A DNA stretch of 64,000 nucleotides from Sphingomonas psychrotolerans (GTDB lineage Bacteria; Pseudomonadota; Alphaproteobacteria; Sphingomonadales; Sphingomonadaceae), in NCBI RefSeq assembly GCF_002796605.1, contig NZ_CP024923.1, forward strand, positions 1,488,001 to 1,552,000, read 5' to 3'. The translations under genes and the position numbers were made by a program. Positions 1-64,000 of the stretch are shown in pieces. The notes beneath the pieces are model-generated. The model was not told the DNA's origin and did not search any database. It saw nothing but the letters and a program-made list of their open reading frames with translations. Each line of letters starts with the position of its first letter. Within the stretch, counting starts at the first letter, position 1.

Positions 1-1125
1 TCCATCCGGATGCAGATTGTCGCCGCCCTGCAGCTTCGCCGCCAGCCGTTTCGGATTGGCGGGATCGGCGACCACTTTCTCCATGTCGATCACGGCATCG
101 AACATCCTCGAGGCGCGGATCCACTGGTTCACCCGCACCCGCATCGCCTCGCCCGCGGGCGTCTGATACATCGCGCCCTCATAGGGCAGGATCGTCATCG
201 CATAGACCTTGATCCCGCGCTCGTGCGCCCGCAACGCGAGCTGCTTATACCCCGAAATGAGCTGGTCGCCGGTGATCGTCGGGCGCACCGTGCCATTCAC
301 TTCGCGCCCCGAATTGCCGATATCGTTGATCCCTTCCAGCAGCACGACATGACTGACGCCCGGCACCGCGAGTACGTCGCGGTCGAAGCGTGCCAGCGCG
401 CTCGGGCCAGTGCCGTGCGCGAGGATGCGATTGCCCGAGATCGCCTGCGTCACCACCACATGCGGCTTTCCCGCCGCCGCCAGCCGCCGCGCGAGGACGT
501 CGCCCCAGCGGCAGCGCGGCATCGCATCGTTGGCGCAACCGACATTGTCGGTGATCGAATCACCGAACGCGACGATCACCGGGCGCGGCTTCTCGCTCAG
601 CACGTCGAGCCCGGCGATCAGCGGGCGCAGCCGCCACTTTTCCGCCGGCACGAAATCCTCGGCGGTATGATCGCCGGGCGCGGAGATCAAAGTCTGCTGC
701 CCGACTACGTCATGGACCGTGTTGGGCTGGACGGCCTCGGGAAAGAACAGCGACACCTCGACCAGGTCGAACGCCTTGACCGGCAGCGCCACCGGATCGC
801 TGACCAAAGGCGCACCCTCGGGGACGCGCACCGAGGCTTGTCCCCCAAAAGTCACCCGTACCGCCTTGCCGCCGGGGAGCCGCACGGTCGCGGCGCCGAT
901 CGTCAGCGCCGACCCGTAGTCATTGGCGAGCCGCAGCCGGAGTTGCCCCCCGCCCGCTCCGACCCGCACCGCCGAGCGGATCGTGACATTGCCGAGCGTC
1001 TTCACCTGATCGGCGGGCGCCTGCCACATGCTAGCGGTCCAGGCGCGGGTCCAGCGGTCGCCCGCCGGCGCGGCCGCTACCAGCAACAGCGCAGCCGTCG
1101 CCGCGACGAACTTGATCCCCCGCAT
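1..1125 (-). CDS. SGNH/GDSL-family hydrolase, secreted (3' end outside window)
   Basis: This is a secreted SGNH-fold esterase or lipase; the substrate is unknown. The first 22 or so residues (MRGIKFVAATAALLLVAAAPAG) form a Sec signal peptide. The block I serine motif FGDSITDN lies near residue 190, GINDIG (block III) follows about 60 residues later, and the catalytic Asp-His block is just reached at the window edge as NLHPDG. All catalytic blocks are therefore visible and only the C-terminal tail is missing; 375 codons are seen. The start ATG has a GGAG-type ribosome site and lies 12 bp after the stop of the M13 peptidase, so the two are probably cotranscribed. Similar proteins sit in polysaccharide-degradation loci, but nothing here fixes the substrate. 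Confidence 0.85.
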   Translation of the reverse strand, partial: MRGIKFVAATAALLLVAAAPAGDRWTRAWTASMWQAPADQVKTLGNVTIRSAVRVGAGGGQLRLRLANDYGSALTIGAATVRLPGGKAVRVTFGGQASVRVPEGAPLVSDPVALPVKAFDLVEVSLFFPEAVQPNTVHDVVGQQTLISAPGDHTAEDFVPAEKWRLRPLIAGLDVLSEKPRPVIVAFGDSITDNVGCANDAMPRCRWGDVLARRLAAAGKPHVVVTQAISGNRILAHGTGPSALARFDRDVLAVPGVSHVVLLEGINDIGNSGREVNGTVRPTITGDQLISGYKQLALRAHERGIKVYAMTILPYEGAMYQTPAGEAMRVRVNQWIRASRMFDAVIDMEKVVADPANPKRLAAKLQGGDNLHPDG

Positions 1126-1137
1126 CGCCGCCTCTCC

Positions 1138-3210
1138 TTACCAGACCTTCACGCGCTGCTCGGGCGTCAGGAACAATTTCTGCCCCGCCGCCACGCCGAA
1201 CGCCGGATACCAGGCATCGAGATTGCGCACCGTCTGGGCACGCCAGCGGGCCGGCGCATGGGCATCGGTGGCGATCCGCGCGCGCAGCGCCTGTTCGCGC
1301 GATTTATCGCGCCACGCCTGGGCATAAGCGAGGAAGAAGCGCTGATCGCCGGTCAGCCCGCCGATCACCGGCGGCTCCTTGCCGCCCAGCGAAGCACGAT
1401 AGGCCTCGTACGCCGCGGTGAGCCCGGCGACGTCGGCGATGTTCTCGCTGAGCGTCTGCTGGCCCTTGAGGTGCAGCCCCGGCAGCGCTTCATAAGCGTC
1501 ATATTGTGCCGCCAGCGCCTTGCCGCTCGCCTTGAAGCGCGCGAGATCGGCGGGAGTCCACCAGTTGCGCAGCCGCCCGCTCGCGTCGAAGTTCGCGCCG
1601 AGATCGTCGAAGCTGTGGCTGATCTCGTGCCCGATCACCGCGCCGATCGCCCCGTAATTGGCCGCAGCATCGGCGCCCGGATCGTAGAACGGCACCTGCA
1701 GGATCGCGGCGGGGAAATTGAGCGCGTTTTGCAGCGGCAGATTGACTGCGTTGACGGTCTGCGGAGTCATCCACCATTCGCCGCGATCCACCGGCTTGCC
1801 GAGCTTGGCGAGCTGGTGGCGATATTCGGCGAGCTGCGCGCGGCGCAGATTGCCGACCGGATCATCGGCCTTCACTTCTAGCCCGGCGTAACTGCGCCAG
1901 GTCTCCGGATAACCGATTCCGACCTGCATCCCGGCGATCTTCTTGCGCGCTTCGGCCTTGGTCGGCTCGGCCATCCATGGCAGCGCCGCGACGCGCTTGT
2001 CGAACGCGGCGAGAATCCCCTTCACCATCGTCTGGATGTCGGCCTTGGACGAGGCGGGGAAATAATCCTTCACATAGAGCTGGCCGACCGCGTCGCCGAG
2101 CCACGTATCGATCGATCCGATCGCGCGCTTGTCGCGCGGGCGCGGCTTGGGCTGGCCGTTGAGGGTGTGCCGGAAGAACTCGAAATGCGCCTGGTCGAAG
2201 GCGGCGGGGAGCACATCGGTCACTTCGTCGATGCGGTGGAAGGTCAGCCAGTCCTGCCAGGCCTGGAGCGGTTCGCTCGCGACCAGCTTCGCCATCGCCG
2301 CGACCGTCTGCGGATGCCAGACGATGAAATCCTGCTGCCCGCTTAGCCCTGCCGCAGTCCAGAAGGCGTCCCAGTCGATCCCCGGCGCCTTCCTCGCGAA
2401 ATCGGCCTTCTTCCACGGGTTGTTCGCCTTGTGGATGTCCTGGCTGGTGACGATGTCGGTATGCGCGCGGGCGATCTTGCTCTCGAGCTCGAACACGCGC
2501 TGCGCCCGGGCATCGGGCTCGGTGATGTTGGCGAGGCTGAGCAGCTTGCCGATATAGGCGCGATACTGGTCGCGGATCGTCGCCATCTCGGGCTTATCCG
2601 AGAGATAATAATCGCGCTCGGGCAGCCCGAGCCCGCCCTGCAGCAGATAGGGTATATTGGTGTCGGGGCGATCGAGCGCCTGGCTTACGAACAGGCCGAA
2701 CAGATTCGCGGTCTCGAAATTGGTCGCGTTGAGCGGGTCGACATCGGCGCGGATATTGGCGCCGAGCATCGTCGACAGCGCTTTCTTGTCCCTGAGTGTG
2801 GCGATCGCATCCATTTCGGCGCCGAGGGGCGCCAGCCCGCGCAATTCGATCGCGGCGGTGTCGGTAAAGGCGTTGTACCAGTCGGCGATGCGACGCTGAT
2901 CGGTGCCGGGCGCGGCATTGGCCTTGAGCGCGGCCTGAACGATCGCGGCGTTGTTCGCTTCCGCCTTGTTGAACACTTCGAGGAACACGCCGGTGCTGGA
3001 GCGATCGCCCGGGATCTCGGTGTGCGCTCGCCAACCGCCATTGGCATATTCGTCGAAATCGTCGCCGGGCTTCACTTGCTTGTTCAGCCCCGCGACGTCG
3101 ACTCCGATCCCGGCGCCCGCCTGCGCGGCGGTGTTGCCAGGGTTACTGCCCCCGGGGGTGCAGGCAGCGGTTGCGAGAAGCAGTGCGAACAAGGCCGCGC
3201 GAGTCGTCAC
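1138..3210 (-). CDS. M13-family zinc metallopeptidase, lipoprotein (PepO/neprilysin-like)
   Basis: The 690-residue protein is a peptidase family M13 endopeptidase, expected to cleave peptides in the periplasm. The N-terminus is a lipoprotein signal, with a lipobox (ATAAC) putting the lipidated cysteine at residue 17. The zinc site VIGHEISHSFDD (HExxH) lies near residue 528 and the third ligand motif SENIAD follows about 60 residues later. The C-terminal tryptophan (VKVW) is typical of M13. The length matches bacterial PepO proteins. It precedes the SGNH hydrolase on the same strand by 12 bp and is divergent from the carboxylase gene at 3336. The family assignment is secure; the physiological substrate is unknown. 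Confidence 0.93.
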   Translation of the reverse strand: MTTRAALFALLLATAACTPGGSNPGNTAAQAGAGIGVDVAGLNKQVKPGDDFDEYANGGWRAHTEIPGDRSSTGVFLEVFNKAEANNAAIVQAALKANAAPGTDQRRIADWYNAFTDTAAIELRGLAPLGAEMDAIATLRDKKALSTMLGANIRADVDPLNATNFETANLFGLFVSQALDRPDTNIPYLLQGGLGLPERDYYLSDKPEMATIRDQYRAYIGKLLSLANITEPDARAQRVFELESKIARAHTDIVTSQDIHKANNPWKKADFARKAPGIDWDAFWTAAGLSGQQDFIVWHPQTVAAMAKLVASEPLQAWQDWLTFHRIDEVTDVLPAAFDQAHFEFFRHTLNGQPKPRPRDKRAIGSIDTWLGDAVGQLYVKDYFPASSKADIQTMVKGILAAFDKRVAALPWMAEPTKAEARKKIAGMQVGIGYPETWRSYAGLEVKADDPVGNLRRAQLAEYRHQLAKLGKPVDRGEWWMTPQTVNAVNLPLQNALNFPAAILQVPFYDPGADAAANYGAIGAVIGHEISHSFDDLGANFDASGRLRNWWTPADLARFKASGKALAAQYDAYEALPGLHLKGQQTLSENIADVAGLTAAYEAYRASLGGKEPPVIGGLTGDQRFFLAYAQAWRDKSREQALRARIATDAHAPARWRAQTVRNLDAWYPAFGVAAGQKLFLTPEQRVKVW

Positions 3211-3335
3211 CTTAGGGCTCTCCTGGTCAAGTCGAACGCCGTGGGTGCTACTCCGCCATCGCTGCGCGCGCCAGTCTTCCCAAGCGGCGGAACGCGGTGT
3301 AGGCAGAGCAAAACTAGGACAGGAAGGATGCCCTA

Positions 3336-4937
3336 ATGAGCGCTCCGGTGCTCGACTCGAAGGTGTCGCCCGAAGGAGAGGAATTTCGCGCCCGCGCCGC
3401 GCATAATCGCGCGCTGGCCGAGCGGCTGCGCGCCGACGTCGCCAAAGCGGCGCTCGGCGGTTCGCAGGCTTCGCGCGAACGCCACACCAGTCGCGGCAAG
3501 CTCTTGCCGCGCGAACGCGTCGAACGGTTGCTCGATCCGGGCAGCCCGTTCCTCGAGATCGGCCAGCTCGCCGCGTGCGACATGTACGAAGGCGAGGTGC
3601 CCGGCGCGGGGATGATCGCGGGGATCGGCCGCGTCTCAGGCCGCACCGTCATGATCGTGTGCAACGACGCGACGGTGAAAGGCGGCACTTACTATCCGAT
3701 GACGGTCAAAAAGCATCTCCGCGCGCAGGAGATCGCCGAGGCCAATCGGCTGCCGTGCATCTATCTGGTCGACTCGGGCGGCGCCAATTTGCCGCACCAG
3801 GCCGATGTGTTCCCCGACCGCGACCATTTCGGGCGGATCTTCTTCAACCAGGCCAATATGTCGGCGCTCGGCATCCCGCAGATCGCCTGCGTGATGGGCA
3901 GTTGCACCGCGGGTGGCGCCTACGTCCCCGCGATGAGCGACGAGAGCGTCATCGTCCGAAACCAGGGCACGATCTTCCTCGCCGGCCCGCCGCTGGTGAA
4001 AGCCGCGACCGGCGAAGTGATCACCGCCGAGGATCTCGGCGGCGGCGACCTGCACGGCCGCAAGTCCGGCGTGGTCGATCACGTCGCCGAGAATGACGAG
4101 CACGCGCTGACCATCGTCCGCGATATCGTAAGCCACCTGCCCGCTGACCGCACGCCCGACATCGCGCTACTCGACCCGCGTCCGCCGAAATATGCGCCCG
4201 AAGAGCTGTATGGAATCGTCCCCGAGGATGTTCGTGCGCCCTATGATGTCCACGAAGTGATCGCGCGGCTGGTCGATGGCAGCGAATTCCACGAGTTCAA
4301 GGCGCTCTACGGCACCTCGCTGGTCTGCGGTTTCGCGCATATCTGGGGCATGCCGGTCGGGATCATCGCCAATAACGGCATCCTGTTCTCGGAGAGCGCG
4401 CAAAAGGGCGCGCACTTCATCGAACTCGCCTGCCAGCGGCGCATTCCCTTGCTGTTCCTCCAGAACATTTCGGGGTTCATGGTGGGCGGCAAGTACGAGG
4501 CCGAAGGCATTGCGAAACATGGTGCGAAGCTGGTCACGGCGGTCGCCACCGCGACGGTGCCCAAGATCACCGTTCTGATCGGCGGCAGCTTCGGTGCGGG
4601 CAACTACGGGATGTGCGGACGGGCCTATTCGCCGCGCTTCCTGTTCAGCTGGCCCAACAGCCGGATCTCGGTGATGGGCGGCGAGCAGGCGGCGAGCGTA
4701 CTGGCGACGGTCCACCGCGATGCCGAAAAATGGACTCCCGAGGAGGCCGAGGCGTTCAAGGCCCCGATCCGCCAGCGCTACGAGGACGAAGGCAATCCGT
4801 GGCACGCCACCGCGCGGCTCTGGGACGACGGGATCATCGATCCGGCGCAGACGCGCGATGTGTTGGGGCTGGCGTTTGCAGCGACGCTCAACGCCCCGAT
4901 CCCCGAACGCCCGGCGTTCGGGGTGTTTCGGATGTGA
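3336..4937 (+). CDS. liuB: 3-methylcrotonyl-CoA carboxylase, carboxyltransferase (beta) subunit
   Basis: This subunit transfers carboxyl from carboxybiotin to 3-methylcrotonyl-CoA in leucine and isovalerate breakdown. The 533 residues form two crotonase-like carboxyltransferase halves. The first has [27 protein letters not shown] and [16 protein letters not shown]. The second has [31 protein letters not shown] and [20 protein letters not shown], which distinguish methylcrotonyl-CoA from propionyl-CoA carboxylase. The ATG at 3336 is preceded by AGGAAGG. The biotin-carrying partner lies 2 kb downstream (6994..8940), but the other liu genes (isovaleryl-CoA dehydrogenase, methylglutaconyl-CoA hydratase, HMG-CoA lyase) are not in this window. 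Confidence 0.93.
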
Positions 4938-4983
4938 GTCTCGGAACATAGGTTCAGCGAATCTTCGGGGGGGAAGTGGGAAA

Positions 4984-5757
4984 ATGCAGAGGGACTATCA
5001 TACCCTGATCAATCTGGCCGTCGAGCTGGGCCAATATGGCGGGTATCTGGATACGCAGGGCTTGAAGGAACGCAATGACCTTACGACCAAATATAACAGC
5101 GCAACGCGGACCTTCGTCTATCGCCTGCTGAAGGAAGGGCATTCGCCTGAAGAATCCGCGAGACTTGTCTCGGAGGAAATCAATAATATTGCCGCACTTT
5201 CTGACGCCGGTTGGCAACCGGTCTACGAAGAGATCCGCGGCGATATTCTCGCCCAACTCGATCGCGATGCCGGCAAAAGGCCTTGGCAACGGACGGCTAG
5301 ACACTTCACACCCTTCATCGCCGCCGCGATTGTCACGGTCGGCTATTTTGGCTTACGTCTCTACAACGTCACCCCAGTCAGCGCGCCCTTGGAAACCCGC
5401 GCTGGCATCGCACAACGCGCCGACGCGCTTGCTAAGGTCATGCGCTATGACGACTGGTCGAGTTCCCGACGCGGGGGCTTCGTCAAGGGAATCCTGCTCT
5501 GGCCCATCGAGCCGAGCCAAACTGAAGTCAAAGGCGCTCAGGAACTTGGCGGACTGATCTTTGCGGGAGCGAATGACCTGATGCGATCGCGTGAGGCTTG
5601 CAACACTGGTCTAACGAACGGCAGCGGACAGCTTACAAGGGCCGAGATAGAGCTGTTGAACAAGGTCGTCACGCATCTCCGGGAGAAATCGACCAAATGG
5701 CAAAACCCGCCCGCGATGACCATTCTTGACCCACTCCGCACAGCCTATCCCTGCTGA
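4984..5757 (+). CDS. Hypothetical single-pass membrane protein, low GC
   Basis: I do not recognise this 257-residue protein. It has a charged, probably helical and cytoplasmic N-terminal region (residues 1 to about 105). One membrane segment follows near 110-128 (FIAAAIVTVGYFGLRLYNV), then a predicted periplasmic domain of about 130 residues rich in short helices. The start ATG at 4984 follows a G-rich stretch (GGGGGGGAAGTGGGAAA) that can act as a ribosome site. The gene lies between liuB and the other carboxylase-operon genes on the same strand. Sampled stretches are about 48-58% G+C against about 67% in neighbouring liuD, which suggests later acquisition. No enzymatic motif is visible. Confidence 0.7.
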   Translation: MQRDYHTLINLAVELGQYGGYLDTQGLKERNDLTTKYNSATRTFVYRLLKEGHSPEESARLVSEEINNIAALSDAGWQPVYEEIRGDILAQLDRDAGKRPWQRTARHFTPFIAAAIVTVGYFGLRLYNVTPVSAPLETRAGIAQRADALAKVMRYDDWSSSRRGGFVKGILLWPIEPSQTEVKGAQELGGLIFAGANDLMRSREACNTGLTNGSGQLTRAEIELLNKVVTHLREKSTKWQNPPAMTILDPLRTAYPC

Positions 5758-5776
5758 GCAAATGACGGAGAATTCC

Positions 5777-6279
5777 ATGCGTCCCCTCCTCCTCGCCTTG
5801 GCCCTCCTCACCCCGCTGCCCGCGCTCGCGCAGACCACCCCGGTCGCCCCCATCGTCAAGGGCACCGCCCTCCCCCGCCCGGCACCGAGGAAGCCGCCGT
5901 GCTCGCCCCGATCAATGCGCTGTTTGCTGGTCTCGCGCAGCGCGATGGCGCGGCGATGGCGGCGACCTTGTACGGCGAGGGCGGGATCACCGTCGCCGTC
6001 GACAAACCCGACGGCAACAAGACGATCCGCCAGCAGAAATTCGCCGACTGGACCGCGGGCATCAAGCCCGGCCCCGAGCGTTACGAGGAGCGCATGCCCG
6101 CCCCGGCGATCGAGATCGACGGCGACATCGCGATGGTGTGGGGCGACTATGTCTTCCTGCTCGATGGCAAACCCAGCCATTGCGGGGTCGACCATTTCAG
6201 CCTCGTCCGCGTCGACGGCCAGTGGAAGATCGCCAACCTCGCCTGGACCTCGCGCACCACGGGCTGCCCGGCGCAATGA
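5777..6279 (+). pseudogene. NTF2-like (SnoaL/DUF4440-type) secreted protein, frameshifted
   Basis: A clean Sec signal peptide (MRPLLLALALLTPLPALAQ) starts at the ATG at 5777, preceded by GGAG. An NTF2-like fold follows, running from APINALFAGLAQRDG to WTSRTTGCPAQ and ending at 6279. The two parts are in different frames: the signal peptide is in the frame of 5777, the domain in the frame of 5899. The break maps to the cytosine run at 5872-5876; one extra C would restore TALPPPGTEEAAVLAPIN and a continuous protein of about 167 residues. Either the gene is inactivated or a base is missing from this sequence. An in-frame ATG at 5899 could yield a 126-residue cytoplasmic form. The stop overlaps the next start (ATGA). 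Confidence 0.7.
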
Positions 6280-6599
6280 GCCGCGACACGCTCTTTCTGC
6301 TCGAGCACGAATTCGCCGATCCCGCACTGGGCGGCGAACGTGTCTTCTATTGCAAGGATTGCATGACGATCGAGGGCCTGCTCGCGACTTTCCCCGAGCG
6401 CGCCGCCGCTATCGAAATAGTCCGCGTGCCCTGGCCTCGGCCGCGCGCGGCAGTCGTTGCGGCGATCGGCGAGGCTAACCAGAACCTGCCCGCACTCGTC
6501 TGGCCAAAGAAGGACGGAAGCTCTGGTTTCGTCAACGAAATCGAAGCACTGCTCGCCGCGCTTGCCGAGCGTCACGGCTTTCCGGAGCGGCATCTATGA
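6276..6599 (+). CDS. DUF3088 family protein
   Basis: This 107-residue protein resembles the DUF3088 family, which has a thioredoxin-like appearance but no established function. Visible features are TLFLLEHEF near the N-terminus, FYCKDCMTIEGLLATFP with a CxxC pair at about residues 26-29, the conserved VPWPRPR, and the C-terminal ERHGFPERH. The ATG at 6276 overlaps the stop of the NTF2-like gene, and its own stop overlaps the next start, both as ATGA. It is therefore translationally coupled within the carboxylase operon. Confidence 0.82.
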   Translation: MSRDTLFLLEHEFADPALGGERVFYCKDCMTIEGLLATFPERAAAIEIVRVPWPRPRAAVVAAIGEANQNLPALVWPKKDGSSGFVNEIEALLAALAERHGFPERHL

Positions 6600-6997
6600 T
6601 CCTCGAGGGCGAAGGCATGGCTCCGATCGCGCGGCCGAGCGAGGCGCAGGTTCGCGATCTTGTCACTTCGCTTGCGTCGCCCAAACCCGGTTTCGCTTCG
6701 CTCACCGATGAAGCGGGCAATTACCTCCAGGTCGCCGGAGGCCGTCCGTGGTGCGTAGTGGAAAGGCGCGAGGTTTCGCCGCTCCGCCATTGGCGTGCGC
6801 ACACAGAATCGGGCCGCCGCCCTTATGAGGACGGCGCGAAGATCCGGTCGGGTGCCGGTGAGATCGCGCTTCGGGCGGATGAATGGCTTCTCCTGAAACA
6901 GGCCGCGGAGCTTTTTGCCACATTCCTGGCGGGCCGGGCGTTTCCGATTTTCGTGCAATGGCGCTCGATGAACTCCACGCTGGGGCTTCCGCAATGA
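6596..6997 (+). CDS. Hypothetical protein coupled to the biotin carboxylase gene
   Basis: I do not recognise this 133-residue soluble protein. It has no signal peptide or membrane segment and shows conserved-looking stretches YLQVAGGRPWCVVERRE and RPYEDGAKIRSG. Its start overlaps the DUF3088 stop and its stop overlaps the liuD start, both by 4 bp (ATGA). This argues that it is truly translated and expressed with the carboxylase subunit. A role in that pathway cannot be read from the sequence. Confidence 0.65.
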   Translation: MILEGEGMAPIARPSEAQVRDLVTSLASPKPGFASLTDEAGNYLQVAGGRPWCVVERREVSPLRHWRAHTESGRRPYEDGAKIRSGAGEIALRADEWLLLKQAAELFATFLAGRAFPIFVQWRSMNSTLGLPQ

Positions 6998-8940
6998 TCG
7001 AATCGCTGCTCATCGCCAATCGCGGCGAGATCGCCTGCCGCATCATCCGCACCGCGCGGGAAATGGGCATCCGCACGGTCGCGGTCTATTCGGATGCCGA
7101 CGCGAAGGCGCTGCACGTGCGGCAGGCGGACGAGGCGGTGCACATCGGCCCCTCCCCGGCGCGCGAGAGCTATCTGGTCGGCGACAAGATCATCGCCGCC
7201 GCGAAGGCGACTGGCGCGCAAGCGATCCATCCCGGCTATGGCTTCCTCTCCGAGAACGCCGACTTCGCGCAGGCTGTGATCGACGCCGGGCTGATCTGGG
7301 TAGGCCCTAGCCCCGACAGCATCCGCGCGATGGGCCTCAAGGACGCCGCCAAGGCGCGAATGATCGCCGCCGGCGTGCCGGTCACGCCCGGCTATCTCGG
7401 CGAAGACCAGTCGCCCGAACGGCTCGCAAACGAGGCCGACGCGATCGGCTATCCGGTGCTGATCAAGGCAGTCGCGGGCGGCGGCGGCAAGGGCATGCGG
7501 CGCGTCGATGCTGCGCAGCAATTTTCCGAAATGCTGCAGTCGTGCAAGCGCGAGGCCGCCTCCTCGTTCGGCGACGATCGCGTGCTGATCGAGAAATACA
7601 TCCTGTCGCCGCGCCACATCGAAGTGCAGGTGTTCGGCGACAGCCATGGCAACGTCGTCCATCTGTTCGAGCGCGACTGCTCGCTCCAGCGCCGGCACCA
7701 GAAGGTAATCGAGGAAGCCCCCGCCCCCGGCATGGACGAGGCGACGCGCGAGGCGATCTGCGCCGCCGCGGTGCGGGCGGCCAAGGCGGTCGATTATGTC
7801 GGCGCCGGCACGATCGAGTTCATCGCCGATGCCAGCGAAGGCCTGCGCGCCGACCGCATCTGGTTCATGGAGATGAACACAAGGCTGCAGGTCGAGCATC
7901 CGGTAACCGAAGAGATCACCGGGCAGGATCTGGTCGAGTGGCAGCTGCGCGTGGCGAGCGGCGAGCCGTTGCCGAGACAGCAGGAGGACCTTTGGATCCA
8001 CGGCCACGCCATGGAAGCGCGGCTCTATGCCGAGGATCCGGCCAAGGGCTTTCTCCCGAGCATCGGGCGGCTCAATCATTTCATGCTTCCCTTTGGCATC
8101 CGCATCGAGACCGGCGTCATCGAAGGCGGCACAGTCAGTTCCTTCTACGATCCGATGATCGCCAAGCTCGTCGTGCACGGGAGCGACCGCGAGGAGGCGC
8201 GCGTAAAGCTCTTCGATGCGTGCCGGGAGGTCCGAATTCAGCCGGTCCGCACCAATGCCGAGTTCATGGCGCGGCTGCTGGCAGCTCGGGAATTCGCCGC
8301 CGGCGACGTCGATACCGGGCTGATCGAGCGCAAGCTCGACAATCTGGTCGAGCGCGAAGTGCCCGACGCCCGCGTGCTTTCCGCCGGAGCCGTGCTGCTT
8401 CTCGCACATCCGGACAAGCCGATCGCCGAACAGCCGGTCCTTTCGAGCAACGGGGATCGCGAATGGGTGGCGTCCCCTTCCACGGCCTGGAACCCGCTGT
8501 TCGGCTTCCGCCTGAACGCCGCGCCCAATCGCACCGTCAGGCTCGCGGTCGATGGTGAAACCCTGGACATCGACCTCGATGCCACCGGCCCGGTCGAACC
8601 GGACCGCTACGATATCGAACACGACAGTGTCTGGGTTCAGGCGGAGGATGGCCTCGCGCCGCATCTCTTTTCCTTCCCCGCCTCGACGGGCGCGCACGGC
8701 GGCGCCGTTGCCGCCAACGGCGCCATCCTCGCCCCGATGCCGGGCCGCATCACCGCGGTCGAAGTCGCCCCCGGCGACACCGTCACCCAAGGCCAGCGCC
8801 TCGTCACGCTAGAAGCGATGAAGATGGAGCACAGCCTCACCGCGCCGTTCGACGGGACCGTGACCGAACTCAATGCCGAAATCGGCGCACAAGTCAGCGA
8901 AGGCGCGCTGCTGGTAAAAGTGGACAAGGCCGAACGCTAG
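6994..8940 (+). CDS. liuD: 3-methylcrotonyl-CoA carboxylase, biotin-containing (alpha) subunit
   Basis: The 648-residue subunit carboxylates its own biotin using ATP and bicarbonate, then hands the carboxyl to LiuB. The N-terminal biotin carboxylase core starts with MIESLLIANRGEIACRII, followed by an ATP-grasp domain with the glycine-rich loop AGGGGKGMR and the catalytic MEMNTRLQVEHPVTE. A BT-type linker follows, then a C-terminal biotinyl domain with the biotinylation motif EAMKMEHS about 35 residues from the end. The start is the ATG at 6994, which overlaps the upstream stop; the protein then begins exactly at the conserved N-terminus. A 13-bp perfect hairpin follows the stop. Confidence 0.92.
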   Translation: MIESLLIANRGEIACRIIRTAREMGIRTVAVYSDADAKALHVRQADEAVHIGPSPARESYLVGDKIIAAAKATGAQAIHPGYGFLSENADFAQAVIDAGLIWVGPSPDSIRAMGLKDAAKARMIAAGVPVTPGYLGEDQSPERLANEADAIGYPVLIKAVAGGGGKGMRRVDAAQQFSEMLQSCKREAASSFGDDRVLIEKYILSPRHIEVQVFGDSHGNVVHLFERDCSLQRRHQKVIEEAPAPGMDEATREAICAAAVRAAKAVDYVGAGTIEFIADASEGLRADRIWFMEMNTRLQVEHPVTEEITGQDLVEWQLRVASGEPLPRQQEDLWIHGHAMEARLYAEDPAKGFLPSIGRLNHFMLPFGIRIETGVIEGGTVSSFYDPMIAKLVVHGSDREEARVKLFDACREVRIQPVRTNAEFMARLLAAREFAAGDVDTGLIERKLDNLVEREVPDARVLSAGAVLLLAHPDKPIAEQPVLSSNGDREWVASPSTAWNPLFGFRLNAAPNRTVRLAVDGETLDIDLDATGPVEPDRYDIEHDSVWVQAEDGLAPHLFSFPASTGAHGGAVAANGAILAPMPGRITAVEVAPGDTVTQGQRLVTLEAMKMEHSLTAPFDGTVTELNAEIGAQVSEGALLVKVDKAER

Positions 8941-8941
8941 C

Positions 8942-8969
8942 CGTCATCCCGGCGAACGCCGGGATGACG
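8942..8969. repeat. Perfect hairpin of the ATCCCGGC repeat family (single)
   Basis: CGTCATCCCGGCG and its exact reverse complement are separated by AA, giving a 13-bp stem directly after the liuD stop. There is no uridine tract on either strand, so it is not a canonical intrinsic terminator. The same core recurs at both ends of the repeats at 32416 and 55096, so it belongs to a dispersed palindromic repeat family and probably stabilises the mRNA 3' end. Confidence 0.8.
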
Positions 8970-9022
8970 AAAAAGAAGGTTACAGGAACGGTGCACCACA
9001 AGTCTCAAGAACGCGCGCAGGA

Positions 9023-9484
9023 ATGACGCTGACCATCCGCCCTGCCCGCCTCGACGATCTGCCGGCGATCCTCGCGATGCTCGCCGATGACACCCTTCCA
9101 GCCGGTCGCGAGACCGGCCCCGCCGATCCGCGCTATCGCGCTGCCTTCGACGCGATCGCCGCTGACCCCGACCAATTGCTCGTCGCGGCCGAGCTGGAAG
9201 GGCGGGTGGTTGGGACGCTGCAGCTATACTTCCTCCCCGGTCTGTCGTTCCGCGGCGCGTGGCGCGGCCAGATCGAGGCGGTGCGCATCGCCCGCGATCT
9301 GCGCGGACGCGGCTATGGCGAGCAACTCATCGCCTGGGCGGTGGCGCGCTGCCGCGAGCGCGATTGTCTGCTGGTCCAGCTCACTTCGTCCAGTACGCGC
9401 ACCGACGCGCATCGCTTCTACGAACGACTTGGCTGGGCAAAGAGCCATGTCGGCTTCAAGCTCAAGCTACGGGAGTCGCAGTGA
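9023..9484 (+). CDS. GNAT-family N-acetyltransferase
   Basis: This 153-residue single-domain acetyltransferase uses acetyl-CoA; the acceptor is unknown. The core is IRPARLDDLPAILAML at the N-terminus, beta-strand 4 VEAVRIARDLRGRGYG-type pyrophosphate loop (EAVRIARDLRGRGYGEQL), and the C-terminal TSSSTRTDAHRFYERLGW that closes the fold. The stop overlaps the start of the MaoC gene by one base (TGATG), so both are read from one transcript. The family assignment is firm and the substrate is not. Confidence 0.88.
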   Translation: MTLTIRPARLDDLPAILAMLADDTLPAGRETGPADPRYRAAFDAIAADPDQLLVAAELEGRVVGTLQLYFLPGLSFRGAWRGQIEAVRIARDLRGRGYGEQLIAWAVARCRERDCLLVQLTSSSTRTDAHRFYERLGWAKSHVGFKLKLRESQ

Positions 9485-9936
9485 TGGCCGGACGTTTCTA
9501 CGACGAATGGCAAGTCGGCGACCGAGTCGAGCACAGCCTGCGCCGCACGGTCACCGAGACCGACAATCTGCTGTTCTCCACGCTGACCCATAACACCCAG
9601 CCGCTCCACATCGACGCAGAGGCGGCGCGCGCGAGCGAGTTCGGGCAGATCCTCGTCAATGGCACCTTCACCTTCAGCCTGATGGTGGGGATCACCGTCG
9701 GCGACACCACCGCGGGGACGCTCGTCGCCAATCTCGGCTATGACAAGCTCGTGATGCCCAGGCCGGTTTTCCTCGGCGACACGTTGCGCGCCTCTTCGGA
9801 AGTGACCGAGATGCGCGCGAGCAAATCGCGGCCGGGCCAGGGGATCGTCACCTGGCGGCACCAGATGCACAATCAGCGCGGCGAACTGGTCTGCGAATGT
9901 CTGCGCTCGGCATTGCTGCGGAGCCGCGGCGACTGA
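9484..9936 (+). CDS. MaoC-family acyl-CoA dehydratase/hydratase
   Basis: This 150-residue hot-dog-fold protein is of the MaoC (R-specific enoyl-CoA hydratase) type. It has the N-terminal FYDEWQVGDRVEHSLRRTVTE-type opening and the conserved TDNLLFSTLTHNTQPLHID, which supplies the catalytic Asp/His pair. The ATG at 9484 overlaps the preceding stop. Its placement directly after carboxylase genes suggests hydration or dehydration of a branched acyl-CoA, as in MaoC proteins of mesaconyl-CoA type, but this is inference. Confidence 0.87.
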   Translation: MAGRFYDEWQVGDRVEHSLRRTVTETDNLLFSTLTHNTQPLHIDAEAARASEFGQILVNGTFTFSLMVGITVGDTTAGTLVANLGYDKLVMPRPVFLGDTLRASSEVTEMRASKSRPGQGIVTWRHQMHNQRGELVCECLRSALLRSRGD

Positions 9937-9952
9937 AGCGCGTTGAGCGGCG

Positions 9953-11170
9953 ATGCGCGAAGTGGAAGTTGCAGTCATCGGCGGCGGTGCGGCGGGGGTC
10001 GCTGCCGCCCGCACGCTTGCCGACACCGGTGTGGAGACCCTGATCCTCGAGGCGAGCGACCGGCTTGGTGGACGCGCGCAGACGGTCCATCTGGCAGGCC
10101 TGCCGCTCGATCTCGGCGCCGGCTGGCTGCATTCGGCCGAACATAATCCGTGGGTCGCGATCGCCGAAGCGAGCGGCTTTACCGTCGATCGCACGCTGCC
10201 GCGCTGGCGCGAGCAATGGCGCGCGCTCGGCTTCGCCGTGGCCGAGCAGCAGGCGGCAGGCGCGGCGTTCGCGGCATTCGTCCGCCGCATGCGCGACAAT
10301 CCGCCCGCAAGCGATCGCGCCGCCGACGCGCTGTTGCCGGACTGCGAGTGGAACGGCTATCTCGACGCGCTGAGCGGCTACATCAACGGCGCGAGCAATG
10401 CCGAAGTCTCGGTCCGCGATTTCCTCGCTTATGACGACGCGGCGACCGAGACCGACTGGCGAGTACGCGACGGCTATGGCGCATTGGTCTCCGCACATGG
10501 CGCCGGGCTGCGGGTGGCGCTTTCGACTCCGGTGACGGCGATCGAGGGCGGCGATGCGCTGCTCCGCATCGCTACATCGGGCGGCACGCTGCAAGCGCGC
10601 TCGGCGATCGTCACCGTCTCGACCAACGTGTTGGCGCGCGGCGCGATCCGGTTCGATGCAGCGCTCGATCCCGTGCTGCACGCGGCCACATGCCTGCCGC
10701 TGGGGCTTGCCGACAAGTTGTTCCTCGCGCTCGACGACGGCGCGGAGCTTCCGGAGAACGGACACCTGCTCGGCAATCCGCGCACGGCAGTCACCGGCAC
10801 CTACACGCTGCGCCCGTTCGGACGTCCCGTGATCGAGGCGATGTTCGGCGGCGAAGGCGCGACGGTGGCGGAGGCGGAAGGCCTCGACGGTGTCGCGCAC
10901 TTCGCGATCGGCGAGCTCTGCGCGCTGCTCGGGAACGACTGGCGCAAGCGGCTCCGGCTGATCGCCGGCTCGGCCTGGGGACGCGCTGATCATATCCTCG
11001 GCGGCTACAGCCACGCGCTGCCGGGCCATGCCGACGCGCGGCATGTGCTCGCGGAGCCGGTCGATCCGCGCATTCGCTTCGCCGGCGAGGCGTGCTCACC
11101 GGCCGAATTCTCGACGGTGCACGGCGCGTACAAGACCGGCGTCGCCGCCGCGCGGGCGTTGCTCGCCTAG
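9953..11170 (+). CDS. FAD-dependent amine oxidase-family oxidoreductase
   Basis: The 405-residue flavoprotein belongs to the flavin monoamine oxidase/NAD(P)-binding Rossmann group. The dinucleotide motif VAVIGGGAAGVAAARTL is at residues 5-21. LILEASDRLGGRAQT follows, then the DLGAGWLH motif of amine oxidases, and the C-terminal FAD motif IRFAGEACSP. There is no signal peptide. It starts 16 bp after the MaoC stop and probably belongs to the same operon. Its stop shares the four bases CTAG with the stop of the convergent monooxygenase gene. The amine substrate is unknown. Confidence 0.86.
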   Translation: MREVEVAVIGGGAAGVAAARTLADTGVETLILEASDRLGGRAQTVHLAGLPLDLGAGWLHSAEHNPWVAIAEASGFTVDRTLPRWREQWRALGFAVAEQQAAGAAFAAFVRRMRDNPPASDRAADALLPDCEWNGYLDALSGYINGASNAEVSVRDFLAYDDAATETDWRVRDGYGALVSAHGAGLRVALSTPVTAIEGGDALLRIATSGGTLQARSAIVTVSTNVLARGAIRFDAALDPVLHAATCLPLGLADKLFLALDDGAELPENGHLLGNPRTAVTGTYTLRPFGRPVIEAMFGGEGATVAEAEGLDGVAHFAIGELCALLGNDWRKRLRLIAGSAWGRADHILGGYSHALPGHADARHVLAEPVDPRIRFAGEACSPAEFSTVHGAYKTGVAAARALLA

Positions 11171-12630
11171 GCCGCGCGGCGTGCGCCCGGTTCGGGGTTG
11201 GAGAATTCCATCTCCTGATCGATCCCGCCATATTTGAGCGCCATCAGATCGAGCGTGTAATTCTGATGCACTCGCCACGGCTTTCGCGAACCTTGGCGCG
11301 GCAATTGCGCGGCGGCGCGCTGGACATAGCCCGAAGTGAATTCGAGGAACGGCGCCTCCTCGACCGGCGCGGCCAGCCGCGGCGTCACCTGGCGCATTCC
11401 GCGCTTGTGCATCGCGTTGAGCAATCGGGTTATATATTTGGCCGTCAGATCCGCCTTCAGCGTCCAGCTGGCGTTGGTATAGCCGAACGAGATCGCGAAA
11501 TTGGGCACGTCGGAGAACATCATGCCCTTGTAGGTCATGTGCTTCGCCGGCTCGAACAGCTTGCCGTCGACGGTGATCGGCATGCCGCTAAGCAGCTGGA
11601 TCTCCAGGCCCGTGGCCGTCACCACCAGATCCGCCTCGAGCTCCTTGCCCGAGGCAAGCCGGATCCCGGTCCCGGTGAAGCGATCGATCGTGTCGGTGAC
11701 GACGCTCGCCTTTCCTTCGCGGATCGAGGCGAACAGATCCGCATCGGGTACGAGGCAGAGCCGCTGGTCCCACGGATTGTAGCGCGGCGTGAAGTGGGTA
11801 TCGACGTCGTGCCCGGGCAACTCCTTGCGCACCATGTCGACCAGCGCCTTCTTCGCCTTGTCGGGATGCTTGCGCATCGCCCGAAAGAAATATTGCTGAA
11901 GCAGCACATTCTTCCAGCGCGTCAGACCGTAAGCGGTCTTCGCCGGCAGCTTGCTGCGCAGCCAGTTGGCGATGCCATCCTCCGATGGCCGCGCGACGAT
12001 ATAGGTAGGCGAGCGCTGCAGCATCGCCACCGACGCCGCCGCTTTGGCGAGTTCGGGCACCAAGGTCACTGCAGTCGCGCCGCTGCCGATCACGACGACG
12101 TTTTTGCCGGCATAGTCCACGTCGTCGCTCCAGAATTGCGGATGGACGATGCGGCCCTGGAAATCCTCGATCCCGGGGAAGTCGGGTGTGTAGGCACGCG
12201 CGTAGTTATAATAGCCGCTGCACATGAACAGGAACGCGCAGGTGAAGGTGACTTCCGCGCCGTCGCGGTCCGCCACCACCGTCCAGCGCGCATCGGCGCT
12301 CGACCAGTCGGCGCGCTTTACGCCATGGCGATAGCGGATGTGGCGATCGACGCCATATTCGCGCGCGGTCTCGTCCAGATAGCGCAGGATCGCCGGGCCG
12401 TCGGCGATCGCCTTGGCCTCGGTCCACGGCTTGAACGAGAAGCCGAGCGTGTACATGTCCGAATCCGAGCGGATGCCGGGATAGCGAAACAAATCCCACG
12501 TTCCGCCCAGCCGGTCGCGGCGCTCGAGGATCACATAGCTGCGTGTCGGGCTGTTCGCCTGCAGGTGATATCCCGCGCCGATGCCGGAGATCCCGGCCCC
12601 CACCACCACGACATCGAAATGCTCGCTCAT
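11167..12630 (-). CDS. Flavin-containing (Baeyer-Villiger-type) monooxygenase
   Basis: This 487-residue NADPH- and FAD-dependent monooxygenase is likely to insert oxygen into a ketone or oxidise a heteroatom. The FAD motif VVVGAGISGIGAGYHL is at residues 5-20, RLGGTWDLFRYPGIRSDSD is typical of the group, and FQGRIVHPQFW matches the Baeyer-Villiger fingerprint FxGxxxHxxxW. A second Rossmann motif VVIGSGATAVTLVPEL binds NADPH. The start ATG has GGAGGG five bases upstream. A TTACA-CCAA-TGTAA palindrome lies 21 bp before the start. The gene is convergent with the amine oxidase. Confidence 0.88.
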   Translation of the reverse strand: MSEHFDVVVVGAGISGIGAGYHLQANSPTRSYVILERRDRLGGTWDLFRYPGIRSDSDMYTLGFSFKPWTEAKAIADGPAILRYLDETAREYGVDRHIRYRHGVKRADWSSADARWTVVADRDGAEVTFTCAFLFMCSGYYNYARAYTPDFPGIEDFQGRIVHPQFWSDDVDYAGKNVVVIGSGATAVTLVPELAKAAASVAMLQRSPTYIVARPSEDGIANWLRSKLPAKTAYGLTRWKNVLLQQYFFRAMRKHPDKAKKALVDMVRKELPGHDVDTHFTPRYNPWDQRLCLVPDADLFASIREGKASVVTDTIDRFTGTGIRLASGKELEADLVVTATGLEIQLLSGMPITVDGKLFEPAKHMTYKGMMFSDVPNFAISFGYTNASWTLKADLTAKYITRLLNAMHKRGMRQVTPRLAAPVEEAPFLEFTSGYVQRAAAQLPRQGSRKPWRVHQNYTLDLMALKYGGIDQEMEFSNPEPGARRAA

Positions 12631-12650
12631 CAGGCCCTCCGGACGCCTGC

Positions 12651-12664
12651 TTACACCAATGTAA
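12651..12664 (-). promoter_or_regulatory. Putative TetR-type operator (TTACA-N4-TGTAA)
   Basis: The palindrome TTACACCAATGTAA has perfect 5-bp arms around CCAA. It begins 21 bp upstream of the monooxygenase start codon and overlaps a TATTTA sequence that could be the -10 element. This spacing and symmetry are typical of TetR/AcrR repressor sites. No TetR gene lies in the window, so the regulator would be elsewhere. Confidence 0.5.
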
Positions 12665-12697
12665 ATAGGCGGACCAAGCTTTTTCAGACGCTGTTCT

Positions 12698-13216
12698 TCA
12701 GGTCTTTCCGGATCGGCATCCGGGTCGCGGCTCCTCCGCAGACGGCAGGTCGATCCAGTCCGCTGTGACCGCCGCCCCTGCTGTCGTCAACACGGTCAGG
12801 AGCAGACAGATGGCGGAGGGCACGGCGACTCCGATCAGGCGCACACGATTCTTGTCGGTGTAGATAGTGTTTACTCTGCCCGTCGGGTGCGTGTCATCGG
12901 CGAACAGGATCTGCAGGATGATATCCAGCTTCAACTGTGCCCGATGCACCGTTTGCTGCAAAACCCAGCAGAGGATCGTCCCGACAAGCAGCAGTGCCGT
13001 GGCAATCCCAGGACTGTCGCGCAGGCTTATCGCTCCGGTTATCAACGCACCCGCGACAGTGAGGAACAATGTCAGCCGCTTGTAGACGAGACCTTCCATG
13101 AACTCGCGTTCTTGACTTAGCGACCACTCTGTATGCGATACGTGCTTACGCTGATCGTCATTGAGCGTAACAGCGGAAGGCCAGATGAACTGCTTTATAT
13201 CCTGAAGAAAAGGCAT
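12698..13216 (-). CDS. Hypothetical multi-pass membrane protein, low GC
   Basis: I do not recognise this 172-residue protein. It has a charged N-terminus (about 45 residues), two adjacent hydrophobic segments near 48-66 and 70-88 (ITGAISLRDS, ATALLLVGTILCWVLQQTV), a basic loop, and a further segment near 128-150 (LIGVAVPSAICLLLTVLTTA). Three or four membrane spans are likely. Its base composition is more AT-rich than its neighbours, and the following 140 bp up to tamB hold no gene. It resembles single-gene insertions seen elsewhere in this window; the function is unknown. Confidence 0.65.
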   Translation of the reverse strand: MPFLQDIKQFIWPSAVTLNDDQRKHVSHTEWSLSQEREFMEGLVYKRLTLFLTVAGALITGAISLRDSPGIATALLLVGTILCWVLQQTVHRAQLKLDIILQILFADDTHPTGRVNTIYTDKNRVRLIGVAVPSAICLLLTVLTTAGAAVTADWIDLPSAEEPRPGCRSGKT

Positions 13217-13358
13217 GCTATACCCCCCGCCTTCAAAGGCAGAAGATGCCGCACTACCAAGCCTATTGCAACCGGATAGCGTCGATATCTTCCCAATCCG
13301 AATTCTGATCGTCGGGAATTGCGCTGACTGCTTTGAGGATTCGACTAATCTACCACCC

Positions 13359-16300
13359 TCAATAGTCGCGCGAATAGCGCAGGCTGACGCTCGATCCGCC
13401 GAACGAGCCGGTCTGCGAAAGCAGGCTCAGCGCGCGGGTGAGAGCGATCTCGAGCTGGGTGGCAGTGAAGCCGCGGGCATCGGTGATGATCTCGATATAG
13501 ATGTCGTCGGTGATGTATTTGCCCGCGGCGAGCGAAGTGCCGCGGCCGCTGGCATCGTCAGCGCCGAGGATGCGCAGCCGATCGATGCCCGTTGCCGATT
13601 TGAGCTTGCCGAGCGGATTGAGCCCGCCGCCCGATGCGCTCAGTGAATTGACCGCCGCGGCGAGCTGGATCGCCTCGGTCGCGGACAAATTGGTCACGTT
13701 GGTGCCGAAGAACAGCCGCGCCAGCACTTCCTCCTGCGGCAGGCTGGGGTTCGAAGTGAACGCGATCTGCGGGCGCAGCGCGGTTCCCGACACGTTGAGG
13801 ATCGCGGTGACTCCTTCAGCCGTCGTCGTTGCCGCGATGTCGATCGTCGGATTGGAGATCTGACTTCCCTGGAAGCGGATCGTCCCCCGGGTGATCTCGA
13901 AGCGACGGCTGGCGAAGCTGTAGGTACCGCGCTCGATCTCCATAGTCCCGCGGACCTCAGGCGCGGCGGTCGTGCCGCGCACGGTGATGCGCGCGCTCCA
14001 TTCGGATTCGAGCCCCATGCCGGACAAGAAGATCCGGTTGTCGGCAACGAGACGCAGATCGAGATCGAACAACCCCATCGCACGTGCCGGTTTTGCCGCG
14101 GCCTGTGCATTATCGACAAGCTGGCTCTTGCGGCGGATGCCGGTGAGTTCGGGGATCTCGGCCGCGCCCTGGCGGATGATCTCGTATTTGGCTTCTGGGA
14201 TCGTCAGCCGACCCTCGATCTTCGAGACCTGCGGGTTCTTGGTGATGGTGATCTTGCCGGTAGCGGTGGCGCCCAGCGCGTCGCTGCGCGCGAGCCGAGC
14301 ATTGTTGAAATCGGCGGTCAGGCTCATCGGATAGCCGTTGACCGCCGACAGGCCGATGCGCCCTTGCGCCGTGACTGTCCCCTCGCCCGCGCGTCCGCTC
14401 GCCTGTTCGAGGATCAGCTCATTGTCGGAGAAACGGCCATCGATCTTCAGATTGGTGATCTGGGTGCCATAGGTCTCGTTGCCATAAGTCAAATTCTCGC
14501 CGCGGACGACGCCGACCAGCCGCGGATCGTTGACTCGGCCGGAGAAGTCGGCGGCGATGCCGATCGGCCCCGCCAGATGCTGGTTCGACAGGCCCGCGAG
14601 CGAGAAAGGCACCGCGGCCGGGCCATTATAGCGGATACCGCCGGAGAGCGGCGCGCCCATCAGCCGCGCGGTCCACGTGCCGGCGCCCGGCCCGAGCGGT
14701 CGCATCGTGGCGACGACCCGGCCGATCGTGGTCGTGCCGCGCTTGATCAGCGCCCGCGCGTCGCCGCCATCGGGGAGCAATTTGCCGACGAAGCTGACAT
14801 CGACCGGAGTCGACACCGTCGCAAGGCTCGAGCGGGTGAAGTCGTCGATCTCGAGCCGGGCGTCGGCGCTCGGGAAGGCGCCCGGATTGGGCTGAGCGAA
14901 ATCGAGGCTGCCGGTGGCCGTCCCGCCCACACCGATCCCCGGCATGAAGCCGTTGACCACGGCAAGGTCGAGCTTGTCGAGCCGCGCCTGCAGCGCGATG
15001 CCATTGCCATAGCTGCCGGCGATCCGCGCACTGCCCTGATCGAAGTCGATCTGGGTGGGCTGCAGCCGGTAAACGCCCTTCGCGATGTCGATCCGCGCCG
15101 GATTGACGCTGTGAAAGCGAATTCCGCTCCCCTGCCCCTGCAGCGCGACCAGCCATTGCTTCGGCGAGAGCCGGGCATTGGCGGCGATCTGGAACGGCAC
15201 GCCCGACGATCCGGTGGCGACCGCCTGGGCGGTGCCGCTGCCGCCTTGATAGTCGATCTTCGCCCGCGCCGTCTTGAGCACGAACTGACCGCTGCGCAGA
15301 TTGGCGATCTGGGCGTCGGCGATAATCTGTGGCGTTTCGGTGAGCACGATGCTCGCCGAGATCAATCCCCGGCCGATGGTCAGCCCCGCATCGCCGGGAA
15401 TCGTGGCGTTGAACGCCCGCGCCCGCAAATCGGCGCGCTGGAACCTGCCTTGCGCGGCAACCTCGGCGCTGCCCACCACGCCCGAGCCTTCGAAGCGCAA
15501 CGTTCCCGCGAACGGGCCGGCGCGCGTCTGTTGAAGCTTGCCGGCGATATCCATCCCGGCGAAGCGCGCGGTGTTGATGTCCACCGCGAGCGTGGCGCCA
15601 TTGCGGACGAGGACGTCGGCAGTGAATGGACCATAATCGGAGCCGCCGCTGGCGAGGATCGCATAAGCGTTGCCGCGCCCGCGCACCCGCGCCTCGAGAT
15701 TGACCAGTCCCACGCCCAACCCCGGCCGCGCCGCGCGCAGCAGCACTTGGGGCGCAGTCATCGTGCCGGTCACCCGCGCGCTGAGCGGGCCGTAAAGCGT
15801 GGAGATCGCATCGGCGTTGATCAGGATCGGGCCGGCTGGATCATAACGCCCGGAGCCGCGCAGCACGCGGAATTGCGGTGCGCGCATGCGGATATCGTTG
15901 AACGCGACGATGCCTTTGGGATCGAGCGTGACCCGCGCCGAGGCCACCGCATTGCCGCCGAGGAAGTCGCGCACGCTCTCGTTGCTCAGTTTGCGCGTCT
16001 CGGCGGCGACGTGCCCGCGAATGCCCCAGCCGCCGCCGGGCGCGGCGAACAATTCGGCGTCGGTCTTGAGATCGACCACGCCGACGCCGTTGATCGCGTA
16101 ATCGTTGATCCGGCCCTTGATCGCGCCGGTATAACGACCGGTACTCATATCGGCGGCGATGATCGCAGTCGCGTCGACGCGGTCCGAACGCAGGCGGAGA
16201 TTGTCGGACAGGATCTGCGCGCCCGAGATTGCGAGATCGCCGGCAACGGTCAGGTTGGTCACGAGCCCGCCTGCGGCGGCATTGAGCCCGCTCACGCGCG

Positions 16301-17594
16301 CCGCCCGGGCGCGCACGGGAATCAGAATGCGATCGGCGTCGACCCGCGCACGGCCTTCGGCGTACAGATTCTCGACGACGGTCTCGCCGAAGCCGAGCGA
16401 CGCTGCCCTGATCTTGTAGTCGACCACCGGCGCGTTGAATGGCCCGTCGAGCGCGAGCGCAGCGCGCACCGAACGTCCGTTGAGATTGGGGGCAATCGCG
16501 CCGGGGGTGAGCAAAATCGCGTCCACATTGAGATTGCGGAAGCGGTTCTGACCGAGGTCAACGATCCCCTTGGCCTCGACCGACAGCGCTTTCGAATGCA
16601 GCTTGAGCTCACCGTTCGCGGCACGATCGCGCCAGACCGCATCGAGCGCGACGTCGAGCTGCGGCGACGCCAGCCGCTCGACCGGGCCAGTCATATAGAC
16701 GCCGGGCCAGGTCGGTCCGCGCAGCTGGAAGCGGCCATTCTGCGCAGTCACCGCCAGATCGGCAATGCGCCGGCCGCCCAAAGTGCCGATCGCCTGTCCG
16801 CGCCAGCTCTGCCAACTGCCGCGCCCGCCCACGGTGACCGCCAGCGGACGATCGAGCCCGGCAACGCCGGTGACGAAGCCGTTGACCGGAGCGTTGACCC
16901 GCAAATCGATGTCGAGCTTGTTCTGCTCGGGCACCGCGTCGAGCTTGAGCGCGAGGGCATCTCCCCCAGGCACGCCCGGAGCCGAGATCGTCCCCCCGTT
17001 CAGCACCAGTTGCGCGCGCCCGCCGGCGATATGCGCAGTGCCCCGCAACTGGCCGATGTGCCGCTGGCCGTCGATCGACGGAGAGATGTCGATCCGCGCC
17101 ACGTCGAGCCGGGCGATGTCGATGTCGAGATCAGGAAGCAGCGGCCCGCTGGGATCGGTGGAAGGCTTGAGCGCCGGCAGCCGCAGAAGCCGCACCTCAG
17201 GGCTGGTCAGGCTGCGGATGTCGACATGGTTGCGCAGATAGGCGAGCGGCCGCCAGTCGAGCGCGACTTCCTTCGAGGTCGCGAAAATACCCTGCGTGTC
17301 ACGCACTTCGACATCACGCAGGATCAACGCCCCGTAGAGCGAACCCTCGATCCGCCCGACCCGGAAGTTGAGCCCCGAGGCGAGCGTCAACTTGTTCAGC
17401 TGCTGGGCGACGAAATTGCGGCCCGGCTGCGTATTGATCCCGATCACCAACAGCCCGGCGAGCAATGCGAGCGTACCGATCGCGATCGCGCCCCATTTGA
17501 CGATGCGCTGCCACACAGGCGGCCGGTAGACGACGTGCGTCACCGGGGCCTGGCCTTCGTCTGTGATTTCGGTCTCGGGAAGATCGGACGCCAT
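13359..17594 (-). CDS. tamB: Translocation and assembly module protein TamB (inner-membrane anchored)
   Basis: This 1411-residue protein has one N-terminal membrane anchor (about residues 34-52, WGAIAIGTLALLAGLLVIGI), then a very long beta-rich periplasmic region. The C-terminal DUF490/TamB domain contains KIEGRLTIPEAKYEI, RGTMEIERGTYSFASRRFEI and LFFGTNVTNLSATEAIQLA, and the protein ends in FGGSSVSLRYSRDY. The family bridges the periplasm and works with TamA in outer-membrane protein or phospholipid transport. Its ATG overlaps the tamA stop by one base, as expected for the tam operon. The length fits TamB proteins. The + strand opposite is also open for about 3 kb, but only as a base-composition shadow. 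Confidence 0.93.
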   Translation of the reverse strand: MASDLPETEITDEGQAPVTHVVYRPPVWQRIVKWGAIAIGTLALLAGLLVIGINTQPGRNFVAQQLNKLTLASGLNFRVGRIEGSLYGALILRDVEVRDTQGIFATSKEVALDWRPLAYLRNHVDIRSLTSPEVRLLRLPALKPSTDPSGPLLPDLDIDIARLDVARIDISPSIDGQRHIGQLRGTAHIAGGRAQLVLNGGTISAPGVPGGDALALKLDAVPEQNKLDIDLRVNAPVNGFVTGVAGLDRPLAVTVGGRGSWQSWRGQAIGTLGGRRIADLAVTAQNGRFQLRGPTWPGVYMTGPVERLASPQLDVALDAVWRDRAANGELKLHSKALSVEAKGIVDLGQNRFRNLNVDAILLTPGAIAPNLNGRSVRAALALDGPFNAPVVDYKIRAASLGFGETVVENLYAEGRARVDADRILIPVRARAARVSGLNAAAGGLVTNLTVAGDLAISGAQILSDNLRLRSDRVDATAIIAADMSTGRYTGAIKGRINDYAINGVGVVDLKTDAELFAAPGGGWGIRGHVAAETRKLSNESVRDFLGGNAVASARVTLDPKGIVAFNDIRMRAPQFRVLRGSGRYDPAGPILINADAISTLYGPLSARVTGTMTAPQVLLRAARPGLGVGLVNLEARVRGRGNAYAILASGGSDYGPFTADVLVRNGATLAVDINTARFAGMDIAGKLQQTRAGPFAGTLRFEGSGVVGSAEVAAQGRFQRADLRARAFNATIPGDAGLTIGRGLISASIVLTETPQIIADAQIANLRSGQFVLKTARAKIDYQGGSGTAQAVATGSSGVPFQIAANARLSPKQWLVALQGQGSGIRFHSVNPARIDIAKGVYRLQPTQIDFDQGSARIAGSYGNGIALQARLDKLDLAVVNGFMPGIGVGGTATGSLDFAQPNPGAFPSADARLEIDDFTRSSLATVSTPVDVSFVGKLLPDGGDARALIKRGTTTIGRVVATMRPLGPGAGTWTARLMGAPLSGGIRYNGPAAVPFSLAGLSNQHLAGPIGIAADFSGRVNDPRLVGVVRGENLTYGNETYGTQITNLKIDGRFSDNELILEQASGRAGEGTVTAQGRIGLSAVNGYPMSLTADFNNARLARSDALGATATGKITITKNPQVSKIEGRLTIPEAKYEIIRQGAAEIPELTGIRRKSQLVDNAQAAAKPARAMGLFDLDLRLVADNRIFLSGMGLESEWSARITVRGTTAAPEVRGTMEIERGTYSFASRRFEITRGTIRFQGSQISNPTIDIAATTTAEGVTAILNVSGTALRPQIAFTSNPSLPQEEVLARLFFGTNVTNLSATEAIQLAAAVNSLSASGGGLNPLGKLKSATGIDRLRILGADDASGRGTSLAAGKYITDDIYIEIITDARGFTATQLEIALTRALSLLSQTGSFGGSSVSLRYSRDY

Positions 17595-19741
17595 CAGAAT
17601 GCCTGTCCGATCGAGATGTAGAGCGCGACCTTGGATTCACCCGGCTTGCGCGCAATCGGGGTGGCCACGTCGACCCGCAACGGCCCGAAATTGGTATAGA
17701 GCCGTCCGCCGATCCCGGCGCCGAAGCGCATGTTCTTGCCGGTTGGGTAGAGCCCTTCATAGACCTGCCCGGCATCGATGAACGGCACGATTCCATAATT
17801 GCCGAAGCGATAGCGCGCCTCGATAGCGAACTCGTTGAGGCTGCGTCCCCCAACCGGGCGGCCGTCGGGCGAGCGCGGGCCGAGCTCTTGGTAGCCGAAG
17901 CCGCGCACCGATCCGCCGCCGCCGGCATAATAACGCCGCGACGGGGGAAGATCGTTGCGCGCGATGCCGGGGATCGAGCCGATCCGCGCACGGCCGGCGA
18001 CGACGATGCTGGAAGAGGCCGGATAATAAGCCGTGCCTTCGAGCATCAGCCGCGCATAAGGCCGCGCCCGGCCGCGCACCGAAGTCTCGGGACTGGCATT
18101 GGCCTTGATCCGGAAGCCGCGCGTCGGATTGAGCAGATTGTCCGACGCATCATAGCCGACGAAGCCCGGCAGCGCTGCAATCAGCCACGTACCGCGATCG
18201 CGCGCGCCCTTGTTGAAATTATACTGGTCCTCGTTCGACCCGACGAGTTCGGCCCCGTAGAAATAGGTCCAGCGCTTCTGCCAGATCGGCGTCGAATCGC
18301 GCGACCAGCGCACCGCGAGCGTGCCGGTATAGGATTCGAACGCGGCATAATCCGAATGGTTGACTGCGGCCTGAACCTGGAAGGTGCGGTCGCGCTGGCC
18401 CGCGTTCGAGCGGCGGAAGGTGCCCGAGACGCCTTGCTCCTGCGTGCCCAGCACGGCGCTGGCGATCAGCGCGCCTTCGGGCGGGAACAGGTTGCGGTGG
18501 GTCCATGTGCCCTCGGCGCGGAAGCCCTGCCCGGTGCTGTAGCCGATCTCGCCGGCGAGCGTGCGCGGGCGCCCGCGATTCTGGCGGACGAGCAGATTCA
18601 CCACTTCGGTGCCGTTTGGGCCGGGCTGGCCGGTACGCACCGGCTCGACCGAGACGGTGGAGAACAGGCTGGTGGCGATCAGCGCCTCGCGCAGATCGTC
18701 GACCTTGCGGGTGTCGTAGATCTGGCCGGGCTTGTAGCGGCGAAGGAGTTCGAGGTGGTCGACTTCGAACACCGGGCGGCGCCCCTCGGTGACGATCGCG
18801 CCGAACGAGGAGCGCGGTCCCAGATCGACCGGCAGGGTGTAATCGCCGCGCTGGGTCTCTTCGTCGAGCAGGATGTCGCGCTCGCCGAGCTTGATGAAGG
18901 GATAGCCCTGTTGCGGGAGCCGCAGGCTGACATTGGCCTCGGCGCCCTGGATGCGTTCGGCCTGGATCGGATCGCCGGGGTTGAGGTTGAGTTCCTTGTC
19001 GAGCAGCCCGGCCGGGACGGTGGGATCGCCAACGATCCTGACCTCGCCCAGCCGGTAGAGCGGGCCGGGCGTTGCGGTGATCGTCGCGCGGACATTGCCG
19101 GAATTCTTCGGGCTCTGCTCGAGCGTGGAGAGCGCGGTGCCGTCATAATAGCCGAGCGACTGCATCAGCCGGAGCGCGAGACGTTCGTCCTCCCGCGCCC
19201 GCGCCGCGACCATCGTCGCATTGGCCGCCTTGCCGTCGCCGTCCTCGAGCGCCGAGAGAGCACGGAACCGGCCTTCGAGTCCGATCTTGTCGAGCCCTTC
19301 CACTGTTGTGGTGTAACGGATCGAGGCGATCTTCTCGTCGTCTACTCCCTCGATCAAGACCGGCTCGACCTTGAACTGGGCGAGCGGGATCAGCGGCTCG
19401 GCGAGAGCCGGATCCTCGGCGGCAGGCGGCGGGAAACTCTCGATCTGATCGGCCACCGCGCCCGGGGTGGCGGGCTGGGTCACCTGCGGCTTGCCGAAGT
19501 CCTGCATCGGCTCCAGCGGCGCGTTGATGTCGTCGCTCAATTTGGGGATCGCCGCCTCGAATTCGGCATCGGGGACGATCGCATCGTCCTGCGGCGCGGT
19601 CTGCACCGGCTCTGGGTTGGGCAGTGATACCGGCGCGCCCTGCCCCGGCTTCGGATCAGATACCTGCGCGCACGCCACGCCCGGCAGGAATGCACTCCCC
19701 GCCAGCGCGGCAATCCAGACCGCTTTCACCCCTTTGCGCAC
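17594..19741 (-). CDS. tamA: Outer-membrane assembly protein TamA (BamA/Omp85 family)
   Basis: This is an outer-membrane Omp85-family protein with a signal peptide (RKGVKAVWIAALAGSAFLPGVACA), an acidic proline-rich linker and POTRA repeats (for example GPLYRLGEVRIVGDP and SSFGAIVTEGRRPVFEVDHL). A 16-strand barrel is expected; it holds the Omp85 signature GGGSVRGFGYQELGPRSPDGRPVGG split over loop 6, and ends in YISIGQAF with a terminal Phe. No ATG is available. The GTG at 19741 after GAGGAGG gives the best signal peptide, but spacing is short; a TTG at 19831 is the alternative longer start. It is coupled to tamB. About 715 residues. Confidence 0.9.
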   Translation of the reverse strand: MRKGVKAVWIAALAGSAFLPGVACAQVSDPKPGQGAPVSLPNPEPVQTAPQDDAIVPDAEFEAAIPKLSDDINAPLEPMQDFGKPQVTQPATPGAVADQIESFPPPAAEDPALAEPLIPLAQFKVEPVLIEGVDDEKIASIRYTTTVEGLDKIGLEGRFRALSALEDGDGKAANATMVAARAREDERLALRLMQSLGYYDGTALSTLEQSPKNSGNVRATITATPGPLYRLGEVRIVGDPTVPAGLLDKELNLNPGDPIQAERIQGAEANVSLRLPQQGYPFIKLGERDILLDEETQRGDYTLPVDLGPRSSFGAIVTEGRRPVFEVDHLELLRRYKPGQIYDTRKVDDLREALIATSLFSTVSVEPVRTGQPGPNGTEVVNLLVRQNRGRPRTLAGEIGYSTGQGFRAEGTWTHRNLFPPEGALIASAVLGTQEQGVSGTFRRSNAGQRDRTFQVQAAVNHSDYAAFESYTGTLAVRWSRDSTPIWQKRWTYFYGAELVGSNEDQYNFNKGARDRGTWLIAALPGFVGYDASDNLLNPTRGFRIKANASPETSVRGRARPYARLMLEGTAYYPASSSIVVAGRARIGSIPGIARNDLPPSRRYYAGGGGSVRGFGYQELGPRSPDGRPVGGRSLNEFAIEARYRFGNYGIVPFIDAGQVYEGLYPTGKNMRFGAGIGGRLYTNFGPLRVDVATPIARKPGESKVALYISIGQAF

Positions 19742-19840
19742 GCGCCTCCTCGGAGCCGCGAACGCCGGCCCTCTCGCTTCCGTAACGACCCATTGACCCT
19801 TTGGCTCCCCTTGGGTGCGATTCGCCAGCAAAATCAGCGG

Positions 19841-21898
19841 CTAGCCGAGTTTTGCGCGCGCCCGGAAGCGATGGAGCAGCGGTTCGGTATAGCCGGCCGG
19901 TTGTGCCGCGCCTTCGAAGACCAGCGCGCGCGCCGCCTGAAAGGCGAGACTCTCCTGCTCGCGGCCCGCCATCGGCCGGTAGTGCGGATCGCCCTGGTTC
20001 TGCGCGTCGACCTTGGCCGCCATCCGCCGCAGCGCCGCCTCGACATCGACCTCGCGTGCCACGCCGTGGAGCAGCCAATTGCCGATATGCTGCGACGAGA
20101 TGCGCAAGGTCGCGCGATCCTCCATCAGTCCCACATCGTGGATATCGGGGACCTTCGAGCAGCCGACGCCCTGATCGATCCAGCGCACGACATAGCCGAG
20201 AATGCCCTGCGCGTTGTTGTCGAGCTCGCGGGCGATCTCCTCGGGCGACCAATTGCGCCCCTGTGCCACCGGAATCGTCAGCAGCGGCGCCAACCCGGGC
20301 ACGGCCTCGGCCGCGATTTCGCGCTGGCGGGCGAACACGTCGGTCTGGTGATAGTGGAGCGCGTGGAGCGTCGCGGCAGTCGGCGACGGCACCCAGGCGG
20401 TGTTAGCGCCTGACTCCGGGTGCGCGCCCTTCTGCGCGAGCATGTCGGCCATCCGGTCGGGCGCGGCCCACATGCCCTTGCCGATCTGCGCCTTGCCCGT
20501 CAGCCCGCAGGCGAGACCGATGCGGACGTTGCGGTCCTCATAGGCCTTGATCCAGCTGGACGCCTTCATCTCGCTCTTGGGGACCATCGGGCCGGCGCGC
20601 ATGCTGGTGTGGATCTCGTCGCCGGTGCGATCCAGGAAGCCGGTGTTGATGAAGGCGATGCGGTCCTTCACTGCGTGGATGCACGCCGCGAGATTGGCCG
20701 AGGTGCGCCGCTCCTCATCCATCACGCCGACCTTGATTGTGTGCCGCGCGAGGCCGAGCAGATCCTCGACCGCGTCGAACAGCCGATCGGTGAACCCGCA
20801 TTCCTCGGGGCCGTGCATCTTGGGTTTGACGATGTAGATCGATCCGGCACGGCTGTTGCGATGCCTGCCCAGCCCGCGCAGGTCATACAGCGCAATCAGA
20901 CTGGTGACGATCGCGTCGAGAATGCCCTCCGGCGCCTCCTGTCCGTCAGCGAGCAGCATTGCCGGAGTGGTCATCAGGTGGCCGACATTGCGCACGAACA
21001 GCAGCGCGCGCCCGGCCAGATCGCCACGATCGGGATTGAGCTTCCGAGTGACGGTCTGGCCGCCCTTGTCGAACCGCTCCTCGAGATCGCCACGCATCAG
21101 ACCGAGCCAGTTGGTATAAGCCGCGACCTTGTCCTCGGCATCGACCGCGGCGATCGAATCCTCAAGATCGACGATGGTGGTGAGCGCCGCCTCGAGCCGC
21201 ACATCGGCGATCCCGGCCGGATCGTCCCGCCCGATCGGGTGCGTGCGGTCGACCACCACTTCGATGTGCAGTCCATGGTGGCGATAGAGCCACGGCGCGA
21301 TCTGCTGCGCCGGATCGCGAAGCACCGGCGTGTCGCTCAGATCTGTCCAGCTCCCCTCGGCGAGTGGCACCGCTTCGTCGAGAAACGCCCTGGCCCGCGC
21401 AATCACCCGCGCGCCGCGCTCGCGATCATAGCCACCCGACTTCGCTGCGCCCGGCAGCGCGTCGGTGCCGTAGAGCGCGTCGTAGAGGCTGCCCCAGCGC
21501 GCATTGGCAGCGTTGAGCACGAAGCGGGCATTGAGCGCGGGCACCACCAGCTGGGGGCCGGCCATCCGCGCGATCTCGTCGTCGACATTGGTCGTGCCGA
21601 TCGTGAAGGGCGCCGGCTCAAGGACGAGATAGCCGATCTCGCGCAGGAACGCCTCTTGCGCCGCGGGATCGGCCGCGCCGCGCGGATCGGCTTCGCACCA
21701 TGCGTCGATCTTGGTTTGGAGCACGTCGCGCTTCGCCAGCAATGCGCGGTTCTCGGGTGCGAAGCGCGCGAAGATATCCGCCGCGCCCGCCCAGAAGGCC
21801 CCCGCCTCGATCGCCAGCTCCGGCAGCACGCGAGTCTCGACGAAGCGCGCGAGAATATCGGCAACCTTCAGGCCGGCGCGATCGACAGTAGCGGACAT
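19841..21898 (-). CDS. glcB: Malate synthase G
   Basis: This enzyme condenses glyoxylate with acetyl-CoA to malate in the glyoxylate bypass. The 685 residues carry the malate synthase G signatures [52 protein letters not shown], and near the C-terminus [15 protein letters not shown] with the catalytic Asp. The chosen ATG at 21898 follows GGAGGAG with good spacing and gives the family N-terminus; a longer upstream frame lacks support. A MarR-family gene lies upstream on the same strand, 70 bp away, and may regulate it. Isocitrate lyase is not in the window. Confidence 0.94.
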
Positions 21899-21968
21899 GC
21901 AAACTCCTCCTGGCAACATCACTAACGTGCCTGGGGAGGGCATGCGCGACCTATCGGGCGAAGCGCCG

Positions 21969-22424
21969 CTAATCAACCCCGCGATCGAGCGCGATCGCCG
22001 CGACCTCGATCCGTTCGAGCATCGCACGCAGCTGGGTCCGCTCCGTGTCGGACAGCGTATCGAAGATGCGCTGCTCGAACTCGAGCGCCTTGGGCGCGAC
22101 CTGCTCGTAGAGCGCCCAGCCTTGTTGCGACAAGGTCAGCAGGTGCGAGCGTTGATCGTCGGGATTGGCGCCGCGCTGGATCAGCCCGCGCTCGGCCAGC
22201 GCGATCGCGGCGCGGCTAACCGTCACCTTGTCCATCCGCGTGCGCCCACATAAAGCCTGCTGGCTCATCGCCCCGCCTTCGGCCAGCACCGCCACCAGCC
22301 GCCACTCGGGGATGCGCAGACCGAAGAGCGTCCGATAGGCGCTGGCAACCGCATCCGACACCGTGTTGGATGCGATCGAGAGTCGATAGGGCAAAAATTC
22401 GTCGAGTTTTAGCGTCTTCGGCAT
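21969..22424 (-). CDS. MarR-family transcriptional regulator
   Basis: This 151-residue winged-helix regulator has the MarR layout: an N-terminal dimerisation helix, [16 protein letters not shown], recognition helix region [23 protein letters not shown], the wing [19 protein letters not shown], and a C-terminal dimer helix. It precedes malate synthase G on the same strand and faces the candidate small RNA across a 90-bp divergent region. Its targets are not evident; local autoregulation would be typical for the family. Confidence 0.9.
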
Positions 22425-22475
22425 GCCTCACCGTGCTGCCAACATGCTCGCCGCGCAAGTGACAGCGTTGTACGG

Positions 22476-22505
22476 TTGCATTTTCTGCAATGGTATCGGT
22501 ATCAT
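22476..22505 (+). promoter_or_regulatory. Sigma-70-type promoter for the candidate small RNA
   Basis: TTGCAT at 22476-22481 and TATCAT at 22500-22505 are separated by 18 bp, a good match to a housekeeping promoter. Transcription would begin near 22512 and run into an intrinsic terminator about 95 bases later, with no open reading frame between. Confidence 0.6.
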
Positions 22506-22511
22506 TTCGCA

Positions 22512-22608
22512 CTTGCAGCATATCCCGCCGCGCTGCAGAAGGATCAGGCCTTTCAGGCATCCTCTCCTAAAACTTTCAAACGGCCGCCCTCCGGGGCGGC
22601 CTTTTTTT
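22512..22608 (+). ncRNA. Candidate trans-acting small RNA with CU-rich anti-Shine-Dalgarno stretch
   Basis: An RNA of about 97 bases is predicted between a sigma-70 promoter and an intrinsic terminator. It has a 5' hairpin (TGCAGC at 22514 pairing with GCTGCA at 22532). A second hairpin follows (GGAT at 22541 with ATCC at 22559, inner GCCT-TTC-AGGC). Next comes a single-stranded linker CCTCTCCTAAAACTTTC and the terminator hairpin with seven U. The unpaired CUCUCCU is complementary to ribosome binding sites, as in many alphaproteobacterial Hfq-dependent small RNAs. No coding potential is evident. I cannot assign an RNA family without a covariance search. Confidence 0.6.
22582..22608 (+). terminator. 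Intrinsic terminator
   Basis: GGCCGCCC pairs with GGGCGGCC across a TCCG loop and is followed by seven T residues, the clearest intrinsic terminator in the window. It ends the candidate small RNA and faces the convergent hypothetical gene at 22645. Confidence 0.9.
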
Positions 22609-22644
22609 GTCACGTCGCGGAGAAGCTATGCGCTTCCGCAAAAT

Positions 22645-23019
22645 CTAAGAATCATCCAGCGGCCCATGCGCCGTCGACGTGCGCGCTAGTCCACGGTGAA
22701 GGATCTCGAGCTCCTCCCGGCTCAGTACGCGCTCGGCGACGCAGGCCGCTTCCACGTCCTTCCAATCCGGATGGCGGGCCTTGATGATGGAATGAAGTGC
22801 GGAAATCGCACGCGCTCGCTCGCGATGGCAAAATTGGATCACGCTGCCATATTCGACGATCACAGGCGAAGGCCCAGTCCTAAGGGGCATCTGCTCGCGA
22901 GGCTCCCCCGGGCGATCCGATTCGCGCGATTCGAGCCGAATGCACTGGATATGCTGCCGAACCGCCGGATCGTATGAAATCGTCTGGAGCGCCAACGCCA
23001 ACAAAAGACCGGTACTCAT
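22645..23019 (-). CDS. Hypothetical small secreted protein
   Basis: This is a protein of about 124 residues starting MSTGLLLALALQTISY, which looks like a short signal sequence, then a soluble charged domain with two cysteines. An in-frame ATG six bases upstream (23025) is possible, but the GGGGG ribosome site suits the inner ATG. I recognise no family. It stands alone between the small RNA terminator and the aldehyde dehydrogenase gene; its function is unknown. Confidence 0.55.
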   Translation of the reverse strand: MSTGLLLALALQTISYDPAVRQHIQCIRLESRESDRPGEPREQMPLRTGPSPVIVEYGSVIQFCHRERARAISALHSIIKARHPDWKDVEAACVAERVLSREELEILHRGLARTSTAHGPLDDS

Positions 23020-23051
23020 CGTCATTCCCCCTATGACCGAGCCAAATCCGA

Positions 23052-24458
23052 TTACTTCATCTGCCGCTTGATCGTCGCCCAGGTGGCCTTGCCGTAAGGT
23101 GGCTTCATCCCCGCCAGCTTCGCCACGTCGAGCCGCGGCTGCCGGTAGATGCTGCGCACATGGCTGAAGGTGCGGAAGCCCGCTTCGCCATGATAGGCGC
23201 CGGTGCCCGAGGGGCCGATGCCGCCGAAGGGCAGATCTTCCTGGCTGACATGGAAGATCACGTCGTCGAGCGTCACCCCGCCCGAGATTGTTCGGTCGAG
23301 CACCTGTCGCCGCTCACCGCCGTCGCTGCCGAAATAATAGAGCGCCAGCGGCCGATCGCGCCGGTTCACTTCGGCGATCGCGTCGTCGATATGGACATAG
23401 CTGCGCACCGGCAGGATGGGGCCGAAAATCTCTTCCTGCATTACCGTCATCTCGTCGGTAGCGCCGCGGATGATGTGGAGCGGCATCTTGCGCGAATTCG
23501 AGGCGGCGAAATCCTCGTTCGCCGGATTGACTGCAATCACCTCGGCGCCCTTGGCGCGCGCATCCTCGATCCAGGCACTCAGGCGGGCATGATGGCGGTC
23601 GTTGATGACCGCGGTATAATCGGAATTGACGAGCAAGGTCGGATACATCGCGGAGGCGGCGCGGGTCAGGCCGGCGACCACCTCTTCTTCCTTCTCCGCG
23701 GGCACCAGCATGTAATCGGGCGCGAGGCAGATCTGCCCGGCGTTGAGCATCTTGCCCATCGCGACCCGCTCGGTCGCCTGCACAATGTCCGCCGAGCGAC
23801 CGACCACCACCGGGGATTTGCCGCCGAGCTCCAGCGTGACGGGAGTGAGATTGTCCGCGGCGGCATGCAGGATGTGCTTCGCGATCCCCGTCGCGCCGGT
23901 GAACAGCAGATGATCGAAGGGGAGTTCGGCGAACGCCTTGCCGATCTCGGGGCCGCCGCTGACGAACGCCACTTCCTCCGGCGCGAAATAGCGCGGCGCG
24001 AGTTCCTCGAACAACGCGGCTATCACCGGCGTGAACTCGCTGGTCTTGACCATAGCGCGATTGCCCGCGGCGAGCACGCCGGCAAGCGGGCTCATCACGA
24101 GGTTCACCGGGAAATTCCACGGCGCGATGACCCCCACCACGCCCTTGGGCTGATATTCGATCCATGCCCGCCCGCCGAGCAGCCCGAGCGGGAACATCAC
24201 CGGCTTGCGCTCGCTTTTCGACCAGCGCCCGACATGCTTGCGCGCGTGGCGGAGCGGCCCGATCGACGCGGCGATATCGGCGATCATCGATTGCTCGCGG
24301 CTGCGATGCCCGAAATCCTCGGAGAGCGCATCGCAGAAGCGCGTAGCATTCTCGGAAATCATCGCGATCGCACGCTCGAGCCGGTCCTTGCGCGTTGCAA
24401 GTGACACCGGCAGTTCGCCCATGAATGCGGCGCGTTGGCGATCGAGGATATTGTGCAT
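23052..24458 (-). CDS. Coniferyl aldehyde dehydrogenase-type NAD(P)+-dependent aldehyde dehydrogenase
   Basis: This 468-residue aldehyde dehydrogenase is of the class that contains coniferyl-aldehyde dehydrogenase and long-chain fatty aldehyde dehydrogenases. Key residues are visible: VIAPWNFPVNLV for cofactor binding, FTGATGIAKHI, the general-base VTLELGGKSP and the nucleophile NAGQICLAPDY. The C-terminal basic tail (WATIKRQMK) may be membrane-associated. The ATG at 24458 gives the usual N-terminus. It oxidises an aldehyde to its acid, and the exact substrate (aromatic or aliphatic) is not determined by these motifs. Confidence 0.88.
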   Translation of the reverse strand: MHNILDRQRAAFMGELPVSLATRKDRLERAIAMISENATRFCDALSEDFGHRSREQSMIADIAASIGPLRHARKHVGRWSKSERKPVMFPLGLLGGRAWIEYQPKGVVGVIAPWNFPVNLVMSPLAGVLAAGNRAMVKTSEFTPVIAALFEELAPRYFAPEEVAFVSGGPEIGKAFAELPFDHLLFTGATGIAKHILHAAADNLTPVTLELGGKSPVVVGRSADIVQATERVAMGKMLNAGQICLAPDYMLVPAEKEEEVVAGLTRAASAMYPTLLVNSDYTAVINDRHHARLSAWIEDARAKGAEVIAVNPANEDFAASNSRKMPLHIIRGATDEMTVMQEEIFGPILPVRSYVHIDDAIAEVNRRDRPLALYYFGSDGGERRQVLDRTISGGVTLDDVIFHVSQEDLPFGGIGPSGTGAYHGEAGFRTFSHVRSIYRQPRLDVAKLAGMKPPYGKATWATIKRQMK

Positions 24459-24520
24459 GGGACTTTGTGATCCGAACCGCGCTGCTGCGCAAGCAGGCGC
24501 CCGGATTTGCCCGGATGTGG

Positions 24521-25273
24521 CTAGGCCAGTGCCTGACCCAGCCACACCGCCCAGGCAGCGGCAGCCAGCATCACGCCGAACGGCAGCCGATCAGTCCCGG
24601 TCACCTTGTGCCCCGCGCTCATAAAACCAAGCACGGCCGCGATCCCGATCAACGCGGCGGCGAGCAGCACCAGAGGCAGCGCGTGCCAGCCGAGCCAGCA
24701 GCCGATCGCCCCGAACAGCTTGGGATCGCCCCCGCCCAGCCCCTGTCGTCCGCGCACCACCCGATAGCCCGCCGCGACCGCCGCCAGTGCCGCGAAGCCG
24801 CCGATTCCGCCGATCAGCCGGGCATCCATCGGGGGTGCGATGCCGAGCAGTCCGGTCGCCAGGCCCGCCGCGGCAAGCGCGCCGGTGAGCAGATTGGGCA
24901 GCCAGAAGGCAGCGAGGTCGAGTGCCGCCAGCGTGAGTAACAGCCAGCCGAACACCGCTCCGGCGACGCCGCCGATGCCCGGCACGAGCAATCCGGCGAC
25001 CACACCGATCGCCATGCCGGTCAGTTCGGTCACGAGGTGGCCGGGATGGATCGGCGCGTCGCAGCCCCGGCAACGCCCGCGCTGGAGCACGAAGCTAATC
25101 ACCGGCACCAGTTCGCGCGCAGTCAGCTCCTTGCCGCACCCATCGCACTGCGATCGTCCCCGCAGCGGCGAACGCCCGTCCGGCCAACGGATCGCGACGG
25201 TGGCGATGAAGCTGCCGAAGACGAGGCCGAGCACCCCGAGCAGCAGCGGCCACAGCCACGGCTCAATCCGCAT
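24521..25273 (-). CDS. Prepilin peptidase (A24 family, PilD/GspO-like)
   Basis: This 250-residue inner-membrane aspartic protease cleaves and methylates type IV prepilins or type II pseudopilins. It has the N-terminal methyltransferase domain with two CxxC pairs (CDGCGKEL and CRGCDAPIHPGH) and the peptidase motifs ALDLAAFWLPN and GLGGGDPKLFGA, each with a catalytic Asp. The first motif ends LPN where LPD is usual. About seven membrane segments are present. It overlaps the following small membrane gene's stop by 11 bp. No pilin or secretion genes are nearby, so it acts on substrates encoded elsewhere. Confidence 0.87.
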   Translation of the reverse strand: MRIEPWLWPLLLGVLGLVFGSFIATVAIRWPDGRSPLRGRSQCDGCGKELTARELVPVISFVLQRGRCRGCDAPIHPGHLVTELTGMAIGVVAGLLVPGIGGVAGAVFGWLLLTLAALDLAAFWLPNLLTGALAAAGLATGLLGIAPPMDARLIGGIGGFAALAAVAAGYRVVRGRQGLGGGDPKLFGAIGCWLGWHALPLVLLAAALIGIAAVLGFMSAGHKVTGTDRLPFGVMLAAAAWAVWLGQALA

Positions 25274-25523
25274 CGTGCGGCGGCCGCTTGCGGATCAGAT
25301 AGCGGTAGACTCCGAACACGTTGATCCCGAACAGCACGATATTCTGCGTCCACAGCGCCTCGTCGCCGGACATCAATGCCCCGCTGATCCAGCAAATGCT
25401 CGACGCCACGAACAAGGCGAATCCCCAGCCGGTGATACGCCGGCCGAGATCGAGCGACACCATGAAGCAGGCGACAATGCCGCTGATCGAGGCTGCCCAT
25501 TTGAGGATGTCGACGAGCGCCAT
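25263..25523 (-). CDS. Small membrane protein (PQ-loop/YgjV-like)
   Basis: This 86-residue protein has three hydrophobic helices: ILKWAASISGIVACFMVSL, ITGWGFALFVASSICWISGAL and LWTQNIVLFGINVFGVYRYL. The layout and the final GVYRYL resemble half-transporter PQ-loop (SemiSWEET or YgjV-like) proteins, but this is a loose resemblance. Its end overlaps the prepilin peptidase start by 11 bp, so both are probably expressed together. Confidence 0.7.
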   Translation of the reverse strand: MALVDILKWAASISGIVACFMVSLDLGRRITGWGFALFVASSICWISGALMSGDEALWTQNIVLFGINVFGVYRYLIRKRPPHDAD

Positions 25524-25609
25524 GCTTATGCTCCCTTGGGGCTGGGCGGCGGCTTTTGCAAACGGCCGCGCGGGTCACTAGATCGACCCCAACAATCGAG
25601 AGGAAAACA

Positions 25610-26797
25610 ATGTCCGCCGACGATATCGTCATCGCTTCCTATGCGCGCACCCCGATGGGCAGCTTCCAGGGCTGCCTGACCGATGCCAGCGCGACCGATC
25701 TCGGCGCGACGGCGGTGGGCGCGGCGGTCGAGCGTGCCGGGCTCAAGGGCGACGCGATCGAGCGGATCTACATGGGCTGCGTGCTGCCCGCCGGGCTCGG
25801 CCAGGCGCCGGCGCGCCAGGCAGCACTCAACGCCGGCCTGCCCAATCATATCGAAGCGACGACGATCAACAAGATGTGCGGATCGGGGATGCAGGCGGCG
25901 ATCATGGCGGCCGAGGCACTGGCCGCGGGCTCGGTCGATCTGCTCGTCGCCGGGGGCATGGAGAGCATGACCAACGCGCCCTATCTCTCGCTGCGCCACC
26001 GTTCGGGCGCGCGGATCGGGCATGACGTGCTCAAGGACCATATGTACCTCGACGGGCTCGAGGACGCCTATGAACCCGGCCGGCTGATGGGCAGCTTCGC
26101 CGAGGAGACGGCGCAGGAGTACCAGTTCACGCGTCAGGCGCAGGACGACTTCGCGATCGCGTCGCTGGAGCGTGCGCAGAAGGCGCAGCGATCGGGCGGG
26201 TTCGACCGCGAGATCGTCCCGGTCGAGGTCAAGGGCCGCAAGGGCATCACCACGATCACTTTGGACGAGCAGCCGGCCAAGGGGGATATCGCGAAGATCC
26301 CGACCCTCAAGCCGGCCTTCTCGAAGGAGGGCACGATCACTGCGGCCAATGCCTCGTCGATCTCGGACGGCGCCGCGGCACTGGTGATGACACGGATGAG
26401 TGTCGCGGACAGACTCGGGCTCACCCCTGTGGCGCGCGTCGTGGCGCATGCCGGGCATGCCCATGCCCCCGCCCGCTTCGCCACCGCGCCGGTATTTGCG
26501 ATGCGCAAGGCGCTGGAGAAAGCCGGCTGGCAGATCGGCGACGTCGATCTGTTCGAAGTAAACGAGGCCTTTGCCTGCGTCGCGATGATCGCGATGCGCG
26601 ATCTCGGCATCGCGCACGACGTCCTCAACGTCCATGGCGGCGCCTGCGCGCTCGGCCATCCGATCGGTGCGAGCGGCGCGCGGGTGCTCGCCACCCTGCT
26701 CTCCGCGCTTGAGACGCACGGCCAGAAGCGCGGGCTTGCTTCGCTATGCATCGGCGGCGGCGAGGCGACCGCGATGGCAGTGGAGTTGCTCGATTGA
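25610..26797 (+). CDS. Acetyl-CoA acetyltransferase (thiolase)
   Basis: This 395-residue biosynthetic-type thiolase interconverts two acetyl-CoA and acetoacetyl-CoA. The acylated cysteine is in INKMCGSGMQA near residue 89, the catalytic histidine in GGACALGHPIGASGAR and the second cysteine in ASLCIGGGEA. VNEAFA is also conserved. The ATG at 25610 follows GAGAGGAAA. It could serve leucine or fatty-acid degradation or polyhydroxyalkanoate precursor supply; no phaB or phaC is adjacent. Its stop overlaps a TTG start of the following gene. Confidence 0.92.
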   Translation: MSADDIVIASYARTPMGSFQGCLTDASATDLGATAVGAAVERAGLKGDAIERIYMGCVLPAGLGQAPARQAALNAGLPNHIEATTINKMCGSGMQAAIMAAEALAAGSVDLLVAGGMESMTNAPYLSLRHRSGARIGHDVLKDHMYLDGLEDAYEPGRLMGSFAEETAQEYQFTRQAQDDFAIASLERAQKAQRSGGFDREIVPVEVKGRKGITTITLDEQPAKGDIAKIPTLKPAFSKEGTITAANASSISDGAAALVMTRMSVADRLGLTPVARVVAHAGHAHAPARFATAPVFAMRKALEKAGWQIGDVDLFEVNEAFACVAMIAMRDLGIAHDVLNVHGGACALGHPIGASGARVLATLLSALETHGQKRGLASLCIGGGEATAMAVELLD

Positions 26798-27378
26798 GTG
26801 TGGTGCCGTCGGGATACTGGTTCGCCGCGGCCGCCGTCTGCATAGCCGCACCCGCATCGGCTGGCCCGGCCGATTGGCCCGATCTCACGCCGATTCGCCT
26901 GCACGCCGGCGTCAACAAGATCGTTGACATCGCAGGTGACGGGAAGCCCGGCACCATCAGGCTCGACTGGCGCGACAATGGCAATGCGTGGAGCTACGAC
27001 ATCTTCACCGTGAAGGTGAAAGGATCGATCGCCACGGTCGACGGCAAGGACCGCTTCACGGACAGCCCGCACACCGGCGAAGACGTGATCGCCTCGGTCC
27101 GCTTCGCGCGCGGCACGCATCGCGGCCGCACGACCACCTTCGCGCTCGTCTCCCATCGCGAAGTAGCCGAGAGTGTGCCCGACCCCGCCGTCACCACGAT
27201 CACGCTCTACGCGCTCGAAAGGAATACCGGCGGGCTCGGCACGCCCTATATCTTCACCAAGGTCGCGAAGGTGACTCCCGAGCGGCTCTATTGCCATGCG
27301 GACATGGCGCTGAAGACCGAATTGGGCTTTCCGCTGACCAAAAGCTATGACGGGCTGCCCTCGATCGACGGGTGCTGA
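26794..27378 (+). CDS. Hypothetical secreted protein
   Basis: This secreted protein of about 194 residues has a signal peptide (SGYWFAAAAVCIAAPASAGP). The mature part contains IAGDGKPGTIRLDWRDNG, similar to a repeat-domain strand in calcium-binding VCBS-like proteins, but no full domain is clear. No ATG fits. TTG at 26794 overlaps the thiolase stop, and GTG at 26800 or 26803 are alternatives. I do not recognise the family; context suggests cotranscription with the thiolase gene. Confidence 0.62.
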   Translation: MSVVPSGYWFAAAAVCIAAPASAGPADWPDLTPIRLHAGVNKIVDIAGDGKPGTIRLDWRDNGNAWSYDIFTVKVKGSIATVDGKDRFTDSPHTGEDVIASVRFARGTHRGRTTTFALVSHREVAESVPDPAVTTITLYALERNTGGLGTPYIFTKVAKVTPERLYCHADMALKTELGFPLTKSYDGLPSIDGC

Positions 27379-27395
27379 AGCCGCGAGACGAGTGC

Positions 27396-27872
27396 CTAGT
27401 TCAGCACTTCGCCCGGCTCGACACCCCAAAGGTGCGACTGCTCGATATAGCCGGCGCGGCCGCCGACGTCGAAGCGACACCAGTTGCTCGCGCATTTGCT
27501 GATCCGGCCGACCACGCCTGGCGCGACTCGCCAGTTGATGTGCGCGGCGAGCTGCGGCGTGGCGCGCAGTTCGGTCACGGCGCCGACGACGATAGCCGTG
27601 CGGCGCTCGTCGAGGAAGTTGCGCAGCATCCAGCCCTGGGTGCCGCCGGGATCCTCGACCTTGCGCCACTCGCCATAGATGTCGAGCACCTTGAGCGGCA
27701 GTTCGCGCCGCTTGTAGAGCCAGCTCGCCGGATAGTTGCGCCCGGGTCCGGTGCGCAGATGGGCCTTGTCGACATCGATCGACACCCAATAAGGCGGCTT
27801 GCGCTGCGCGAGCGCAGGCACGGTCAGCCCCAGCGCCACGATCCCCGGCAATATCCAACCCGCCAGCCGCAT
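27396..27872 (-). CDS. Periplasmic SH3-domain protein
   Basis: This 158-residue exported protein has a signal peptide (MRLAGWILPGIVALGLTVPALA) and two bacterial SH3-like segments: VDKAHLRTGPGRNYPASWLY with YGEWRKVEDPGGTQGWML, then a second half ending in WCRFDVGGRAGYIEQSHLWGV. Bacterial SH3 domains bind peptidoglycan or cell-wall components. The ATG at 27872 is chosen because it directly precedes the signal peptide. It is divergent from the hydroxyacid dehydrogenase gene. Confidence 0.85.
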   Translation of the reverse strand: MRLAGWILPGIVALGLTVPALAQRKPPYWVSIDVDKAHLRTGPGRNYPASWLYKRRELPLKVLDIYGEWRKVEDPGGTQGWMLRNFLDERRTAIVVGAVTELRATPQLAAHINWRVAPGVVGRISKCASNWCRFDVGGRAGYIEQSHLWGVEPGEVLN

Positions 27873-27965
27873 TCGAACCCCTTTCGTCGTTTCCGCTGAT
27901 ACTGCGGCGGTGCCCTGCGCTTCAACCCGTTGACTGCGGCGCCCGCGAGCGCCAATCCGCCCTGA

Positions 27966-28964
27966 ATGGCACAAACCGCGCGCCCTTCCCGCCCCCGAGT
28001 GGCCGTCACCCGGACGCTTCCGGAGGCGATCGAGGCACGGATGGCCGAATTATTCGATCTCGCGCCCAATGCGGACGACCGACCGATGGACCGCGCAGCG
28101 CTGGCCGCCGCGATGGCCGATGTCGATGTCTTCGTCCCCACCGTCACCGACCGGATCGACGCCGAGCTGCTAGCCGCGGCGCCCGCACGGCTGCGGCTGA
28201 TCGCCAATTACGGCACCGGCGTGGGCCATATCGACCTCAAGGCCGCGCGCGATCGCGGCATCGCCGTCACCAACACCCCGGGCGTGCTGACCGAGGATAC
28301 CGCCGACATGGCGATGGCGCTGATCCTCGCCGCGCCGCGCCGGCTGATCGAAGGCGACAAACTGGTCCGCTCCGGCGAATGGACCGGCTGGCGGCCGACC
28401 GGCATGCGCGGACACCGCATCGGCGGCAAGAAGCTCGGCATCCTCGGCATGGGCCGGATCGGCCAGGCGGTGGCGCAGCGCGCGCGCGCCTTCGGTCTCC
28501 AGATCCATTATCATAACCGCCACCGCATTCCCGAAGTCGCGGAGGCACAGCTCGGCGCGATCTTCCATGCCGATCTCGATGCGATGCTGGACGCGGTCGA
28601 CATCCTGACCATCCATACTCCGCACACCGCAAGCACCGCCGGGCTGGTCGATGCGCAACGGCTCGATCTGCTCGGCCCGACCGGGTGGCTGATCAACACC
28701 GCGCGCGGTGAGATCATCGATCCCGAGGCATTGGTCGCGGCGCTGACCGAGGGCCGCATCGCCGGCGCCGGGCTCGACGTCTATGTGAACGAACCCGCGG
28801 TCGATCCGCGGCTGATCGCGCTCGACAATGTCGTGCTGCTCCCCCATCTCGGCTCCGCCACCTTCGAGGGACGCGAGGCGATGGGGCGCAAGGTGATCGC
28901 CAATATCCGCTCATGGGTCGACGGCCATCGCCCGCCCGATCAGGTCCTCGACGGCTGGCTCTAG
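27966..28964 (+). CDS. D-2-hydroxyacid dehydrogenase (glyoxylate/hydroxypyruvate reductase type)
   Basis: This 332-residue NAD(P)H-dependent 2-oxoacid reductase has the Rossmann motif GKKLGILGMGRIGQAVA near residue 157. The catalytic triad is seen as NTARGEIID (Arg), GLDVYVNEP (Glu) and LPHLGSAT (His). The latter arrangement is typical of glyoxylate/hydroxypyruvate reductases. Reducing glyoxylate would compete with malate synthase for the same metabolite, though the true substrate is unproven. Confidence 0.88.
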   Translation: MAQTARPSRPRVAVTRTLPEAIEARMAELFDLAPNADDRPMDRAALAAAMADVDVFVPTVTDRIDAELLAAAPARLRLIANYGTGVGHIDLKAARDRGIAVTNTPGVLTEDTADMAMALILAAPRRLIEGDKLVRSGEWTGWRPTGMRGHRIGGKKLGILGMGRIGQAVAQRARAFGLQIHYHNRHRIPEVAEAQLGAIFHADLDAMLDAVDILTIHTPHTASTAGLVDAQRLDLLGPTGWLINTARGEIIDPEALVAALTEGRIAGAGLDVYVNEPAVDPRLIALDNVVLLPHLGSATFEGREAMGRKVIANIRSWVDGHRPPDQVLDGWL

Positions 28965-28989
28965 CCGCCGTCAGGCCACATGAGCGCCG

Positions 28990-29685
28990 TCAGAGGCCGC
29001 GGAGCCACTCGCCGATCATCGCCTGCCCCGCAGCCACCGCCGCGGCCCCATGCGCGTTGTGCTCGTCACGCAGACGCTCGGGCGAAGTGCCGGCCTCAGC
29101 GATGAAGGCAGGGCCATTCTCGATCCATGCCTCGAAGCGCGGGTCCTCGCCCATCTCGGCGTGGAACTGGAGCGCGAGCAGTTCGGGTCCGCGGCGAAAC
29201 GCCTGGTGCGGGTAAGCCGGCGTCGAGGCGAGAAGCTCGACGCGCTCCGGCAAATCGAACGTGTCGCCGTGCCAATGCAGCATCGGCACCTCGGCGACGT
29301 GTCGGAGGGGAGACACCGCACCTGGATCGTTGAGCGTCACCGGCGAAAAGCCGATCTCCTTCACCGCTCCCGGCCGCACTTCCGCGCCCATCGCCGCCGC
29401 GATCATCTGCGCGCCGAGGCACACGCCCAAGGTGGGCAGCCCGCGCTCGATTCGCTCGGCGAGCCGCTCGAGCTCATGCGCGATCCACGGATGCGCCTCA
29501 CGCTCATAGACGCCCATCGGCCCGCCCATCATCAGCAGCAGGTCGGGTGCGTTGAAGTCGAGGCCCGAAAAACCCGGATCGGTGACGTCGACGCGATCGA
29601 GGACATAGCCCGCAGCCTCGATCGGCTCGCGGAACCCGGCAATGCCCTCAAAGGGAGTGTGGCGGATGATGAGACCGGTCTTCAT
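28990..29685 (-). CDS. Class I glutamine amidotransferase-like protein (GMP-synthase-type GATase)
   Basis: This 231-residue protein has a GATase1 fold. The nucleophile elbow is LGVCLGAQMIAAAMG, and the His-Glu pair is in ALQFHAEMGED. MGGPMGVYE precedes the cysteine. It has no synthetase partner domain, so it is of the stand-alone group that includes gamma-glutamyl hydrolases of polyamine or amine catabolism as well as uncharacterised enzymes. Start is the ATG at 29685. The reaction is not determined. Confidence 0.85.
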   Translation of the reverse strand: MKTGLIIRHTPFEGIAGFREPIEAAGYVLDRVDVTDPGFSGLDFNAPDLLLMMGGPMGVYEREAHPWIAHELERLAERIERGLPTLGVCLGAQMIAAAMGAEVRPGAVKEIGFSPVTLNDPGAVSPLRHVAEVPMLHWHGDTFDLPERVELLASTPAYPHQAFRRGPELLALQFHAEMGEDPRFEAWIENGPAFIAEAGTSPERLRDEHNAHGAAAVAAGQAMIGEWLRGL

Positions 29686-29788
29686 GCCACCACCCTAGCC
29701 CGGCCGGCTCCGAGCGCCAGGCCAGGTTTTCTTGCCAGCGTGCAAGCCGACCCATCCCGGACCGGTCAGCCCGGGTTGAACAACCGGA

Positions 29789-31192
29789 TCAATCCCCCGT
29801 CAGAATCCGGTCGACCAGCTGCTTCACCGTCGGCACGAACCCGTTCGAATAAAACGGGTCGCGTTTGAACTGATACGCGCCGTGCCCCGCGAACATCAGA
29901 TTCTGCTCGACCGGTCCGCCATGTGCGATGTCCTGCAGTGTCTTCTGGATGCAGAAGCTGCGCGGATCTGCGAGCCGGCCGGTCGAATTGGTCTCCGAGT
30001 CGGCCCAGGCTGAAAACTGGCACTGGCTGAGGCAGCCCATGCAATCGGCCTGATCCTTGCGGATGACGCCTTTCTCTTCCTCGCTGACGAAGACGAGGGT
30101 GTTGTCGGGGGTCTTGAGCGCCGAGGTGAAGCCCAGCCCGAACCATTCGCGCGCGCGCAGCAGATCGTTGCGCGTCACCCAGAAATTCTTGCCCTTCACA
30201 CCAACGTCGAGCTGGAAAATATGATCCCCCGCATGCTCGGTCGAATAGGCGATCTGGCGCTCCGATCGCGCCTCGAGACTGCGCAGGAACGGATTGCGCA
30301 CCGCCGACGAATAGAAGCCGGTCGGCGAGAAGCGGTGAAGCAGGATGTCGCCCTCCTCCAGCTTCATCAGCTCGTTCTTCCAGCCCTCGGGAATCGGGCT
30401 TTCCTTGGTAAGCAACGGCCGCGTCCCGAACTGGAAGGCTATCTTGCCGAGCTCGGGATTGTCGATCCAGTCGCTCCAGTCGCGCAGATACCAGACGCCG
30501 CCGGCCATCACGATCGGCACGTCGTCCGAGATGCCGCCCTCGCGCATCGTCGCGCGCAGGTCGCGAACCCGCGGATAGGGATCCTGCGGGACCAGCGGGT
30601 CCTCGGCATTGGACAGACCGTTATGCCCGCCGGCGAGCCATGGATCCTCATAGACCACCGCCGCCAGCCATTCCGAAGCCTTGGAATAGGCCCGCTTCCA
30701 CAGCGCCCGGAAGGCGCGGCCCGAACTGACGATCGGCAGATAGCTCACGCCGTAAGACGCCGTAATCTCGCTGAGCTTGTAGGGCATTCCCGCGCCGCAG
30801 GTCACGCCCGCGACCATTCCGCGCGTACGCTCCAGCACGCCGTGCAGGATCCGCTGCGCACCGCCCATTTCCCACAGCACGTTGATGTTGACCGCGCCTT
30901 TACCGCCAGCAATTTCGAACGCCTTTTTGACCTGGGTGACGGCGCCTTCGATCGCGTACTCGACCAGTTCCTCGTGGCGCTCGCGCCGGGTCAGCGCGCG
31001 ATAGATTTGCGGAATGATCTTGCCTTCGGCGTCATAGCTGTCGGCGTTGACTGCGCTCACCGTGCCGATGCCGCCCGCCGCCGCCCAGGCGCCAGCGCTG
31101 GCGTGATTCGTGGCCGCCACACCCTTGCCACCCTCGACCAGCGGCCAGACTTCGCGGCCGTTATAGTTGATAGGTGTCAGACCCTTGAACAA
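29789..31192 (-). CDS. Nitronate monooxygenase-like FMN oxidoreductase
   Basis: This flavoprotein of about 467 residues is of the nitronate monooxygenase (2-nitropropane dioxygenase-like) family. It binds FMN through GVAATNHASAGAWAAAGGIG, CGAGMPYKL, IVMAGGVWYL and FGTRPLLTKESPI. The family N-terminus (FKGLTPI) requires a TTG start at 31192, which has GGAGG five bases upstream. The first codon is thus non-ATG but well supported. A cysteine-containing C-terminal extension (DQADCMGCLSQCQFSAWAD) with four closely spaced Cys-type residues may bind metal. It likely oxidises a nitronate or acts as an enoyl reductase-like enzyme. Confidence 0.82.
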   Translation of the reverse strand: MFKGLTPINYNGREVWPLVEGGKGVAATNHASAGAWAAAGGIGTVSAVNADSYDAEGKIIPQIYRALTRRERHEELVEYAIEGAVTQVKKAFEIAGGKGAVNINVLWEMGGAQRILHGVLERTRGMVAGVTCGAGMPYKLSEITASYGVSYLPIVSSGRAFRALWKRAYSKASEWLAAVVYEDPWLAGGHNGLSNAEDPLVPQDPYPRVRDLRATMREGGISDDVPIVMAGGVWYLRDWSDWIDNPELGKIAFQFGTRPLLTKESPIPEGWKNELMKLEEGDILLHRFSPTGFYSSAVRNPFLRSLEARSERQIAYSTEHAGDHIFQLDVGVKGKNFWVTRNDLLRAREWFGLGFTSALKTPDNTLVFVSEEEKGVIRKDQADCMGCLSQCQFSAWADSETNSTGRLADPRSFCIQKTLQDIAHGGPVEQNLMFAGHGAYQFKRDPFYSNGFVPTVKQLVDRILTGD

Positions 31193-31257
31193 AATGACCT
31201 CCGGAAAAAATTTGAGCGACGCTATACGCAACCTGCACGGGACGCGAGTAGCATTTG

Positions 31258-32391
31258 TTACCCTAACACACCCGGCCGTCCCATCGCTTCGCCATATAGC
31301 CGCGCGTACGAGGCGACCATCTGCGCTTCATCGAATAACGCACAAGCACGCGCGCGGTTCTGTTGGCCGATATAACGCATAGAATCCGGATTGCGCGCCA
31401 GCGTGTCGATCCGATCGCGCAGGTCGACTTCGTGGTGGCGTGGCGCGAGGAACGGCACATTCTCGGGCGAAACCATCACCGGAATGTCGCCGACCCGCGT
31501 CGACACCACCGGCAGTCCCGCCGCCATTGCCTCCAGCACCGAGATCGGCGCCTGCTCGCTCTTCGACGACATCGCATAGATGTCGAACAGTCCCATATAG
31601 CGATGCGGCTCGGGCAGGAAGCCGGGGAGAATCACCTGATCCTCGATCGCCATGGCCTCGGCCTGATCGAGGATGTTCTGGCGTTCGGGTCCTTCCCCGA
31701 GAATCACCAGCTTGAAGCGTGCATTGACGCCGGCGACGGCGCGCACCAGCATCGGCAAATCCTTCACCGGCCTGAGGCCCGCGACGCAGCCGATGAACAC
31801 CTCGCCTTCCCGGCGGTTCTGCAGCTGCGGAATCAACTTCGCGTCCGGCTTGTTCGCATAGAGCGCGGTCGGCACCCCGTTTGCGATACGATGAACCCGC
31901 TCCGCCGGCTGGCGCCAATGCTTCAACGCTACCCTCTCGAGCACCGCGCTGGGCACGATCAGCGCGTTGGCCGCGGGCAGCGCGATCCGGCGATACATGT
32001 TGCGCACCGGATTGAGCCGCTCGGCCTCGTCCTGGTTGAAGCCGTCCTCGTGGTGGACGATCGGCGGCAGCCCCTTGCCGAACACCCGCGCCGCCATCAC
32101 CCCGTCGATCGCGCCCCAATTATAGGTCAGCACCAGATCGAAGCGCCGCATGAACCGCGCAATCTCCTCATAGCGTTTGACCGACGGCTTGCCGGAGAGC
32201 GGCGGCGGGTTCTGCGCGATCTCGTATTTGATGCCCGTGGCGATCGCATCGCGCGCACCGAGTTGCTCGGGCATCGCCGAGACGATGGTATGCCGCGCGC
32301 GCTCCCCGAACGCATTCATCAGTCGCACGGCACGCGCTTCCTTGCCGCCATGGTTGAAGGTCGAGTGGAGGTGAAGGATGTGGATGGGCAT
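31258..32391 (-). CDS. GT4-family glycosyltransferase
   Basis: This 377-residue retaining glycosyltransferase has the GT-B fold. The N-terminal glycine loop HSTFNHGGKEARAV binds the acceptor side, and the C-terminal sugar-nucleotide site includes AGLRPVKDLPMLV, LGEGPERQNIL and the E-x7-E motif SEQAPISVLEAM. The ATG at 32391 is used because the conserved fold begins there; the frame is open a little further. It probably transfers a sugar during envelope polysaccharide or glycan synthesis, but no polysaccharide cluster is adjacent. Confidence 0.87.
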   Translation of the reverse strand: MPIHILHLHSTFNHGGKEARAVRLMNAFGERARHTIVSAMPEQLGARDAIATGIKYEIAQNPPPLSGKPSVKRYEEIARFMRRFDLVLTYNWGAIDGVMAARVFGKGLPPIVHHEDGFNQDEAERLNPVRNMYRRIALPAANALIVPSAVLERVALKHWRQPAERVHRIANGVPTALYANKPDAKLIPQLQNRREGEVFIGCVAGLRPVKDLPMLVRAVAGVNARFKLVILGEGPERQNILDQAEAMAIEDQVILPGFLPEPHRYMGLFDIYAMSSKSEQAPISVLEAMAAGLPVVSTRVGDIPVMVSPENVPFLAPRHHEVDLRDRIDTLARNPDSMRYIGQQNRARACALFDEAQMVASYARLYGEAMGRPGVLG

Positions 32392-32415
32392 GTCGGAGGC
32401 GGTGCTTAGCCTTCT

Positions 32416-32495
32416 CGTCATCCCGGCGAAAGCCGGGATCTCAGGAGGGAGAGCCCAGCTTGCGGCACGAGATCCCGGCGTCCGCCGGGATGACG
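32416..32495. repeat. Paired palindromic repeat, ATCCCGGC type
   Basis: Two short hairpins (ATCCCGGC with GCCGGGAT around GAAA; ATCCCGGCG with CGCCGGGAT around TC) face each other about 30 bp apart, with outer ends GTCATCCCGGCG and CGCCGGGATGAC. It fills the gap between the glycosyltransferase and the alpha/beta hydrolase stop. The core matches those at 8942 and 55096. Confidence 0.8.
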
Positions 32496-32496
32496 G

Positions 32497-33363
32497 CTAT
32501 TTCACCTTCGCCAACAACCGCTCGATCGCCGCGACAGCCTCGGGCTCGTCCAGCGTCGGTGCGTGCCCAACGCCCGCCACCGTCACCAGTTCGCCTTTGG
32601 GCAGTCGCGCGATCATTTTCTCCGCGGTCGCGGCGCTCAATATGTCCGAGCGCTCGCCGCGTATCACCAGCGCCGGCTTGTCTTTCAGCGCGTCGATCGT
32701 CGGCCACATGTCCGGTCCGGCCTCGTTGCCCGGAACGCGGAACGGCTCGGCGATCTTCATGTCGTAATCGAGCACGATCCGCCCCGAGCTGTTCACCCGA
32801 TAGAGCCGCTTGGCCATGCGCAGCCAGTCCTCGATGCCATAATCCGGATAGACCTCGGCATTGTTCTCGGCGATCGCCCGGGCGGCGTGGATCCAGGTCG
32901 GGTGCCACACCGCCTTGCCGACATAGGTGCGAATCCGCGCCAGCCCGCCGGGCTCGAGCTCGGGGCCGACATCGTTGAGCACCGCGCCGGCCAGCTTCGC
33001 CCCGTCGGTCGCCGCGAGCAGCATGGTGACGATGCCGCCCAGCGAGGTGCCCACCGCGACGAAGCGCTCGATCCCCAATTCGCCGAGCAGTGCCTCGACA
33101 TCCTGCAAATAGGTCAGCGGGACATAGGACATCGGGTCCTTGGCATAGGCGCTGTCGCCGCGCCCGCGGAACTCGACCAGCAGCACCCGGCGTGCACCGG
33201 CCAGCCGGGTGGCGAGCTCCGCATAGTCGCGCGCATTGCGGGTCAGTCCCGGAAAGCAGATCACCGGGGGCTTGTCGTCCGCCCCGCCATAATCGCGGTA
33301 ATGCAGCCGCAGGCCGTCTTTCGACCACCAATAGCCATCGCTGTAGTTGCGCCGCTCACCCAT
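32497..33363 (-). CDS. Alpha/beta hydrolase
   Basis: This 288-residue alpha/beta-hydrolase enzyme has the nucleophile elbow VAVGTSLGGIVTML (GxSxG, near residue 115), the oxyanion stretch VICFPGLTRNARDY, an Asp after strand 6 (the SDILSAATA region) and the catalytic histidine in VAGVGHAPTLDEP. The ATG at 33363 lies only 18 bp from the divergent SelO start. The substrate (ester, lactone or haloalkane-like) is not determined. Confidence 0.85.
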   Translation of the reverse strand: MGERRNYSDGYWWSKDGLRLHYRDYGGADDKPPVICFPGLTRNARDYAELATRLAGARRVLLVEFRGRGDSAYAKDPMSYVPLTYLQDVEALLGELGIERFVAVGTSLGGIVTMLLAATDGAKLAGAVLNDVGPELEPGGLARIRTYVGKAVWHPTWIHAARAIAENNAEVYPDYGIEDWLRMAKRLYRVNSSGRIVLDYDMKIAEPFRVPGNEAGPDMWPTIDALKDKPALVIRGERSDILSAATAEKMIARLPKGELVTVAGVGHAPTLDEPEAVAAIERLLAKVK

Positions 33364-33381
33364 CGCTCCCCATATCGCCGG

Positions 33382-34734
33382 ATGGCTTTCACTCCGCAAC
33401 AGGCGATCCTCGAACTCGGCGACGCCTTCTATGATCCCGTCACCGCGGCACGCTTCCCGAAGACGATCCTGCGCTTCCGCAACGATCGCGCAGCAACGGA
33501 AGTCGGGCTGGACGGGCTGAGCGATCCGCAATGGATCGCCCATTTCGGCCGGTTCGAGCCGCTCCCCGGCGGCCTCCAGCAGCCGCTGGCGCTGCGCTAT
33601 CACGGCCATCAGTTCCGCGTGTACAATCCCGAGATCGGCGATGGCCGCGGCTTCCTGTTCGCGCAGATGACCGACGCCCGCGGCCGTCTGATGGACCTTG
33701 GCACCAAGGGCTCGGGCCAGACGCCATGGAGCCGCTTCGGCGATGGTCGCCTCACCCTTAAAGGCGGCGTACGCGAAATCCTCGCCACCGAAATGCTCGA
33801 GGCGCTGGGCGTCGAGACCTCGCGCACCTTCTCGCTGATCGAGACCGGCGAGGAGCTCCAGCGCGGCGATGAGCCCTCGCCTACCCGCTCGGCCGTGCTC
33901 GTCCGGCTCAATCACGGCCATATCCGCATCGGCACCTTCCAGCGCCTCGCCCATGCGCACGACGTCGAGAATATCGCGCGGCTCGCTGCCTATGTGCTCC
34001 GCCATTATTACGGGGAAGAGCCCGGCAACGATGCACCGCAACGGCTGCTCGGCCATGTCGCCGCGCGCACCGCGCGGATGGCCGGCCGCTTCATGGCGGC
34101 AGGCTTCGTCCATGGCGTGCTCAACAGCGACAATATCAACGTCACCGGCGAGAGCTTCGATTACGGCCCGTGGCGCTTCGCGCCGAGCTGGGCGCCGGGC
34201 TTCACTGCCGCCTATTTCGATCAGACCGGACTTTATGCCTTCGGCCGCCAGCCCGAGGCGATCTATTGGGACCTGATGCAGCTCGCCAGTTCGCTCCGGC
34301 TGATCGTCGAGGAGGAGCCGCTGATCGAGGCGATGGAGGTGTTTCCCGAGACCTTTCAGCGTGAAGTGGCCGAGGCGATGCTGTGGCGGCTCGGCGTCGT
34401 GCCACGCGGCGCCGAACAGGATCGGCCGCTGGTCGGCGCGATCGAAGCGGCGCTGGCCGCGAGCCGCGCCTCGATCGACCGCTTCTTCTTCGATGGCTTT
34501 GGCGGCACGCTTCCGGCCGATTACGGCGAGCCGTTTGCCGAGGTTCGCGCGCAACTCGCGCAGTACGCGCCCCGCAAGCCGCGCGATCGCCCTTATTGGT
34601 CCGATCCGGAACCCTGCGCGATGCTAATCGACGAAGTCGAGGCGATCTGGGCGCGGATCGCGCAGGGCGACGACTGGACCCTGCTGCATGCCAAGATCGC
34701 CGCGATCCGCAGAATGGGCGAGGCGCTCGGCTAG
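33382..34734 (+). CDS. selO: Protein adenylyltransferase SelO (YdiU family, short form)
   Basis: This pseudokinase-fold enzyme transfers AMP from ATP to protein Ser/Thr/Tyr residues. It carries RYHGHQFRVYNPEIGDGRG, the lysine-containing GTKGSGQTPWSRFGDGRLTL, TEMLEALGVETSRTFSLI and the metal-binding GVLNSDNINVTGESFDYGP. It is 450 residues and lacks a C-terminal extension with the terminal Cys/Sec found in longer SelO proteins. The start ATG at 33382 has no strong ribosome site and may be leaderless. It is head-to-head with the alpha/beta hydrolase, 18 bp apart. Confidence 0.88.
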   Translation: MAFTPQQAILELGDAFYDPVTAARFPKTILRFRNDRAATEVGLDGLSDPQWIAHFGRFEPLPGGLQQPLALRYHGHQFRVYNPEIGDGRGFLFAQMTDARGRLMDLGTKGSGQTPWSRFGDGRLTLKGGVREILATEMLEALGVETSRTFSLIETGEELQRGDEPSPTRSAVLVRLNHGHIRIGTFQRLAHAHDVENIARLAAYVLRHYYGEEPGNDAPQRLLGHVAARTARMAGRFMAAGFVHGVLNSDNINVTGESFDYGPWRFAPSWAPGFTAAYFDQTGLYAFGRQPEAIYWDLMQLASSLRLIVEEEPLIEAMEVFPETFQREVAEAMLWRLGVVPRGAEQDRPLVGAIEAALAASRASIDRFFFDGFGGTLPADYGEPFAEVRAQLAQYAPRKPRDRPYWSDPEPCAMLIDEVEAIWARIAQGDDWTLLHAKIAAIRRMGEALG

Positions 34735-34801
34735 GGGTTGGCAAGCCTCGCGTGTTTCGGGCAAGAGCTAGCCATCATTCCGGGGATCTAAGCACAGCAT
34801 A

Positions 34802-36217
34802 ATGCCGGGAACGGAAATCATCTCCACCGAGCCGGCTACGGGTGCCGTGCTCTGGCGTCAGAAGATCGGCGACGTCGACGCCGAGGTCGCGCATGCGCGG
34901 CGCAGCTGGGCCGAATGGGCCGCGCGCCCACTGACCTACCGAATCGAGGCGCTGCGCCGCTTCGCCAATGTCGTCCGGCAAAAGGCCGACGCCTTCACCG
35001 ACCTGCTCGCCCGCGAGACCGGCAAGCCGTTGTGGGAAGCGCGAACCGAAGTCGAGACGGTGATCGGCAAGGTCGACATCTCGATCACTGCTTATTCGGA
35101 ACGCACCGGCCAGCGCCGGATCGAGGCGCCGATGAACACCCGGCTCGCGCTGCGCCACAAGCCGCACGGCGTGCTCGCGGTGCTCGGCCCGTATAATTTC
35201 CCCGCGCATTTGCCTAACGGCCACATCGTGCCCGCCTTGCTCGCCGGCAACGCCGTGGTGTTCAAGCCTTCGGAAAAGACCCCCGCGAGCGGTGCGTTTC
35301 TGGTGGATTGCTTCCACGCCGCGGGCATCCCCGAAGGCTGTATCCGCCTGCTGATCGGCGGCCCCGAGGAGGGCAAGGCGCTCGCCGGCCATCCCGATAT
35401 CGACGGGCTGTTGTTCACCGGCTCGGCCAATACCGGCATCGCGCTCAACCGCCAGTTCGCGACGCGGCCCGAGAAGATCCTCGCGCTCGAAATGGGCGGC
35501 AACAATCCGATCGTGGTATGGGACACCCCCGATCTCTATTCGGCCGCGGTGCTGGTCATCCAGTCGGCCTTCACCACCGCGGGCCAGCGCTGCACCGCCG
35601 CGCGACGGCTGATCGTCGACCAGAATCTCTACGATCCGCTGATGGAGGAAGTGAACAAGCTGATCAGCCGGCTGATCATCGGCGAGCCGCACGCCGATCC
35701 CGCGCCGTTCATGGGTCCGGTGATCGACAATGACAGCGCCGACATGCTCACCGAGAGCTTTCTCGCGCTCTCGACGATGGGTGGCCGCCCCTTGCGCCAC
35801 ATGGAGCGCCCGATCGAGGGCCGGCCGTTCATCACCCCCGGGCTGATCGACATGACCCAGGCCAATGACAAGCCCGATGTCGAATTGTTCGGCCCGGTGC
35901 TGCAAATCTACCGCAAGGCGACCTTCGAAGAGGCGATCGCCGAGGCCAATGACACGCGCTACGGCCTGTCGGCGTCGTTGGTCAGCCAGAATCCGCGGCT
36001 CTACGATCAGTTCTGGGCCAATATCCGCGCCGGCATCGTCAACTGGAACCGCCCGACCAACGGCGCGTCGTCGGCCGCGCCGTTCGGCGGGGTCGGCTGG
36101 TCGGGCAATCACCGGCCCAGCGCCTATTACGCCGCGGACTATTGCGCCTACCCTGTGGTCTCCTCGGAATCCGAACAGGCGCGCGCGGCGATCGGGCTGG
36201 GACTAAGGGACGCCTGA
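34802..36217 (+). CDS. astD: Succinylglutamate-semialdehyde dehydrogenase
   Basis: This 471-residue NAD-dependent aldehyde dehydrogenase oxidises N-succinylglutamate semialdehyde in the arginine succinyltransferase pathway. Typical features are GPYNFPAHLPNGHIVPALLAG, KPSEKTP, FTGSANTG, the general-base LEMGGNNP and the nucleophile in TTAGQRCTAARR. The GPYNFP-HLPNG pair is characteristic of AstD. Other ast genes are not nearby. A short hairpin follows the stop. Confidence 0.9.
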   Translation: MPGTEIISTEPATGAVLWRQKIGDVDAEVAHARRSWAEWAARPLTYRIEALRRFANVVRQKADAFTDLLARETGKPLWEARTEVETVIGKVDISITAYSERTGQRRIEAPMNTRLALRHKPHGVLAVLGPYNFPAHLPNGHIVPALLAGNAVVFKPSEKTPASGAFLVDCFHAAGIPEGCIRLLIGGPEEGKALAGHPDIDGLLFTGSANTGIALNRQFATRPEKILALEMGGNNPIVVWDTPDLYSAAVLVIQSAFTTAGQRCTAARRLIVDQNLYDPLMEEVNKLISRLIIGEPHADPAPFMGPVIDNDSADMLTESFLALSTMGGRPLRHMERPIEGRPFITPGLIDMTQANDKPDVELFGPVLQIYRKATFEEAIAEANDTRYGLSASLVSQNPRLYDQFWANIRAGIVNWNRPTNGASSAAPFGGVGWSGNHRPSAYYAADYCAYPVVSSESEQARAAIGLGLRDA

Positions 36218-36219
36218 AA

Positions 36220-36248
36220 AATCCTCCGTCGCGAAGCGGGGGAGGATT
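36220..36248. repeat. Hairpin after astD
   Basis: AATCCTCC and GGAGGATT form an 8-bp stem enclosing GTCGCGAAGCGGGG, starting 3 bp after the astD stop. There is no U tract, so it is a palindromic repeat or mRNA-stabilising element rather than a terminator. Confidence 0.6.
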
Positions 36249-36296
36249 AGAATAGCACGCTGGACATCTCGCCGACCTGCTCGCTATCGCCCTCCG

Positions 36297-36497
36297 ATGC
36301 CAGTCACAGCCACCATCATGAATTCCACCACCGGCCAGCCGATACAGAAGCTGACCTTCGGCCGCATGCCCAAGCCCTGGGCCTCGTTCACCCTCGAAAG
36401 CGGCGAGCTCGTCACCGCCGACCGCGTCGATGTCGGCAAGCCTGCGCCGGGCAAGGTCGTCGTGCCGGTTTCGGTTTGGGTCACGCCCAAGAAATAA
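36297..36497 (+). CDS. Hypothetical small protein
   Basis: This 66-residue protein has protein-like composition (FGRMPKPWASFTLESGELVTADRVDVGKPAPGKVVVP), no signal peptide and no membrane segment. I recognise no family. Upstream sequence lacks a clear ribosome site, so expression is uncertain. It stands alone between astD and the DUF465 gene. Confidence 0.45.
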   Translation: MPVTATIMNSTTGQPIQKLTFGRMPKPWASFTLESGELVTADRVDVGKPAPGKVVVPVSVWVTPKK

Positions 36498-36660
36498 CCG
36501 GCCGACGCCGCAGTCCAGCGCCAGCAATATTTCGTTACGATTGCCGCCGCGCTGCGCATTGAATCCTTAACCCCGTCCCCCTAAATTGGTCTTGCGGGAC
36601 CGGGCCCCTCTGGCGGTGGCTTCATCTGAAGCGCCGTGATGTCGGACCGCATCGAGCTAG

Positions 36661-36732
36661 CTCGGTGCAGGTTTGGCGGCTGTCCGCCACCACCCCTCAC
36701 CGAGAAACCGGCTCGATCGATGCAACATCGAT
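36661..36732 (+). promoter_or_regulatory. Structured leader with two hairpins before the DUF465 start
   Basis: A long-range hairpin pairs CTCGGTG (36661-36667) with CACCGAG (36698-36704) and encloses an inner hairpin TGGCGG-CTGT-CCGCCA (36674-36689). A second perfect hairpin ATCGATG-CAA-CATCGAT (36716-36732) follows, and the ribosome site GGGAG begins directly after it. The layout suggests translational or attenuation control of the DUF465/Bax-inhibitor transcript. No known riboswitch core was recognised. Confidence 0.45.
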
Positions 36733-36743
36733 GGGAGTGGCGT

Positions 36744-36959
36744 GTGAGTAATTTGATCGAGCGGCTGATCGCCGCGCACCGTGTCCGGAACCGCGAAATT
36801 CGCGCCGAGCTTGCTCGCCGCGTGCCAGATCGCCTCCGCTTGACGCAGCTCAAGAAGGAGCGGCTCGCGATCAAGGACCGGCTCTTCCGTCATTTCCCCG
36901 ATGCGGCCGAGATGCGCCGCATCGCGCGCGACGCCCTGCGCCGCGCCCGCCACGCCTAG
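36744..36959 (+). CDS. DUF465 (YdcH-like) small protein
   Basis: This 71-residue coiled-coil protein of the DUF465 family has the recognisable ERLIAAHRVRNREIRAELARR and RLRLTQLKKERLAIKDRL, both predicted to be helical. The start is GTG at 36744 with GGGAG seven bases upstream; an ATG at 36720 would add eight residues but lies inside the leader hairpin. It precedes the Bax-inhibitor gene by 12 bp. The biochemical role of the family is unknown. Confidence 0.78.
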   Translation: MSNLIERLIAAHRVRNREIRAELARRVPDRLRLTQLKKERLAIKDRLFRHFPDAAEMRRIARDALRRARHA

Positions 36960-36971
36960 GAGAAACCACCA

Positions 36972-37685
36972 GTGGACAATCTTTCCGCCTTCAACCGCAG
37001 CGCCGCCGCTTCGGCGCAGGTCCGCTACGATGAGGGCCTGCGCCGGCACATGCTCGGCATCTATCGCAACATGGGGATCGGCCTCGCCATCACCGGGCTG
37101 GTCGCGCTCGCGGTCGCCAGCACGCCCGCGCTCGTCGCATTGATCTTCGGCACCCCGCTCAAATGGGTGGCGATGCTGGCGCCGCTCGCCTTCGTGTTCT
37201 TCTTCACCTTCCGCATCGAGCGGATGACCACGGCGACCGCCCGCGCGACCTTCTTCGCCTTCGCGGCGGTGATGGGCGTCTCGATGGCGAGCATCTTCCT
37301 CGTCTTCACCGGCACCAGCATCGCGATGGCGTTCTTCACCGCTTCGGCGATGTTCGCCGGCCTCAGTCTCTGGGGCTACACCACCAACCGCGACCTCACC
37401 GGAATGGGCACCTTCCTGATGGTTGGCCTGATCGCCGTGATCGGCGCCAGCCTCGTCAATCTGTTCCTCGGATCGAGCCTGCTCCAGATGGCGCTGTCGG
37501 TCGTCGGGGTGATCGTCTTCGCCGGCCTCACGGCGTGGGACACGCAGCGGCTGAAGAGCGAGTATCTCGTTTATGCCAACAGCCAGGCGATCGAGAAGAT
37601 GGCGATCATGGGCGCACTGTCGCTGTACCTCAACCTGATCAACATGTTCCAGCTGCTGCTGGGGCTGATGGGCGAACGGGAGTAA
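36972..37685 (+). CDS. Bax inhibitor-1/YccA-family membrane protein
   Basis: This 237-residue integral membrane protein has seven hydrophobic segments (for example IGLAITGLVALAVAST, WVAMLAPLAFVFFFTFRI and TFLMVGLIAVIGASLVNLFL). The C-terminal TAWDTQRLKSEY signature with the buried acidic pair follows near residue 190. The family includes proton-dependent Ca2+ leak channels and FtsH-associated YccA. Start is GTG at 36972 preceded by AGGAG. It shares a transcript with the DUF465 and zinc-finger genes. Confidence 0.9.
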   Translation: MDNLSAFNRSAAASAQVRYDEGLRRHMLGIYRNMGIGLAITGLVALAVASTPALVALIFGTPLKWVAMLAPLAFVFFFTFRIERMTTATARATFFAFAAVMGVSMASIFLVFTGTSIAMAFFTASAMFAGLSLWGYTTNRDLTGMGTFLMVGLIAVIGASLVNLFLGSSLLQMALSVVGVIVFAGLTAWDTQRLKSEYLVYANSQAIEKMAIMGALSLYLNLINMFQLLLGLMGERE

Positions 37686-37689
37686 TCGC

Positions 37690-37992
37690 ATGACCGGCAA
37701 CTTCACCTGCCCCGTCGACGGCACCAAATTGGTGCCGATGGAGCGCTCGGGCATTGAGATCGATCATTGCCCCAGCTGCCGCGGCGTCTGGCTCGATCGC
37801 GGCGAGCTCGACAAGATCATCGAGCGGAGCGCCGTCTCTGTGGCGCCGGAGCTCCCCCAACAATCGCGGCCGGCGCCCCAAGCCGCGCCGTGGCCGGAGC
37901 AGCGACCGCATTATGACGATCGCCAGCGCCATCATGGCGGGCAGTATCCGCACAAGAAGCGCAAGTCCTTCCTCGAAGAGCTGTTCGACTAA
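37690..37992 (+). CDS. TFIIB-like zinc-ribbon domain protein
   Basis: This 100-residue protein starts with a zf-TFIIB-type zinc ribbon: CPVDGTKL then HCPSCRGVWLDRGELDKII, giving four metal ligands within the first 45 residues. A proline- and histidine-rich linker and a basic C-terminal tail (HKKRKSFLEELFD) follow. It is 4 bp after the Bax-inhibitor stop, in the same operon. The function is unknown. Confidence 0.88.
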   Translation: MTGNFTCPVDGTKLVPMERSGIEIDHCPSCRGVWLDRGELDKIIERSAVSVAPELPQQSRPAPQAAPWPEQRPHYDDRQRHHGGQYPHKKRKSFLEELFD

Positions 37993-38022
37993 GCCCCCTT
38001 ACCCCCGAACAGTTCCAACCTG

Positions 38023-38056
38023 CCCGTCGCCGATCGCTCGGCGGCGGGCTTTTCTT
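38023..38056 (+). terminator. Intrinsic terminator after the zinc-ribbon gene
   Basis: CCCGTCGCCGA pairs with TCGGCGGCGGG (one G-T pair) across a TCGC loop, followed by CTTTTCTTT. It ends the DUF465/Bax-inhibitor/zinc-ribbon operon. Confidence 0.8.
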
Positions 38057-38108
38057 TGCCCGGTCGCGGCCGCTATCGTCGTGCGGCAACGGTCCGGGAA
38101 AGCAACAC

Positions 38109-39452
38109 ATGGTCACGCGCAGGTCGCTCATCGGCACTTCAGCTGCAGTCGCGGCGACTTTGGCCCTCCCCCTTCACGCCGCCGCGGCACCCGCCTTCGT
38201 GCGGCGCGAAGGCACGCGGCTTCTGCTCGGCGGCCGGCCCTATCGTTTCGCAGGCGCGAACCTGTGGCACGCGGCCTGGCTCGGCGCCACCGCGCCGTTC
38301 GGCGATCGCGCGCGCCTCACCCGCGAACTCGACATGCTCGCCGCGACGGGAGTGACCAACCTGCGCATCCTCGCCTCGGCCGAGGATTCGCCGCTCAAGA
38401 ATTCGGTCAAGCCGGCCTTCCATGGCGCGGCACTCGACTCCGCCGATCCGGCATTGCTCGACGGGCTCGATTTCTGCCTCGCCGAGATGCGCAAACGCGG
38501 CATGAAGGCAGTGATCTACCTGACCAATTTCTGGGAATGGTCGGGCGGGATGATGACCTATCTCTATTATGTCACCGGCAAGTACATGGACGTCAACGAT
38601 CCGGCACATCCATGGCCGGCCTTCCCCAACGCCACCGCGCAATTCTATGCCAATCCCAAGGCGGTCGCGCTCAATCACGCATGGGTCCGGCGCATCGTCG
38701 GCCGCACCAACGCGATCACCGGCACCGCCTATCGCGACGACCCGACGATCATGGCCTGGCAGCTCGCCAACGAGCCCCGCCCCGCCGGCGAAATCGCCAC
38801 CGCCACGCCTTTGCTGCCCGCTTATTATGCGTGGATCCAGGGCACTGCGAAGCTGATCAAGTCGCTCGACTCGAACCATCTCGTCTCGACCGGCAGCGAA
38901 GGCCTCAAAGGCAGTGTCGAGAGCGCCGACATATACCGGACCGCACACGCCTTTGCGGAGATCGACTATCTCACCGCGCATATCTGGCCGCTCAACTGGA
39001 GCTGGGTCGACGCGAAAGACATAGTCGGCACCCACGCCGCCGCGACCGCCAAGGTCGCCGAATATCTCCAGCAGCATCAGGCGCTGGCGAAGGAGATCGG
39101 CAAGCCGCTGGTGATCGAGGAATTCGGCTATCCGCGCGACGGCGGCGGTTACGATCCGCAAGGAAGTACGCGCTTCAAAGACCTCTATTACCAGCAGATC
39201 TACGATGCCGTGCTCACCAGTGCGCGCACCGGCGGACCGGTCGTCGGCTCGAACTTCTGGGCGTGGAACGGCGAAGGCCGCGCGGTCCATGGCGATCATC
39301 GCTTCAAGCCTGGCGACACCGCCTGGCTGGGTGATCCCCCGCACGAACCGCAGGGCTGGTACGGCGTGTTCGACAGCGACGCGAGCACGCGGGCGGTGAT
39401 CAAGGCGCATGCCGACGCGCTGGCTACGGTCGGAGAGGCGATCGCGACATAA
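38109..39452 (+). CDS. Glycoside hydrolase family 5 enzyme (mannanase-like), exported
   Basis: This 447-residue GH5 hydrolase is most like endo-beta-1,4-mannanases. The N-terminus VTRRSLIGTSAAVAATLALP looks like a twin-arginine or Sec signal. The conserved FWEWSGGM and YRDDPTIMAWQLANEPRP (acid/base Glu) lie in the catalytic barrel, and the nucleophile is in LVIEEFGYPRDGG. Exact polysaccharide specificity is inferred from overall similarity. It stands alone between a terminator and a repeat, without a polysaccharide-utilisation cluster. Confidence 0.87.
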   Translation: MVTRRSLIGTSAAVAATLALPLHAAAAPAFVRREGTRLLLGGRPYRFAGANLWHAAWLGATAPFGDRARLTRELDMLAATGVTNLRILASAEDSPLKNSVKPAFHGAALDSADPALLDGLDFCLAEMRKRGMKAVIYLTNFWEWSGGMMTYLYYVTGKYMDVNDPAHPWPAFPNATAQFYANPKAVALNHAWVRRIVGRTNAITGTAYRDDPTIMAWQLANEPRPAGEIATATPLLPAYYAWIQGTAKLIKSLDSNHLVSTGSEGLKGSVESADIYRTAHAFAEIDYLTAHIWPLNWSWVDAKDIVGTHAAATAKVAEYLQQHQALAKEIGKPLVIEEFGYPRDGGGYDPQGSTRFKDLYYQQIYDAVLTSARTGGPVVGSNFWAWNGEGRAVHGDHRFKPGDTAWLGDPPHEPQGWYGVFDSDASTRAVIKAHADALATVGEAIAT

Positions 39453-39460
39453 CAACAACT

Positions 39461-39566
39461 GTCACCCCGGCCTTGTGCCGGGGTCCACCGGGAGACAAGC
39501 GAGCCCCTTCGAGACGAGAACGCGTCGGGCGGGGCACAATGGCCCCCGGCACAAGGCCGGGGTGAC
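39461..39566. repeat. Paired palindromic repeat, CCCCGGC type
   Basis: GTCACCCCGGCCTTGTGCCGGGG at the left end is matched by its inverted copy CCCCGGCACAAGGCCGGGG-TGAC at the right, about 105 bp in total. The left arm continues with TCCACCGGGAG. The same unit recurs at 43724 and, with small changes, at 55096. It lies between the GH5 gene and the sulfur operon and may hold the operon's promoter region. Confidence 0.85.
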
Positions 39567-39652
39567 GATTAGAGGCAGAACAAACTTCACCTTCCGTCCC
39601 CCCAAACAAGCCTCCGTTGCCCCTCGCGCGTCAGAAGCCCATCTGCCTCACC

Positions 39653-40438
39653 ATGGCATCCCTGCTCGATCCTTCCGCGCGTGGCCGCGTGATTCTCGTC
39701 GGCGCCGGCCCCGGCGATCCGGGCCTGCTCACCGTCCGCGCCGTCGAGGCGTTGCGCGAGGCCGACGTCCTCGTCCATGACGGCCTCGTCGACTCGCGCG
39801 TGCTCGATCTCGCTCCGCAGGCGCACCGCATTTCGGTCGCCAAGCAGCGCGCCCGCCACACATTGTCGCAGGACGCGATCAACGCACTGATCATCGCGCA
39901 TGTGAAGACCGGCGCCATCGTCGTCCGGCTCAAGGGCGGCGACCCGTTCATCTTCGGCCGCGGCGGCGAGGAAGTGGAAGCGGTGCGCGCCGCCGGCCTG
40001 CCGGTCGAAGTCATCCCCGGCGTCTCCGCGGCACTCGGCGCCGCCGCCGAGGCGATGCTGCCGCTCACCCATCGCGACTGGTCGAGCGCGGTCAGCTTCG
40101 TCGCCGGCCAGTGCAAAGGCCTGTCGGATCAGGACTGGTCGGGACTTGCCGGCAAGGGCCGCACCCTCGTTATCTACATGGGCGTCGCCAATTGCCCCGC
40201 GATCGCCGACAAATTGATGGCCGACGGCGTCGCGCCCGACATGCCGGTGGCGGTGCTCGAACGCGCCACGCTCGAAGGGCACCGCGCGATCCGCACCCTG
40301 CTCGCCGATCTCGGCGATCTGGTCGAGCGCGAGAAGGTGAAGAGCCCCGCGATCATCGTGGTCGGCGAAGTCGTTCGCCTCTCGGACGCCGAGGACAAGC
40401 TGATCCAATGGGCGCGGATGGCGGAGGCGGCGCAATGA
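39653..40438 (+). CDS. cobA: Uroporphyrinogen-III C-methyltransferase
   Basis: This 261-residue SAM-dependent enzyme makes precorrin-2, the siroheme precursor. Features are VILVGAGPGDPGLLTVRAVEAL near the N-terminus, VHDGLVDSRVL, VRLKGGDPFIFGRGGEE, VIPGVSAALGAA and the C-terminal PAIIVVGEVV. It lacks a fused CysG dehydrogenase/chelatase domain. The ATG at 39653 is chosen by homology; no strong ribosome site is present. First gene of the sulfite-reduction operon: its product supplies siroheme for the sulfite reductase, and its stop overlaps the next start (ATGA). Confidence 0.92.
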   Translation: MASLLDPSARGRVILVGAGPGDPGLLTVRAVEALREADVLVHDGLVDSRVLDLAPQAHRISVAKQRARHTLSQDAINALIIAHVKTGAIVVRLKGGDPFIFGRGGEEVEAVRAAGLPVEVIPGVSAALGAAAEAMLPLTHRDWSSAVSFVAGQCKGLSDQDWSGLAGKGRTLVIYMGVANCPAIADKLMADGVAPDMPVAVLERATLEGHRAIRTLLADLGDLVEREKVKSPAIIVVGEVVRLSDAEDKLIQWARMAEAAQ

Positions 40439-40731
40439 AGATCCTGACCGGAAACGATCTCGCCGCAGGCGACGTCACATGGTGGACCGGCGAAGGCTGG
40501 TCGCGCCATATCGAGGCGGCCGTCGATGTCGGCGATCAGGGCGAGGCGATCGCGCATGCCGAGGAAGGCGCCCGACGAGTCAACGCGCCCTATGTGATCG
40601 ACGCCACCGAGACCCCCGATGGCCCGCGCCCCGCACACATCAAGGACCGTATCCGCGCGCTTGGCCCCACCGTCCGGGCCGATCTCACGCTGAAGCCCGC
40701 CGATCCGAACGCGGGGAGCTGGGTGATCTGA
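40435..40731 (+). CDS. DUF2849 protein of the sulfite reductase operon
   Basis: This 98-residue protein has GDVTWWTGEGWSRHIEAA and the C-terminal GPRPAHIKDRIRALGPTVR that define DUF2849. The family is found almost only beside alphaproteobacterial nitrite/sulfite reductase genes. Here it overlaps cobA by 4 bp and precedes the reductase by 1 bp, so all are coexpressed. It may help assemble or regulate the reductase; its mechanism is unknown. Confidence 0.9.
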   Translation: MKILTGNDLAAGDVTWWTGEGWSRHIEAAVDVGDQGEAIAHAEEGARRVNAPYVIDATETPDGPRPAHIKDRIRALGPTVRADLTLKPADPNAGSWVI

Positions 40732-40732
40732 C

Positions 40733-42364
40733 ATGTACAAATACGACCAATATGATCACTCGATCGTCGCGAGCCGCGTCGAGGAATTCCGCGATCAGGT
40801 GAACCGCCGCCTCGCCGGCCAGATCACCGAGGACCAGTTCAAGCCGCTGCGGCTGATGAACGGACTCTATCTCCAGCTCCACGCCTATATGCTGCGCGTC
40901 GCGGTACCCTATGGCACGCTCGACAGCCGCCAGATGCGAATGCTGGCGACGATCGCGCGCAAGTACGACCGCGGCTATGGCCATTTCACTACGCGTCAGA
41001 ACATCCAGTATAACTGGATCAAGCTCGACGAGGCGCCCGATATCCTGGCGGACCTCGCCACGGTCGAGATGCACGCGATCCAGACCAGCGGAAACTGCAT
41101 CCGCAACATCAGCAGCGACCAGTTCGCCGGTGCCGCAGCCGACGAGCTCGTCGATCCGCGTCCCTGGGCAGAATTGCTCCGCCAGTGGAGCACTTTCCAC
41201 CCCGAATTCACTTATCTGCCGCGCAAGTTCAAGATCGCGGTGATCGCCGCGGACGAGGACCGCGCGGCGATGCGGCTCCACGATATCGGCATCCAGATCG
41301 TCGAGAAGCATGGCGTTAACGGCGCGAAGATCTTCGTCGGCGGCGGTATGGGTCGCACCCCGATGGTCGCGCCCGAGATCAAGGATTTCGTGCGGCTCGA
41401 GGACCTGCTCAGCTATGTCGAGGCCTGCCTGCGCGTCTACAATCGCTACGGCCGCCGCGACAACATCTACAAGGCGCGGATCAAGATCCTCGTCCACGAG
41501 ATCGGTGCCGACGAATATCGCCGCCAGGTCGAGGAGGAGTTCGTCGCGGTGAAGGCGCTGGGCATCGATCCACCAAAGGCCGAGTTCGACCGCATCGCCG
41601 CCTATTTTGCGCCGCCCGCATGGGAGTCCGGTCTCGCCGACACGATCGACCGCAGCGACCCCGATTTCGCGGTCTGGCTCGATCAGAACGTCTCGGCACA
41701 CAAGGCACCGGGCTATGCTGTCGTCACGATCAGCCTCAAGCCAGCCGGCGGCATCCCAGGCGACGCCTCGGCCGATCAGATCGACCTGATGGCCGATCTT
41801 GCCGAGCGCCTCAGCTTCGACGAGCTTCGGGTCACCCATGCGCAGAACATCGTCCTGCCGCATGTCCGCAAGGCCGATCTCTACGCATTGTGGGAGCAGC
41901 TTCGCGAGGCAGGCCTGGCCGAGGCCAATCTCGACCTGATCAGCGACATCATCGCCTGCCCCGGTCTCGATTATTGCAGCCTCGCCAATGCCCGCTCGAT
42001 CCCGGTGGCGCAGAAGATTCATGCCCGCTTCGCCGATCTCGGACGCCAACGCGAGCTGGGCGAATTGAAGCTCAAGATCAGCGGCTGCATCAACGCCTGC
42101 GGCCACCACCATGCCGGCCATATCGGCATTCTCGGCGTCGATCGTAAAGGCACCGAGAACTACCAGCTGCTGCTCGGCGGATCGGGCGCGGAAGACGTCA
42201 GCCTCGCCAAGATCACCGGCCCCGGCTTCTCCGAGGACGGCATCGTCGACGCGGTCGAGACTGCGACCAACGTCTATCTGCGCGAGCGCACTGAGGGCGA
42301 GCGCTTCCTCGACACCTATCGCCGCATCGGCATGGAGCCGTTCAAGGAGGCGCTCTATGGTTGA
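40733..42364 (+). CDS. cysI: Assimilatory sulfite reductase (siroheme/4Fe-4S, CysI-like; nitrite/sulfite reductase family)
   Basis: This 543-residue enzyme reduces sulfite to sulfide with six electrons. It has the two ferredoxin-like half repeats; the first carries GHFTTRQNIQYNWI. The four cysteines for the [4Fe-4S] cluster bridged to siroheme are in CPGLDYCSLANA (C-x5-C) and GCINACGHHHAGHIG (C-x3-C). No separate flavoprotein subunit is present here. The operon with cobA and cysH fixes the substrate as sulfite rather than nitrite. Confidence 0.92.
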   Translation: MYKYDQYDHSIVASRVEEFRDQVNRRLAGQITEDQFKPLRLMNGLYLQLHAYMLRVAVPYGTLDSRQMRMLATIARKYDRGYGHFTTRQNIQYNWIKLDEAPDILADLATVEMHAIQTSGNCIRNISSDQFAGAAADELVDPRPWAELLRQWSTFHPEFTYLPRKFKIAVIAADEDRAAMRLHDIGIQIVEKHGVNGAKIFVGGGMGRTPMVAPEIKDFVRLEDLLSYVEACLRVYNRYGRRDNIYKARIKILVHEIGADEYRRQVEEEFVAVKALGIDPPKAEFDRIAAYFAPPAWESGLADTIDRSDPDFAVWLDQNVSAHKAPGYAVVTISLKPAGGIPGDASADQIDLMADLAERLSFDELRVTHAQNIVLPHVRKADLYALWEQLREAGLAEANLDLISDIIACPGLDYCSLANARSIPVAQKIHARFADLGRQRELGELKLKISGCINACGHHHAGHIGILGVDRKGTENYQLLLGGSGAEDVSLAKITGPGFSEDGIVDAVETATNVYLRERTEGERFLDTYRRIGMEPFKEALYG

Positions 42365-42494
42365 TCTGTATCCGGCGCTTGCCGCCATCGCTCCGCTTGC
42401 GGGAGGGGTCGGGGGAGGGCCTGAAATGGAGGGCATGGCGCTAGCGGCCAGCCCCTCCCCTATCCCCTCCCGCAAGCGGAAGGGGAACAAATGA
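42357..42494 (+). CDS. Short coupling ORF inside a palindromic repeat
   Basis: This 45-codon frame begins inside the reductase end (ATG at 42357) and ends with its stop overlapping the DUF934 start (ATGA at 42491). The peptide (MVDLYPALAAIAPLAGGVGG and beyond) is low-complexity and encoded largely by the inverted repeat at 42393..42479. It is unlikely to have its own function but can keep ribosomes moving between two coupled genes. Confidence 0.3.
   Translation: MVDLYPALAAIAPLAGGVGGGPEMEGMALAASPSPIPSRKRKGNK
42393..42479. repeat. Inverted repeat CCGCTTGCGGGAGGGG
   Basis: CCGCTTGCGGGAGGGG at 42393-42408 has a perfect 16-bp reverse complement at 42464-42479, about 55 bp apart. It is inserted between the sulfite reductase and DUF934 genes within the operon. 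A different sequence family from the GTCACCCCGGCC repeats. Confidence 0.8.
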
Positions 42495-42919
42495 CCGACA
42501 CACTTCTCCGCTTTCGCGACGATGAGCTCCACGAAGAGCCCGCGGTCACGCTCGATTCGTTTCTAGGCCAGTCCAACGCCACTGCGGTTCGCATCGAATC
42601 GGGAGAGGATGCGCGCGTCCTGCTCCCCCATCTCGAGCGTCTCGCGCTCGTCGAGGTGAGCTTCCCCAAATACCGCGACGGCCGCGGCTATTCGACCGGG
42701 CGGATCCTCCGCGAGGCGGGCTATACGGGCGAATTGCGCGCGCAAGGCGACGTGCTGGTCGACCAGATCCCGCTGATGCGCCGCTGCGGGTTCGACAGTT
42801 TCGCGCCTGAGGCGCCGGTCGACGCTGCGGTGCTCGAAGCCAGTCTGGCGCGCTATGCGGATGTCTATCAGCCAGCCGCCGACGCGCACGTGCCAGTGTG
42901 GAAGCTCCGTCATGGCTAA
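42491..42919 (+). CDS. DUF934 protein of the sulfite reductase operon
   Basis: This 142-residue protein matches the DUF934 family, with LVEVSFPKYRDGRGYS in the middle and LREAGYTGELRAQGDVLVDQ after it. DUF934 genes are almost always next to alphaproteobacterial sulfite/nitrite reductase genes. The stop overlaps the cysH start by 8 bp. Its role in sulfite reduction is unknown; no metal ligands are obvious. Confidence 0.88.
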   Translation: MTDTLLRFRDDELHEEPAVTLDSFLGQSNATAVRIESGEDARVLLPHLERLALVEVSFPKYRDGRGYSTGRILREAGYTGELRAQGDVLVDQIPLMRRCGFDSFAPEAPVDAAVLEASLARYADVYQPAADAHVPVWKLRHG

Positions 42920-43691
42920 TCTCGCGGCGCGGACTATCGACCGGCTGGACGTGTCTCCGCGCTTCAGCGAGCAGGACGCGATCCGGCTCAACAACATGTT
43001 CCGCGGCAGCTCGACCGACGAGATGCTGCGCAATGTGCTCGGCGAGCACATGATCGGCGATGTCGCGATCGTCTCGTCGTTCGGCGCCGAATCCGCCGCC
43101 CTGCTCCATCTCGTCGCGTCGATCGATCCTTCGGTGCCGGTGCTGTTCCTCGATACCGGCCGGCATTTCCCCGAAACGCTCGCCTATCGCGATCAGCTCG
43201 TCGCGCGGCTCGGCCTGAAGGATTTCCGCAACCTCCAGCCCGACGCGGAGGTGGTCGCCGCGCGCGACGCCAATCAATTGCGCTGGTCGTTCGACCCCGA
43301 CGGCTGCTGCGAGATCCGCAAGGTCGTGCCGCTGGCCAATGCGCTCGCCGGCTTCGACGCCACGATCACTGGCCGCAAGGCGTTCCAGGCGAGCACCCGC
43401 AACGCGCTGCCGCGCTTCGAGATCGACACTTCGGACGCGTCGGGTCGACTCAAGGTCAACCCGCTCGCCGACTGGACCAAGGCCGATCTCGACGCGTATT
43501 TCGCCGCGCATGATTTGCCGGTGCATCCGCTGGTCGCGCAGGGCTATCTCTCGATCGGCTGTGCGCCGTGCACCAGCGTGGTCAAGCCGGGCGAAGACCC
43601 GCGCGCAGGCCGCTGGCGCGGCTGGGACAAGACCGAGTGCGGCATCCACACTCCGATCCCGGACGGCGACCCCAACCAGCCTTCGTTCTGA
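42912..43691 (+). CDS. cysH: Adenylylsulfate/phosphoadenylylsulfate reductase
   Basis: This 259-residue thioredoxin-dependent reductase makes sulfite from activated sulfate. It has the P-loop-like IVSSFGAESAALLHL, the Cys pair DGCCEIRK and the second Cys pair GCAPCTSV, and the catalytic KTECGIH near the C-terminus. The CC/CxxC pattern implies a [4Fe-4S] cluster, so adenylylsulfate (APS) is the likely substrate, as in plant-type reductases. Last gene of the operon; a paired palindromic repeat follows the stop. Confidence 0.92.
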   Translation: MANLAARTIDRLDVSPRFSEQDAIRLNNMFRGSSTDEMLRNVLGEHMIGDVAIVSSFGAESAALLHLVASIDPSVPVLFLDTGRHFPETLAYRDQLVARLGLKDFRNLQPDAEVVAARDANQLRWSFDPDGCCEIRKVVPLANALAGFDATITGRKAFQASTRNALPRFEIDTSDASGRLKVNPLADWTKADLDAYFAAHDLPVHPLVAQGYLSIGCAPCTSVVKPGEDPRAGRWRGWDKTECGIHTPIPDGDPNQPSF

Positions 43692-43723
43692 GAAGAGCGA
43701 GAAGCGCGCTACAACAAACCATC

Positions 43724-43866
43724 GTCACCCCGGCCTTGTGCCGGGGTCCACCGGGCAAGATCGGGACAAGATCGGGATCGGCTGGCGGGTTTGCGGCTAC
43801 GCCTCAACAACGATCGTGAGATTCTCGCCAGCGGAGGTGTGGACCCCGGCACAAGGCCGGGGTGAC
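43724..43866. repeat. Paired palindromic repeat, CCCCGGC type, overlapping the DUF1521 gene
   Basis: Left arm GTCACCCCGGCCTTGTGCC, followed by GGGGTCCACCGGG, and right arm GGACCCCGGCACAAGGCC, followed by GGGGTGAC, form the same unit as at 39461, about 140 bp long. It begins 33 bp after the cysH stop and extends into the convergent DUF1521 gene, supplying the last 23 or so codons of that gene. Confidence 0.85.
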
Positions 43867-44756
43867 GTTATGGGGTAAGGGTCGGTCGGGTCCGTCTCAG
43901 AAAAGCACCGGCAACCGCGGCAACGCCTGGCCGCGGCCATTATCCCCCGCGCCTCGACCCCAAGGCTGCCGAACAGCGCCGCTCCGCCGAGGAATGCCCC
44001 CAGCAGGAAGCTCAGCCCCACCAGCGTCTCGCCCTCCGACGAACCCGGCCCGAAGATCTGCCCCGGCTTGGTCAGGTTGAGATCGGCTTGGGTTGCGACT
44101 TCACCGGTATAAGCCGAGCGCCAGCCCGCGCCGCTGGCATTCTCGTGGAGCACGAAACCGTCGTCATTCGCCCGGTCGAGCGCGTGGCCGTTGCTTCCCA
44201 TCGTGATCGAGAGATCGCCCAGATCCTGCTGGCTCAGCCCCGTCACCTCGATCGCCTGGTTCCCCTTGGTGATTGCCACCGAGCTGGCGAAATAGACGTC
44301 GGGATTGCCCTTGCCCTGCTCGGTGTTGATCGTGATCTTGGTACCGTTGTCGAGCGTGAAGGTGGTCGTTCCCCAGAAATCATAGACGTGCTTGCCGTTC
44401 ACATCGACATGCGGATCGCCCCAGATCCGGGTGGTCTCGCCGGTATTGGCGTTGGTGATCGTCATCTCGCTGTTATTCTCGTTGAGCTGCAGACTGTAGC
44501 CGTCGCCGAGATCGATCGAGGCCTTGCCCTCGCTGCCGGTTTTGACCGTCCAGCTCGCCTGGGTCTCGCCGCCGCAGCGCGCGTCGACATTCCAGCCGTG
44601 CGGAAAGCAGCTCGAGGCGAATGGCCCCGCGCCCAAAGGATTGAGCAATTTGCCCGCGATCCCCGCCGCGAGCACGAAATTAGCCGAGGCCGAGCCGGCG
44701 GCCAGCGCCTGGAATGCGCCGAAGGATGCAGTGCTGTTCGCAGCGATCATGGTCAT
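43797..44756 (-). CDS. DUF1521 (metal-inducible self-cleavage-type) protein
   Basis: This 319-residue protein has a DUF1521 domain, the metal-ion-inducible autocleavage domain known from Bradyrhizobium NopE1. The motif RIWGDPHVDVNGKHVYDFWG places the cleavage site GD-PHVD at residues 113-118; cleavage would be after Asp114. Residues 21-40 are weakly hydrophobic (SASANFVLAAGIAGKLL) and a hydrophobic stretch follows at 245-268. The C-terminal tail from about residue 295 is read from a palindromic repeat, so it may be a late addition. The chosen ATG at 44756 has GGGGA upstream. The secretion route is unknown. Confidence 0.78.
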   Translation of the reverse strand: MTMIAANSTASFGAFQALAAGSASANFVLAAGIAGKLLNPLGAGPFASSCFPHGWNVDARCGGETQASWTVKTGSEGKASIDLGDGYSLQLNENNSEMTITNANTGETTRIWGDPHVDVNGKHVYDFWGTTTFTLDNGTKITINTEQGKGNPDVYFASSVAITKGNQAIEVTGLSQQDLGDLSITMGSNGHALDRANDDGFVLHENASGAGWRSAYTGEVATQADLNLTKPGQIFGPGSSEGETLVGLSFLLGAFLGGAALFGSLGVEARGIMAAARRCRGCRCFSETDPTDPYPITSPRPCAGVHTSAGENLTIVVEA

Positions 44757-44764
44757 CTCGCGTC

Positions 44765-44787
44765 CCCTGTGGATGGTGAACACAGGG
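44765..44787 (-). promoter_or_regulatory. Hairpin covering the DUF1521 ribosome site
   Basis: CCCTGTG (read 5' to 3' on the minus strand) pairs with CACAGGG across a 9-base loop just before the start at 44756. The second arm's GGG is part of the AGGGGA ribosome site, so folding would mask translation initiation. Placement suggests post-transcriptional control; function untested. Confidence 0.4.
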
Positions 44788-44825
44788 ACGTTACGCTGCC
44801 GGATGGATCGGCGCGCTCCGCATTC

Positions 44826-44857
44826 CGACTAGAGCCGCTAGTCGCTTCGACTAGTCG
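44826..44857 (-). promoter_or_regulatory. Cluster of CGACTAG/CTAGTCG inverted sites
   Basis: Three half-sites occur in 32 bp: CGACTAG (44826-44832), CTAGTCG (44838-44844) and the perfect palindrome CGACTAGTCG (44848-44857). Adjacent pairs are inverted with 5- and 3-bp spacers. CTAG is rare in bacterial DNA, so three copies in one intergenic gap point to a regulator-binding site upstream of the DUF1521 gene. Confidence 0.5.
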
Positions 44858-44879
44858 TGCAGGCGCCTCGGCCCGCCGC

Positions 44880-46157
44880 TCAGCTCGCCCAGGCGGCGAC
44901 GTCTTCTTCTTGCGCCACCATCGCCAACCCGTGTGCGATCGAAGTGAGTTCGCCGCCGCTGCCGATCCGGTCCTCGTCGAAGCGCCGGACGAAGATGTCG
45001 CGCACTGCCGGGATGAGAGACGAGCCGCCGGTCAGGAACACCCGATCGATCGCGGCCTCGCTTACCCCCGAAGCGGCCAGCGCCCGGTCCACCGTCGCCT
45101 CGATCCGCGCGAGATCGGGTGCGATCCACGCCTCGAATTCCTCCCGCCGCACCTCGGTGGCTAGCTTCACCCCGCCGCCTTCGAAGCGGAACTCGGCCTG
45201 CGCCACGCTCGACAGCGCGCGTTTCAGCTTGCCGACCGAATCGTACAGCCGATAGCCCAGCTCATTCTCGATGATCGCGACCATCCGCCCGATCGCCGCC
45301 GGGTCCTCCGCCGTGCGCTGCAGCTTGTGCAGCGCCTCGAGCGTGCGCCGATTGCGCATCAAGGCGAGGCGCGACCAATCGCCGAAATCGGCGAAATAGC
45401 CGCCGGGGATCTCGAGCATTTTGTCGAACGAGCGATAGCTGCCGCCCTTGCCGAGCAGCGGCAGCACCAATTGGTCGATGATCCGATAGTCGAAGCGGTC
45501 GCCCGCGACTCCGATGCCCGCATGCCCGAGCGCGGTACAGCGCCGCGCGGCGCCCGGCGCCTCGACCCGCATCACCGAAAAGTCACTGGTGCCCCCGCCG
45601 AAATCGGCGACGAGAAGCGTCGTGGGATCGCTCAGCCGCCGGGCATAGCTGAATGCCGCGCCGATCGGCTCGTAGACATAATGGATCTCGCCCCCGAACC
45701 CGGCGAACATCGCGTCATAGCGCGCGCGCGCCAGCTTCGGATCGGGCCGGCTGCCGGCATATTCGATCGGCCTGCCCACCACGATCCGCTCGGGCCGGCT
45801 GTCGAGCTTGCCGCCCGCATGCCCTGCCAGCTTGTCGAGAAAGGTCCGCCCGAGATCCTCGAACCGTAACCTCTTGTCGAACACCGACGCATGCTCGAAC
45901 GCAGCGCTCGCCGCGACCGACTTGAACGACTGGAGGAAGCGGCTCCCTTCCGGATATTCGAGATATTCGGCGATCGCCCAGGGGCCGGCCTCGACCTGCA
46001 CCCCAGCATCTTCCCAGAAGCACAAGGCCGAGCGAAACACCGCGCTGACCGCATCGGGACCCGCGAATTCGACCATCTCGGGCCCCTCGCCCGCTTGCGC
46101 GAGCGCGACGACGCTGTTGGTCGTTCCGAAATCGAGCCCGAGGGCGGAGGCGGTCAC
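44880..46157 (-). CDS. yegD: Hsp70-family protein (YegD-like)
   Basis: This 425-residue actin-fold ATPase resembles the nucleotide-binding domain of Hsp70. It has the phosphate-1 motif LGLDFGTTNSVVAL, connect-1 LLVADFGGGTSDFSV and adenosine motif VFLTGGSSLIPAVRDI. It lacks a canonical Hsp70 substrate-binding domain and C-terminal EEVD, as in YegD. Genes on the same strand downstream include the DUF1521 gene, 123 bp away. Its clients are unknown. Confidence 0.88.
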   Translation of the reverse strand: MTASALGLDFGTTNSVVALAQAGEGPEMVEFAGPDAVSAVFRSALCFWEDAGVQVEAGPWAIAEYLEYPEGSRFLQSFKSVAASAAFEHASVFDKRLRFEDLGRTFLDKLAGHAGGKLDSRPERIVVGRPIEYAGSRPDPKLARARYDAMFAGFGGEIHYVYEPIGAAFSYARRLSDPTTLLVADFGGGTSDFSVMRVEAPGAARRCTALGHAGIGVAGDRFDYRIIDQLVLPLLGKGGSYRSFDKMLEIPGGYFADFGDWSRLALMRNRRTLEALHKLQRTAEDPAAIGRMVAIIENELGYRLYDSVGKLKRALSSVAQAEFRFEGGGVKLATEVRREEFEAWIAPDLARIEATVDRALAASGVSEAAIDRVFLTGGSSLIPAVRDIFVRRFDEDRIGSGGELTSIAHGLAMVAQEEDVAAWAS

Positions 46158-46254
46158 GCGGCGCGGTCCAATCTGAAGCTGCGAACGGACGGCGCCTATG
46201 GCCGAGTGGAACCACGCTTCGCAAGGACCGAGTGGCGGACGCCCCCGCTGTGGG

Positions 46255-48756
46255 TCAGAAATCGTACCGCAAGGATGCCGAGACGGTCCGCCCGTTGATC
46301 GCGCGTCCCCAGCCGATCCCGTTGGCCGGAACCTCGCTCTGGTTGATCTCGAAGAAGCCCAAGGTATTGAACAGATTGTTGGCGTTGAGGCTCAGCTGGA
46401 CGCGATCGATCGGGCGGACCTGGAGGAACGCATTCACCACCGTAAACCCGGGCATCTTGAGCAAATTACTGTCCTGCGCATAGCTGCTGGTCACCGTGAC
46501 CACGTTCGCGCCGAAGGTGGCGCTCTCCAGCTCGATCTGCGGCGTGGCCTGCAAGGTCCATGCCGGCTGATGCCGCGGCTCCTTGCCGGTCAGGTTCGCA
46601 TCGAGCTTGTCCTCGGTGATCTTCGCCGTGGTCCAGGTGGCGCCCGCCATGATGCTGAACGGACCCCGGCGGAAGCTGCCCTCCATCTCGACGCCCTTCG
46701 CGCGATAGGCCCGAATCGTCGCGGTCGCGGCGCCATTCAGCACATTGTGATCGTCGGCATTGGCGAGGAACGCAGTGACGTTGAGCGTCGCGCCGGCCTG
46801 GCGGAACTTGAACCCGCCTTCGAGCTGGCGGACTTCGTCATATTTGTCGCTCGCGATCGGCACGCTGCCATCGACCACGCTCACCGCCGGCGTGAACAGG
46901 ATCTTGTCGGCATTGGCGCGCGCGCCGCGGCTATACCGCCCGAAGAGCGAGAAGGGCTCGGCGACGCGAAAATTGATCCCGGTCGAATAGCTGAGATAGC
47001 CGTAATTATAGTCGACCGGCGCCGGCCGATCGAGCGGCAGAAACGCGACGCGCCTTTCGGGGGCGGAGATTACGCCGTCGCCGTTGACGTCGTACGAGAT
47101 CAGCCCGACGCGGCCATCCCCCAGATCGGCACCGGTCAGCGAACCGCGCACCTTGCCGAAATCATAACGCACGCTGCCGCCCACTGCGATCTTGCCGATA
47201 TGGTAGTTGAACGAGCCGTAAGGCGCGGTGATGTCGTATTTGACGTCGAAGATGCGGCGGAACTTGCTGCCGTTGCGGCTGAACGCGTAAAAGCCGTCCT
47301 GCGTCTGGGCCACACCCGCGGCGCTGGTCACATTGACCATCGCGGTCTCGCCATTGCCCGCCACATCGGTGTCGATCGCCGAGTGCAGCCATTCGGCGTT
47401 GAGGTCCTGGATCGCCTTGTAGATGCCGCCGGTGACCGTCAGATTGCCGCCGCCCGCTTTCCACACCCGCGTGGCGCGCAAGTCGTTGGTGAAATAGTCG
47501 AGTGAGCGCGCCCGCGAATGCGAGATATAGTTGAACGAGAGCAGGCCGTTGCCGTTGGCATTCGCCGGGACGAGCTGGCCCGCATTCGGGCCGTTGGCAT
47601 AGCGCGCCGTCGCGCCGGCACCCGCCTGCGACGCCGCGATCGCCGCCACGGTGTTCACCGCCGAGGGGAAAGCGCGCTGGAATTCGCCCGAATTGGCCGA
47701 AAAGCGCGCGCGCTCGCTCACTGTCCAGTCACCGAAATCGAACTGCGCCTCGAGCCCGATCATCTTGGAGGTCGCGTGCTGGCCGGTATCGGTTCCAAAG
47801 CGGCGCAGCTTGTTGTCGCCGTCCAGCGTCGTCACCGGGCCAACATTGGGCGACAGTATCGAATCGCTGCGGACGTCGAAATTGGCGAAGTTGGTGAAGA
47901 TCGGCTTGTCGTTCGTGCCGGTGATCTTGATGTAATAAGGCGCGAAGGTCGGCGAGCGATCGTTGAGATACTTGGCGTGGATGCGCACATAGCCGTTGTC
48001 GAACTGCCGGGTGATGTTCGCCTTGATCTGCCCGCCCTTATAGCCGGTATAACCAATGTCGCGCGGCCCTTCGCCCGAGCGATAATAGCCGCCGACGTGG
48101 AAGCGCAGCGTATCGCTGAGCTTGCGGCCGTAATCCATGTCGATGCGCTTCTCGCCATAATCCAGCCCGGTGGTGAACTGCACCGCGCCGCCTTCGACAT
48201 CGCCGGTCTTGGAGATGATGTTGATCACGCCGCCGGGCGCATTGGACGAGAAGGTCGATCCCGAACCGCCGCGGATCGATTCGATCTGCGCGGTGTTGAA
48301 ATCGGCGCGCAGGAACACGTCGGAGCCAACGTTGAAGATGTCGCCGAACTCGAGCACGGGAAGTCCGTCCTCCTGAAACAGCATGTACTTCGAACCGCCA
48401 GCGGCAAGCGGGAGCCCGCGCACGGTGTAGTTGGCGTTACCTTCGCCGATCCCGGATTCGACGCGCAGGCCAGGCATCGCGCGCAGAATATCGCCGAGCG
48501 GACGCGGTCCGAGCTTCGCGGCCTCGCTGCCCTTCAGCGCGCTGGTCGAGGTCGCGCTGTCGAGACGATCGCGGCCCTTCGCGACGCCGGTTGAAAAGAC
48601 GTCCTGCGCCGCCGCCTGTTTGGCCGCAGGCTTCGCATCGGGCTCGGGCGCATCGCTTTGGGTTGTTGCGCCCGCAACGTCGCCGCTTGCTTGCGCGTAA
48701 CAGGGATGGGCAATAACGCTCGATGTAAATGCAAGCAGAAGACAGCGTACTTTCAC
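46255..48756 (-). CDS. TonB-dependent outer-membrane receptor
   Basis: This 833-residue receptor has a signal peptide (VKVRCLLLAFTSSVIAHPCYAQ). The N-terminal plug domain carries RPLGDILRAMPGLRVESGIGEG and IESIRGGSGSTFSSNAPGGV. A 22-strand barrel is expected; it ends with the typical final strand (RTVSASLRYDF) and terminal Phe. Start is GTG at 48756 preceded by GAGGGG; no ATG fits. It imports a siderophore, oligosaccharide or another large nutrient; the substrate is unknown. The Ton energy module lies 8 kb away. Two palindromes and a 12-mer AT palindrome lie upstream. Confidence 0.92.
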   Translation of the reverse strand: MKVRCLLLAFTSSVIAHPCYAQASGDVAGATTQSDAPEPDAKPAAKQAAAQDVFSTGVAKGRDRLDSATSTSALKGSEAAKLGPRPLGDILRAMPGLRVESGIGEGNANYTVRGLPLAAGGSKYMLFQEDGLPVLEFGDIFNVGSDVFLRADFNTAQIESIRGGSGSTFSSNAPGGVINIISKTGDVEGGAVQFTTGLDYGEKRIDMDYGRKLSDTLRFHVGGYYRSGEGPRDIGYTGYKGGQIKANITRQFDNGYVRIHAKYLNDRSPTFAPYYIKITGTNDKPIFTNFANFDVRSDSILSPNVGPVTTLDGDNKLRRFGTDTGQHATSKMIGLEAQFDFGDWTVSERARFSANSGEFQRAFPSAVNTVAAIAASQAGAGATARYANGPNAGQLVPANANGNGLLSFNYISHSRARSLDYFTNDLRATRVWKAGGGNLTVTGGIYKAIQDLNAEWLHSAIDTDVAGNGETAMVNVTSAAGVAQTQDGFYAFSRNGSKFRRIFDVKYDITAPYGSFNYHIGKIAVGGSVRYDFGKVRGSLTGADLGDGRVGLISYDVNGDGVISAPERRVAFLPLDRPAPVDYNYGYLSYSTGINFRVAEPFSLFGRYSRGARANADKILFTPAVSVVDGSVPIASDKYDEVRQLEGGFKFRQAGATLNVTAFLANADDHNVLNGAATATIRAYRAKGVEMEGSFRRGPFSIMAGATWTTAKITEDKLDANLTGKEPRHQPAWTLQATPQIELESATFGANVVTVTSSYAQDSNLLKMPGFTVVNAFLQVRPIDRVQLSLNANNLFNTLGFFEINQSEVPANGIGWGRAINGRTVSASLRYDF

Positions 48757-49163
48757 GATAAACCCCTCAGGTCTATTTGGAAACTTGGTCTGCCTTGATT
48801 TATAGGTGAAACTCGCCAGCCCACGGACTTCAGCTGAAACATTTTCGAAACAAGTGGCTATATGACAACTGTCAACGTTGCCAATTGGCACGACAGCAAA
48901 ATCGTTCCGCCTAAGACTAGTATATATACTTACATCGTATGATGCCGGTGGGGCCGCCGGGTGTGATTCGCCACCATTTGAACATAGCTATGCCTGCTCC
49001 CATGAGCGCCGGATCGGCCTGTGCCGTTCCCGCTCTTCGACGCCCGCCGGCGCACGTCTTCGCGCCGTGTTATTTCCTGACTGCGAGAATTGATGGCGAA
49101 TTCGCATGAAAATGCGTCGCCAGACATCCGATATACGACAAGATCGCTCGTGCGATTCGCCGC
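48757..49163. other. 407-bp intergenic region between receptor and dnaB
   Basis: Apart from the receptor's promoter and palindromes near 48858-48930, no coding sequence is supported here. The rest (48931-49163) carries scattered short frames without ribosome sites, and a small hairpin (CGCAT-GAAA-ATGCG) near 49097. I see nothing further in it. The regulatory DNA would face the receptor gene on the minus strand. Confidence 0.6.
48857..48890 (-). promoter_or_regulatory. Promoter and palindromic operator for the TonB-dependent receptor
   Basis: Reading toward the receptor, TTGGCA (48884-48879) and TATAGC (48862-48857) are separated by 16 bp, a plausible sigma-70 promoter. The -35 region lies in the perfect 12-bp palindrome TGCCAATTGGCA (48879-48890), and TGACA-AC-TGTCA (48863-48874) fills the spacer. 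A further perfect palindrome AGTATATATACT is at 48919-48930. The arrangement suggests repressor control; the regulator is not identified. Confidence 0.5.
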
Positions 49164-50660
49164 TCAATAATCCTCGTGCGCGAGATCGCTGAACTTGGTG
49201 AACTGGCGATCGAAGCGCATGTGCACCGATCCCGTCGCGCCGTGGCGCTGCTTGGCGATGATCACCGTGGCCTTGCCCGATACTTCGAGCTGCTTGGCCT
49301 GCCACGCCTCGTACGCCATCCGCTCCTCGGCGGTCTCGGTGCCGTCGGGCGTCTTGGTCGGCGCCTTGAAGTCGTGATAATATTCGTCGCGATAGACGAA
49401 TAAAACGATGTCGGCGTCCTGCTCGATCGAACCCGACTCACGAAGATCCGAAAGCTGCGGCCTCTTGTCCTCGCGGCTTTCGACCGCACGGCTGAGCTGC
49501 GATAGCGCGAGCACCGGCACGTTGAGTTCCTTGGCGAGCGTCTTCAATCCGCGGCTGATCTCCGAGATTTCCTGCACGCGGCCGTCGCCCGATGCCTTGG
49601 CGCTGCCGGTCAGCAGCTGGAGGTAGTCGACGATCACCATGCCGATCTTGTGCTGGCGCTTCATCCGCCGCGCGCGGGTGCGCAACGCCGCGATGGTCAA
49701 GCCTGGCGTATCGTCGATGAACAAGGGCAGCCGCTCGAGATCGCCCGCCGCGCGCGCGAACTTCTGGAATTCGGCATGGCTGATCTGCCCGGTGCGCAGT
49801 TTCTCCGAGACGACTTCGGCCTGTTCGGAAAGGATACGCATCGCCAGCTGATCGGCCGACATTTCGAGGCTGAAGAACGCCACCGGCGCGCCGATCGACT
49901 TCTCTTCGGGGATGCCGCCCTCGATATCGTCGGCATATCTTTTAGCCGCATTGAACGCGATGTTGGTCGCGAGCGAGGTCTTGCCCATGCCCGGACGCCC
50001 GGCGAGGATCAGCAGGTCGGATCGGTTGAACCCGCCGGTCGAGGCATTGAGGTCGGTAAGCCCCGTGGTGACGCCGGAGATGCCGCCGCCCGAATTCATC
50101 GCCTTCTCGGCCTGCCGCACGGCCAGCGTCGCCGCACGCGTGAACGACTTCAATCCGCTGTCCGAATCACCCTTCTCGGCGACTTCGTAGAGCTTCATCT
50201 CGGCCTGTTCGATCTGCTTGGCCGGGTTGATGTCCTGGCTCGTGTCGAGCGCGCCGTCGACGAGGTCGCGCCCCACCGTCACCAGCGCGCGCAGCATCGC
50301 AAGGTCGTAGATCTGGTCGGCGAACGAGCGCGCGCCGATCAGGCTCGCCGGATTCCCGGTGAGCTGCGCCAGATAGGCCGGGCCGCCCAATTCCTTCATC
50401 GCCGGATCGGCGGCGAACAGCGGACGCAGCGTCACCGGGGTGGCGAGCCGATTGTCGCCGACCATCGTCGCGATCGTGTCGTAGATCCGCCCGTGCAGCG
50501 GTTCGAAGAAATGCTCGGGGCGCAGTTTCTGGAGGACGTCCTCGGCGACGCGGTTGTCGATCATCATCGCGCCGAGCAATGCGGCCTCGGCCTCGACGTT
50601 CGCCGGCAGGCTGACGCCTTCGGGAGTCTCGGGAGCGGGAAAGGGAATCGGTTGCGCCAT
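49164..50660 (-). CDS. dnaB: Replicative DNA helicase DnaB
   Basis: This 498-residue hexameric helicase unwinds DNA at the replication fork. N-terminal domain: NVEAEAALLGAMMIDNRVAEDV. C-terminal RecA-like ATPase: Walker A LAGRPGMGKTSLATNIAFN, Walker B GMVIVDYLQLL and the conserved ALSQLSRAVESREDKRPQ. No intein is present. The chosen ATG at 50660 follows GGAGG by four bases; the longer upstream frame is not needed. It is divergent from the UPF0262 gene. Confidence 0.95.
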   Translation of the reverse strand: MAQPIPFPAPETPEGVSLPANVEAEAALLGAMMIDNRVAEDVLQKLRPEHFFEPLHGRIYDTIATMVGDNRLATPVTLRPLFAADPAMKELGGPAYLAQLTGNPASLIGARSFADQIYDLAMLRALVTVGRDLVDGALDTSQDINPAKQIEQAEMKLYEVAEKGDSDSGLKSFTRAATLAVRQAEKAMNSGGGISGVTTGLTDLNASTGGFNRSDLLILAGRPGMGKTSLATNIAFNAAKRYADDIEGGIPEEKSIGAPVAFFSLEMSADQLAMRILSEQAEVVSEKLRTGQISHAEFQKFARAAGDLERLPLFIDDTPGLTIAALRTRARRMKRQHKIGMVIVDYLQLLTGSAKASGDGRVQEISEISRGLKTLAKELNVPVLALSQLSRAVESREDKRPQLSDLRESGSIEQDADIVLFVYRDEYYHDFKAPTKTPDGTETAEERMAYEAWQAKQLEVSGKATVIIAKQRHGATGSVHMRFDRQFTKFSDLAHEDY

Positions 50661-50741
50661 CTCGCCTCCAGTCGCCCACGCGGCGTCCGGCTTCAACCGT
50701 CACGCTTGTGGATAACGTGCATGAGCGGATAGGAGCCAGCA

Positions 50742-51224
50742 ATGGCCGATGCGCGCATCATAGACGTAACGCTCGACGAGCGCACGATCCTGTGGCGCTC
50801 GGCCGATATCGAGCAGGAACGCCGGATCGCGATCTTCGATCTGCTCGAGGAAAATCGCTTCGCTCCCCAGCGCAAGCATCCCGACGGTTATGCCGGCCCC
50901 TACAAGCTCCATTTGCGAGTCGAGGAAGGCCGGCTCGCGCTCGAGATCCACCGCGCCGACGATTCGCACCTCGAGACTCTGGTGCTCGGCCTCGCCCGTT
51001 TCCGGCGCCCGATCCGGGACTATTTCGCGATCTGCGACAGCTATTACCAGGCGATCCGCAACGCCTCCCCCGCGCAGATCGAGACGATCGACATGGCCCG
51101 GCGCGGGGTACACAATCAGGCCGCCGAGCTGCTCCAGGAGCGGCTCGAAGGGAAGATCGAGGTGGATTTCGATACGGCGCGCAGGCTGTTCACGCTGATC
51201 TGCGTGCTGCACATCAAGGGGTGA
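50742..51224 (+). CDS. UPF0262 family protein
   Basis: This 160-residue protein of the alphaproteobacterial UPF0262 family has ILWRSADIEQERRIAIFDLLE, GPYKLHLRVEEGRLALEI and the C-terminal ARRLFTLICVLHIKG. There is no signal peptide. The function is unknown; the family is conserved in alphaproteobacteria. The start ATG follows AGGAG and is 81 bp from the divergent dnaB start. Confidence 0.9.
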   Translation: MADARIIDVTLDERTILWRSADIEQERRIAIFDLLEENRFAPQRKHPDGYAGPYKLHLRVEEGRLALEIHRADDSHLETLVLGLARFRRPIRDYFAICDSYYQAIRNASPAQIETIDMARRGVHNQAAELLQERLEGKIEVDFDTARRLFTLICVLHIKG

Positions 51225-51251
51225 GCGAGCCGCCCCGCATCGGAGTAGTGG

Positions 51252-51917
51252 ATGATCGGACTGTTCCTCGCGCTGACGGCATCCTGCAGCCATGCCGACC
51301 CGAAGGTCGCGGATATCCTTGGGCGTTGGTGTGGCGCGATTCAGGAAGTGGAACGACAACGGCCGATCTCCGGCGCCAATCTGCGCGTCAGGATGCACCA
51401 TCTCATTCGGCTAGACGAAGTGACGCGCCAAAATCTCTGGATGATCGAGGACCCGACACTCAATCTGGAGCAGAGGCGTATCGTAGAGGAAACGCTCGGC
51501 GCATCGCTCGTTGAGCTAGACGCCCGAAACACCGATGAACTCAAGAAGCTCCTTCCAAAGTCCGGCTGGTTCACCAATCGCCGGCACGGCAGGCAGGTCA
51601 CGCATGGGGCGTGGCTGATTGCCCAGCATTCGCCCGATAACGGTTTGCGGGAATATGCCCTCGGCAAGATGTTCGTCTTGCTGCGATCGGGAGACGTAGA
51701 AGCGCGGGATTATGCGCTGACCTTCGACCGTGTGCAGGTGCGAAAGGGCTTGCCACAGCGATATGGCAGCCAGGCCCGATGTTTCGAGGGGCGCCTGGTT
51801 CTGCAACCGATCGAGAATGAAGCGGCAGTCAATTCGCACCGAGAATCGATAGGATGGGCGCAGACGCTTGAGGAAACCCGTGGCGATCTCGAGATCGGGA
51901 AGCCCTGCAACGCATAG
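51252..51917 (+). CDS. Hypothetical exported protein, DUF6624-like
   Basis: This protein of about 221 residues has a short hydrophobic N-terminus (MIGLFLALTASCSHADP) that looks like a signal or lipoprotein sequence. The core motif AWLIAQHSPDNGLREYALGKMF and YALTFDRVQVRKGLPQRYG match the DUF6624 pattern. G+C content appears lower than neighbours. The assignment to DUF6624 is from memory of the motif; function is unknown. It lies 28 bp after the UPF0262 gene. Confidence 0.62.
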   Translation: MIGLFLALTASCSHADPKVADILGRWCGAIQEVERQRPISGANLRVRMHHLIRLDEVTRQNLWMIEDPTLNLEQRRIVEETLGASLVELDARNTDELKKLLPKSGWFTNRRHGRQVTHGAWLIAQHSPDNGLREYALGKMFVLLRSGDVEARDYALTFDRVQVRKGLPQRYGSQARCFEGRLVLQPIENEAAVNSHRESIGWAQTLEETRGDLEIGKPCNA

Positions 51918-51990
51918 CGGACGATCCGCAGCCTCTGGCCCCTCGCGGAGCGATGTGGCAGTCGCGGCGACGGCATGAAGGATTGATGGG

Positions 51991-52431
51991 ATGAACGACG
52001 ACACCGCCCGCGCATTGATCGACGCGGCAAGGCTGGCGGCGAAGAACGCTTATGCCCCCTATTCGAACTTCGCCGTCGGCGCGGCGGTGCTGCTCAGCGA
52101 CGGCAGCGTCGTCACCGGGGCCAATTTCGAGAATGCCAGCTACGGCCTGTCGCTCTGCGCCGAGACGGTGGCACTGGCGACGGTCAACGCACAGGGGCGC
52201 TTCCGCGAGGTGGTGGCGATCGGTGTGATCGGCGGGCGGATCGGCCATGCCGACACCGCGCCGGTCAGCCCGTGCGGGCGCTGCCGGCAGATCATCAACG
52301 AAGCGGCGCAGGTCGGCGGGCGCGACTTGCCCGTCTATTGCGCGGGTGCGGAAGGCGACGAAATCGCGACGTACGCGCTCTCCGAACTCCTCCCTCACGC
52401 CTTCGGGCCCGCCGATCTCGGGATCGCCTGA
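51991..52431 (+). CDS. cdd: Cytidine deaminase
   Basis: This 146-residue zinc enzyme deaminates cytidine and deoxycytidine in pyrimidine salvage. Substrate contacts are in NAYAPYSNFAVGAAV and GANFENASYGLSLC. The zinc and proton-shuttle residues are in LCAETVAL and SPCGRCRQII. The length fits the small homotetrameric type. It lies close to dCTP deaminase, another pyrimidine enzyme, but in a separate transcript. Confidence 0.94.
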   Translation: MNDDTARALIDAARLAAKNAYAPYSNFAVGAAVLLSDGSVVTGANFENASYGLSLCAETVALATVNAQGRFREVVAIGVIGGRIGHADTAPVSPCGRCRQIINEAAQVGGRDLPVYCAGAEGDEIATYALSELLPHAFGPADLGIA

Positions 52432-52464
52432 GCCGGCTTGCCAATGCCTCCGCCGTCGTGCTCT

Positions 52465-52476
52465 GTTAGCGCTAAC
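52465..52476 (+). promoter_or_regulatory. LacI-family-type operator GTTAGCGCTAAC
   Basis: A perfect 12-bp palindrome, extended by T on the left, lies directly in front of the ribosome site of the acetylesterase gene. TTGCCA at 52438-52443 could act as -35, placing the palindrome over the -10/start region as a classical repressor site. GTTAGCGCTAAC fits the TGNTANCGNTANCA-type sites of LacI-family sugar regulators, including xylose/uronate regulators of proteobacteria. Confidence 0.55.
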
Positions 52477-52488
52477 GGAGGAGATGCC

Positions 52489-54447
52489 ATGAAGATGCCG
52501 TGCCGGAGCGCGCTCGCGCTGCCGATCCTGCTCGCCGCGCCCGCGTCCGCGCAGGAGGCGACGCCTTTGCTCCATCCGATGTTTCAGGATCACGGCGTGC
52601 TACAGCGCGACCGGCCGATCGCGATCTGGGGCGATGCACCGGCCGGCGAGAGCCTGGAAGTCACGTTCGGGGACAAGAAAATACAGGCCCGCGCCGACAA
52701 GGTGGGGCACTGGCAGGTCGAGCTTCCGCCAATGCCGGCCGGCGGCCCCTATGCGCTCAGCGTCGTCACTCGCGGCGGCAACAGCCAGCGTGCCGAAGAC
52801 CTGCTGGTCGGCGACGTCTGGTTATGCTCGGGCCAGTCGAACATGGAATATCCGGTCAGCGGCGTGCTCGGTGCCGCGGGCGAGATCGGCAAGGCGAACG
52901 ATCCCGAGATGCGGCTGATGACGGTCGAGAAAAAGACCAGCCTCATTCCCGAGCGCCACTTCCCCACCCCCGTCCAATGGCAACCGGTAACCCCGAAGAC
53001 GGTCGCCGATTTCTCCGCCGCCTGCTATTTCATGGCGCGCGATCTGCGCGCCTCGCAGAAGGTGCCGATGGGGCTGATCGATGCCTCGTGGGGCGGCACG
53101 GCGATCGACGCCTGGCGCCCCGAATCCGCACTCGTCAAGGATCCCGCGGCAGGTGCCGACCTTGCGTTGCTCCGCACCTATCGAACCGATCCCGCCAAGG
53201 CGAGTGCGCTCTTCGGCGAACGCTGGGCGGCCTGGTATCGCAGCAAATCGGGCGACACCCTCGGCATCGAGCCGTGGCAGCCGAACCCGCCCGGTGATTG
53301 GCGCCCGCTGCCTTCGTTCGACCCCTGGGAGAAGTGGAGCGTTGCCGAGTTGGCGCAGTATAACGGGATGCTCTGGTATCGTAGCGAGGTCACGCTCACC
53401 GCCGAACAGGCGGCGAAGGCCGGAACCCTCGCGCTGGGCCCCGCCGACGACATGGACGCGAGCTTCGTCAACGGCGTGCCGGTGGGCGTCACTTATGCGT
53501 GGGGCGTGCCCCGGCGCTACGCGCTGGCGCCCGGCACGCTCAAGGCGGGCAAAAATGTCATCGCAGTCGGGGTGCTCGACACCTGGGGCGAAGGCGGGCT
53601 GCTCGGCACCGCCGACCAACGCGCGATCAGCTTTGCCGACGGCACCAGCGTGCCGCTCGCCGGCCCCTCAGGCTGGCGCTGGCGTAAAGCACCGGCAGGC
53701 GTCGGCGATCCGCCGCACGCGCCGTGGGAGGCGATCGCCGGTTTCTCCGGCATCTACAATGCGATGATCGCCCCGATCGGCGGCTACGGATTGCGCGGTG
53801 TGGCCTGGTATCAGGGGGAAGCCAATGCCGGATCGCCCGACGGTTATGCGCGCAAGCTCGCCAGCATGATGGCGGCATGGCGCAGCCAATTCGGCCAGAG
53901 CAACCTGCCCTTCCTCGTCGCCCAACTGTCGAGTTGGGGTCCGCGCGTCTCCAAACCGGTCGAAAGCGGCTTCTCGCAGATCCGCGACGAGCAGCGCCGG
54001 GCCGTGGCCGCCGATCCGCATGCCGCGCTCGCCGTGACGATCGATCTCGGCGACGTCGTCGATATCCATCCGGCCAACAAGCAGGACGTCGGCCACCGCC
54101 TCGCGCGCGGCGCCGAGGCGTTGACGTATGGCGGCAAGGCCTCGCCCTCCGGTCCATGGCCGGTCGAGGCGCGGCGTGAGGGCGCAAATATCCGCATCCG
54201 TTTCACCGGCGCGGACAAGGGCCTGATCCCCTACAGCGCCGCCCGGCCGATCGGCTTCGAGCTTTGCGGCGTCGTCCCCGGCAGTTGCCGCTTCGCCACC
54301 GCAAGGCTCGCAGGCACCGACGTGCTGGTCGCCACCGGCGCCGGCCCCACCGATCGCGTGCGCTTCTGCTGGGGGGACAGCCCGATCTGCAATCTCTACG
54401 ACGGCACCGGCCTTCCCGCGACGCCGTTCGAGTTGCCGGTCCGTTAG
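52489..54447 (+). CDS. Sialate O-acetylesterase-family (SGNH) exported esterase
   Basis: This 652-residue enzyme has a signal peptide ([20 protein letters not shown]), an N-terminal beta-sandwich ([20 protein letters not shown]), the nucleophile block [11 protein letters not shown], a jelly-roll insert with [15 protein letters not shown], the block [13 protein letters not shown] and the Asp-His block [13 protein letters not shown]. The family removes acetyl groups from sugars. Sphingomonads rarely use sialic acid; such enzymes in this group often act as acetylxylan esterases. A LacI-type operator sits 12 bp before the start. Confidence 0.87.
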
Positions 54448-54506
54448 CCCTTGCGGAGCGTCGCGCTTCCCGCGAAACGAGGGGCCACACTCGTCCGGAG
54501 CCCCGA

Positions 54507-55058
54507 ATGATCCTTTCCGACCGCTGGATTCGCGAACAGGCCCTTGCCACCAACATGATCGAGCCGTTCGTCGAGGCGCAGCGCCGCGAAGGATGCATCA
54601 GCTACGGTCTGTCCTCTTACGGCTATGACGCGCGCGTCGCCGACGAGTTCAAGATTTTCACCAATATCGACAGTTCGGTCGTCGATCCCAAGAACTTCGA
54701 CTCGAACAGCTTCGTCGATCGCAAGACCGACGTCTGCATCATCCCGCCCAACAGTTTCGCGCTGGCCCGCACAGTCGAATATTTCCGCATCCCACGCGAC
54801 GTTCTCGTGATCTGCCTCGGCAAATCGACCTATGCGCGCTGCGGGATCATCGTCAACGTGACTCCGCTCGAGCCCGAATGGGAAGGCCATGTCACGCTCG
54901 AATTCTCGAACACCACGCCGTTGCCCGCCAAGATCTACGCCAATGAAGGCGCGTGCCAGTTCCTGTTTCTCAAGGGCGATCAGCCCTGCGAGACGAGCTA
55001 TGCCGATCGCGCGGGCAAATATATGGGCCAGCGCGGCGTGACGCTGCCGCGGCTGTGA
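54507..55058 (+). CDS. dcd: dCTP deaminase
   Basis: This 183-residue homotrimeric enzyme deaminates dCTP to dUTP, feeding dTMP synthesis. Features are [11 protein letters not shown] at the N-terminus, [34 protein letters not shown] and [19 protein letters not shown] with the catalytic Glu. The start ATG at 54507 has a weak GGAG site. It is alone; a paired palindromic repeat follows. Confidence 0.94.
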
Positions 55059-55095
55059 TGCGAGTTCGATTTTAAGGTCCTCGCTCCACCCGATC

Positions 55096-55200
55096 GTCAT
55101 CCCGGCCCAGGGCCGGGATCCACCGGGAGGCACACAATAGCCTGGAGATGAGAGGGCCGCCGATGCGGCACCGTGGACCCCGGCCCAAGGCCGGGGTGAC
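55096..55200. repeat. Paired palindromic repeat, mixed ATCCCGGC/CCCCGGC type
   Basis: Left arm GTCATCCCGGCCCAGGGCC followed by GGGATCCACCGGG, and right arm GTGGACCCCGGCCCAAGGCC followed by GGGGTGAC, are arranged as at 39461 and 43724. The arms mix ATCCCGGC and ACCCCGGC sequences, so the two repeat forms belong to one family. It lies in the gap between dcd and the TPR gene; no other feature is visible in the rest of the gap. Confidence 0.83.
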
Positions 55201-55262
55201 GATGTTTATATGTGCAGGCGCCGAATTCCTTGCCCACAAGACGGCCGGCGCTCCCCGCGAAA

Positions 55263-55616
55263 TCAGCGCGCGCTGAACTGGACCGTGTCGAGCCGGCGCA
55301 GGCCACGCTGCGCAAGTGCGTGCGAGCCGGCGGTTTGTTCGGCGCTGATATCCATCAACACGTCATTCTGGCCGAGCACCTTGGTGTAGAGGCTGCGCGC
55401 CTCGCTGGTGCGGCCAGTCTTCGCATAGACCGCGGCAAGGTTGAGCAGCAGCTCGGGGCGGCCGGGATGGACGCGCAGTTCGGCCATGAGCTTCGATTCG
55501 GCCTGGGCAAAGTCGCCCTGCGCGATCTGTGTGCTGGCGACGGCGCTGTCCTGCGCCTGCGCTGGAACTGCCGCGACGAACGACGCGGCGGCGACGAGAA
55601 CGAACCCGATACGCAT
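55263..55616 (-). CDS. Exported TPR-repeat protein
   Basis: This 117-residue protein has a signal peptide (MRIGFVLVAAASFVAAVPAQAQ) and about two tetratricopeptide repeats (IAQGDFAQAESKLMAELRVH and LNLAAVYAKTGRTSEARSLY). It probably binds a partner in the periplasm. Start is the ATG at 55616 preceded by GGAGGG. Upstream are four 11-bp-spaced GTCA sites, so it is probably controlled by a PhoB/OmpR-type response regulator. The role is unknown. Confidence 0.8.
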   Translation of the reverse strand: MRIGFVLVAAASFVAAVPAQAQDSAVASTQIAQGDFAQAESKLMAELRVHPGRPELLLNLAAVYAKTGRTSEARSLYTKVLGQNDVLMDISAEQTAGSHALAQRGLRRLDTVQFSAR

Positions 55617-55643
55617 GGCACCCTCCTGAATCATTGCATCACG

Positions 55644-55682
55644 GTGACTCTTCCGTGACATCTTAATGACTCTTGTGTGACA
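55644..55682 (-). promoter_or_regulatory. Four tandem 11-bp-spaced GTCA sites (Pho-box-like)
   Basis: Reading toward the TPR gene, TGTCAC, AGTCAT, TGTCAC and AGTCAC follow each other at exactly 11-bp intervals. This is the layout of two adjacent Pho boxes or other OmpR/PhoB-family sites. The last copy ends 28 bp from the start codon. The + strand shows the same repeats as GTGAC/ATGAC. Confidence 0.65.
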
Positions 55683-55714
55683 CTTTCGTTGCATCGGAGC
55701 AAGCGAATTTGACG

Positions 55715-55748
55715 CAAAAAAGAAAGGCGGCCCCGCCGGGACCGCCTT
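55715..55748 (-). terminator. Intrinsic terminator of the ton operon
   Basis: On the minus strand AAGGCGG pairs with CCGCCTT around a TCCCGGCGGGG loop, followed by a run TCTTTTTT. It lies 39 bp past the last exbD stop and separates it from the TPR gene. Confidence 0.85.
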
Positions 55749-55786
55749 GCCTGATTTACTGCGGCCGCGCTTGCGCGCCGCCGGGG

Positions 55787-56212
55787 TCAGAAGTCGTTGC
55801 GATATTGCTCGTTGCCGACGAAGCCGAGCTTGGTCACGTTTGCCCGCTTCACGATCGCGAGCACCCGGTCGACTACCTCGTAGCGGGCATTGGGATCGGG
55901 CTGGAAGTGCAGTTCGGGCTCCGGATCCTGCTGAAGCGACGCGTCGAGATACTGACGCAGCGTCAGGTCGTCGATCTGCACGCTGTTCCAGAACAAAGTG
56001 CCGTTCGCGTCGATATACAGCTTGTTCTTCTGCGGCTCCACGACGGGAGCCGGATTGTTGCTGTTCTGCGGCAGATCCACCTTCACCGCATGGGTCTGGA
56101 TGGGAATGGTGATGATGAACATGATGAGGAGCACGAGCATGACGTCGATCAACGGCGTCGTGTTCATTTCCATCATCGGCTCGCCATCGTCACGGCCAGC
56201 GCTCATTGCCAT
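55787..56212 (-). CDS. exbD: ExbD biopolymer transport protein (second copy)
   Basis: This 141-residue inner-membrane subunit of the Ton motor has a short cytoplasmic N-terminus, one membrane helix with the essential Asp (NTTPLIDVMLVLLIMFIITI) and a periplasmic domain (KVDLPQNSNNPAPVVEPQK, then a fold ending in YRNDF). It uses the proton gradient with ExbB to energise TonB. Last gene of the operon, 25 bp after the first exbD. Start by ATG at 56212 with AAGGAG upstream; an inner ATG at 56206 is possible. Confidence 0.92.
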   Translation of the reverse strand: MAMSAGRDDGEPMMEMNTTPLIDVMLVLLIMFIITIPIQTHAVKVDLPQNSNNPAPVVEPQKNKLYIDANGTLFWNSVQIDDLTLRQYLDASLQQDPEPELHFQPDPNARYEVVDRVLAIVKRANVTKLGFVGNEQYRNDF

Positions 56213-56237
56213 TTCGAAAACTCCTTAAACGGGCGCG

Positions 56238-56717
56238 TCACATGCGCGTGACGGCAGAACCGGCTTCGGGCTCGGAGATGAAGCCGACCTTCACGAAACC
56301 TGCCATCTGCATGGTGTAGATGGTGCCGCCGATGCAGCGGTACGGGGTACTCACGTCGCCGCGGATATGCACTTCGGGAAGCTCGAGGCCGGCAGCGTTG
56401 GGGCCGCCCTGGCGATCGATTTCCGTCCTCAGCTTCTCCACGCCCTTGTCGAGCAGTTCCTTGCTCGTGACCGGGGTCATGCCCCAATACACCTGGCACT
56501 GGCCGCCGGCACCCGTGATCGAAAGCGCCACATTCTCGGGCTTGGTAGTGGTCGGTTCGAACTGAACCTTGGGCAGCGACAGATCGATATTCTGGATCAC
56601 CACGGGAATGGCGATCAGGAAGATGATCAGGAGCACCAGCATCACGTCCACGAGGGGCGTGGTGTTGATGTCCGACATCGGTGCGTCGTCGCCGCTGTCG
56701 CCTACGCTCATCGCCAT
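56238..56717 (-). CDS. exbD: ExbD biopolymer transport protein (first copy)
   Basis: This 159-residue ExbD has the conserved NTTPLVDVMLVLLIIFLIAI helix with the essential Asp and a longer periplasmic domain than its neighbour, including TGAGGQCQVYWGMTPVTS and HIRGDVSTPYRCIGG, each with a cysteine. The cysteines could form a disulfide. Two unlike ExbD proteins in one operon suggest a mixed ExbD dimer or different TonB partners. Confidence 0.92.
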   Translation of the reverse strand: MAMSVGDSGDDAPMSDINTTPLVDVMLVLLIIFLIAIPVVIQNIDLSLPKVQFEPTTTKPENVALSITGAGGQCQVYWGMTPVTSKELLDKGVEKLRTEIDRQGGPNAAGLELPEVHIRGDVSTPYRCIGGTIYTMQMAGFVKVGFISEPEAGSAVTRM

Positions 56718-56765
56718 TGGGCGTTATCCTATCCTTATTTGCCCCCGGGGGAACTTGCCACGGGG

Positions 56766-56795
56766 GGAGGCCGCACGCCAGAGCATGCGGCCTCC
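56766..56795. other. Intercistronic hairpin between exbB and exbD
   Basis: GGAGGCCGCA and TGCGGCCTCC form a 10-bp GC-rich stem with a CGCCAGAGCA loop in the 89-bp gap between exbB and exbD. There is no U tract in the direction of transcription, so it may be an mRNA-processing or stability element. Confidence 0.65.
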
Positions 56796-56806
56796 GATCC
56801 TACTGG

Positions 56807-57592
56807 TTACGCGCGAGTCTGCACGCCACCCGCCTGACCGGCGGTGGTAGTGGTGCCGACCGGCTTGACAGCGGCCTTTGCCGACGCCGCCACCTTCGGA
56901 CGCACGCGGCCGTCCGAAGCGAGATAGCCGAGCACGTCGTTCGAGAACGCGTTGAGGTTCTCGGCGATCGCCTTGTTGCGGCGCTGCAGGAAGTTGTACG
57001 CCAGCACGGCCGGAACCGCGACGACGAGACCCAGAGCGGTCATGATGAGTGCTTCACCGACCGGGCCAGCGACGGCGTCGATCGACGCCTGACCTTGCGA
57101 ACCGATCTTGATCAGCGCGCGATAGATGCCGACCACGGTGCCGAACAGACCGATGAACGGCGCGGTGGCGCCGGTCGTCGCGAGGAACGCGAGCCCGCCG
57201 TTGAGCTGCGAGTTGATCGACGCTTCCGAACGCGCGAGCGAACCATGCAGCCAGTCATGCGCCTCGATCGGATCGGTGAGTTCCTTATACTGCTCCTGCG
57301 CCTGGACGCCGTCATCGACGATCTGGCGATAGGCCGAATTCTTCTCGAGCTTCGCAGCGCCTTCCTTGAGGCTGTTCGAAGACCAGAAGCCGGTGCGGAC
57401 GCGCTTGAACTGATTGATGATCTTCTGCTGCTCGAACAGCTTGGTGAACAGGATGTAGAGCGAGACGAAGAGCATCAGCACCAGAATTCCGAACACGGAC
57501 TGCGCGATGATTCCGCCCTCGCGGAGAGCGGCTTCGAGGCCGTACGGATTGTCGCCCTTGGGCGCCGCAGCGGCGAGAATGGTCATGAACAT
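56807..57592 (-). CDS. exbB: ExbB proton-channel subunit (MotA/TolQ/ExbB family)
   Basis: This 261-residue subunit has three membrane helices: SVFGILVLMLFVSLYILFT, then LAFLATTGATAPFIGLFGTVVGIY with the conserved Thr/Gly pattern, and ALIMTALGLVVAVPAVLAY. These are the canonical ExbB signatures. It forms the pentameric proton channel around an ExbD dimer. Start by ATG at 57592; a weak alternate start six bases downstream is also possible. It lies between tonB and exbD with hairpins on both sides. Confidence 0.93.
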   Translation of the reverse strand: MFMTILAAAAPKGDNPYGLEAALREGGIIAQSVFGILVLMLFVSLYILFTKLFEQQKIINQFKRVRTGFWSSNSLKEGAAKLEKNSAYRQIVDDGVQAQEQYKELTDPIEAHDWLHGSLARSEASINSQLNGGLAFLATTGATAPFIGLFGTVVGIYRALIKIGSQGQASIDAVAGPVGEALIMTALGLVVAVPAVLAYNFLQRRNKAIAENLNAFSNDVLGYLASDGRVRPKVAASAKAAVKPVGTTTTAGQAGGVQTRA

Positions 57593-57634
57593 TGTCGGTT
57601 CTTTCCTCTAAATAGATAGCGCTGGTTCCACACT

Positions 57635-57661
57635 CCGGCGCGCCGGGGGGCGGCGCGCCGG
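57635..57661. other. Intercistronic hairpin between tonB and exbB
   Basis: CCGGCGCGCC and GGCGCGCCGG make a perfect 10-bp stem with a 7-base loop, 8 bp after the tonB stop and 42 bp before the exbB start. No uridine run follows on the minus strand. Together with the hairpin at 56766 it separates tonB from the motor genes. Confidence 0.65.
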
Positions 57662-57669
57662 CCACTCAA

Positions 57670-58347
57670 TCAGTTCTTCGGCAGTTCCCAGCGGAAGCGG
57701 CTGGAGAAAGGCGCAGGGATCTTGTTCCCTCCTGCATCCTCGGCCGGAGTGAAGCGCGCACGGCGCCGCAGCAGCGAACAGGCAGTACTGTCGAGAACCG
57801 ATGAACCGCTCGACGACGTCACCTGGCAATCGGTGACCTTGCCGCTCGCATCGACCGAGAGACGGAAACCAGTGGTTCCCTGCTGCTCGGCGCGAATCGC
57901 GGCTGCCGGATAGTCGTCATTGGTCACCCAGCTGCCCGGAGGCGTGCGGGGCTTGAGCGGCTTTGCGATACGCGGCGGCGCCGGCGGCTGCGGCGGAGCC
58001 ACAGGCGCAGGTGGAGCCGGCGGCGTGATCGGCGGTTGGGGTGGGATGGTCGTGGTGGTCTGCATCGGCGGCGACGGCACCTGGACCTGCACCTGAGCCG
58101 GCGGCGTCACGATCTGTGTCGGCGGCGGCGGTACAGGGCTGTCTGGCGGCGGCGGCGGCGGCGGAACCTCCTCGGGCGGGGGCGGCGGCTCTTCGACCTC
58201 GAAGGTCTTCAGCTCTTCCGCTTTCTTTTTGATATATTGGTATGCCAAGCCCGTGACGAAGGCATAACCCAAGCCAGCCACGATAATTGCGACGATTACG
58301 ATCGCAACGAACCGGCTGCCACTTACATTCCGGTCAGCGTAAGCCAT
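57670..58347 (-). CDS. tonB: TonB energy-transducing protein
   Basis: This 225-residue protein has a membrane anchor near residues 13-33 (FVAIVIVAIIVAGLGYAFVTG). A very proline-rich linker spans the periplasm (EPPPPPEEVPPPPPPPDSP and further), and a C-terminal TonB domain contains YPAAAIRAEQQGTTGFRLSV, a Cys pair and ARFTPAEDAGGNKI. First gene of the tonB-exbB-exbD-exbD operon. It energises TonB-dependent receptors such as the one at 46255. Confidence 0.93.
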   Translation of the reverse strand: MAYADRNVSGSRFVAIVIVAIIVAGLGYAFVTGLAYQYIKKKAEELKTFEVEEPPPPPEEVPPPPPPPDSPVPPPPTQIVTPPAQVQVQVPSPPMQTTTTIPPQPPITPPAPPAPVAPPQPPAPPRIAKPLKPRTPPGSWVTNDDYPAAAIRAEQQGTTGFRLSVDASGKVTDCQVTSSSGSSVLDSTACSLLRRRARFTPAEDAGGNKIPAPFSSRFRWELPKN

Positions 58348-58570
58348 TCGGCAACGTCACTCCTCTAATCCTGTGCGACCCTGGGCGCCAGAATGCTCCG
58401 CGCACAAGCCCGTCCGCCGTTCGCTTGGTTGCGTCGGTGCGGCAGAGCGCCGAGTCTCTATCGTGGGCTCTCTGGCTACGCAAACGCTTTGTCGGACAAA
58501 CTGTGCCTACCGGCGCCTGATGACGGAATTATTTCTGTATAAGAAGCGAGCAATCCGGTAACGCAACCGC

Positions 58571-59407
58571 ATGATCCGCGTACCCATGATAGCGTTTTGT
58601 TGCGCAGTATCGTTAACGACACCTGCGCAGTCCGCCCCGCAAACCACGCAAAACCAAGCTTCTCAGGCAGCTGTATTACCAAGCTATGCCACTATGGCAG
58701 GACAAGTTCTTGGTGCGCCGCTGATCCTCGATGCGCGCATTCGCAGCGCCGTCAGGATAAAAGGTGCCGAAGCCGCGAATGTCGCCGCCGGCCGCGCCCG
58801 ATTCTATGTCGAGGCCGATGTTACCGCCCTGATTCGTGGCTCGAACGCGGTTTCGACGAGAATCGGCTACGTCGCCGATCTGCCGTTGAACGAGCGCGGT
58901 CGCGAGCCCAAACTCAAGAAGCAGCGCGTGCTGCTCTTCGCGCGTCCGGTTGCCGGGCGATCCGATCAGATCCAGCTGGCCGGCCTCGACGGCCAACGCA
59001 CCTGGGCTCCTGAACTCGATGCGCTCGTCCGCGGACTCGTGCGCGAGACGATCGCCGCGGACGCACCCCCGGCGATAACCGGCGTGGTCAATGCGTTTCA
59101 TGTGCCGGGATCGCTGCCCGGCGAAGGTGAGACTCAGGTTTTCCTCCAGACCGCGAACGGCGCGCCGGTTTCGCTCCAGATCCTGCGGCGGCCGGGCGAA
59201 CAGCCGCGCTGGGCTGTCTCATTGGGGGACATTGTCGACGAATCGGCAGGTCCGCCCCGGGCGAACACGCTGCTCTGGTATCGCCTCGCCTGCGGTCTTC
59301 CGCGGACGCTGCCGCCGGAGAGCCTCGAATCGGCCGACCCCGCCACCGCCGCTACGGCGCGCGAAGATTATACGCTGGTGCTTCGCGCGCTCGGTCCCTG
59401 CGCCTAG
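58571..59407 (+). CDS. Hypothetical exported protein
   Basis: I do not recognise this 278-residue protein. It has a signal peptide (MIRVPMIAFCCAVSLTTPAQSAP), a beta-rich region (LGAPLILDARIRSAVRIKGA and AGRARFYVEADVTALIRGSN) and a conserved-looking C-terminal part with two cysteines. Its stop shares the four bases CTAG with the stop of the convergent folB gene. It is divergent from tonB across a 223-bp gap in which I see no other gene. It may be a conserved sphingomonad envelope protein. Confidence 0.72.
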   Translation: MIRVPMIAFCCAVSLTTPAQSAPQTTQNQASQAAVLPSYATMAGQVLGAPLILDARIRSAVRIKGAEAANVAAGRARFYVEADVTALIRGSNAVSTRIGYVADLPLNERGREPKLKKQRVLLFARPVAGRSDQIQLAGLDGQRTWAPELDALVRGLVRETIAADAPPAITGVVNAFHVPGSLPGEGETQVFLQTANGAPVSLQILRRPGEQPRWAVSLGDIVDESAGPPRANTLLWYRLACGLPRTLPPESLESADPATAATAREDYTLVLRALGPCA

Positions 59408-59775
59408 CGCCGGTGGCGCACCATCGTGATGCCGATCGATTCGCTATTTTCGGCGATCGCCAGCTTGACGATTCGCACCTCGACGCGGCGGACGCGCTTG
59501 TCCGACACGAACACCGTCTCGCAGACATGCTCGGCCACCGCTTCGATCAACGTGAAGTGCACGTCCCTGGGCAATCCGGTGGTGGCCGCGTGCTTGAGGT
59601 CGATATAGCTTTTTGACGCGCTCAGCGGCGTATCCGGCGCAAAGCGCTCGGGCATGTCGATGTCGGCAGTCACCGAGATTCGCAACGGCTGCGGCAGATG
59701 GGTCTCTTCGGAATAGATCCCGGTCAGCACCTCGACTTCGAGGTCGTGCACCTGGAGCTGGAGCAAGTCGCGCAA
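59404..59775 (-). CDS. folB: Dihydroneopterin aldolase
   Basis: This 123-residue enzyme of folate biosynthesis cleaves dihydroneopterin to hydroxymethyldihydropterin. The family pattern is visible: LQVHDLEVEVLTGIYSEE, the catalytic TLIEAVAEHVCETVF and the C-terminal VEVRIVKLAIAENSESIG. The start is TTG at 59775; no ATG lies at the right place. It stands alone and is convergent with the preceding gene. Confidence 0.86.
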   Translation of the reverse strand: MRDLLQLQVHDLEVEVLTGIYSEETHLPQPLRISVTADIDMPERFAPDTPLSASKSYIDLKHAATTGLPRDVHFTLIEAVAEHVCETVFVSDKRVRRVEVRIVKLAIAENSESIGITMVRHRR

Positions 59776-59928
59776 TTAATCGCCTTTCGTGGGTTCCGGC
59801 CCCCTTAGCAGAAGCCGCAAGGCTGGGAAGTGCGCGGCCCTGCCCCCATTAATCCTTGCGTCACGGCGCATCGGCGCTAAAGCGCGCGCCCCGGCACCGC
59901 GCCGGACGTTTGCGAGGATATCGAACAG

Positions 59929-60450
59929 GTGATCGCGTTGGTGCCGCTGGCTGCTGTCGACCCCGAGGCCGTGGAGGCGCTGCTCGATCGCGCCTTCGGC
60001 CCCGAGCGACGCACGCGCACCGCCTATCGCATTCGCGGCGGCACCCTGCCGGTCCCCGAGCTGAGCTTCGCCGCGCTCGATTCCGCCGAAAAGCTGCTGG
60101 GCACGATCCAGTGCTGGCCGGTCGCGCTCGCTTGCGACGGCGGCGACGCCGCGCCGCTGGTGATGGTCGGCCCGGTCGCCGTCGAGCCCGAACGTCAGCA
60201 AGGCGGCATCGGCCGTGCGCTGATGGAGCGCATGCTCGATGCGGTCCCCGACTGCACCGCGCCGGGCTGCGGCGCGCTCATGCTGATCGGCGATCCCGAA
60301 TATTATGGCCGTTTCTTCGGCTTCACCGCCGAACGCACCAGCGGGTGGCGGCTGCCCGGCCCGTTCGAGCCGCGCCGTCTGCTCGCACGTGGCGATTCGG
60401 TGCCCGATTGCGCGGGGGTGCTCGGCCCGCGCGTGCGGCAGGCAGCTTGA
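59929..60450 (+). CDS. GNAT-family N-acetyltransferase (YhbS-like)
   Basis: This 173-residue acetyltransferase carries the YhbS-type core: VMVGPVAVEPERQQGGIGRALMER, followed by ALMLIGDPEYYGRFFGF. The start is GTG at 59929 after GAGG. The likely substrate is unknown. It precedes a DUF1285 gene by 31 bp in a compact group with the CoA pyrophosphatase and CCA-adding enzyme. Confidence 0.85.
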   Translation: MIALVPLAAVDPEAVEALLDRAFGPERRTRTAYRIRGGTLPVPELSFAALDSAEKLLGTIQCWPVALACDGGDAAPLVMVGPVAVEPERQQGGIGRALMERMLDAVPDCTAPGCGALMLIGDPEYYGRFFGFTAERTSGWRLPGPFEPRRLLARGDSVPDCAGVLGPRVRQAA

Positions 60451-60481
60451 GGGCGCGCGCGCCCTCGCCTAACGAGTCCTG

Positions 60482-61048
60482 ATGCCCGCGCCGCCGCCCC
60501 CTGATCTCGCCAGCCTGTCGCTCGCCGAGATCGCGCGCCTCGCCGAAGAGGACCGGCTGCCGCCTGTCGAAAGCTGGAACCCCGCGCATTGCGGCGACAG
60601 CGAGATGCGAATCGCCCGCGACGGCATTTGGTATCATCAGGGCTCGCCGATCGGCCGCGCGCCGATGGTCCGCCTGTTCTCGACGATCCTGCGCCGCGAA
60701 CCCGACGGGCGATTCGTCCTCGTCACTCCGGTCGAGAAGCTCGACATCGAAGTCGAGGACGCCCCGTTCACAGCCGTGGAGATGAAGGCCGAGGGCGAAG
60801 GCGAGGCGATGAAGCTCGCCTTCCGCCTCAACACCGGCGATCTGCTCACCGCCGGCCCGGGACACGCGCTGCGCTTCGAGGAGCGCGAGGATGGCCCCCG
60901 CCCCTATCTTCATGTCCGCCGCGGGCTCGAGGCGCTGATCGCCCGGCCGGTCTATTACGAGCTTGCCGAGATCGCGCTCACAAATGGCAGCGCGCCGCCC
61001 GGGGTGTGGAGCAACGGCGCCTTCTTCGCGCTGGAGCCGCAGGCATGA
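60482..61048 (+). CDS. DUF1285 family protein
   Basis: This 188-residue soluble protein has PPVESWNPAHCGDSEMRIAR and GIWYHQGSPIGRAPMVRLFS, then TPVEKLDIEVEDAPF, the typical DUF1285 order. Proteins of this family are of unknown function. The stop overlaps the CoA pyrophosphatase start by 4 bp (ATGA), so they are coexpressed. Confidence 0.9.
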   Translation: MPAPPPPDLASLSLAEIARLAEEDRLPPVESWNPAHCGDSEMRIARDGIWYHQGSPIGRAPMVRLFSTILRREPDGRFVLVTPVEKLDIEVEDAPFTAVEMKAEGEGEAMKLAFRLNTGDLLTAGPGHALRFEEREDGPRPYLHVRRGLEALIARPVYYELAEIALTNGSAPPGVWSNGAFFALEPQA

Positions 61049-61635
61049 ATCTCGCCGAGCGGCTGCGCATCGCGCTCGCCAGCCCGCATGAAACCATCCT
61101 GCTCGCCGGCGATCATTTCGATTTCGACCCGGCGATCGCGGGCAACCCCGCGGCGGTTCTGGTCGCAGTCACCGATCGCGCCGAGCCGGGCGTGATCCTC
61201 ACCCAGCGTACCGAGACCTTGCGCCGCCACCCCGGACAGGTGGCCTTTCCCGGCGGCCGGATCGATCCCGAGGATGACGGCCCGGTCGGCGCAGCACTGC
61301 GTGAGGCCGAGGAGGAAATCGCCCTGCCGACGTGGATGGTCGACGTGATCGGCACTGCCGATCGCTATCGCACCGTCACCGGTTATGAAGTCACTCCGGT
61401 GGTCGGCGTGGTCCCGCCCGATCTCGCTTTGGTTCCTGCCGAGGCGGAAGTGGCGGCGGTGTTCGAAGTCCCCCTCGCCTTCCTGCTCGACAGCGCCAAT
61501 CATGTTGAAGCCACCGCGCACTATCAGGGCAGGGAGCGGCATTATTACGAGATTCTCTGGGGCGAGCGGCGAATCTGGGGCGCCACGGCGGCGATGATCG
61601 TCAATCTTTCGCGGAGGCTTCGTTGGACGGCCTGA
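61045..61635 (+). CDS. CoA pyrophosphatase (Nudix hydrolase)
   Basis: This 196-residue Nudix enzyme cleaves CoA and its derivatives to phosphopantetheine and 3',5'-ADP. The CoA-specific motif LRRHPGQVAFPGGRID, then the Nudix box with GAALREAEEEIAL, are both present. The start overlaps the DUF1285 stop. Its end overlaps the cca start by 13 bp. Confidence 0.92.
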   Translation: MNLAERLRIALASPHETILLAGDHFDFDPAIAGNPAAVLVAVTDRAEPGVILTQRTETLRRHPGQVAFPGGRIDPEDDGPVGAALREAEEEIALPTWMVDVIGTADRYRTVTGYEVTPVVGVVPPDLALVPAEAEVAAVFEVPLAFLLDSANHVEATAHYQGRERHYYEILWGERRIWGATAAMIVNLSRRLRWTA

Positions 61636-62813
61636 CTCTGCCCGCTGCCGAATGGCGCCACCGCGAAGGCCTCGATCGGCTGGTCGAAGTGCTCGGCGAT
61701 GCGCGATTCGTCGGCGGCTCGGTCCGCGATACCTTGCTCGGGATCCCCGTCTCGGACGTCGATCTCGCCACCGCGCTGCCGCCCCAACGCGTGGTCGAAC
61801 TGCTCAAGGAAGCGCAGATCCGCGCCGTCCCCACCGGCCTCGCCCACGGCACGATCACCGCGGTGCTGCCGAGCGGCCCGGTCGAAGTCACCACCTTGCG
61901 CCGCGATGTCTCGACCGACGGCCGCCGCGCCACCGTCGCCTTCACCGACGACTGGCGCGAGGACGCCGCCCGCCGCGACTTCACGATGAACGCGCTCTAC
62001 GCCGATCCGGCAACCGGCGAGATCTTCGACTATTTCCACGGCGTCGCCGATCTCGAGGCACGCCATGTCCGCTTCATCGGCGATCCGCTTCAGCGTATCG
62101 CCGAAGATCACCTGCGCATCCTGCGCTTCTTCCGCTTCCTCGCGCGATTCGGTGACCATGCCGACCCGGAAGGGCTCGACGCCTGCACCGCGCGCGCGAA
62201 GGACCTGATGGCGCTGTCGCGCGAGCGCATCCGCGACGAACTGCTCAAGCTGCTGGTCGCGAAGGATGCCGTCGGCGTGGTCGAGTTGATGCTCGGCCGC
62301 GGCATATTCGAGCCCGTCCTGCCCGAAATCAGGTCGGCCGCATTACTGGCTCATGTCGCCGCGCGGGAGGAGGCGGCCGGCGTCGCGCCAAACCCGATTC
62401 GCCGGCTCGCCGCATTGCTCCCCCAGGATCCCGTCGCCGCCGACCAGCTCGGCGCCCGGCTCAAGCTTTCCAATGCCGAACGCAAACGCCTCGTCACCGC
62501 GGTATCGCCGCCCGATGGGGCGCCGAAGCCGCTCGCCTATCGACTGGGCGTGGAAAGCGCGGTGGACATCCTGATCCTCTCGGACGGTGAGGTCGCCCAG
62601 ATCTTTGAGGTTAAGTCCTGGCAGCCGCCCCGGCTTCCGCTCACCGGTGGCGCGCTGGTCGAGCTCGGCCTCGCCAAGGGTCCCGATGTCGCGCGTGCGC
62701 TTCGGGCAGTCGAAGATCGCTGGATCTCGGAAGGGTTCCCCGCCGCGGAGCGCGTCGCCGCGCTCGCCGACGAAGCCGTCGCTCAGGCGCTACGCGCGGC
62801 CAGGAAGGCGTAA
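61623..62813 (+). CDS. cca: CCA tRNA nucleotidyltransferase
   Basis: This 396-residue class II nucleotidyltransferase adds or repairs the 3' CCA end of tRNA. Features are FVGGSVRDTLLGIPVSDVDLA with the metal-binding DxD, the ERxDFT-like AARRDFTMNALYAD and RFIGDPLQRIAEDHLRILRFF. The start is TTG at 61623, preceded by GGAGG at five bases, overlapping the CoA pyrophosphatase end. The 3' end overlaps the convergent GGDEF-EAL gene by 31 bp. Confidence 0.92.
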   Translation: MDGLTLPAAEWRHREGLDRLVEVLGDARFVGGSVRDTLLGIPVSDVDLATALPPQRVVELLKEAQIRAVPTGLAHGTITAVLPSGPVEVTTLRRDVSTDGRRATVAFTDDWREDAARRDFTMNALYADPATGEIFDYFHGVADLEARHVRFIGDPLQRIAEDHLRILRFFRFLARFGDHADPEGLDACTARAKDLMALSRERIRDELLKLLVAKDAVGVVELMLGRGIFEPVLPEIRSAALLAHVAAREEAAGVAPNPIRRLAALLPQDPVAADQLGARLKLSNAERKRLVTAVSPPDGAPKPLAYRLGVESAVDILILSDGEVAQIFEVKSWQPPRLPLTGGALVELGLAKGPDVARALRAVEDRWISEGFPAAERVAALADEAVAQALRAARKA

Positions 62814-64000
62814 GCCTCTGCCTCGACGAGCGGCCGGGCATAGAGATAGCCCTGCCCATAGGTGCAACCGAGCGCCGCCAGCGTCTGGGCGAGCTCGTTG
62901 GTCTCGATCCCTTCGGCAGTGGTCTGCATGCCCAGCGCCTGGGCGAGGCTGAGCACCGCGCGGACGATCGCGATCTTGTCGCGATCGGCGAGCATGCCCG
63001 AGATGAAGCTGCGATCGATCTTGAGCAAGTCGATCGGCAGTTTCTGGAGATAGGCGAGGTTCGAATAGCCGGTGCCGAAATCGTCCATCGCCAGCGTCGC
63101 ACCCAGATCCTTGAGCGCCATCATCGTCCGGCTGATTCGATCGGGATCGCTGACGATCGCGCTCTCGGTGAGCTCGAGCGTGAGCCGCGATCCCGCAATC
63201 CCGGCCTGTTCGAGTGCGGCCTGGACCATCTCGGGGATCCGGTCGCGCTGGAGCTGGATCGCCGACAAATTGACTGCGACCTTGACGCCGCAATCGCCCC
63301 CTGCCCTGCGATCCCATGCCGCCAGCGTTCGCGCCGCCTCTTCCATCGCCCAGCGGCCGAGCGGCACGATCAGGCCCGATTCCTCGGCGACGGGAATGAA
63401 GTCGTTGGGCGAGAGCGCCACGCCGCGCTCGTTGGTCCAGCGCGCCAACGCCTCGAACGAGACTATGCGGCCCGAGCCGAGGTCCCAGATCGGCTGATAG
63501 CTGAGCGTCATTTCGCCATTCTCGACCGCGCGGCGCAGCTCGGTCTCGACGCTGAACTGCTCGCGCGCGATGTCGAAGGCGCGGGTATGGTAGAGTTCGG
63601 TGCGTCCGCTGGTCTTGGCGCGCTTCACCGCGAATTGGGCGTGGCGAATCAGATCCTCGGGCTCGCCCAGATCGTCGGCGCCCAGCGCAATGCCGATCGA
63701 GCATTCGACCCGGATCTCGAAGTCCGAAAGCCGGAACGGCGTGGCGAGCGCAGCCTGGACTCGCTTGGCGACATGCAGCGCGTCGCCCGGCCCGTCATCG
63801 AGCGTCAGCAGCACGCCAAACTCGTCGCCGCCCATCCGCGCGAGGATGTCGCGGCCGCGCAACGCGCCCTTGAGTCGTCGTGCGACCGAGATCAGCAGCT
63901 CGTCGCCGGCCAGCCCGCCCATGCAGGCGTTGACCCGGCTGAACCGGTCGAGATTGACCACCAATACCGCATAGCTTTCGGCATTGTCGGCGCTGATCAG
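62783..64000 (-). CDS. GGDEF-EAL cyclic-di-GMP protein (N-terminus outside window)
   Basis: This is the C-terminal 400 or so residues of a cyclic-di-GMP metabolism protein. A GGDEF domain is present with the active site GGDEF intact and an inhibitory RxxD site (RGRD) five residues upstream. The EAL domain has FEALARW, DDFGTGYSNLAYL, the lysine in LLKIDRSFI and TAEGIETNELA. All residues needed for diguanylate cyclase and phosphodiesterase activity are visible. The start is outside the window (open through base 64000), so any sensor domain is unseen. It is convergent with cca and overlaps it by 31 bp. Confidence 0.92.
   Translation of the reverse strand: MISADNAESYAVLVVNLDRFSRVNACMGGLAGDELLISVARRLKGALRGRDILARMGGDEFGVLLTLDDGPGDALHVAKRVQAALATPFRLSDFEIRVECSIGIALGADDLGEPEDLIRHAQFAVKRAKTSGRTELYHTRAFDIAREQFSVETELRRAVENGEMTLSYQPIWDLGSGRIVSFEALARWTNERGVALSPNDFIPVAEESGLIVPLGRWAMEEAARTLAAWDRRAGGDCGVKVAVNLSAIQLQRDRIPEMVQAALEQAGIAGSRLTLELTESAIVSDPDRISRTMMALKDLGATLAMDDFGTGYSNLAYLQKLPIDLLKIDRSFISGMLADRDKIAIVRAVLSLAQALGMQTTAEGIETNELAQTLAALGCTYGQGYLYARPLVEAEAYAFLAARSA

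Follow-up and report, generated by a model that had tools for sequence, protein, structure and literature searches.

Between the gene for a MarR-family regulator (21969-22424, -) and a hypothetical open reading frame (22645-23025, -), the stretch of Sphingomonas psychrotolerans DNA analysed here (the window; 64,000 nucleotides) has a gap that raises the question of which small RNA (sRNA) it encodes and what would control it. A sequence-only reading had placed a candidate anti-Shine-Dalgarno sRNA between these two genes, a position that holds, and had named a covariance search as a check. That search matched RF00519 (suhB/MmgR) at 22541-22616, over the full model (positions 1-77), with 43.5 bits against a gathering cut-off of 41 bits. 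Rfam describes RF00519 as Makes More Granules Regulator RNA, and because it already holds this family, a new sRNA family is ruled out. There is good support for reading 22476-22608 as a cassette of promoter and sRNA whose RNA is a paralogue of the sphingomonad sRNA of suhB/MmgR type (alphaR8-related). Elsewhere in the window, at 36592-36654 (+), lies a terC RNA (RF03067, 60.4 bits), a predicted cis-regulatory RNA.

We found two related elements in the same genome. The sister copy, C1:3285074-3285146 (-), scores 42.3 bits with RF00519 and has a 32-nt core identical to that of the window copy. With the A of AGGCC (22546 in the window) numbered 0, ungapped comparison of window and sister in 20-nt blocks gave 11-14 identities out of 20 from -80 to 0, 20 at 0..20, 15 at 20..40 and 8 at 40..60, where the terminator lies, and only 2-7 per block outside -80..+60. 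Since the likeness is confined to -80..+60, the duplicated unit looks like the promoter plus the RNA. The third element, C1:4427997-4428077 (+), carries TCTCCTCCCT and adjoins the gene for N-formylglutamate amidohydrolase (FGase); it reaches 30.8 bits, below the RF00519 cut-off, and its locus (L080) gave no RF00519 hit in the Rfam scan of 14 loci. In that scan the cut-off was passed by 13 of 13 sRNA-bearing loci, that is, 12 named sphingomonad loci and the sister (L079), with 41.4-58.3 bits. Upstream of the FGase-linked element (L003/L080:7998-8078, +), CTTGAA-N16-CTATAT resembles the RpoH1-type promoter quoted in PMC8844928, and about 5 kb away L080 holds a SAM-I/IV riboswitch (3171-3280, -; RF01725, 46.7 bits).

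Single alphaR8 copies usually neighbour the FGase gene and carry a 10-nt single-stranded UUUCCUCCCU, according to the available text of PMC12559287. Predicted folds and copy counts give the window RNA the alphaR8 layout of a weak hairpin, a single strand and a Rho-independent terminator. Its neighbours are the MarR gene and a hypothetical gene, with no FGase gene adjacent, and in place of UUUCCUCCCU it has AUCCUCUCCU, which agrees at 5 of 10 positions without gaps. As UUUCCUCCCU is unmatched, we file the window RNA as a variant of RF00519 and not as a strict alphaR8 member; as the FGase-side element has the alphaR8 place and nearly its motif, the window RNA is a sibling and not the FGase-linked gene.

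To follow the cassette through relatives, we used blastn of 22440-22625, a query that includes the promoter, which found matches in 35 of 36 genomes of the same genus and in none of 24 from other families of the order. It gave 79 matches, of which 71 genus copies were used and eight left out (five with E from 2.5e-13 to 1.1e-7 and three short ones at about 8e-4). Further copies came from R1, a model of the RNA alone that begins six bases upstream of the inferred start: the 30 best-scoring R1 loci (L104-L133) and 20 others picked from the R1 list to add genera (L134-L153) contributed 51 copies. With two duplicates removed this makes 120 unique copies, all within the window's family, 89 in the genus and 31 outside it. 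Because L104-L153 were fetched by R1 alone, their palindromes, GCANTTG blocks and PhaR-type sites (below) were not selected for.

The R1 search, run with stricter filters that drop weak matches, found the RNA in 231 of 297 genomes of the order (E <= 0.01). Of these, 213 belong to the window's family and have between one and eight matches each, and the 18 in other families give weak matches (E 4e-4 to 9e-3). From the MAFFT alignment RNAalifold recovered only the four invariant hairpin pairs, with the terminator columns poorly aligned, so that R1 has just four base pairs and its E-values are rough. An exact-pattern scan found at least 120 stretches, and the hosts among the 80 matches listed are Sphingomonas, Sphingobium, Novosphingobium, Sphingopyxis, Erythrobacter, Rhizorhabdus, Blastomonas, Porphyrobacter and others. 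Genera g36 and g41 (genomes G277, G283, G228, G193, G330 and others) have up to seven and eight R1 matches, and at L151, L169, L185 and L204 two sRNA copies lie close together.

The features of the window copy are collected in Table 1.

Table 1. Features of the sRNA cassette and its divergent neighbour in the window (offsets count from 22546 = 0)
Feature	Position	Strand	Basis
MarR-family regulator gene, divergent from the sRNA	21969..22424	-	Pfam MarR_2 and MarR
Palindrome TTGCATTTTCTGCAA, probable LysR-type (T-N11-A) recognition site, centre about -62	22476..22490	.	conservation
TATCAT, the -10 first proposed; not conserved, probably not functional	22500..22505	+	3/120 copies
Invariant block GCACTTG (22509-22515) and probable -35 TTGCAG (22513-22518)	22509..22518	+	GCANTTG conservation
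PhaR-type 9-mer CGCGCTGCA (YGCRNYGCR), centre 13 bp upstream of the inferred start, over the -10 region	22529..22537	.	position-specific enrichment
Probable weak -10 CAGAAG, 17 bp from the -35	22536..22541	+	spacing; hexamers tabulated over copies
Predicted sRNA, about 63 nt	22546..22608	+	RF00519 match, fixed promoter spacing in 120 copies; 5' end inferred
Near-invariant 22-mer GCCTTTCAGGCATCCTCTCCTA: tight 5' hairpin GCCU-UUC-AGGC plus seed	22548..22569	+	alignment A1 of 71 copies; copy counts
Seed CAUCCUCUCC, single-stranded, anti-Shine-Dalgarno-like	22558..22567	+	predicted folds, conservation
Intrinsic terminator: 8-bp stem, 4-nt loop, seven T	22582..22608	+	sequence, copy counts

The RNA is conserved beyond chance. 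The 22-mer is identical in 105 of 120 copies, a figure that is conditional on retrieval because the copies were collected by similarity, and CCTCTCC is kept in 119 of 120. The unpaired CCUCUCC that had been noticed at the outset is indeed present at 22561-22567 and single-stranded in predicted folds, and comparison of the same region in relatives, another check then suggested, confirmed both CCTCTCC and GCCTTTCAGGCATCCTCTCCTA. Equally sound was the claim of a perfect intrinsic terminator, with a stem of eight GC pairs and a 4-nt loop at 22582-22601 and seven T at 22602-22608. As the terminator columns align badly and RNAalifold gave hairpin pairs only, we counted terminator stems copy by copy; a stem of 7-11 pairs (G-T allowed) with a T-tract occurs in 113 of 120 copies, built from 60 different 5' arms, and thus the structure is kept while the letters change.

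The two hairpins proposed ahead of the terminator fared differently. Hairpin 1 (CTGCAGC...GCTGCAG) has all six scored pairs in only 1 of 120 copies, so it is not borne out, and its bases look like promoter DNA; hairpin 2 probably shrinks to GCCU-UUC-AGGC. The strand 22510-22610 (101 nt) folds better than shuffles, with z -3.59 and 1 of 200 shuffles equally good. The region had been described as free of open frames, which holds in that none is judged a gene; mechanical frames do cross it (22423-22689 and 22476-22784, +; 22428-22613 and 22216-22560, -), and we discount them because the lengths of linker and terminator vary among copies.

We noted that the promoter first proposed, TTGCAT-18-TATCAT, matches the sigma-70 consensus at 8 of 12 positions by eye; a promoter scan of 20000-25000, however, returned no site at its threshold. 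Three of 120 copies, counting the window's, have TATCAT at its offset, and a hexamer no more than two mismatches from TATAAT stands there in 12 of 120; TTGCAT is actually the left half of the palindrome TTGCATTTTCTGCAA. The conserved elements lie elsewhere: GCANTTG stands at -37..-31 in 119 of 120 copies, and CA at -10/-9 in 71 of 71 genus copies. Given the invariant TTG at -33 and a 17-bp spacer, the -10 would fall at -10..-5 and transcription start at about 22546, from TTGCAG-17-CAGAAG, with 63 nt to the end of the T-tract. The hexamer CAGAAG itself is found in 2 of 120 copies, CACATA and CACAAA being the commonest. From the conserved positions of the palindrome, GCANTTG and the PhaR-type 9-mer, a length of about 63 nt (22546-22608) is more likely than the 97 nt first given. 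The anti-Shine-Dalgarno sRNA with its terminator thus survives from the sequence-only reading; its promoter and first hairpin do not, and its start and length were probably misread.

Besides the two siblings, just one other place in the genome, C1:4010172-4010211 (+; L098/L103), carries the composite promoter pattern (palindrome followed by GCANTTG, spanning 40 nt). Downstream of it lie a PhaR-type 9-mer and an open frame of 19 codons, MFSLIALYLSHRRNAAQAG; the phasin gene is about 7.5 kb away.

LysR-type regulation typically combines a T-N11-A palindrome upstream of the promoter with a divergently placed LysR gene. TTGCA-N5-TGCAA, allowing up to two mismatches, is present in 111 of 120 copies, centred at -61.5 or -62.5 in 108; spacers of N3, N4, N6 and N7 gave 23, 10, 9 and 11 copies of 120. 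The window copy has such a T-N11-A palindrome, centred at about -62, but its divergent neighbour is the MarR gene; the divergent LysR gene is found at the sister, which is flanked on its other side by a gene for a CDC48-type ATPase. The sister's LysR protein has the Pfam domains HTH_1 and LysR_substrate; its best NCBIfam model is GcvA, at 185.9 bits under a cut-off of 288, and its best PDB chain is also GcvA (E 1.2e-27). A LysR homologue lies in the fetched flanks of 65 of 120 copies (L025, with an 88-aa LysR fragment, left out), divergent in 65 of 65, with the alignment beginning 88-225 nt from the RNA 5' end; near the other 55, the window's among them, no such homologue was counted. A LysR-linked copy is found in 36 of 37 genomes of the genus set, S. 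psychrotolerans included (G013 counted from a contig-end fragment), G019 being without a copy. Position and linkage make the GcvA-subfamily LysR protein beside the sister the best candidate activator at the palindrome. T-N11-A is a generic LysR motif (PMC8844928).

A second regulator is suggested by the 9-mer over the -10. The PhaR motif of Sinorhizobium meliloti contains YGCRNYGCR, and PhaR binds the mmgR promoter and is reported as its repressor (PMC12542648). In the window this pattern lies near the start as CGCGCTGCA, where, by eye, 5 of the 8 constrained positions in the AT-rich arms of the S. meliloti motif agree. YGCRNYGCR is frequent in the GC-rich own genome (12, 22 and 14 hits on both strands of three loci of about 3 kb), so the evidence for PhaR is its position, not its presence: at offset -17 it occurs in 62 of 89 genus copies and 8 of 31 others, against 7 and 1 at the other 85 offsets summed. 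Of the genus copies 27 of 89 lack it, and of the others 23 of 31; many of these copies come from genomes that encode PhaR. The own genome encodes PhaR (TIGR01848, 152.2 bits against 109.45) and phasin, and upstream of phasin three PhaR-type 9-mers lie within about 60 bases. PhaR probably represses the window copy and most genus copies through the site over the -10.

PhaR is encoded in 267 and the sRNA in 231 of the 297 genomes of the order; as 13 genomes of genus g33 have PhaR though the R1 search lists none of them with the sRNA, the co-occurrence is uninformative as a correlation. G216 and G256 (genus g56) have no detectable PhaR and retain the sRNA. In G256 (L143) the LysR gene is present and the PhaR 9-mer missing, a single case that fits the PhaR link.

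We propose that RNA polymerase starts near 22546 at the weak TTGCAG-17-CAGAAG promoter, which probably needs a LysR-type activator on the palindrome at about -62, and that PhaR, the polyhydroxybutyrate (PHB) sensor, probably represses through the site over the -10. The RNA of about 63 nt would act with Hfq, its single-stranded CAUCCUCUCC pairing with purine-rich ribosome-binding sites and so blocking translation of trans-encoded mRNAs. For the whole model, that is, a family sRNA with LysR activation, PhaR repression, Hfq and anti-Shine-Dalgarno repression, our estimate is a probability of about 0.8. The mode of action and the Hfq dependence in S. psychrotolerans are suggested by analogy with SuhB and SisA, Hfq dependence being reported within the family for both (PMC6563040 and PMC12559287, as far as the available text of each goes). 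An hfq gene is present in the own genome. At C1:1094659-1095090 (-; L276/L277), two Hfq domains lie in tandem (90.1 and 105.8 bits), each with an open frame of 167 aa, and they apparently form one double-Hfq protein. A search of the own genome for targets, with an antisense 12-mer and one mismatch allowed, found 9 non-self sites, fewer than the 13 of the reversed-pattern control, and hence no enrichment. Two of the antisense sites look like gene starts by eye and are weak leads: the GTG start of a 156-aa frame (L286), and the ATG start of a 372-aa frame (L288) that has the sequence look of a Gfo/Idh-type oxidoreductase.

Other readings of the locus can be set against this model. The match to RF00519 might be convergent, the window holding an unrelated CU-rich sRNA with a strong terminator. 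Its score is just 2.5 bits above the cut-off, the alphaR8 10-mer is unmatched, and the separate alphaR8-like element with TCTCCTCCCT beside the FGase gene (30.8 bits, below the cut-off) is in the same genome; yet all 13 scanned sRNA loci pass the cut-off, with up to 58.3 bits, and a weak hairpin, a CU-rich single strand and a terminator follow in the same order, with a PhaR-type site upstream as in mmgR, so we regard convergence as unlikely. We consider it distinctly unlikely that the divergent MarR protein, and not LysR, controls the window copy through the palindrome that lies between both genes. The palindrome is found at the same offset in copies with no MarR homologue found nearby, LysR-linked ones included, and as it is common to dispersed copies it points to one factor in trans, even though in the window it precedes the MarR start codon by about 50 bp, and homologues of the window's MarR recur beside five other copies (L010, L011, L012, L023 and L120).

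That the window copy is a decaying duplicate which has lost transcription is very improbable. Its core 22-mer equals the consensus, its promoter blocks and terminator are intact, and relatives' copies in the MarR context keep all of these; against this stand the rare -10 hexamer (2 of 120 copies) and a locus common to few of the genomes examined. We give hardly any credence to the original model, in which TTGCAT-18-TATCAT drives an RNA of about 97 nt that forms two hairpins ahead of its terminator. The window does contain the two hexamers and the two hairpins, and the 101-nt strand beats shuffles, but only 3 of 120 copies have TATCAT at its offset, only one has a complete hairpin 1, TTGCAT is part of a palindrome kept in 111, and no promoter was found at the scan threshold.

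The window gene is well supported and, as a paralogue of a known sRNA, of an ordinary kind; its annotation is corrected to an RNA of probably about 63 nt with a different promoter. Two regulators that can be tested, a LysR-type protein and PhaR, emerge from the palindrome, the divergent LysR gene and the PhaR-type site, and a near-invariant seed in several siblings per genome poses the question of why sphingomonads multiply one RNA. A bolder reading, which we put at even odds, is that Sphingomonadaceae have a multi-copy regulon of the GcvA/GcvB kind, in which the LysR protein encoded divergently beside the founding copy drives that copy and the dispersed cassettes, all with a near-identical anti-Shine-Dalgarno seed. 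In such a regulon carbon-storage status would set the RNA dose, given the PhaR operators of many cassettes, and the window copy would be one cassette inserted next to the genes for MarR and malate synthase.

Several known systems resemble this arrangement. GcvB is longer than the sphingomonad sRNA. In E. coli, gcvB is divergent from gcvA, which encodes its activator, and in the GcvA/GcvB systems of Escherichia coli and Yersinia, as here, an sRNA gene and a GcvA-type LysR gene diverge from each other; the RNA differs, however, the sphingomonad one is multi-copy, and activation, shown for GcvA/GcvB, is inferred here (PMC1557403, in the text available). In LsrB/VtlR-AbcR1, too, a LysR gene lies beside sRNA genes (S. 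meliloti) and a T-N11-A motif upstream; in contrast to the sphingomonad palindrome TTGCA-N5-TGCAA, the box reported there is GCAT-N3-TG-N3-T (PMC7486931, PMC8844928). Judged by this published box, VtlR/LsrB does not fit as the regulator.

Both the sphingomonad RNA and MmgR of S. meliloti show the hairpin, the CU-rich single strand and the terminator of the Rfam model. Both also have a PhaR-type site close before the start: its listed distance from the TSS is 13 for MmgR, and here its centre is 13 bp upstream of the predicted start (PMC12542648, available text). It differs in its seed, CAUCCUCUCC in the window against UUUCCUCCCU, and sphingomonads have several copies, a LysR-type palindrome and the linkage. 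SuhB of Sphingopyxis granuli TFA is a 61-nt, Hfq-dependent RNA that represses translation of thnR; in Sphingopyxis it reportedly takes part in catabolite repression and reacts to growth rate and to PHB granules (PMC6563040). Going by family name and length, the sphingomonad sRNA is probably the same RNA as the published SuhB. A copy of Sphingopyxis panaciterrae (L190) has the 20-nt core with one change, 61 nt and 56.7 bits, and a second Sphingopyxis copy (L182) has 59 nt by the same definition and 41.4 bits. The window copy, by contrast, sits at a different locus as an additional paralogue. The available text of PMC6563040 does not name the transcription factor driving SuhB, and beyond that review there was, among the papers listed in the literature searches, no other study of a sphingomonad sRNA of the suhB/MmgR family; we do not claim the LysR linkage as unpublished, as earlier SuhB work may already describe a LysR neighbour. 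In Caulobacter crescentus, SisA represses mRNAs through its anti-Shine-Dalgarno 10-mer, and SisA-D, like the sphingomonad copies, are dispersed alphaR8 siblings with an anti-Shine-Dalgarno stretch; the Caulobacter siblings reportedly have unrelated promoters without a common motif (PMC12559287, in the text available), whereas those of sphingomonads keep a fixed promoter architecture.
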